Below, piece after piece: positions 1 through 21,273 of a DNA stretch of 21,273 nt. The notes under the pieces were generated by a model that saw only the letters and a program-made list of their open reading frames with translations, had not been told where the DNA came from and searched no databases. Position 1 is the first letter of the stretch. Every line of letters starts with the position of its first letter. The DNA comes from a virus. The DNA is taken from the IMG/VR virus record IMGVR_UViG_3300036770_001316, positions 1-21,273 of that record. One strand, given 5' to 3'. A program made the translations under genes and the position numbers.

Positions 1-944
1 CCCTCCGCGATGATCTCGCGCGCGATCCGCTTCCCGCCGACGACCTCGATGCGGACGAGGCTCGAGATGCGAAACGCGATGTTCGCCTCTAGCTGCGAGG
101 CGAGCTTGGCATCCGTCACCGCGATCGGCTGCGGGCAGTTGGGGCAGTCGAGCCGCCAGACCGTCCCGCCCTTCTTACCGGCGACCTGCGCGACCGCGCA
201 ATCGGGCGGGATCCAGACCTGATCCTCTGCCGTGACCGCAGGCGCGGCCGCAGCCGCCGCTACGGGCGTTGGCGACATCAGCGCGTCCAGATCGGCCTTC
301 CGCTCCGCAGGGCTCTGAGGAGCCTCCACGGGCGCGGGAAGGGCCGCCGCGGCCGCCTTCGGCACGGGCGCGGCCTCGGGAGCCGTCTCGGCCTGGGCCA
401 TCTCCTCGGCCGTGTAGAGGCCGCTAAGTTCCGCGGGAAACGCCTTGCGAAGCGCCAGCGCTTCGGCGCACTTGGCGAGCATCAGCGACGGCATCTTCGC
501 CCACATGGGAAGCGGCTGACCCGTCTTGTTGTTCCGCGGGCAGTATTCGCGCCACAGCGCCGTAGCGTAGAGCGGCTCCGCGAAGCCGCGGCGGTAGCAG
601 CCGACCCGCGCCGCCGCCGGCGGATCGTCGGAAAGCCAAATGTCCCGCCACACGCCATCCGCGGCGCACCAGGTCACGGCGGTCTGCCCCGCGTACTCGC
701 CCGACCGCTGCGCGACCAGTCGAGCGCCGTCGATCGAAACCTGAGGCTGACGAACCTCCATCCCGAGCTTGGCATCCCAGCGCGGGACCAGGTAAATCTG
801 GCGGGCGAACGGGTCGAGGCCCGTGCGGTCGCAGATAGCGACAAAGAGCGCGAGTTCGTCGCGGCTCGCGCCCTTGGCGATGGTGCGGGTCAGAAGGTCG
901 ACCCGCTCAGGCGAAAGGGTCTGCCGTGCGAGTTCGGTAGTCAT
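1..944 (-). CDS. bet: Bet/RecT-family single-strand annealing recombinase, 3' end beyond window
   Basis: A single-strand annealing protein of the lambda Bet (RecT-like) family. It coats single-stranded DNA and anneals it to complementary strands during phage recombination and replication. I translated it by hand from ATG at 944: 314 codons are visible and the frame is still open at base 1, so the C-terminus is missing. Bet-type motifs seen are ELALFVAICDRTGLDPFARQ, then SIDGARLVAQRSGEYAGQ, then KCAEALALRKAFP followed by LSGLYTAEEM. An Ala/Pro-rich linker (about residues 185-240) leads to a second C-terminal part with DCPNC. The start is set by an AAGGGGG Shine-Dalgarno four bases upstream and by an ATGA overlap with the stop of the 28-residue peptide gene. 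The family assignment is firm. The role of the C-terminal extension is unknown. Confidence 0.9.
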   Translation of the reverse strand, partial: MTTELARQTLSPERVDLLTRTIAKGASRDELALFVAICDRTGLDPFARQIYLVPRWDAKLGMEVRQPQVSIDGARLVAQRSGEYAGQTAVTWCAADGVWRDIWLSDDPPAAARVGCYRRGFAEPLYATALWREYCPRNNKTGQPLPMWAKMPSLMLAKCAEALALRKAFPAELSGLYTAEEMAQAETAPEAAPVPKAAAAALPAPVEAPQSPAERKADLDALMSPTPVAAAAAAPAVTAEDQVWIPPDCAVAQVAGKKGGTVWRLDCPNCPQPIAVTDAKLASQLEANIAFRISSLVRIEVVGGKRIAREIIAE

Positions 945-1027
945 CGCGCCCCCTTGTCGTCGAAGAGCGGCCAGAAAGCCGCGGCGATGATGAAGAGGAC
1001 GAATGCCCCAGTCAGTACGATGTCCAT
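941..1027 (-). CDS. 28-residue single-pass membrane peptide
   Basis: A very short ORF, MDIVLTGAFVLFIIAAAFWP followed by LFDDKGAR. Residues 3-22 are almost all hydrophobic, enough for one membrane-spanning helix, and the tail is charged. Evidence for translation: AGGAG sits five bases before the ATG, and the TGA stop overlaps the ATG of the recombinase gene (ATGA). This makes it the first gene after the 320-base gap and translationally coupled to bet. I do not recognise a family. A small inner-membrane effector or a leader peptide that loads ribosomes onto bet are both possible. I see no holin hallmark beyond the single helix. Confidence 0.6.
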   Translation of the reverse strand: MDIVLTGAFVLFIIAAAFWPLFDDKGAR

Positions 1028-1094
1028 TGTGTCTCCTAGTTCTGCGGCTCCGTGCCGCGTTCCGTAAATGGTAATCGGTATTCCGCCCGTGCGC

Positions 1095-1244
1095 CTACAG
1101 GAAAATCCGAAAAATCTCCACCCGAGCCTCAAATCCCGCAGGGTCAGGGCGTTTCTTCTGCGGACGAGGGCCGCCGTTCGGCGCACGGACGCGCCGTTCG
1201 GCGGTAGCCGCAGGCCCGCCGAGCGCGCGGAACTCGAGCGCCAC
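1095..1244 (-). CDS. possible 49-residue ORF with GTG start
   Basis: A minus-strand frame from GTG at 1244 to TAG at 1095 reads plausibly as protein (it includes RPQKKRPDPAGFEARVEIFR), and about three quarters of its codons end in G or C. Against it: the Shine-Dalgarno is poor, the start is GTG, the same frame carries a TAG at 1259-1257 just upstream, and the opposite strand has a similar third-position GC bias. No family is recognised. Treat as a candidate only. Confidence 0.2.
   Translation of the reverse strand: MALEFRALGGPAATAERRVRAPNGGPRPQKKRPDPAGFEARVEIFRIFL
1171..1204. repeat. two identical 12-base hairpins, 20-base period
   Basis: CGCCGTTCGGCG occurs at 1172-1183 and again at 1192-1203. 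Each copy folds on itself (CGCCG/CGGCG), and the outer arms (CCGCCG at 1171, CGGCGG ending at 1204) can also pair across the unit. There is no T-run after it on either strand, so it is not a typical intrinsic terminator. It could be a protein-binding site, a Rho-independent-like structure without a tail, or a chance product of GC-rich sequence. Confidence 0.4.
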
Positions 1245-1347
1245 GACCTCGACCTGCTAGACCTTCTCACGCTCGCGCTCGACACCGCCGAGGACCACGA
1301 CCTCCAGATCCTCATCAGCTACGCGCGAACGAGCCTCATCCTCTCGC

Positions 1348-2715
1348 TCACGCGATGAGGGTATCCGCGATCGTCTCGCCGCCGAGGTAGTTCTGGGGCA
1401 GCGACAGACCCTTCCCGTACATATCGAAGAGCCGGTCGAAGGCGCGGACGAACTGTCCCTCGTCTGCGTTGGAGAACTTCCGAAGCAGGCGGTCCTCGAC
1501 GATGTAGTTCGTGGAGCCAGCGATGATCGAGATAGCCTGACCGCCTGGCGCGATCGGCTTCATCTCGCAGACGACGATCTCGTCGATGTAGACGGCCGCG
1601 GTTCCGATTCCCGTCGTCGCCTCGACCACGATGTAGGACGCAGCCGGCAGAACCTTTGGAGAGCGGACGGTCGTCGAGTACAGCGCCCAGCTCGTCGTGA
1701 GGTCGCTCGCCACGGTCAGCGCCTTGGTCATGCTGCCGACGACGTTGTTCGATGCGTCCTTGATCGAGACGCGGATAGCGCCTGTCGCGGACGCGTCCTT
1801 CTTCGCAGCGAATACGAGCGCGTAGGGCCGATCGGGCTGGATCGTGCCGAGCGAACCGCTCGGGCTACCGAGCTGCTGGCGGATGCGCCATGTCGTCGAG
1901 GTCGCAGGAGCCTTGAGGCATGACGCGCCGCGGTAGTAGGTTCCCGTCTCCGCGAGGAAGTCGGTTCCCGCAGTGCCGCTCACGACCGACCATTGGTCTG
2001 GCACGTTGCTCGTCCAGTCCTCGAGGTCCGTGTTCGTCCCGATGTTCGCGTACTGCGTTCCGTAGTCGATGCCGGCGGTCGCGCTGGCTAGCGTCATCTG
2101 CGCGCCCGATCCCGCGGGGAAGCGCCAGTCGAGACCGCCATAGGCGGCCGTTCCCGTGATGCGGAACAGTTCCGCGCCAGCCGTCAGCGCGCCGTCCTGT
2201 GCGTCCTGCACGCATTGCGCGACGAGGAGGTCGGTACGGATGTTCGGCCAGTCGTTGGTCGAGCCGAGCAGGACGTTCGGGGCTTCGTTCAAGAACAGCA
2301 TGGTTCCGTTGCCCGTGCCGCTCGTACCTAGAACGCCTCCGGCGACGGTCGTTCCCTGTACGGAGTTCGACGTAGCGTCCATGTCGCGGATGAGGTAGAC
2401 CAGCGCGTCCTCGATGGCCTTCGTCCGCATCGTGCGGTTGCTGCTCGTCTGCGCGTCGACCCAGAGCATTTCCACGAGCGTCTTGACCGCCGCGGCCTGC
2501 ACGTCGAGGAGGACGTTTCCCGCCTCCATCTGCCGCATCTCGAGGTTCCCCGACAGCTGGTCGATCATGTAGCGGTCGGCCGCGCTGTACTCGCCCTGCA
2601 CGTTGTCGAACAGCGTCTTGAGGTTGTTCTGGTGCGTGCGGATAGCGTCCATCATGTAGATGAGCGCGCCGAGGCGGGTGAACAGACCGTTGGTTCCCGT
2701 GTAGGTGATCGCCAT
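1348..2715 (-). CDS. 455-residue probable virion/tail protein with jelly-roll-like segment
   Basis: Not assigned to a named family. The N-terminus (MAITYTGTNGLFTRLGAL) followed by helical sequence to about residue 115 looks like a module used by other phage structural proteins. Residues about 225-385 resemble a carbohydrate-binding beta-sandwich of the CBM4/9 type: an LEDW...PDQW opening, alternating beta strands, a TTSWALYSTTV strand and a closing VYIDEIVV. The C-terminal 60 residues are helical again. It is the last gene of the structural block, starts three bases after the preceding stop with a GGAAGG ribosome site, and is followed by the 320-base gap. A tail-tip or receptor-binding role is inferred from position and the sugar-binding-like fold. 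No enzymatic motif is seen. Confidence 0.75.
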   Translation of the reverse strand: MAITYTGTNGLFTRLGALIYMMDAIRTHQNNLKTLFDNVQGEYSAADRYMIDQLSGNLEMRQMEAGNVLLDVQAAAVKTLVEMLWVDAQTSSNRTMRTKAIEDALVYLIRDMDATSNSVQGTTVAGGVLGTSGTGNGTMLFLNEAPNVLLGSTNDWPNIRTDLLVAQCVQDAQDGALTAGAELFRITGTAAYGGLDWRFPAGSGAQMTLASATAGIDYGTQYANIGTNTDLEDWTSNVPDQWSVVSGTAGTDFLAETGTYYRGASCLKAPATSTTWRIRQQLGSPSGSLGTIQPDRPYALVFAAKKDASATGAIRVSIKDASNNVVGSMTKALTVASDLTTSWALYSTTVRSPKVLPAASYIVVEATTGIGTAAVYIDEIVVCEMKPIAPGGQAISIIAGSTNYIVEDRLLRKFSNADEGQFVRAFDRLFDMYGKGLSLPQNYLGGETIADTLIA

Positions 2716-2717
2716 TG

Positions 2718-3008
2718 CTAGCCTTCCTTCCGTTCATCGGTCGATTTCGGCGCGCAGCCGCACCCGCCGCGCATCGGCATCGCGTCATTCATGGCTTGCT
2801 GCCGGTCCTTGCATGACTTGCATTGCGCCATCTGCAACCGTCGCGCAGGCGTGAACGATAGAGCCCATGCGACGACATCACCGATGCCGCGGAAACCGTT
2901 ACGGAACTCGCAGACCGAACATACGCCAGGCGATGGCGCTGCTCCATAGATCGGCAACGCGAGCCGATTTCCGCATCGCCGATCGACCATGTATCTGCAT
3001 GGAGTCAC
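2718..3008 (-). CDS. 96-residue cysteine-rich small protein
   Basis: Translation from GTG at 3008, which overlaps the TGA of the preceding gene (GTGA), is preferred over an upstream ATG inside that gene. The protein carries cysteine pairs CSVC, CKSC and CGC plus two single cysteines near the N-terminus, consistent with a bound metal. The middle (RNGFRGIGDVVAWA) and CKSCKDRQQAMNDAMP resemble a pattern I associate with small phage proteins that end in a C-x-x-C-x-x-R...N...P motif. Its function is unknown. It lies among tail-tip genes, so a minor virion component or assembly factor is possible. Base composition is lower in GC than the head genes. Confidence 0.65.
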   Translation of the reverse strand: MTPCRYMVDRRCGNRLALPIYGAAPSPGVCSVCEFRNGFRGIGDVVAWALSFTPARRLQMAQCKSCKDRQQAMNDAMPMRGGCGCAPKSTDERKEG

Positions 3009-3697
3009 GAAATCACCACGTTGCCGACCGAGTATGAGACGAGCTTGTTCCTGTTTGGAAAACCTGGTGATCCCGTTCCGACCCAACTTTGCCCAGGAGG
3101 CGGCGCATCTAGGATCGTTGTCTGTACTCCAGGAGACATACAGAACTTCGGCACGTTGGGCTGTTCCTCAAGGAAGAAGCTCGACGGGCTGCATGGGAAT
3201 CCTCCCACAGTTCTGAATCGGATCAAGGCTCCTGCGACCTCAACGGTAACTCTCCAGAAGTCTCTCGTCGTCCCCGTGCATCCAAACTCAAATCCCCTGA
3301 TAGGAGGGAAGATTCCGAATCGCATATCGTATTTGACGCGATACGTCGTGAAGAAGACCGTATCGGCTGTGTCGTATATGCAGTTTGGACCCTGAAGCGG
3401 GTCATAGAACGACAGATATCGTCTCTGCATTCTCGTTCTGAACTCAGATACGACCGTACCCTGGCATCCTCCGATGTTCATCGGAACCACGACTTGCGGA
3501 AGCTCGATACGCAGCTGATCCAATAGCCTGAAGTTCGCCACGCCTCCCGCGCATTCGTTGTAGTATTCCGCGCACTCCATCGGAGCAAGTTCGACGAAGC
3601 CCGTCCATTGCAGTAAGTAGGACGACCGAAGCGATGCTCGGCACGGGCAGCAGACATCGGTCGGCTGACAGCAACACGCCGCCGCGAACTCAAACAT
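3005..3697 (-). CDS. 230-residue cysteine-rich hypothetical protein
   Basis: No family is recognised. Six of the first 19 residues are cysteine (8-10, 16, 17, 19), and at least seven more are scattered along the rest (for example MECAEYYNECAGG, GCQG, FGCTG, FCMSP). The remainder looks beta-rich with many aromatic residues and no membrane helix. It overlaps the preceding stop by eight bases and the next start by four. Two 60-base lines I counted in it are 52% and 48% GC against 63% in the capsid gene, suggesting a different origin from its neighbours. The cysteines could bind metal or form disulfides in the assembled virion. Its place in the tail-tip cluster makes a virion role the default guess. 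Confidence 0.65.
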   Translation of the reverse strand: MFEFAAACCCQPTDVCCPCRASLRSSYLLQWTGFVELAPMECAEYYNECAGGVANFRLLDQLRIELPQVVVPMNIGGCQGTVVSEFRTRMQRRYLSFYDPLQGPNCIYDTADTVFFTTYRVKYDMRFGIFPPIRGFEFGCTGTTRDFWRVTVEVAGALIRFRTVGGFPCSPSSFFLEEQPNVPKFCMSPGVQTTILDAPPPGQSWVGTGSPGFPNRNKLVSYSVGNVVIS

Positions 3698-4055
3698 CCT
3701 GCTCGATCCCGTAGACGGTCGCGGCGATATGCGAAGCGGTGCTGCCTCGCGCGATCAGCTTCTCGCCAGCGCCCATATGAACGGCGAACTCCGCGACCGT
3801 CGTCGTATAGGCCGCGCAGTCGAGTTCGTAGAACAGCGCGTTCGACGTGCCTGCCGACTCGCCTGGAATGACATGGAACACGCGGAGCGTGACCTTGCTC
3901 GAGTGCGTGTTGCAGAACACCATCGTCTCGACTTCCGCGATGCGGCCGCTTGGACACTCGTAGACGAGCGCGTCGGTCGCCGGCAGGACGCGCGCGGCAA
4001 GCCGCCGGCGCGGTCGCATACGCCTGTAGTCTGTGTTGGTCGTCGTCTCGCTCAT
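3690..4055 (-). CDS. 121-residue beta-rich virion-associated protein
   Basis: The start is ATG at 4055 (MSETTTN), overlapping the previous TGA by one base (TGATG). An upstream ATG would lie inside the preceding gene. After a basic N-terminal stretch (RRMRPRRRLAARV) the protein is predicted beta: VTLRVFHVIPGESAG, then NALFYELDC, then MGAGEKLIARGS, ending ATVYGIE. This pattern of a small sandwich with a GAGEKL/AGE turn is common among short phage tail-fibre or baseplate accessory proteins. The exact role is unknown. It may share a fold with the 121-residue product at 4769-5134, which has LKAGESCILRLG. Confidence 0.65.
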   Translation of the reverse strand: MSETTTNTDYRRMRPRRRLAARVLPATDALVYECPSGRIAEVETMVFCNTHSSKVTLRVFHVIPGESAGTSNALFYELDCAAYTTTVAEFAVHMGAGEKLIARGSTASHIAATVYGIEQDV

Positions 4056-4765
4056 CAGCAAACCACCTGGTATCCGTTCGGAACCGAGAAGACCCATCGG
4101 CCATTGTCGTCCATGACCAAGGTCACAATCGTCTGCGCCCTGATCGGCTTGCGCGTGTATGTCGCCGTCGTCGGAGGCATCGCGCCGACACCCTTGACCG
4201 TCGCCGTATCGCCAGGGTATTCAGCACCGTTGAAAGCCGTGACCGTCGAGCCTGCGTTCTGCGTTGCTCCCTGCAGGTCGATGATTCGGATCGGCTGCAC
4301 GGTATATCGCCAGCGTAGATCCGCGACGATGGCCGTAAAGCTTTCGATTCTGCCGACCATCGTCTGCGCGTTGCCTGCGCCTTCCTTGACGACATGGAAG
4401 ACCAGCTTGGATAGCGAGTCGTATACGGGTACTGCCACGACGACATCGCCCGTCGTCAATCCTGTTCCGATGAGCGGGTAGCCCCATTGGTCGCCCTCGC
4501 GCTGCGACGTACGGCCGCCAGCAACCGCAACGGACCCACTCAGCTGATGATTCTCTGGGTACGCGTGTTCCGTGAAGCTCCACTCGTTTGAGGAGCCGCT
4601 GCGTAGCGTTCCAACCTTCGCCAAAAACGGCGGTTGATTCACAGGACCGCCAAGGCCGACGCGCGCGCTCGGCTGCTCGAGCGCTTCAATGCGGTCCATG
4701 ATCTCGTTCAGCAGGCTGAACGTGAGGTTGCCCGTACGGCCGCTGGTGAAACGCGTGAAGGCCAT
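4055..4765 (-). CDS. 236-residue probable tail-fibre or baseplate protein
   Basis: No named family is certain. The N-terminus (MAFTRFTSGRTGNLTFSLLN followed by EIMDRIEALEQ) has the look of the attachment segment and short coiled coil that open many phage fibre-like proteins. The rest is rich in beta strands and small residues, with a Thr/Ala/Pro-rich C-terminal region. It lies three bases after the preceding stop and overlaps the next start by one base. Position downstream of the tape measure supports a tail-tip role, which is inference. Confidence 0.6.
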   Translation of the reverse strand: MAFTRFTSGRTGNLTFSLLNEIMDRIEALEQPSARVGLGGPVNQPPFLAKVGTLRSGSSNEWSFTEHAYPENHQLSGSVAVAGGRTSQREGDQWGYPLIGTGLTTGDVVVAVPVYDSLSKLVFHVVKEGAGNAQTMVGRIESFTAIVADLRWRYTVQPIRIIDLQGATQNAGSTVTAFNGAEYPGDTATVKGVGAMPPTTATYTRKPIRAQTIVTLVMDDNGRWVFSVPNGYQVVC

Positions 4766-4768
4766 AGG

Positions 4769-5134
4769 TCAGTCGCTGAGGATGTAATACTGAAGGTCGA
4801 CCGCCGCCGTGTTCGCCAGCGCGTACGGCGCGTTCGTGCCGAGACGCAGGATGCACGACTCGCCAGCCTTGAGCTTGACGAACGGATAGAACGTCGCGGA
4901 GACAAGCACGCCGACCTCGACGTAGTTTGCCGTTGCCGTGTTGCGGAAGAACGCCCAGCCGGCTGTTCCCGTGTCTCCGACCGCGACGGCCTCGGCGCTC
5001 GTCCCGATGCTCTGGATGCCTCCGCAGCCTCGCTTGCCGGTCATCGTGATCGACTGCGTTCCAGGCTCCTCCTTGTGGACGAGGAAGCCGTTCTCGACGA
5101 GGAGACGGAGGTTGATCGTGATTTCGTTCGCCAT
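4769..5134 (-). CDS. 121-residue beta-sandwich-like virion protein
   Basis: The start is ATG at 5134 (MANEITINLRLLVENGFL), sharing one base with the preceding TGA (TGATG). A longer frame starting at 5539 lies inside the neighbouring gene and is rejected. The protein opens with strands followed by a Gly/Thr-rich part and then YVEVGVLVSATFYPFVKLK, with AGESCILRLG next, typical of small phage beta-sandwich proteins attached to tails. No catalytic motif or membrane segment is seen. A tail or baseplate accessory role is inferred from the cluster. Confidence 0.6.
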   Translation of the reverse strand: MANEITINLRLLVENGFLVHKEEPGTQSITMTGKRGCGGIQSIGTSAEAVAVGDTGTAGWAFFRNTATANYVEVGVLVSATFYPFVKLKAGESCILRLGTNAPYALANTAAVDLQYYILSD

Positions 5135-5949
5135 CAGAAGTTCTCGGAGATCAGGTTGAAGTTCGACTTGACTGGATACGGCTGCACCCATCGGACGAAC
5201 GTCGCGCGCGGATAGGTCTGCGACAAGTCGACCTCCACCTGGCGCTGCGAGTTCTTCTTCGGCTGCTGACCCATATGGTAGAACTGGTCGTACAGGAACC
5301 GATGCGTGAGGCTGAACGCCGTCAGCGACACACGCCGAGCAGTCGTACCCTCGTACAGAAGCGTTCCAGATGCCGCGCCAAAGAAGGGAGACTCGTTGCG
5401 GGTTCCGACCGCAGCGCGCGCGCGCACCGTCGCCGCTTGAACGTCGGACACCGCGATCGTCTCTTCGATGACGAGCCGGTGCTGAATGACAAGCACCGAA
5501 AGCGGCTCGCCGGCTGCGTCGATCGGCGTTCCGCCACACTCTGCCGTCGCGTTGGGATCGCCGCCGTAAAGGCTGAGGTTTGGCTGACTGCGATAGAAGT
5601 CCTTGAACTGCCCGCCGAACTCCATCGAGAGCTGGATGTAACCAGGCTCGGTCGGCAGGATCTCAGGCGGCGGCGTTCCGCCTCCTCCGCTCTGGTAGGT
5701 GAACTCGACCCGCCAGACGTTGTTGGAGTTGGCGATGACCTCGATTTCGTAGCTGACGGCGTAGACATCCGTTTCGCCTGGGAACACGTCACCGATGTCT
5801 GGAAGGCCAGCCGTACCGAATGCGATTGCAGACGGCTCCGTGATTGCCGTCGTGTCGTCGAAGACATGGAAGACGCGCGTTCCGCGGACTGATCCGCCAC
5901 CCGTTCCAAGCCGCCGGCTCTCCTCTGATTCAAAGACGACAAGCGCCAT
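5134..5949 (-). CDS. 271-residue tail protein downstream of tape measure
   Basis: The ATG overlaps the tape-measure TAA by one base (TAATG). In siphoviruses this position is usually taken by the distal tail (Dit-like) or a baseplate hub component, and I infer such a role. The sequence is mostly beta: a long strand-rich N-terminal half, a short Gly/Pro linker (GGGGTPPPEILPTEP), then a second half with FKDFYRSQPNLSL, VSLTAFSLTHRFLYDQFYHM and WVQPYPVKSNFNL. I cannot match it to a defined Dit motif, so the call rests on position and general character. Confidence 0.6.
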   Translation of the reverse strand: MALVVFESEESRRLGTGGGSVRGTRVFHVFDDTTAITEPSAIAFGTAGLPDIGDVFPGETDVYAVSYEIEVIANSNNVWRVEFTYQSGGGGTPPPEILPTEPGYIQLSMEFGGQFKDFYRSQPNLSLYGGDPNATAECGGTPIDAAGEPLSVLVIQHRLVIEETIAVSDVQAATVRARAAVGTRNESPFFGAASGTLLYEGTTARRVSLTAFSLTHRFLYDQFYHMGQQPKKNSQRQVEVDLSQTYPRATFVRWVQPYPVKSNFNLISENF

Positions 5950-7088
5950 TAGATCGGGCCTCCCTGCGTAGCGAGTTCATTCGCCTTGGATCGAATGAGC
6001 TGCACTTCGCGTAACAGCTGGCTATCCACCTGCTTCTTCTCCGCATCGCTGTACGCAGAGAACTTGAAGGTACCGAACGAGGTCTGCATCGTCCCCGTCT
6101 CCTGCGCGATCGCCATCCGCTGGTTCTCAAGTCCCTCGATCTGCTCCGCGGAGTCCTCGAGCGCCTTGCTGACATTCTTTGCCATCTCCTCTCCAACGGA
6201 TTCCGCTAGCGAGTTCATTAGCTCGATCTCGTCGAGGATGTCGGCCTGCGCCTGCGCGGCGGCCTTGTCGTCGGCCTCCTTGCGCTTGGCGACCTCGTCG
6301 TCGAAGCGCTTCTGGTAGGCGGCGGCTTCCTTCTCCGAAGCGGTGCGGCGCGTACGCTCGATCGACGCGGCCTCCAGCTTGGCGAGTTCGCGGATCGCGG
6401 CTTCCTCTGCCTTGAACCGCTCGCGCGCTTCCTTCTGGTTCTGGCGGTCGCCAAGTTCCGCAAGCTCGCGCTCCTGCGCGGCGCGCATCGCGGCCAGGTC
6501 GCCTTCCAGCTTCTCCGCGGCGGCGCGCTTCTTTGCCTCTGCCTCGCGGTTGATCGCCTCTACGACGTTGCCTTCGGCGCGCAGCCTGTCGATCTCGTCG
6601 CGCTCACGCGCGGATGTCAGGCTCGCCTGCAGTTGCTCGGGACGGTCAAGGCGCTCGCCAAGGAACTTGAGCCGAAGTTTCTGCGCCCGCTGCTCGGCCT
6701 CCATGTCGAGCTCTGCAAGCGCCTTACCCGCCTCGTCGCTGATGATGTCGCCAATGGACTTGCCGATCCCGTAGAAGATGCCGACAACGGGAATCCGCTC
6801 GAGCGCCTGCGTGATGCCTTCCGCCCATGTTCCGCCGTCCGCGACGGTGCGAAGCACGCCGTTGAGCGCGTTGGCGATCGACAGCGCGCCGGCTGCCTTC
6901 GTCAACTTCATGCCCATCTCGTTCGCGGCCTGGTCGATGTAGCGACGCGCGTGACCTTCAAAGCCCTTGCCGAACCTGTCGCCGGCGGCATCGCCGTGCG
7001 CCTGCGACTTGGAAACGACATCAGCGAGCTGCCCATCGAGCGCCGCGTAGTTCGCTATCACGGAGATTTCGATTTCGCCGGCCTTCAT
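5949..7088 (-). CDS. tape-measure protein (short)
   Basis: Tail-length ruler and chaperone-bound tail core protein. The 379 residues show the expected mix: an N-terminal region with MKAGEIEISVIANYAALDGQ, a hydrophobic Gly-rich stretch at about 92-115 (IPVVGIFYGIGKSIGDII) that could enter the membrane at ejection, then a very long Glu/Lys/Arg/Ala-rich coiled coil from about 125 to 290. It directly follows the G/GT chaperone genes (ATGA overlap), the standard siphovirus order. It is short for the role. With the usual 1.5 angstrom per residue, the tail would be roughly 55-60 nm. The coding line is somewhat ambiguous in function only; the gene itself is clear. Confidence 0.85.
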   Translation of the reverse strand: MKAGEIEISVIANYAALDGQLADVVSKSQAHGDAAGDRFGKGFEGHARRYIDQAANEMGMKLTKAAGALSIANALNGVLRTVADGGTWAEGITQALERIPVVGIFYGIGKSIGDIISDEAGKALAELDMEAEQRAQKLRLKFLGERLDRPEQLQASLTSARERDEIDRLRAEGNVVEAINREAEAKKRAAAEKLEGDLAAMRAAQERELAELGDRQNQKEARERFKAEEAAIRELAKLEAASIERTRRTASEKEAAAYQKRFDDEVAKRKEADDKAAAQAQADILDEIELMNSLAESVGEEMAKNVSKALEDSAEQIEGLENQRMAIAQETGTMQTSFGTFKFSAYSDAEKKQVDSQLLREVQLIRSKANELATQGGPI

Positions 7089-7288
7089 CGCCTCGCGGCC
7101 TCCTCTACGTACCGTCTATGCCACGGCCTCTCATCGACCGAGCCACCGTTCGCCGCGAGTGCGAGGTGGCGGTCGAACTCGGCGACCGTCATGTCGAGCG
7201 GGTTCCCGAGCCCTGGCGCGGATCGCGCGATGACATGAGCCTCGGCCAGCCAGTCGCGCGTCCATGCGCGCGCGGCCGGCGCGCTCAG
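7085..7288 (-). CDS. T portion of GT tail-assembly chaperone, read after -1 frameshift
   Basis: The second half of a lambda-like GT chaperone. The open frame extends 5' to 7336, but that part only mirrors the end of G and has no ribosome site or convincing start. The frame relation to G is exactly -1, and the slip heptamer GGGAAAC at 7294-7288 lies where the two frames meet. After slippage the next codon is CTG at 7288-7286, giving LSAPAARAWTRDWLAEAHVI and on to the stop at 7085. The fusion G-T product would be 129 + 67 = 196 residues. It binds the tape measure and recruits tail-tube subunits in lambda. The stop overlaps the tape-measure ATG (ATGA). Confidence 0.8.
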   Translation of the reverse strand: MSAPAARAWTRDWLAEAHVIARSAPGLGNPLDMTVAEFDRHLALAANGGSVDERPWHRRYVEEAARR

Positions 7289-7294
7289 TTTCCC
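7268..7294 (-). promoter_or_regulatory. programmed -1 ribosomal frameshift site: GGGAAAC plus hairpin
   Basis: In the G frame the codons are GCG GGA AAC TGA, so the heptamer G GGA AAC (7294-7288) is in the X XXY YYZ phase needed for tandem -1 slippage and directly abuts the stop. Three bases later GCGCGC-CGGCC-GCGCGC (7284-7268) can form a 6-bp GC stem, a likely stimulator. The -1 frame continues as the T ORF. The site class is established for siphovirus tail chaperones. The efficiency here is unknown. Confidence 0.85.
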
Positions 7295-7674
7295 GCGTTG
7301 TTCCCAGCGCGCCCCGCGACATCGACACCGAGGCATCGCGCGGCCAGAACTCCGACCTCGCCAGGCTCTAGCGCGCCGCCGATCGCCTCCGCGTCTTCCT
7401 TGCTGGATGCCATGCCGAGGACAAGCATCGCGCCCTCAAAGGTGAACGCCGCGACCACCACCGCCGAAACGCGCTCGGCTTCGAGCGCGGCTTCCGAAAT
7501 CATCTCGGCAAGTTCCTTGCCGGTCAGCCCCGCCGCCTTGCCAGCCTCGACGGCACGCGCGCGCGCCCGCTCGACGAGGATGTTGGAGAACTGGAGCCGC
7601 TGACGGACGGTCAGGGGCTTGAGCATCACCTGCCGCTCGTCGAGCGTCACAGGGAACGGGGCGGCTAGCTGCAT
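7285..7674 (-). CDS. tail-assembly chaperone G
   Basis: The 129-residue protein lies between tail tube and tape measure, the usual place of lambda gpG-like chaperones. It is mostly helical: VRQRLQFSNILVERARARAV, then LTGKELAEMISEAALEAERV, then a C-terminal acidic part. The stop TGA at 7287-7285 is immediately preceded by the frameshift heptamer. The start is ATG at 7674 with GGAGGA seven bases upstream, inside the end of the previous gene (10-base overlap). No sequence family is certain, so the identification rests on position, length, the -1 frameshift and the downstream T frame. Confidence 0.8.
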   Translation of the reverse strand: MQLAAPFPVTLDERQVMLKPLTVRQRLQFSNILVERARARAVEAGKAAGLTGKELAEMISEAALEAERVSAVVVAAFTFEGAMLVLGMASSKEDAEAIGGALEPGEVGVLAARCLGVDVAGRAGNNAGN

Positions 7675-7922
7675 TCGCGTATCCTCCGCATGAGTCTGTC
7701 GAAATGATCGTCCGCAGGAACATCGACGGTAGCGTCCGAAGCCCTGCGGATCGTAGCGTCAAGAACGTCCTTCGCGGCAACTCCCGACAGGTGGATAGAG
7801 ATACGCAGAACGTCTTCCTCTGGCATCGACCCAGGCGAAAAACGACGGCGCATCACACGCCCGTCCCGTAGGACCAGCGTCGACACCCAGTCGTCTCCAT
7901 TCGGCGCGAATACGTCGAGCAT
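7665..7922 (-). CDS. 85-residue small hypothetical protein
   Basis: The frame begins at ATG 7922, one base after the tail-tube stop (TGAGATG), and ends overlapping the G gene by 10 bases. The product starts MLDVFAPNGDDWVSTLVLRD, is followed by a basic stretch (GRVMRRRF) and a predicted helical C-terminus with DDHFDRLMRRIRE. No motif is recognised. The Shine-Dalgarno is weak, so expression probably depends on coupling to the tail-tube gene. It sits in the chaperone region and may assist tail assembly, which is only inferred. Confidence 0.6.
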   Translation of the reverse strand: MLDVFAPNGDDWVSTLVLRDGRVMRRRFSPGSMPEEDVLRISIHLSGVAAKDVLDATIRRASDATVDVPADDHFDRLMRRIRECS

Positions 7923-7923
7923 C

Positions 7924-8382
7924 TCAGATGAGCCAGGTCACCACGGGCGCGTTGCCGTCCGCGTTCTCGAAGTTGCACGACAGCGTGGCCTCGCCGGCCT
8001 TGTCGCTGTTAAAGGCGAAGTTGTTCATGACGACCTTCGACACGATCTTGGCCTCGTTCGTGGTCGACGCGGTCGAGCCCGCGAGCTTCAGCGTCAGCTC
8101 GACGACCTCGCTGGTGTTGTAGGTGCGCTGCTCGGACGAGAAGAAGCTCGTCGTGTTGGCAGATGCGGTGTTGTCGAGGCCCAGGACCGCGTTGAGCGAG
8201 CCCGTGACATCGAGCATACCGAGGCGCTTGCGGCGGCCCGTGTCTCCGAATGCCGTCAGGTCGACCGAGTTGCGGGTGAGCGTCGCCGCGTACGACCGCA
8301 CGCGGAAGATGGTCTGCGTGGTCGTGCCGGCCTTGAAGGTCGCGTCGCCGTCGTTTCCGATGAGGTAGTGGGTGACTGCCAT
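7924..8382 (-). CDS. major tail (tube) protein
   Basis: The 152-residue protein is beta-rich with few charged clusters: MAVTHYLIGNDGDATFKAG, then VRSYAATLTRNSVDLTAFGD, then LDVTGSLNAVLGLDNTASAN and a final VVTWLI. The TRNSVDLTAFGDTGRRK stretch is typical of siphovirus tail-tube proteins, which assemble as hexameric rings around the tape measure. It lies between the tail-terminator-like gene and the chaperone/tape-measure genes, with an AAGGA ribosome site before the ATG. It is shorter than lambda gpV but within the range for compact siphoviruses. Confidence 0.85.
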   Translation of the reverse strand: MAVTHYLIGNDGDATFKAGTTTQTIFRVRSYAATLTRNSVDLTAFGDTGRRKRLGMLDVTGSLNAVLGLDNTASANTTSFFSSEQRTYNTSEVVELTLKLAGSTASTTNEAKIVSKVVMNNFAFNSDKAGEATLSCNFENADGNAPVVTWLI

Positions 8383-8392
8383 GACTTTCCTT

Positions 8393-8791
8393 TCACGCCG
8401 TGCGGAACGCGACGGCCCTGTAGTTGTCGGTCATCGTCCAAGCATCATCCTCGTATGAGGGCGTGCCGACCGCCGTGCGGATGAAGACGACGCGATCGAA
8501 GCCAGTCGCCGCGAGCTGCGTGTCTAGTGCGGTCTTGAGCTGGCTGGACAGCGTGTGCATCGTCGTGCCGTCCGATGCCTTCTGGAAGAACTGGAACTCA
8601 AACTGCAGGTCGAATCGTTCGATGCCGCCGAAGAGTTGCGCCGTGTTTGCCGAGGCAACGCGATAAACGAGCAGCGGAAGCGCCACGTTCGCCGCCAGCT
8701 GATCTAGCCCGATGCGGCCGCCTAGCGTCGTGTTGATCGTGGAAGCCGCCAGGCGGGTCGCCAGCGCGTCCAAGATGGCTTTCTGGCTCAC
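8393..8791 (-). CDS. tail terminator / tail completion protein (DUF3168-like)
   Basis: The start is GTG at 8791, overlapping the preceding TGA (GTGA), with AGGAGG six bases upstream. An upstream ATG at 8827 inside the previous gene is rejected. The product is 132 residues: an N-terminal helix SQKAILDALATRLAASTINT, then GLDQLAANVALPLLVYRV, GIERFDLQFEFQFFQKASD and a helix HTLSSQLKTALD. This strand-helix arrangement fits DUF3168 proteins, which cap the tail tube and join it to the head. The position right before the tail-tube gene supports that. Confidence 0.8.
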   Translation of the reverse strand: MSQKAILDALATRLAASTINTTLGGRIGLDQLAANVALPLLVYRVASANTAQLFGGIERFDLQFEFQFFQKASDGTTMHTLSSQLKTALDTQLAATGFDRVVFIRTAVGTPSYEDDAWTMTDNYRAVAFRTA

Positions 8792-9300
8792 TTGCCACCT
8801 CCTGCCGGCGACTGCGGGCCGAACCAACGGCGGTACGCCACGCCGAAGATGCGTCCCACCTGCTTGCGGAATACGTCGACGGTCGGACGCAGGTACGGGC
8901 GCGCGCGCATCCGACGCGTTCCATACTCAAGCATCGGCGCGTACGTCACGCGGCTGCCGTAGTTGAGAATCGTCTTCGTGTCGGTCTGGTCGACGCGCGC
9001 GTAGCCATATTTCCATTGCCCGAGCTGGTCGGAGATGAACGACGCGCGCAGGCGGTTGGTGTTGACCGCCGGCGGGAAGCCGGCCGCGCTGGCACGGTGG
9101 AATCCCGCCGCGCGCAGGTTGCGAGCGCCGCGCCCGCGTCCGCGCGACACGCGGTAGATGCGTCCCGTGCCTGGCTGCGAGAGCTTCGTTCGGACCAGAC
9201 GGCCGAGCGCGAGGAACGAGACGTTCATGGCCTCCAGGTTCGCAGAGTCGAACGTGGCCTTGATCGCCTTCGGGTCGATGTTGACCTTCGCTTTTGCCAT
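8788..9300 (-). CDS. HK97 gp10-like head-tail joining protein
   Basis: The 170-residue basic protein has the gp10-family signature near its C-terminus: MLEYGTRRMRARPYLRPTVD. Members form the tail-completion or neck part between head and tail. The N-terminus is helical (MAKAKVNIDPKAIKATFDSA), and the centre is Arg/Gly-rich (GRIYRVSRGRGRGARNLR), consistent with nucleic-acid or neck contacts. The start shares one base with the preceding stop (TGATG). Confidence 0.8.
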   Translation of the reverse strand: MAKAKVNIDPKAIKATFDSANLEAMNVSFLALGRLVRTKLSQPGTGRIYRVSRGRGRGARNLRAAGFHRASAAGFPPAVNTNRLRASFISDQLGQWKYGYARVDQTDTKTILNYGSRVTYAPMLEYGTRRMRARPYLRPTVDVFRKQVGRIFGVAYRRWFGPQSPAGGGK

Positions 9301-9683
9301 CAGAGCGCCACCGTTGGCTCGACCTCAACGACATCGACGGCCGTCATGTTGAGATGGAGCGCCGCAAGGGTCCGTCCGATCTCGCCTGGATTGACCGCGC
9401 CCGTGACGCGCCACGCCGTCACGCTTCCCGATGTCCCGCTGTAGATTTCGTCCTCGATGCGGATATCGAGCGCGCCGTCGAAGTACGCGGTTCCCGTCGT
9501 TCGGCTCGACGCGCGGCCCTCAAAGACATCCTGCGTCTGTCCTGTCGGCTGCACGAAGCCGCGCGCGGTGATCGCCGCGGACGAGAAGGTACGGACGACC
9601 GTCCCGTCCGATGCCGTCGTGAGTGTCGGCCTGTAGACGTACAGGTCGATCCCGAAGCGCCCGACGAGGCTCGAAATGCTCAC
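9300..9683 (-). CDS. head closure / head-tail joining protein
   Basis: The 127-residue protein starts at GTG 9683, overlapping the adaptor stop (GTGA). Strand-rich sequence (GRFGIDLYVYRPTLTTASDG, VVRTFSSAAITARGFVQPTG) resembles the small beta-barrel head-closure proteins that plug the portal-adaptor channel. Placement between the gp6-like adaptor and the gp10-like gene is the standard order. The family match is by pattern, so the exact subfamily is uncertain. Confidence 0.75.
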   Translation of the reverse strand: MSISSLVGRFGIDLYVYRPTLTTASDGTVVRTFSSAAITARGFVQPTGQTQDVFEGRASSRTTGTAYFDGALDIRIEDEIYSGTSGSVTAWRVTGAVNPGEIGRTLAALHLNMTAVDVVEVEPTVAL

Positions 9684-10495
9684 CGGAGCCTCCGATAGCC
9701 GTCTAGCAGCGCGCGCGCCTCTCCGTCGATCTCAGCTGCCGCGCGCAGGCTGTACGAGTAGCCGCCTAGCGATTCGCTCTGCACCCCGAAATCTCGCTTG
9801 CGTCCGTGGTAGATGCGCTGCGCGATCATCATCACGGCCTGCTGAACGTCCAGCGGGACTTCCTCATAGCCGGCCGTGTAGTCGATGAGCATCGACCGCG
9901 GCAGGTCAAGTCCGCGCCCGTGGATGATGCCCGCATCTAGGTCCGCGATGTAGTCGGTGAATGAATCGGTCGGAGCCTCGAGATACGCCGTCGAGTTCTT
10001 GAGGTCGCGCCCGACCAGCTTGCGGATGTACTTCACCGGCACGTTCAACAGCGTTGCCGCAAGGAAGCCCGTGTGTGTGTTGATCGCGGCGACCAGCTCC
10101 GTCGTGACATCGTGCGATGCGAGCGAGATGTTGGTCGATGTCGCCTGCCCGTTTACGTCGATGCGGTACAGGTGGAGGTGCTGCCCGTTCATCGAGACGG
10201 ACACGAACGCGTCCGAGGCCACGGTCGAGTTGATCGACAGCACGGAGTCCCAGCCGACCCCGACGAACCGCACGACGGAGACGGGCGACTGGCGCAGCGC
10301 AAGCCGCGCCTGACCCGTCGTGTCGCGGATTTCGACGTAATCCTGCTGCACGAACTTGCGACCGCAGTAGGTCTGCGCGGCGATCGACGCTCGGTCGATC
10401 GTCTGCTGCAGGACGACATCGTCGGCCGCGGTCGTGATGCCCGCATAGACCTTGAAGTCTGAGAGCGAAACTAGGGTGTCTGCGCTGATCGCCAC
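9680..10495 (-). CDS. gp6-like head-tail connector (adaptor) protein
   Basis: The 271-residue protein starts at GTG 10495. AAGGAG lies five bases upstream, and the TAG of the previous gene shares one base (TAGTG). The N-terminus ADTLVSLSDFKVYAGITTAA followed by VLQQTIDRASIAAQTYCGRK is the helical gp6-type adaptor segment, and the C-terminus (PLDVQQAVMMIAQRIYHGRK, then SESLGGYSYSLR) is characteristic of adaptors that ring the portal. The middle third is extra beta sequence with an Asn/Gly-rich turn, so the protein is longer than the roughly 100-residue HK97 gp6. It overlaps the head-closure gene by four bases. Confidence 0.8.
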   Translation of the reverse strand: MAISADTLVSLSDFKVYAGITTAADDVVLQQTIDRASIAAQTYCGRKFVQQDYVEIRDTTGQARLALRQSPVSVVRFVGVGWDSVLSINSTVASDAFVSVSMNGQHLHLYRIDVNGQATSTNISLASHDVTTELVAAINTHTGFLAATLLNVPVKYIRKLVGRDLKNSTAYLEAPTDSFTDYIADLDAGIIHGRGLDLPRSMLIDYTAGYEEVPLDVQQAVMMIAQRIYHGRKRDFGVQSESLGGYSYSLRAAAEIDGEARALLDGYRRLR

Positions 10496-10716
10496 TAGGA
10501 CTCCTTGCGCCGTTTCATCGGCTTCACGGCGTTCTCAGGCGATTCCGCGAAGAGCGGCGCAGCCGGCGCGACCCGCTTCAGGTAGCCGCGGCGGATTAGA
10601 TCCTCGATGTTCGGCGCGTCCAGATGGACCGCCGTCCCTGGCCGAAGCTCCCGCCGCCCGTGGCGCGGGTCGGCCACGGCAAACGGCTTCAGCACGATCA
10701 GAAGGTCATCGTGCAT
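10495..10716 (-). CDS. 73-residue small hypothetical protein in head-tail module
   Basis: Begins at ATG 10716 (MHDDLLIVLKPFAVAD), chosen because GGGAGG lies five bases upstream. A longer frame from 10785 has no ribosome site and lies inside the upstream gene. The gene overlaps the glycosyltransferase stop by 19 bases and the adaptor GTG by one. The product is partly basic and shows HLDAPNIEDLIRRGYLKRV followed by a charged end. No motif is recognised. Short proteins of this kind are often found between capsid and connector genes in siphoviruses. Function unknown. Confidence 0.6.
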   Translation of the reverse strand: MHDDLLIVLKPFAVADPRHGRRELRPGTAVHLDAPNIEDLIRRGYLKRVAPAAPLFAESPENAVKPMKRRKES

Positions 10717-11753
10717 TTGGGCCTCCCCTCGTCGATGTAGGCGGGGTGATACTGGTGCATCGCCTCGAACGACTCGTCGGGCCATGAGACGACGAGCTGC
10801 AGGTGGCCGATCCTCACGCGCGGCGTGAGGCAGACGCGCCGGCCAGCCTCTCGCAGACGGTTCCAGAAGAAGATGTCGTCATCGGTGCGGCCCTTGCCCC
10901 AGCTGCCGTCCGCGTCGGGCTGACCCCAGAACAGCGGGCGCTTGATGCCCTCGAGCGCGCTGCATCGGATGAGCGTCAGGCCGAAATGACCGCTGTAGAT
11001 GTCAATCGCCTCGCAAAGCAGCCGTTCCTCGGACAGCGCGTCAATCAGCTTTCCGTCCGAGCCCATGATGCAGAACAGGCTGTTCGGCTTGTCGCGCTGG
11101 ATCTGCAACGGGCAGAGAACGTCGATGTCGGGATTCGACTCCATGATCTGCCAGAGCCGAACGATGTCGTTCGCGTCAAACACGCTGTCGTAGTCGACGG
11201 TCAGCGCGTACTTGTGGCCGTCGCGCGCGGTCTGCTCAAGCATCCGCTCGAGGCATTGGCCCCAGAACACGCCCGTCGACCGAACCGCGTCGATGCCCAG
11301 CTTGCTGCAGGATTCGTGCAGACATCCCATCGTCGTCGTCCACGCAACGCGCGGCAGCGACATGATGGCGAGGATGTCGTTCAGCGGCTTCGGCGGCTGC
11401 GTGCGCCAGTATTTGCGCGCGACGATGGAGATCGTCCCGTCCTTCTCCCAAGACGTTCCCGAAGCGGGACCGGCGGCACAGAAGCCAGCCGCGTCGAGAA
11501 GACGCAGCAGCTTCGCGCGGTTCCAGATCGACTTGAAGCGGCCTCCGTCGACGCAGGCTTTCTCCGCGCCAGGCGATCCGGCGCGGTAGAGCTCGACGGC
11601 GCGGTCAAAGTCCGGCACGGTGATGACGACTTCGCCGCCGTCCTCCGTCTCCGATGCAAGCTTGCGGAGGAACTCGACGGCATCCTCGGTCGTCATCTCG
11701 GCCACCGTCATGCCGAGGTCGCGGCGCTCTGGCAATCCACTCTCGTAGTTCAT
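10698..11753 (-). CDS. half-methyltransferase fused to GT-A glycosyltransferase
   Basis: The start is ATG at 11753 with AGGAG six bases upstream, giving 351 residues. Residues about 20-115 look like the C-terminal half of a class I SAM methyltransferase (GGEVVITVPDFDRAVELY, GRFKSIWNRAKLLRLLDAAG, TISIVARK), but the SAM-binding glycine motif is absent. From about 128 a GT-A-type glycosyltransferase follows: VAWTTTMGCLHESC, then KYALTVDYDSVFDANDIVRL with a DYD at 187-189 that fits the nucleotide-sugar/metal DxD, and a C-terminal WGKGRTDDDIFFWNRLREAG that resembles an acceptor-side acidic motif. A glycosylation role, perhaps of virion proteins or host surface sugars, is inferred. It sits just after the capsid terminator, in the head-tail module. 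Confidence 0.7.
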   Translation of the reverse strand: MNYESGLPERRDLGMTVAEMTTEDAVEFLRKLASETEDGGEVVITVPDFDRAVELYRAGSPGAEKACVDGGRFKSIWNRAKLLRLLDAAGFCAAGPASGTSWEKDGTISIVARKYWRTQPPKPLNDILAIMSLPRVAWTTTMGCLHESCSKLGIDAVRSTGVFWGQCLERMLEQTARDGHKYALTVDYDSVFDANDIVRLWQIMESNPDIDVLCPLQIQRDKPNSLFCIMGSDGKLIDALSEERLLCEAIDIYSGHFGLTLIRCSALEGIKRPLFWGQPDADGSWGKGRTDDDIFFWNRLREAGRRVCLTPRVRIGHLQLVVSWPDESFEAMHQYHPAYIDEGRPKCTMTF

Positions 11754-11784
11754 TGCTGTCTCCTGCGCGGATGGTAGCCAAAGA

Positions 11785-11817
11785 GAACAGGGCCGCACAC
11801 AAGGTGCGGCCCCGTTC
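11785..11817 (-). terminator. intrinsic terminator after decoration gene
   Basis: On the minus strand GAACGGGGCCGCAC pairs with GTGCGGCCCTGTTC across a CTTGT loop, a 14-bp stem with one G-T wobble, followed by TCTTT. It begins 20 bases after the TGA-side end of the decoration gene. The next ATG is 32 bases downstream. On the plus strand the hairpin is not followed by T residues, so it acts in the minus direction. No promoter is evident between it and the next gene, so it probably attenuates rather than ends the late transcript. Confidence 0.75.
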
Positions 11818-11837
11818 CACGCGAATGGGTCGTGCGA

Positions 11838-12239
11838 TCAGAGGTAGGCCACGTTGATCGTGCCTGCCTCGGTTGCCGTCGACGGCTGGTCGGCCGCGTC
11901 CGAAAGGACGGCGGTCAGGTTGATGCCGGCGGTGGCCGCGAGGCCAACGGTCGGCTTCAGATACCGCTTGCGGCCGCGGAGGTCGACGTTCCATGCCACC
12001 TTGGCGACCGAGGTCGCCGCGGAGGTCGTGACCTGCGAGAGTCCCGTGGTCACGGTCGTGAAGGTCGAGTTGTCGTCGGACTCCTCGAGGATCGTGTTCG
12101 CCGCGGTCGTGTGCAGGCCGTTGGTGATGGTCGCGCTTGCGACGATCTGGGCGTAGGAGAAACCACGCGTGTCGATCGAGGCGGTCAGCGTCGAAACGCC
12201 TGCGCCGTTGGCGACGATGAACTTGCTGATGGGCTTCAT
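11838..12239 (-). CDS. probable capsid decoration/head protein
   Basis: The 133-residue, beta-rich protein sits directly after the major capsid gene and before the terminator, the usual place of head decoration or stabilising proteins. Visible stretches are ISKFIVANGAGVSTLTASID, then TRGFSYAQIVASATITNG, LEESDDNSTFTTVTTG and RKRYLKPTVGL. Ser/Thr/Ala content is high and there are no cysteines. It has a GGAAGGAACC ribosome site. No defined family is recognised, so decoration is inferred from position and fold character. Another minor head protein is the main alternative. Confidence 0.6.
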   Translation of the reverse strand: MKPISKFIVANGAGVSTLTASIDTRGFSYAQIVASATITNGLHTTAANTILEESDDNSTFTTVTTGLSQVTTSAATSVAKVAWNVDLRGRKRYLKPTVGLAATAGINLTAVLSDAADQPSTATEAGTINVAYL

Positions 12240-12259
12240 GGGTGAGGTTCCTTCCTATC

Positions 12260-13630
12260 TCAGAGGGTCATCTTGATCATCGCGCCGGCGGCAGACGAGC
12301 TGCCGCAGTTGGCGCAGACGATGTCGAAGCGCTGGGTGCCGCGAATCACGCGCTCGTCCTGCTCGAACGCGTTCAGCGCCGAGTCGGAGAAAGCGATGGA
12401 GGTGGAGCGACGGTCGCCCAGGTAGACGGCCTGCGTCATGTCACCGACGTAGGCGTAGGTCGCGCCAGCGCCGCTCGGGGCCGCGGAGAGAACCTGGGTG
12501 AACTCGACGGGGTAGCCGAAGAATGACGGGCCGGTCACGCCGCGGATGAGCTCCGTGGTCGTCGCGCCGCCCGCGCCGTAGGCCAGGCGCTCAAAGACGC
12601 TGTGGTACACGGACTTGTTGCAGTAGAACTTGATGTTGTTCCGCTGCGCCGCCCAGCCAGGCAGCTTCGCAAGCGCCGCCGCGATCTCGGCAGCGGTCAC
12701 TCCGCTCGTAGCGGTCTGCGCGCCGTCGCTGATCTGGTAGGTCGCGTCAGCAAGCGTGGTCGAGAGGCCGACGATGCCGCCGTAGCCCGACGTGCCGTCG
12801 CCGTTGAAGCCCGCGTCGTCCTCCTTGAAGGCAAACGCGTAGGCGATCTCGCCGGCGATGTCGTCACCGATGTTGACCAGCGCGTCCTCAAGCAGTTCGC
12901 TCGTAACGGTCGTCAGGGCCATCAGCTTCTTGGCGACGAGGTTGACCTGGTCGATGGTCTGGGTCGACTCCGTGCCGGCCGCAGCCTCTCCGACGAAGTA
13001 GGCGGTGAGGCCCGCTGCTCGCTTCGGGATGCGAAGCGTGTCGCTCGCCATCGGCCAGACGCGGGCGTTGCGGCGAATCACGCCGTACTGCTCGCGGAGG
13101 GTCACCAGCTCGTTCTCGAACTCGTCGGGAACGAGGTAGCCGCCCTGCGAGTTCACGCCTTCCGTGTGGGCCTTGCGGATGACGAGCCCCTGCGAGGCGC
13201 AGAAGTCCGCGGACTTCTTGTGACCCATCGCGCCGAGGAACCACGCACCCATGCGGAACGCGGTTTCCTTGGACTTGAGGTGCTTGAGGCGGCCGTACTG
13301 ACGGGCGCTCTCCCAAGCCTTCGGCTCGGCGGTGACGGCGAACTTCGCGCCGCTCGGGTTCGCGCTGGCGAGAGCCGAGCGCACGCTCTTCTGGATCTGG
13401 TCTTCGGTCATTTCGGGCTCCTTGGCCGCGTCGGTTTCCATCTCAGGCTCTCCGGCGGCCGGCGCGATCGTGATGTCGATCGCCTCGGGGTCGACCGCCA
13501 GACCGTTCTCGTCCACGATCATGAAGCGATCGAGGATGAGCTTCTTCTGCGCGATCACGCCGGCCTCGCCCTTAAGGGCGGCGGCCTTGGTGAGATGCTC
13601 GCGCAGCTCGCTGGTGTTCATGGTCTTCAT
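12260..13630 (-). CDS. HK97-fold major capsid protein
   Basis: The 456-residue precursor begins MKTMNTSELREHLTKAAALK with GGAG six bases upstream. Residues 1 to about 150 are charged and helical, consistent with an N-terminal delta (scaffold) domain. The mature-like core starts around 155 with the familiar HK97 series NSQGGYLVPDEFENELVTLR, then VIRRNARVWPMASDTLRIPK and QVNLVAKKLMALTTVTSELL. A prohead protease gene lies upstream, so the delta domain is probably cleaved. The C-terminus has CANC, which is unusual but not diagnostic. The shell is formed by this protein around the packaged genome. Confidence 0.9.
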   Translation of the reverse strand: MKTMNTSELREHLTKAAALKGEAGVIAQKKLILDRFMIVDENGLAVDPEAIDITIAPAAGEPEMETDAAKEPEMTEDQIQKSVRSALASANPSGAKFAVTAEPKAWESARQYGRLKHLKSKETAFRMGAWFLGAMGHKKSADFCASQGLVIRKAHTEGVNSQGGYLVPDEFENELVTLREQYGVIRRNARVWPMASDTLRIPKRAAGLTAYFVGEAAAGTESTQTIDQVNLVAKKLMALTTVTSELLEDALVNIGDDIAGEIAYAFAFKEDDAGFNGDGTSGYGGIVGLSTTLADATYQISDGAQTATSGVTAAEIAAALAKLPGWAAQRNNIKFYCNKSVYHSVFERLAYGAGGATTTELIRGVTGPSFFGYPVEFTQVLSAAPSGAGATYAYVGDMTQAVYLGDRRSTSIAFSDSALNAFEQDERVIRGTQRFDIVCANCGSSSAAGAMIKMTL

Positions 13631-13701
13631 TTCGGACTCCGTTTCGTTCTATGGTCTGCCGTGAGGCGCGCTTTCAGGCGTTCCGTAGGCGCGCCGCGGA
13701 C

Positions 13702-14376
13702 TCACGACCAAAGCCGTCCACGCGCTCGAGCGATCTCGCGCGCGATGATGGCTTCTGCGTCAATCGGCTTGGCGGAAGCGGCGGATGAGTCCGCGCGCTT
13801 CACGGCGATCGGGACGACGATCGACACGCGACGCGGCGGCTCGATGCCGAAGAACCGCTTTGCCGCGACGGGGCTAACGATGCCCTTCTTGACCGCGGTG
13901 ATTAGCGCTTCGGGATTCGCCTGGAGCGGCGCAAGGCTGATCTCCAGCAGCTTCCAACGGCTGTAGACCGTGTGGACCCCGTCGCCGTACTTCTTGCGGT
14001 CGACCTCGCTGGCGCGGCGCGTGCCGCCTGGCTCCGAGGTGTAGCCGACCGACACGCCCTTGACGATCCCCTGCCCGACGAGCGCCGCGGCGACCTCTGG
14101 GAAGAACTCGCCCGAGTAGCCGTCAGGTCGCTTGGCGAAGATGAAGTCGGCCACGATGTCCTTTTCTCGGCGCTTGATCGAGGTCGCGCGCCCGACAGGC
14201 TTCTCGTAGTCGTGGTTCCAGAACAGGACGGGGTTCGTCTCAAACGTCGCGGAGTTCATGCCGCCAGGGATGAGGACTTCGCCGTCGCGGTCGATCGTCT
14301 CGGCCGTGATGATGGCGGTAAAGCCCTTTGCCGTCGAGCTGATGTCCGCGGCAAGCGCCTTCGTCTTCGTGGTCAT
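13702..14376 (-). CDS. HK97-type prohead protease
   Basis: The serine protease matures the procapsid. The start is ATG at 14376, which overlaps the portal-fusion stop (ATGA). The longer upstream frame is inside the portal gene. The 224-residue product has the family pattern: ITAETIDRDGEVLIPGGMN, H55 in FWNHDYEKPVGR, S109 in VKGVSVGYT, and the LLEISLAP strand (E145). A His-Ser pair with a nearby acid fits the catalytic site of the HK97 gp4 group. It lies between portal and capsid, the standard order, and about 70 bases before the capsid ATG. Confidence 0.9.
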   Translation of the reverse strand: MTTKTKALAADISSTAKGFTAIITAETIDRDGEVLIPGGMNSATFETNPVLFWNHDYEKPVGRATSIKRREKDIVADFIFAKRPDGYSGEFFPEVAAALVGQGIVKGVSVGYTSEPGGTRRASEVDRKKYGDGVHTVYSRWKLLEISLAPLQANPEALITAVKKGIVSPVAAKRFFGIEPPRRVSIVVPIAVKRADSSAASAKPIDAEAIIAREIARARGRLWS

Positions 14377-17300
14377 TCCGTTGGCTCCGTGTACGGACCC
14401 GTCATCGTCGCCGCGTCCGCTTCCATGTCCTTGATGATCTGTTCGTAATCGTCGACGAGGACCGGCTGCATCGAGCATCGGCAGTTCGGGTGCAGCGGCG
14501 GACCGTCGACCGCCTCGTAGTCAAGCGCCAGCTCCCCGCCGTCCGCGCCAGTGAGCGTGTCGCCCTGCTTGTAGAACGGCTCGTTGATTCCGACCGACTT
14601 CTGCCCAAACTGCTCGGCTGCGGCCTGGCAGAACTCGCAGGGGTCAGGCGCGAGGAGCCATTTCTTGCCCTCGACCAGACCCGTAGACTTCCACGCCTCG
14701 CTCTCGGCCTTGCGGGTCGCGCGCTGCGCCTCGGTGCGGGCGATGGTGATAGCCCTCGAGCGCGTCTGTCGCGCCGCATCGCCCTTCTCGCCTGCCCACT
14801 CCTGCACGCGCGTGGCGAGTTCGGGAATCGTCTCGCCGCTCTGGATGCCGTCGCCCAGAATCTTGGAGACGCGTACGGAGGTGTACTGGTTCACCGAGCG
14901 CGCGCTATTGCGCGCAAGCCGCACCGATTCCGACTCGACGTACGCGTCGAGGTTCGCCGTCTCTGGCGTTAAATCTGGCAACGCCGTCGCCAGGTTCTTG
15001 ATGGTGTCTGTGCCGAGCGAGATGCCCGTCTTGAGGCTCGACTGCAAGTAGGGGCGAAGCGCCGCGACTAACTCGCGGTCCCATCGCGCGCTCTTCAGAA
15101 GCGACTCCACCTTCAGCGTCAGGTCGGCGCTCGGCGCGGTCGACGCGTTCATCTCCTTGAGGACGGCCGAAATCTGGCGCTGCAGGACGCGGTCGACTGC
15201 GTTGCCGATGGCTCGCTCGTCCTCCGTGATCTCCTCGAACTCGTCGCCGGCATCGGGCTTCTTTGCGCGCGCCTTCGTGTGGATCTCGGGCAGCTGCTCG
15301 CCGTCCATAGACCAGAGCGCCTTCTGCGAGATTGACGCACCTGACTCGAACCCGCATCCGCAGAGGGACTTTGACCGCGGCTTCGGAGTGACCGCCTGAA
15401 GCTTCGGATCACTCGAGTTCGCGTACATCGTGCCGAGCAGTTCGTTCATCTCGACTTCTGCCGTGTTGCCGTCCGCATCGCGCACCGTGTAGTAGGTGCG
15501 GCGATCCGTGCGGCTGTACGGGTTTTCGGTGCGCTTGCCGACCTCGGTATATCCGAGCGCGCGCAGACCCGCGTCAAACTGGTCAATGCTCATCTTGCGC
15601 GGATTGACCGGCAGCGCAACGTCGTGCTTCTTCGGTTCCTTCAGTCCAGCGGCGGGAGGCTTGCCGGCTTCTGCCTTGGGCTGCTTCGGCTTGCGGCTCG
15701 ACGGCTTCTTCGGCTTGTCTGACGCGGGCTTCGATGCGCCATCTCCTCCAGACGATGAACCGCCGCCGCCACTACCGCCGCCGCAAGTGTTGCCTTCCTC
15801 AAATCCATCTGCGCCCGTGCCGCAGTTCTTCGTCTCGACCTCGTCGCAGAGGCACGCGTCGAGGTCCGCGGCAAAGTCCTTGGCACGGTCGCAGCCGCAG
15901 CCAGACTTCACGCCGCGCGCGCGATCGAACTCCTCGACCTTGCGCCGAGCCCATGCCCAGCCCTCGTCGCCGCCCCAGCCGTACCACGCCTGCCAGCCCT
16001 TGCCCTGCTCGTCCCATGTCTCGCCCTGCTTGTCGACTTCGTGCCGCTCAAAGTACGCGGCCATGCGACGGATTGTCTCCTCCGAGAGGTTCGCACGGTT
16101 CGCCAGGTCGCGCGCGCGGGCGATGCCGACTTCAGTCATGCCGCGCTGACTCTCTGGCTTCTCGCTGCGGACCTCGAGCGCGCGCTGCGCGTTGCGAGCC
16201 ACCGCCTCGGGCGGCTTCGTGTCGATGTCGGACACGGCCTTCGATCCAGCATCGCACATGGAAATGGCGATGGCGATCGCCTGGTCACGCGGGTAGCCCT
16301 CGTCGAGAAGCTTCGGAATCTTCTCGGAGACGCAGTCGGCGGGACTCGCCTTCTCGTCGACCGCGCCGAGCGTGTGCATCGCGTTCTGCCACGACTTCAC
16401 GCCGACATCCGCGACGGGCTCGTCTACGGGTGTCGTTCCCTCCCCGCCACCGTCCGGCCCGGCGGGGCCGGCGGGCGCGGACGGCGGCTCAGGGGAGAAG
16501 GACGGGACAGCCGGCGGCGGCGGGACGGGACCGCCGAGCGGCTGGTTGTTGAATAGCAGGGAATCCGCGTTCGGGTCATCGCTGGCGGCGAGCCCTTGCA
16601 GTTCGCGCGCCTCGTTGACGGTCATCATGCCAGCGGAGACGGCGGCGCGGACGCGCTCAAACTCAAAGCGCTCATCCTCGAGGACTGGATTGTCGTACGC
16701 AAGGAACGCGTCGTCCTCGATGCCGAATAGCGGCAGGAGCGACTGATTCAGCGTCTCCTCGTCCATCCGCAGGAGCGGGAGGATCGTGTTCGACCGCCAC
16801 GATGCGAAGCCGACCTGCGCTGACGCGAGGTTCGGGTCGTTCGCCTTGAGCATCGAGACAGGCACGCCAAATACCGCGGCGATCTCCTCGATGATCTCCG
16901 TTCGGCCTGCCAAGTCCTTCGGCGGGAAGCCCATCGGCTTCAAGTCGACATCCGACGACATCGTGAGGAAGCGGCCCGTACGCTTCTTGCCGCGCAACTT
17001 CTCGTCGATCTGGACCTCAAGCCGCTCGATCTCGTTCGGATCGGCAACGCCCTTGAAGGTCAGCAGGTAGTCGGGCCGCGCCTTGTTGGAGAAGAACGAC
17101 AGGTCCATCTCATGCACGGCTTCGTTCTGCATCGCCGCGCCCCATGCGGCTTCCGCCTTGCCGAGCCCGTAGTACAGATCGCCAGGGTTTGGCCGTCTGA
17201 AGTGGATCACTTCGTCGGCAGGGAAAAAGCGCCGCTGGTCGCGGGTCGCGCCATAGAGATAGCCGTCGACGAACTCGACCTTTCCCGGCACGATCTCGAC

Positions 17301-17825
17301 CCATTGCGACGGCATGATCCACAGCGACGACGGGCGACCCAGCTGGCGGTCGATGACGGGATGGATGTACGCGTTGCCCGTCAGCTCCGTATAGAGGATA
17401 CGGAGGATCGTCGCGTCGAAGCCGTTCTGGTACTGATTGAACCTGCTCAGTACATCGAGAACGGGGTGCATCTCGGTTACGACCTCGTAGTCGTCGCCGT
17501 ACTCCGCGGCCTTGGTCATCACCGTGCGCGACGGCTGCGCGGAGAGGTCGCCGGCAAGATATGCCTTCGCCCTCATGCCAGGCGCGCGCGTGCGCCAAAG
17601 GCTCTTGCGGCCGCCCTTCCTGACGTACAGGCGGATCGGCTGCGATGCGACCGCGACCGCGTTCAGGTTTGCGGCTGCGTAGATCCAGGATCGGTACGAC
17701 GCGACGGCGGCCTGGTAGCTGAACGGCTGGCGCTTGCCTTCGTCGCCGTGGACAATCTGCATCGAGGTCTGCAGGAACTTGTCCTCGTTGAACGCGCGCT
17801 TGATTCGGTCGAGTAGTCGTCTCAT
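14373..17825 (-). CDS. portal protein fused to MuF-like head morphogenesis domain
   Basis: The start is ATG at 17825 (MRRLLDRIKRAF), overlapping the terminase stop (ATGA), giving 1150 residues where a portal normally has 400-550. Residues 1-430 are an HK97-family portal (GLGKAEAAWGAAMQNEAVHE, AAVFGVPVSMLKANDPNL, MTVNEARELQGL). After a Pro/Gly linker (431-475), residues 490-525 hold CVSEKIPKLLDEGYPRDQAI and 543-638 a helical RNAQRALEVR...WAWARRKVEEF unit, both of which I associate with phage head proteins. Cysteines at 643-681 and a Gly/Ser linker follow, then a small domain at 745-802. Residues about 860-1130 are MuF/SPP1 gp7-like, with DPCEFC (1061-1066) and HPNCRC (1112-1117). One continuous frame without break, so this is a true fusion. 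Confidence 0.9.
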   Translation of the reverse strand: MRRLLDRIKRAFNEDKFLQTSMQIVHGDEGKRQPFSYQAAVASYRSWIYAAANLNAVAVASQPIRLYVRKGGRKSLWRTRAPGMRAKAYLAGDLSAQPSRTVMTKAAEYGDDYEVVTEMHPVLDVLSRFNQYQNGFDATILRILYTELTGNAYIHPVIDRQLGRPSSLWIMPSQWVEIVPGKVEFVDGYLYGATRDQRRFFPADEVIHFRRPNPGDLYYGLGKAEAAWGAAMQNEAVHEMDLSFFSNKARPDYLLTFKGVADPNEIERLEVQIDEKLRGKKRTGRFLTMSSDVDLKPMGFPPKDLAGRTEIIEEIAAVFGVPVSMLKANDPNLASAQVGFASWRSNTILPLLRMDEETLNQSLLPLFGIEDDAFLAYDNPVLEDERFEFERVRAAVSAGMMTVNEARELQGLAASDDPNADSLLFNNQPLGGPVPPPPAVPSFSPEPPSAPAGPAGPDGGGEGTTPVDEPVADVGVKSWQNAMHTLGAVDEKASPADCVSEKIPKLLDEGYPRDQAIAIAISMCDAGSKAVSDIDTKPPEAVARNAQRALEVRSEKPESQRGMTEVGIARARDLANRANLSEETIRRMAAYFERHEVDKQGETWDEQGKGWQAWYGWGGDEGWAWARRKVEEFDRARGVKSGCGCDRAKDFAADLDACLCDEVETKNCGTGADGFEEGNTCGGGSGGGGSSSGGDGASKPASDKPKKPSSRKPKQPKAEAGKPPAAGLKEPKKHDVALPVNPRKMSIDQFDAGLRALGYTEVGKRTENPYSRTDRRTYYTVRDADGNTAEVEMNELLGTMYANSSDPKLQAVTPKPRSKSLCGCGFESGASISQKALWSMDGEQLPEIHTKARAKKPDAGDEFEEITEDERAIGNAVDRVLQRQISAVLKEMNASTAPSADLTLKVESLLKSARWDRELVAALRPYLQSSLKTGISLGTDTIKNLATALPDLTPETANLDAYVESESVRLARNSARSVNQYTSVRVSKILGDGIQSGETIPELATRVQEWAGEKGDAARQTRSRAITIARTEAQRATRKAESEAWKSTGLVEGKKWLLAPDPCEFCQAAAEQFGQKSVGINEPFYKQGDTLTGADGGELALDYEAVDGPPLHPNCRCSMQPVLVDDYEQIIKDMEADAATMTGPYTEPTE

Positions 17826-18994
17826 ATGACCTTCACGATGAGGGGCCGCCGCTGCCGTCGAGCATGGAGCGCGAGGGCGAGCGCGCACACTCCGTCGTCG
17901 TGGCCGACCGTTGCCTCGTATTGCACCGCGCCCCGTGTGGAGTATCGGAAGCCAAACGCCTCCAGTTCAGCGCGGAGCCAGCCTTCGGGAAATCGTACCT
18001 CGGCCGTCTGTATGGCGATCTGCAGACCTTCCATGAGCTGCTGCTTCGTCGCGCTTGTGAACTTGAAGCCCTCTGCGCGGCGGCAGACCTTGCGTAGATC
18101 CTCGACGATCGGATCGCCCACGCCCGTCGAGTCGATCTGCGCCGGCAGCTGCCCAAGCATCCGCGCCAGCTTTTCGCGCGTGACCGTCCACGGCGCTTGC
18201 CATCGCTCGAGCCTGCAGACGCGACCCGCGCCGTCGAGCGCCACGGCGACGGTGTAGTCGCTGGACTTCGCAAGGTCCACGCCCCAGACCTCAGGCGCAT
18301 CGGACGACATTGGCGCGACGCATTGCGCGATGGCTGACAGGCCGAACGGGTTCCCGCCGTCCTCCGCGGGAATGCCCTCGTATTCCTGCGCGAACACCTG
18401 CGCCGGCAGCATCCGCCGCGCGGCTTCGATCTCCGCTGGGTCGAGGTGCGGGTTTGCAGCCGATCCGATGCGGAACGCGCGGAACTCGCCCGACGCGTCC
18501 GACTCTGCCTGCGAGAAGAGCCGATGGAAATCGCCGCTGCCCTTCGGCGTGCCGAGGAACAGCGCGCGCCCCTTGCGGTCGGTCAAGGTCGCGCGGATCG
18601 ACTGCTGCCAGCAGTCGAGGAGATGCGCGACCATTCCCGCCTCGTCGATGACGACCAGGTCATAGTCGCGCGATCGTCCCGCGTCGACATCCTCGAGCGT
18701 CCAGAAGTCCACCACGCCGCGCGTACGCAGCTCCATCCGATGCTCGACGCGGTCGTGCCTGGCGATGATCGGCCCTAGCGCGCGCTCAAACTCGCGGACG
18801 GGTTCCGCAAGGTACTTGTAGGACGGCGCAAACCATCCGACCTTCTTGCCGTGGATCGCGTCATAGGTGCAGATCACGCGGCCGAACGTGGTCTTTCCCC
18901 AGCGCCGGCCGATCTCGAGAACCGAGAAGCGCGCGAGCTTTCCGTATACCTCACGCTGCGACTCATGCAGCACGCTCTCGATGGCGGGTAGCAT
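17822..18994 (-). CDS. terL: large terminase subunit (ATPase-nuclease)
   Basis: The packaging motor protein. From ATG 18994 it is 390 residues. A GTG at 19003, overlapping the TerS stop (GTGA), would add three residues and is a real alternative. The N-terminal ATPase shows Walker A GRRWGKTT at 29-36 and Walker B YDLVVIDEAG with the DE at 117-118, then a LGTPKGSGDF coupling motif. The C-terminal RNase H-like nuclease shows VWGVDLAKSSDYTVAVAL and QIDSTGVGDP. The length is at the short end for TerL, and both domains appear complete. It overlaps the portal start by four bases. Confidence 0.95.
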   Translation of the reverse strand: MLPAIESVLHESQREVYGKLARFSVLEIGRRWGKTTFGRVICTYDAIHGKKVGWFAPSYKYLAEPVREFERALGPIIARHDRVEHRMELRTRGVVDFWTLEDVDAGRSRDYDLVVIDEAGMVAHLLDCWQQSIRATLTDRKGRALFLGTPKGSGDFHRLFSQAESDASGEFRAFRIGSAANPHLDPAEIEAARRMLPAQVFAQEYEGIPAEDGGNPFGLSAIAQCVAPMSSDAPEVWGVDLAKSSDYTVAVALDGAGRVCRLERWQAPWTVTREKLARMLGQLPAQIDSTGVGDPIVEDLRKVCRRAEGFKFTSATKQQLMEGLQIAIQTAEVRFPEGWLRAELEAFGFRYSTRGAVQYEATVGHDDGVCALALALHARRQRRPLIVKVI

Positions 18995-18999
18995 GATCC

Positions 19000-19338
19000 T
19001 CACGCATTGGTTCCGCTCTTGGCGATGGGCTCGATTACGACCGTTTCCTCGCGGATGTCCTGCTCGATGCGCTCGCGCTGGCCTAGCAGCTGCTTGCCGA
19101 GCCAGATGAGCATGGCGACGTTGCCTTCCTTCGCCTTCTCGTACTGCCACCGGCGGATAGAAGCGCGAATCTTGTGGCCGCCGATCGTTAGCGCGGCGCG
19201 AGTGTCCGCGCGCGCGCGAAGTGTGCGGGAGGTGCAACCGACGACGGCCGCGATCTCATCCTGCGTTAGACCCATTGAGGCAAGCGCTTCGACTTGCCGA
19301 AGGTCGACCGGCTTTACCGACCCTTTAGGCCGAGCCAT
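19000..19338 (-). CDS. terS: small terminase subunit
   Basis: The DNA-recognition part of the packaging machine. The 112-residue product from ATG 19338 is preferred over a longer frame because GGAGGA lies about eight bases upstream. The N-terminus (MARPKGSVKPVDLRQVEALA then SMGLTQDEIAAVVGCTSRTL) contains a helix-turn-helix at about 13-40. The centre carries AKEGNVAMLIWLGKQLLGQR, typical of phage small terminases with N-terminal HTH. It overlaps the mom-like gene end by 14 bases and lies just upstream of terL. Confidence 0.85.
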   Translation of the reverse strand: MARPKGSVKPVDLRQVEALASMGLTQDEIAAVVGCTSRTLRARADTRAALTIGGHKIRASIRRWQYEKAKEGNVAMLIWLGKQLLGQRERIEQDIREETVVIEPIAKSGTNA

Positions 19339-20011
19339 TTCGATATTCCTCCGATGATTGAAGCGCCGGGGTCGGAGTTGCACCGCCCCTTCCCGACTGG
19401 AAGTCGGTCGTGCCGCTTGCAGCACTTCCGGCGCGTTTTGGGTAAGGCCTTGCGAGCGGCGTGATTCTAGCGCGCATCTCATCATCTAGCGGCATGAGGT
19501 ATTTGTGCTTCCAAGAAATCGGAGCCCGATCAAGATTCTTGATCGAACCGAACTTCGCAGATGCCGTTCGCTTGTGCATCCGAACGCCATTTACGACGAC
19601 CTCACTTTGTGGACTCGATGTGCCTGTATAGATCCAGTTCGACGCTTGATATACAGATCCTACATGACCTCTGCTCGGATCTGCATAACTAATGCACAGA
19701 CGGAGATCGCTGAGTTTTTTGAGCATCAAGAACGCGATTGCCATGATTCGGCTTACTGGTGTTGAATGCGTCCGAAGTGCTATTCGTACAAGTTCACATA
19801 TCTCCGTCTGGTTGCAACCAAACGATTTTCCGATGTTGTGATTTGCTCCCCTGCCAAATATCACAACGCCGACGAACTCCTTGTTTTCCCATACCCCGAT
19901 TTTTACCAGCTTGCCGCTCGGCATACATCGACTGTAATGCCACCTTTCGACCGCGAACTTCGCGGCCTCAAACGAGCACCAGTCGAGCTTGAGGTCATGG
20001 CGTAAACTCAT
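19325..20011 (-). CDS. mom: Mom-like DNA adenine modification protein
   Basis: The 228-residue protein resembles phage Mu Mom, a GNAT-fold enzyme that converts adenine to an N6-carbamoylmethyl form so phage DNA resists restriction. Seen: ERWHYSRCMPSGK, KEFVGVVIFGRGANHNIG, ELVRIALRTHSTPVSRIMAI and SYADPSRGHVGSVYQASNWI, a pattern typical of the family. Start ATG 20011 overlaps the ParB-like stop by 17 bases. No good ribosome site is visible, so coupling is likely. Three 60-base lines I counted inside are 45-47% GC against 63% in the capsid gene, a sign of transfer. The last 36 residues are odd: residues about 193-217 are encoded by a tRNA-like sequence, and the end overlaps terS. The core (to about 190) looks complete. 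Confidence 0.8.
   Translation of the reverse strand: MSLRHDLKLDWCSFEAAKFAVERWHYSRCMPSGKLVKIGVWENKEFVGVVIFGRGANHNIGKSFGCNQTEICELVRIALRTHSTPVSRIMAIAFLMLKKLSDLRLCISYADPSRGHVGSVYQASNWIYTGTSSPQSEVVVNGVRMHKRTASAKFGSIKNLDRAPISWKHKYLMPLDDEMRARITPLARPYPKRAGSAASGTTDFQSGRGGATPTPALQSSEEYRNGSA
19363..19434 (-). tRNA. tRNA-like cloverleaf, Gly anticodon TCC, nested in mom-like 3' end
   Basis: The minus strand reads GCGCCGG at the 5' end and CCGGCGC at the 3' end (7 bp), 72 bases apart. D-arm: GTGC-TGCAAGCG-GCAC. Anticodon arm: ACCGA-CTTCCAG-TCGGG, four paired positions with a terminal mismatch, anticodon TCC (Gly). Variable loop AAGG. T-arm: GGCGG-TGCAACT-CCGAC, one G-A mismatch, with a T-loop close to TTCRANY. 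One extra base lies between T-stem and acceptor, position 8 is A rather than T, and CCA is not encoded. It may be a degenerate or unusual phage tRNA, a remnant, or a structured packaging or attachment site. Confidence 0.5.
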
Positions 20012-20483
20012 GGTCGCATTCCGGGCATCGAACCTTTGCCTTCTCGTCTAGCCTGCCCTGCTCGTCCTCCGATGCCGGCGAGAAGTCAGGCACGGCAAGC
20101 GCCGCGATTTCCGCATCGTTGAAGCCCGTAGCCTTTGCCAGCTCCTCGTCCTCAATCTGGAGCGCGGCAAGCGTCTGCGCCAGCGCGTCGTCGTCCCACT
20201 CCGCAAGCTCCGCGGTACGGTTGTCCGCGATCGCATAGGCGGTCGCCTCCGCGCCCTTGAGTGACGTTCGGACGATCGTCACCTCTGGCCAGCCCAGCGC
20301 CTTCGCAGCCATGAGCGTGCCGTTGCCGGCTCGCACGATGCCATCCGCGTCCACGACGATCGGCTTCTGCTGGCCGAAGCGCGACAGGCTCGCCTTGATC
20401 GCGTCAAGGTTCTTCTCGCCGTGCCTGCGGACGTTCGCGGGATCGAACTGCACCGAGCCGATGGGTACGCGTTCCGTCTTCAT
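19995..20483 (-). CDS. ParB-like (ParB/Srx fold) protein
   Basis: The start is ATG at 20483, which overlaps the methyltransferase stop (ATGA). A longer frame from 20543 is inside that gene. The 162 residues begin MKTERVPIGSVQFDPANVRR followed by IKASLSRFGQQKPIVV, then VRAGNGTLMAAKALGW (the ParB box-II-like motif) and YAIADNRTAELAEWDDDALA, the standard phage ParB N-terminal-domain arrangement. The C-terminus has CPECDHEF, half a zinc ribbon. Proteins of this type are often encoded beside phage DNA-modification genes, as here beside the Mom-like gene. The biochemical role is not established from sequence. Nuclease or nucleotide-binding activity are possible. Confidence 0.8.
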   Translation of the reverse strand: MKTERVPIGSVQFDPANVRRHGEKNLDAIKASLSRFGQQKPIVVDADGIVRAGNGTLMAAKALGWPEVTIVRTSLKGAEATAYAIADNRTAELAEWDDDALAQTLAALQIEDEELAKATGFNDAEIAALAVPDFSPASEDEQGRLDEKAKVRCPECDHEFTP

Positions 20484-21088
20484 GCGTTGACTCCAAGCAC
20501 CGCGCGAGCCTTCTCGACCAGCCCGCTGTCCCGATGGACCCACCAGTCCTCGATATGCGCCTGGATGATCTCGTCATCGGTCTGCATATTCACCACGATG
20601 TCGGCCACGCGGACGTAGCCGCTCCACTCCATGAAGCTCCGCATCATGTCGCGGCGCAGGATGCCTCGCTCGCCGTCGCGGTACGCGTCATGCTCGACGC
20701 AGGCAATGCGGAAGCGGATGCGGTCAAGCGGCATCCGAAGCAACACGCGCGCCGTCAGGTCTGGCGGCTCGAGGTCGAGCGACAGGAAATCGACCCATCG
20801 GAACTCGTCGGACGCAAGCCGCAGCCATTGTGCCTCGTAGTCGATGTCCGTCGCGTCGGCGCGGTAGATGTTGTCCTTGGCGCGCTGCTCGCGCAGCTGC
20901 CTGTCGTACTCGATGTCGGACAGCAGGCCGCGCCAGCCGAAGCCGCGCTCGAGTACCACGGTGTTGCTGATCTGCTCGGGATGACCTGCGCCGATGTCGA
21001 AGAACGTCCCGCCGGTCTTGCGGTCGAGCGTCTGCCACACGAAGCGGTCCTGTCCCAGCTGGGATTTCCATCGCGGGTCGGTTGTCAT
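20480..21088 (-). CDS. FkbM-family-like SAM methyltransferase
   Basis: The 202-residue protein starts at ATG 21088 with AGGAG six bases upstream. It shows the FkbM-type pattern: SQLGQDRFVWQTL at the N-terminus, motif I TFFDIGAGHP (28-37), SNTVVLERGFGWRGLLSDIE, and WVDFLSLDLEPPDL as the later acidic strand motif. Members methylate small molecules or sugars at oxygen. The substrate here is unknown. It is separated by 57 bases from the preceding partial gene and overlaps the ParB-like gene by four bases. A role in modifying phage DNA is unlikely by family, so glycan or host-metabolite methylation is more plausible. Confidence 0.75.
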   Translation of the reverse strand: MTTDPRWKSQLGQDRFVWQTLDRKTGGTFFDIGAGHPEQISNTVVLERGFGWRGLLSDIEYDRQLREQRAKDNIYRADATDIDYEAQWLRLASDEFRWVDFLSLDLEPPDLTARVLLRMPLDRIRFRIACVEHDAYRDGERGILRRDMMRSFMEWSGYVRVADIVVNMQTDDEIIQAHIEDWWVHRDSGLVEKARAVLGVNA

Positions 21089-21145
21089 CGCGTTCTCCTA
21101 GCCGCCGAGGATCTCGTCGCGGCAATCACAAGTGTATAAACCACG

Positions 21146-21273
21146 TCAACCGCCGCCGCCGCCGCCGCCGGTTCTCTCAATCGTGATAGTTCCAAGCACA
21201 GCGTTCGAGTCGCGTTGGTTTATCACCAGGAAATCAATAAAGTCGCCCCCCACCGTCAGCTCCACTTCAAAAA
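21146..21273 (-). CDS. C-terminal end of unidentified protein ending in Gly7
   Basis: The frame enters at the window edge and stops at TGA 21148-21146. The visible 41 residues begin FEVELTVGGDFIDFLVINQR, continue with LGTITIERT and end in seven glycines. The sequence is beta-like and probably a C-terminal strand pair. No family can be given. A virion or tail-fibre protein is a guess based on the glycine tail. It is upstream of the methyltransferase and on the same strand. Confidence 0.6.
   Translation of the reverse strand, partial: FEVELTVGGDFIDFLVINQRDSNAVLGTITIERTGGGGGGG
21149..21169 (-). repeat. seven tandem glycine codons
   Basis: Six GGC and one GGT codon in a row encode the glycine tail just before the stop of the partial gene. 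Such short triplet tracts vary in length by slippage. Confidence 0.7.

Follow-up and report, generated by a model that had tools for sequence, protein, structure and literature searches.

The window analysed here is the whole of a 21,273-base virus record (IMGVR_UViG_3300036770_001316), and the RNA element described below lies on its minus strand, which also encodes mom and terS. The mom-like gene (19325..20011, minus strand, 228 aa), recognised by its open reading frame and profile matches, comes directly after a ParB-like gene (19995..20495, minus strand; phrog_620, E 1.7e-40) and is followed by a terS-like gene (19000..19338, minus strand; phrog_309 terminase small subunit, E 4.7e-5), which is downstream context and outside the system; the large terminase gene is on the minus strand as well. 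A ParB-like/nuclease gene also precedes mom in loci L001, L002 and L003, from Microbacterium, Arthrobacter and Enterococcus phages, and ParB-like plus mom is a recurrent two-gene unit, with one gene in between in L002. The protein encoded at 20480-21088 (minus strand) resembles FkbM-type methyltransferases by eye (FDIGAG, LDLEP) and has no Pfam or PHROG match.

Judged by its profile matches, the gene that the first-pass annotation called mom-like is a true Mom. PF25680 matches residues 7-192, the Mom core (19993..19436, minus strand), with an E-value of 2.8e-43 (148.4 bits against a cut-off of 27.1), and phrog_1384 matches with an E-value of 1.9e-53. The structural counterpart is phage Mu Mom (PDB 8bv8), and four near-invariant residues correspond between the two proteins: S87 to S124 of Mu, D111 to D149, H25 to H58 and R76 to R111. 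The inactive Mu crystal form 8bv8 has a mutation at S124, the serine kept here as S87. AlphaFold2 predicts the core of the window protein with pLDDT over 90 and a disordered tail with pLDDT of about 50; apart from Mom itself, the folds closest to the model belong to CoA-dependent acetyltransferases, so acyl-CoA donors are conceivable on fold alone. From about residue 193 to the end at 19325, Mom is coded by the tRNA-like sequence and the nucleotides after it.

Anatomy of the RNA and evidence for its structure

The cloverleaf begins two bases beyond the last base of the Mom core (residue 192, base 19436). As delimited by a covariance model and covariation, it is a Mom-associated tRNA-Gly(UCC)-like RNA of 76 nt (19359..19434, minus strand), from G1 at 19434 to the position of A76 at 19359. 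The 5' strand of its acceptor stem, GCGCCGG (19428..19434), starts within the Arg codon of the conserved PYPKR at the end of the Mom core, and forms 7 bp with the 3' strand CCGGCGC (19363..19369). The D arm, GTGC-TGCAAGCG-GCAC (19410..19425), has a loop without G18G19. In the anticodon arm, ACCGA-CTTCCAG-TCGGG (19392..19408), the inner 4 bp pair and the outer position is an A.G mismatch; the anticodon is UCC (19401-19399), and U33 is present. The T arm, GGCGG-TGCAACT-CCG(A)CC (19370..19387), has U54-G55-C56 in place of the usual U-U-C and a bulged A in its stem (CCG-A-CC, 19370-19375), which may be a recognition mark for Mom or an antideterminant for EF-Tu. The discriminator U73 and a terminal UCA (19359..19362) give a 3' end of UUCA rather than UCCA, so CCA must come from trimming and addition. 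Directly after the tRNA 3' end is GGAGG (19348..19352, minus strand), the likely terS ribosome-binding site. The cloverleaf that the first-pass annotation placed in the 3' end of mom at 19363-19434 is therefore this element from G1 to C72, without U73 and the 3' trinucleotide; that annotation was also correct that a phage tRNA could overlap a coding gene and that the frame continues into terS, since the mom frame (20011..19325) is open through the whole RNA and its stop at 19325 lies inside terS (19338..19000).

Evidence for an RNA from the window sequence taken alone is weak and suggestive at most. ARAGORN, a check that the first-pass annotation had proposed, reported no tRNA at the element, and Rfam had no meaningful match to it, whether searched at the gathering threshold or at relaxed ones. 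Its single-sequence fold has a z-score of -2.29, with 7 of 200 shuffles as good.

It is comparison with relatives that confirms the RNA, placing it far beyond chance. A Mom protein search of viral contigs yielded 54 loci, and nearly all of the close kin have a cloverleaf at the same place whose stem sequences differ yet pair, with acceptor strands such as GCGCCGG/CCGGCGC, GCGCATC/GATGCGC, GCGTACA/TGTACGC and GCGGATG/CATCCGC. We aligned 62 RNAs, the window copy included, from loci reached through Mom similarity (alignment A4, fitted to a covariance model). Of the stem cells, 97.2% are paired in this alignment, compared with 69.7% in shuffles, and for 19 of the 21 pairs one or more sequences have a change on both sides. 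The covariation score of 0.656 compares with 0.141 in shuffles, and 0 of 500 shuffles reach 0.656. Sliding the partners by 1-3 columns abolishes the covariation signal. The acceptor stem has 99.8% of its cells paired and two-sided changes at 5 of 7 pairs. Covariation was found in alignment A3 too. The covariance model built from relatives scores the window element, itself one of 28 training rows, at 84.7 bits (E about 1e-18).

The model that gathered the 62 rows had been trained on sequences selected by pattern, and the set may under-sample variants without the fixed bases. As a guard against a possible preference of this model for the Gly type, we used a strict cloverleaf scan without sequence constraint. 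Beside Mom, at 103 non-redundant loci, it found 27 cloverleaves with a glycine anticodon (NCC) and 1 other, where about 0.1 are expected from shuffles; it found none in the 347 kb of these loci that lie away from Mom. These results speak against a large sampling bias in the 62-row set. A few Mom-linked copies, and only a few, are called by ARAGORN.

Association with Mom and arrangement of the loci

The link between the RNA and Mom holds when approached from the RNA side. The 3' half of the RNA was converted into an 18-base pattern and scanned over viral contigs without reference to Mom, giving at least 120 stretches, of which 80 listed loci were analysed. The Mom profile used here was limited to the protein core, since columns of the tRNA-encoded tail would make the link circular. 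Among the 80 listed of at least 120 stretches, 76 have a same-strand Mom core, 73 of them within about 60 bases, and a stricter Mom profile that omits upstream-type loci likewise gives 76. Three of the four misses lie within about 300 bases of a sequence end, and one has no acceptor partner. The latter, a T-arm/acceptor motif at L116:9843-9871 (minus strand) with no Mom core nearby, is possibly a decayed copy. The RNA model matches beside Mom in 36 of 50 viral and phage sources including the window (35 of 49 without it) and in 31 of 64 bacterial-genome contigs, with no match away from Mom in about 536 kb. Pfam independently calls Mom beside upstream-type RNAs (L109, 8.7e-41; L099, 2.6e-12; L236, 4.4e-57). 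In L092, L079 and L120 there is a pair of Mom-like genes, either tandem or close to each other, and one gene of the pair has the tRNA.

In a tree built from 106 Mom proteins, the 61 with a linked tRNA are dispersed over Chloroflexota, Bacillota, Bacteroidota, Planctomycetota, Acidobacteriota, Myxococcota, Pseudomonadota and phages; tRNA presence needs 12 state changes on this tree, at least 5 of them forced by well-supported branches. No such RNA was found near many other Mom loci, including those of phiEf11, Paenibacillus, Yersinia, Pseudonocardiaceae and Mu-like phages. A check of phiEf11 for a hidden tRNA gave no model match, and by eye just a terminator-like hairpin. Because Mu and many other Mom loci have no linked RNA, Mom does not always depend on one.

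Gene neighbours other than Mom vary between loci while Mom is constant, which bears on the suggestions that the element is an attachment-site or integration remnant, or a structured packaging site beside terS. tRNA genes are common att sites, and terS is indeed the next gene in the window. A remnant would not be expected to covary in both arms as this RNA does, its two halves being maintained by selection, and the element follows Mom and not terS: the genes next to it in Arthrobacter and Microbacterium phages are not terminase genes. We give these readings almost no probability.

The position of the RNA relative to the Mom frame is variable. In 44 of the 62 loci, the window among them, the Mom frame is open across the RNA; in 7 it ends within the RNA and in 4 ahead of it. 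Another 5 loci have the RNA upstream of Mom, and in the other 2 it lies on the strand opposite to Mom. L004 has its copy beyond the Mom stop codon. L001 (3151-3225, minus strand) and L042 (3095-3168, minus strand) each have a near-standard tRNA-Gly directly downstream of Mom and opposite to its strand. Annotated tRNA-Gly genes also adjoin Mom in Salinibacter phage B2_17, where the tRNA gene follows the Mom stop on the same strand, and in Microbacterium phage Dropshot, where it is on the opposite strand; both add to the arrangements that this association takes. In a set of loci the tRNA is just 5' of Mom (L071, L088, L092, L098, L099, L101, L102, L109, L112, L123, L126, L130, L132, L138, L236, L237 and L239). 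There the Mom frame is open back through the tRNA, mostly with no ATG between CCA and the Mom core and often with an ATG in the D loop or anticodon stem, so translation and tRNA processing of one transcript would be mutually exclusive.

These arrangements decide whether the sequence is conserved for its protein product, the C-terminal tail of Mom, with the cloverleaf a coincidence. The window and its close kin do read it as a similar peptide, GG-x-x-PT-x-x-L, and a constant tail reading frame was apparent at first; it did not hold across loci. Where the Mom frame runs through, the T-arm is translated in differing frames, as GG-x-x-PT in many loci and as AVQLRP or DPDAP in others, so no one tail peptide is conserved. 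Elsewhere the T-arm lies past the stop, or the RNA lies upstream of Mom or on the opposite strand, and the tail is predicted at a pLDDT of about 50. The first-pass annotation had named rejection by both scanners, together with amino acids conserved without pairing, as the outcome that would count against the RNA; relatives instead pair by compensatory change, with the peptide in different frames or unread. The covariation and frame changes refute the protein-level reading, whose probability we put at practically nil, and the best reading of the tail is that it is a by-product of the overlap. Nor is a tRNA-derived extension fused onto Mom specifically supported, because in other loci the tRNA follows the Mom stop, precedes Mom or lies on the other strand.

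Glycine identity and decoding features

Identity bases were counted in the 62 loci reached via the Mom protein and not in the pattern-selected loci, where the pattern had fixed CGCTCCA and the T-stem. G1, C2, G71, C72 and C36 are present in 62 of 62 of these Mom-linked RNAs, and G3, C70, U73 and C35 in 61; the window copy has the full set (G1-C72, C2-G71, G3-C70, U73, C35 and C36). For E. coli GlyRS, base changes reduce charging 11- to 43-fold at pair 1, 5- to 10-fold at pair 2, 105- to 1500-fold at C35 and 21- to 41-fold at C36, and U73 is the kingdom-specific discriminator (PMC9908026).

The features used in decoding have fared differently. U33 is present in 23 of the 62 RNAs and absent in 39, the T-loop starts with the normal UUC in 24 and with UGC in 20, the T-stem has a bulged A in 53, and the D region is too short for a normal D arm in about 16. 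Only 10 combine U33, a D-region GG and a TTCRA T-loop. The anticodons are ACC (29), UCC (26) and CCC (6), with no GCC: position 34 is A, U or C and never G, though GCC is a standard bacterial glycine anticodon, and this absence may reflect selection against decoding the common GGC/GGU codons. To judge from these counts, the tRNA is of glycine type throughout, with the bases read by the synthetase fixed and the features read by the ribosome decayed. The window copy alone is less clearly non-decoding than many relatives because it retains U33 and a D arm, although its lack of GG, its T-loop TGCAACT and its bulged T-stem leave it short of the standard set for a translational tRNA.

Phages often carry tRNAs, and the element might be an ordinary translational tRNA-Gly that sits beside mom by chance, supplying codons or replacing host tRNAs that defence systems have cleaved. 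Some copies (those of L029, L001 and L042) have a fully standard appearance, and the few ARAGORN calls would fit this. The retention of GlyRS bases alongside the frequent loss of U33, ACC as the commonest anticodon, a T-stem bulge in most copies and loss of the D arm in a subset make it very unlikely, and a bystander would not adjoin a Mom core in 76 of the 80 independent motif matches listed (of at least 120).

A second alternative is that the RNA is a tRNA-like structure acting in cis in the mom mRNA, never or only incidentally free, that controls mom or terS by binding Mom or GlyRS, or that serves as a processing signal between mom and the next gene. In most loci it shares a strand with the Mom frame and overlaps it, in loci of the upstream type that frame seemingly begins inside the RNA, and mom of Mu is already controlled through mRNA structure by Com (PMC6483171). 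The conserved C35, C36 and U73 and the CCA encoded in 40 of 62 copies fit charging and not cutting alone, a tRNA serving only in processing would not have to be glycine, and the opposite-strand copies (L001 and L042) and the copy past the stop (L004) are hard to reconcile with control in cis. We regard such a role as unlikely.

A probable glycyl donor for Mom and its meaning

The product of Mu Mom is alpha-N-(deoxyribofuranosylpurin-6-yl)glycinamide (Swinton et al. 1983, as cited in PMC3874153), and the title of Silva et al. 2023 (bioRxiv 10.1101/2023.03.24.534169), as cited in PMC12707154 (ref. 435), names charged tRNA in Mu Mom DNA modification. Use of charged tRNA by Mom is prior art, and the enzyme belongs to a known family. 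What the first-pass annotation missed is the glycine link, between the glycine-derived group that Mom places on adenine and a tRNA of glycine type. A glycine modification, together with a tRNA that is always of glycine type and keeps synthetase recognition but sheds ribosome recognition, leads us to propose that the RNA is Mom's glycyl donor. On comparative sequence grounds the element is probably a tRNA-Gly that is dedicated to Mom and not to translation, and that mom itself encodes in cis.

In the mechanism we envisage, the mom transcript would be translated into Mom and could also be cleaved at the tRNA ends by RNase P, 3' trimming and CCA repair, which would free the tRNA. Host GlyRS would charge the freed tRNA, in which all known bacterial GlyRS identity bases are kept. 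EF-Tu and the ribosome would use it poorly or never, given the loss across the family of U33, G18G19, the normal T-loop and the unbulged T-stem, and at times of the whole D arm, and its glycyl-tRNA would be set aside. Mom, with its GNAT fold and the conserved active-site serine of Mu, would transfer the glycyl group to adenine of the phage DNA. The resulting N6-glycyl-adenine would become N6-carbamoylmethyl-adenine (the glycinamide) by an N-to-N shift via a five-membered ring; the two are isomers, so acyl transfer followed by this shift would yield the product without another cofactor. The modified phage DNA would withstand restriction enzymes; restriction resistance of Mom-modified DNA is known for Mu. 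If this mechanism is general, Mom genes without a linked RNA must use host tRNA-Gly.

Several known systems resemble parts of this one. Mu Mom (PDB 8bv8) shares the enzyme family, the active-site serine (Mu S124, S87 here) and the glycine-derived DNA mark, but the Mu-like phage D108 has no tRNA beside mom, whereas here a specialised tRNA is part of the mom locus. Staphylococcal tRNA-Gly for the FemX/A/B cell-wall bridges keeps GlyRS charging while its D-loop GG (G18G19) is replaced, its T-stem is changed and its EF-Tu binding is weak (PMC4052509). Compared by sequence features only, Fem-type and Mom-linked RNAs are comparable: they show the same kind of drift, in a tRNA-Gly reserved for a non-ribosomal transferase, as we propose for Mom. 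The staphylococcal tRNAs come from separate chromosomal genes and serve peptidoglycan, whereas those described here are in or beside the enzyme gene and would serve DNA modification, and the Mom-linked tRNAs decay further, with no U33, no D arm and A34. The tRNA-like structures of plant viruses also place a tRNA mimic within messenger RNA, but the Mom-linked RNA is a true cloverleaf of glycine type, often with CCA, in dsDNA phages and bacteria; the Tymo_tRNA-like family (RF00233) scores 13.1 bits on the window against a gathering threshold of 40, which is chance level. Metazoan mitochondrial D-armless tRNAs have lost the D arm, kept the acceptor and anticodon arms and retained decoding; the Mom-linked ones have lost decoding features too. 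Our literature search returned no paper describing a Mom-linked tRNA, although the Silva et al. 2023 preprint, known by title, may mention linked tRNAs, and a cis-encoded, decoding-incompetent tRNA-Gly in an enzyme's own gene may be new.

Genomes alone thus point to the source of Mom's glycine-like group, otherwise a matter for biochemistry. The RNA model (R1) is a search handle for Mom systems and for tRNAs overlooked by annotation tools, and the predictions apply to cultured phages: Arthrobacter phage BarretLemon, Salinibacter phage B2_17 and the Microbacterium Appavirus phages. Beyond the window, it is probable that there is a widespread class of tRNAs outside translation, in phages and several bacterial phyla, that lie in or beside the gene of the enzyme and serve solely as glycyl donors for DNA modification. 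If so, the first tRNAs of bacterial systems to lack a D arm and U33 would belong to this class, with the synthetase identity bases still under strong selection. In these RNAs evolution appears to have separated two jobs of a tRNA, with the bases read by the synthetase fixed and those read by the ribosome decaying, making the Mom family a natural experiment on minimal chargeable tRNAs.
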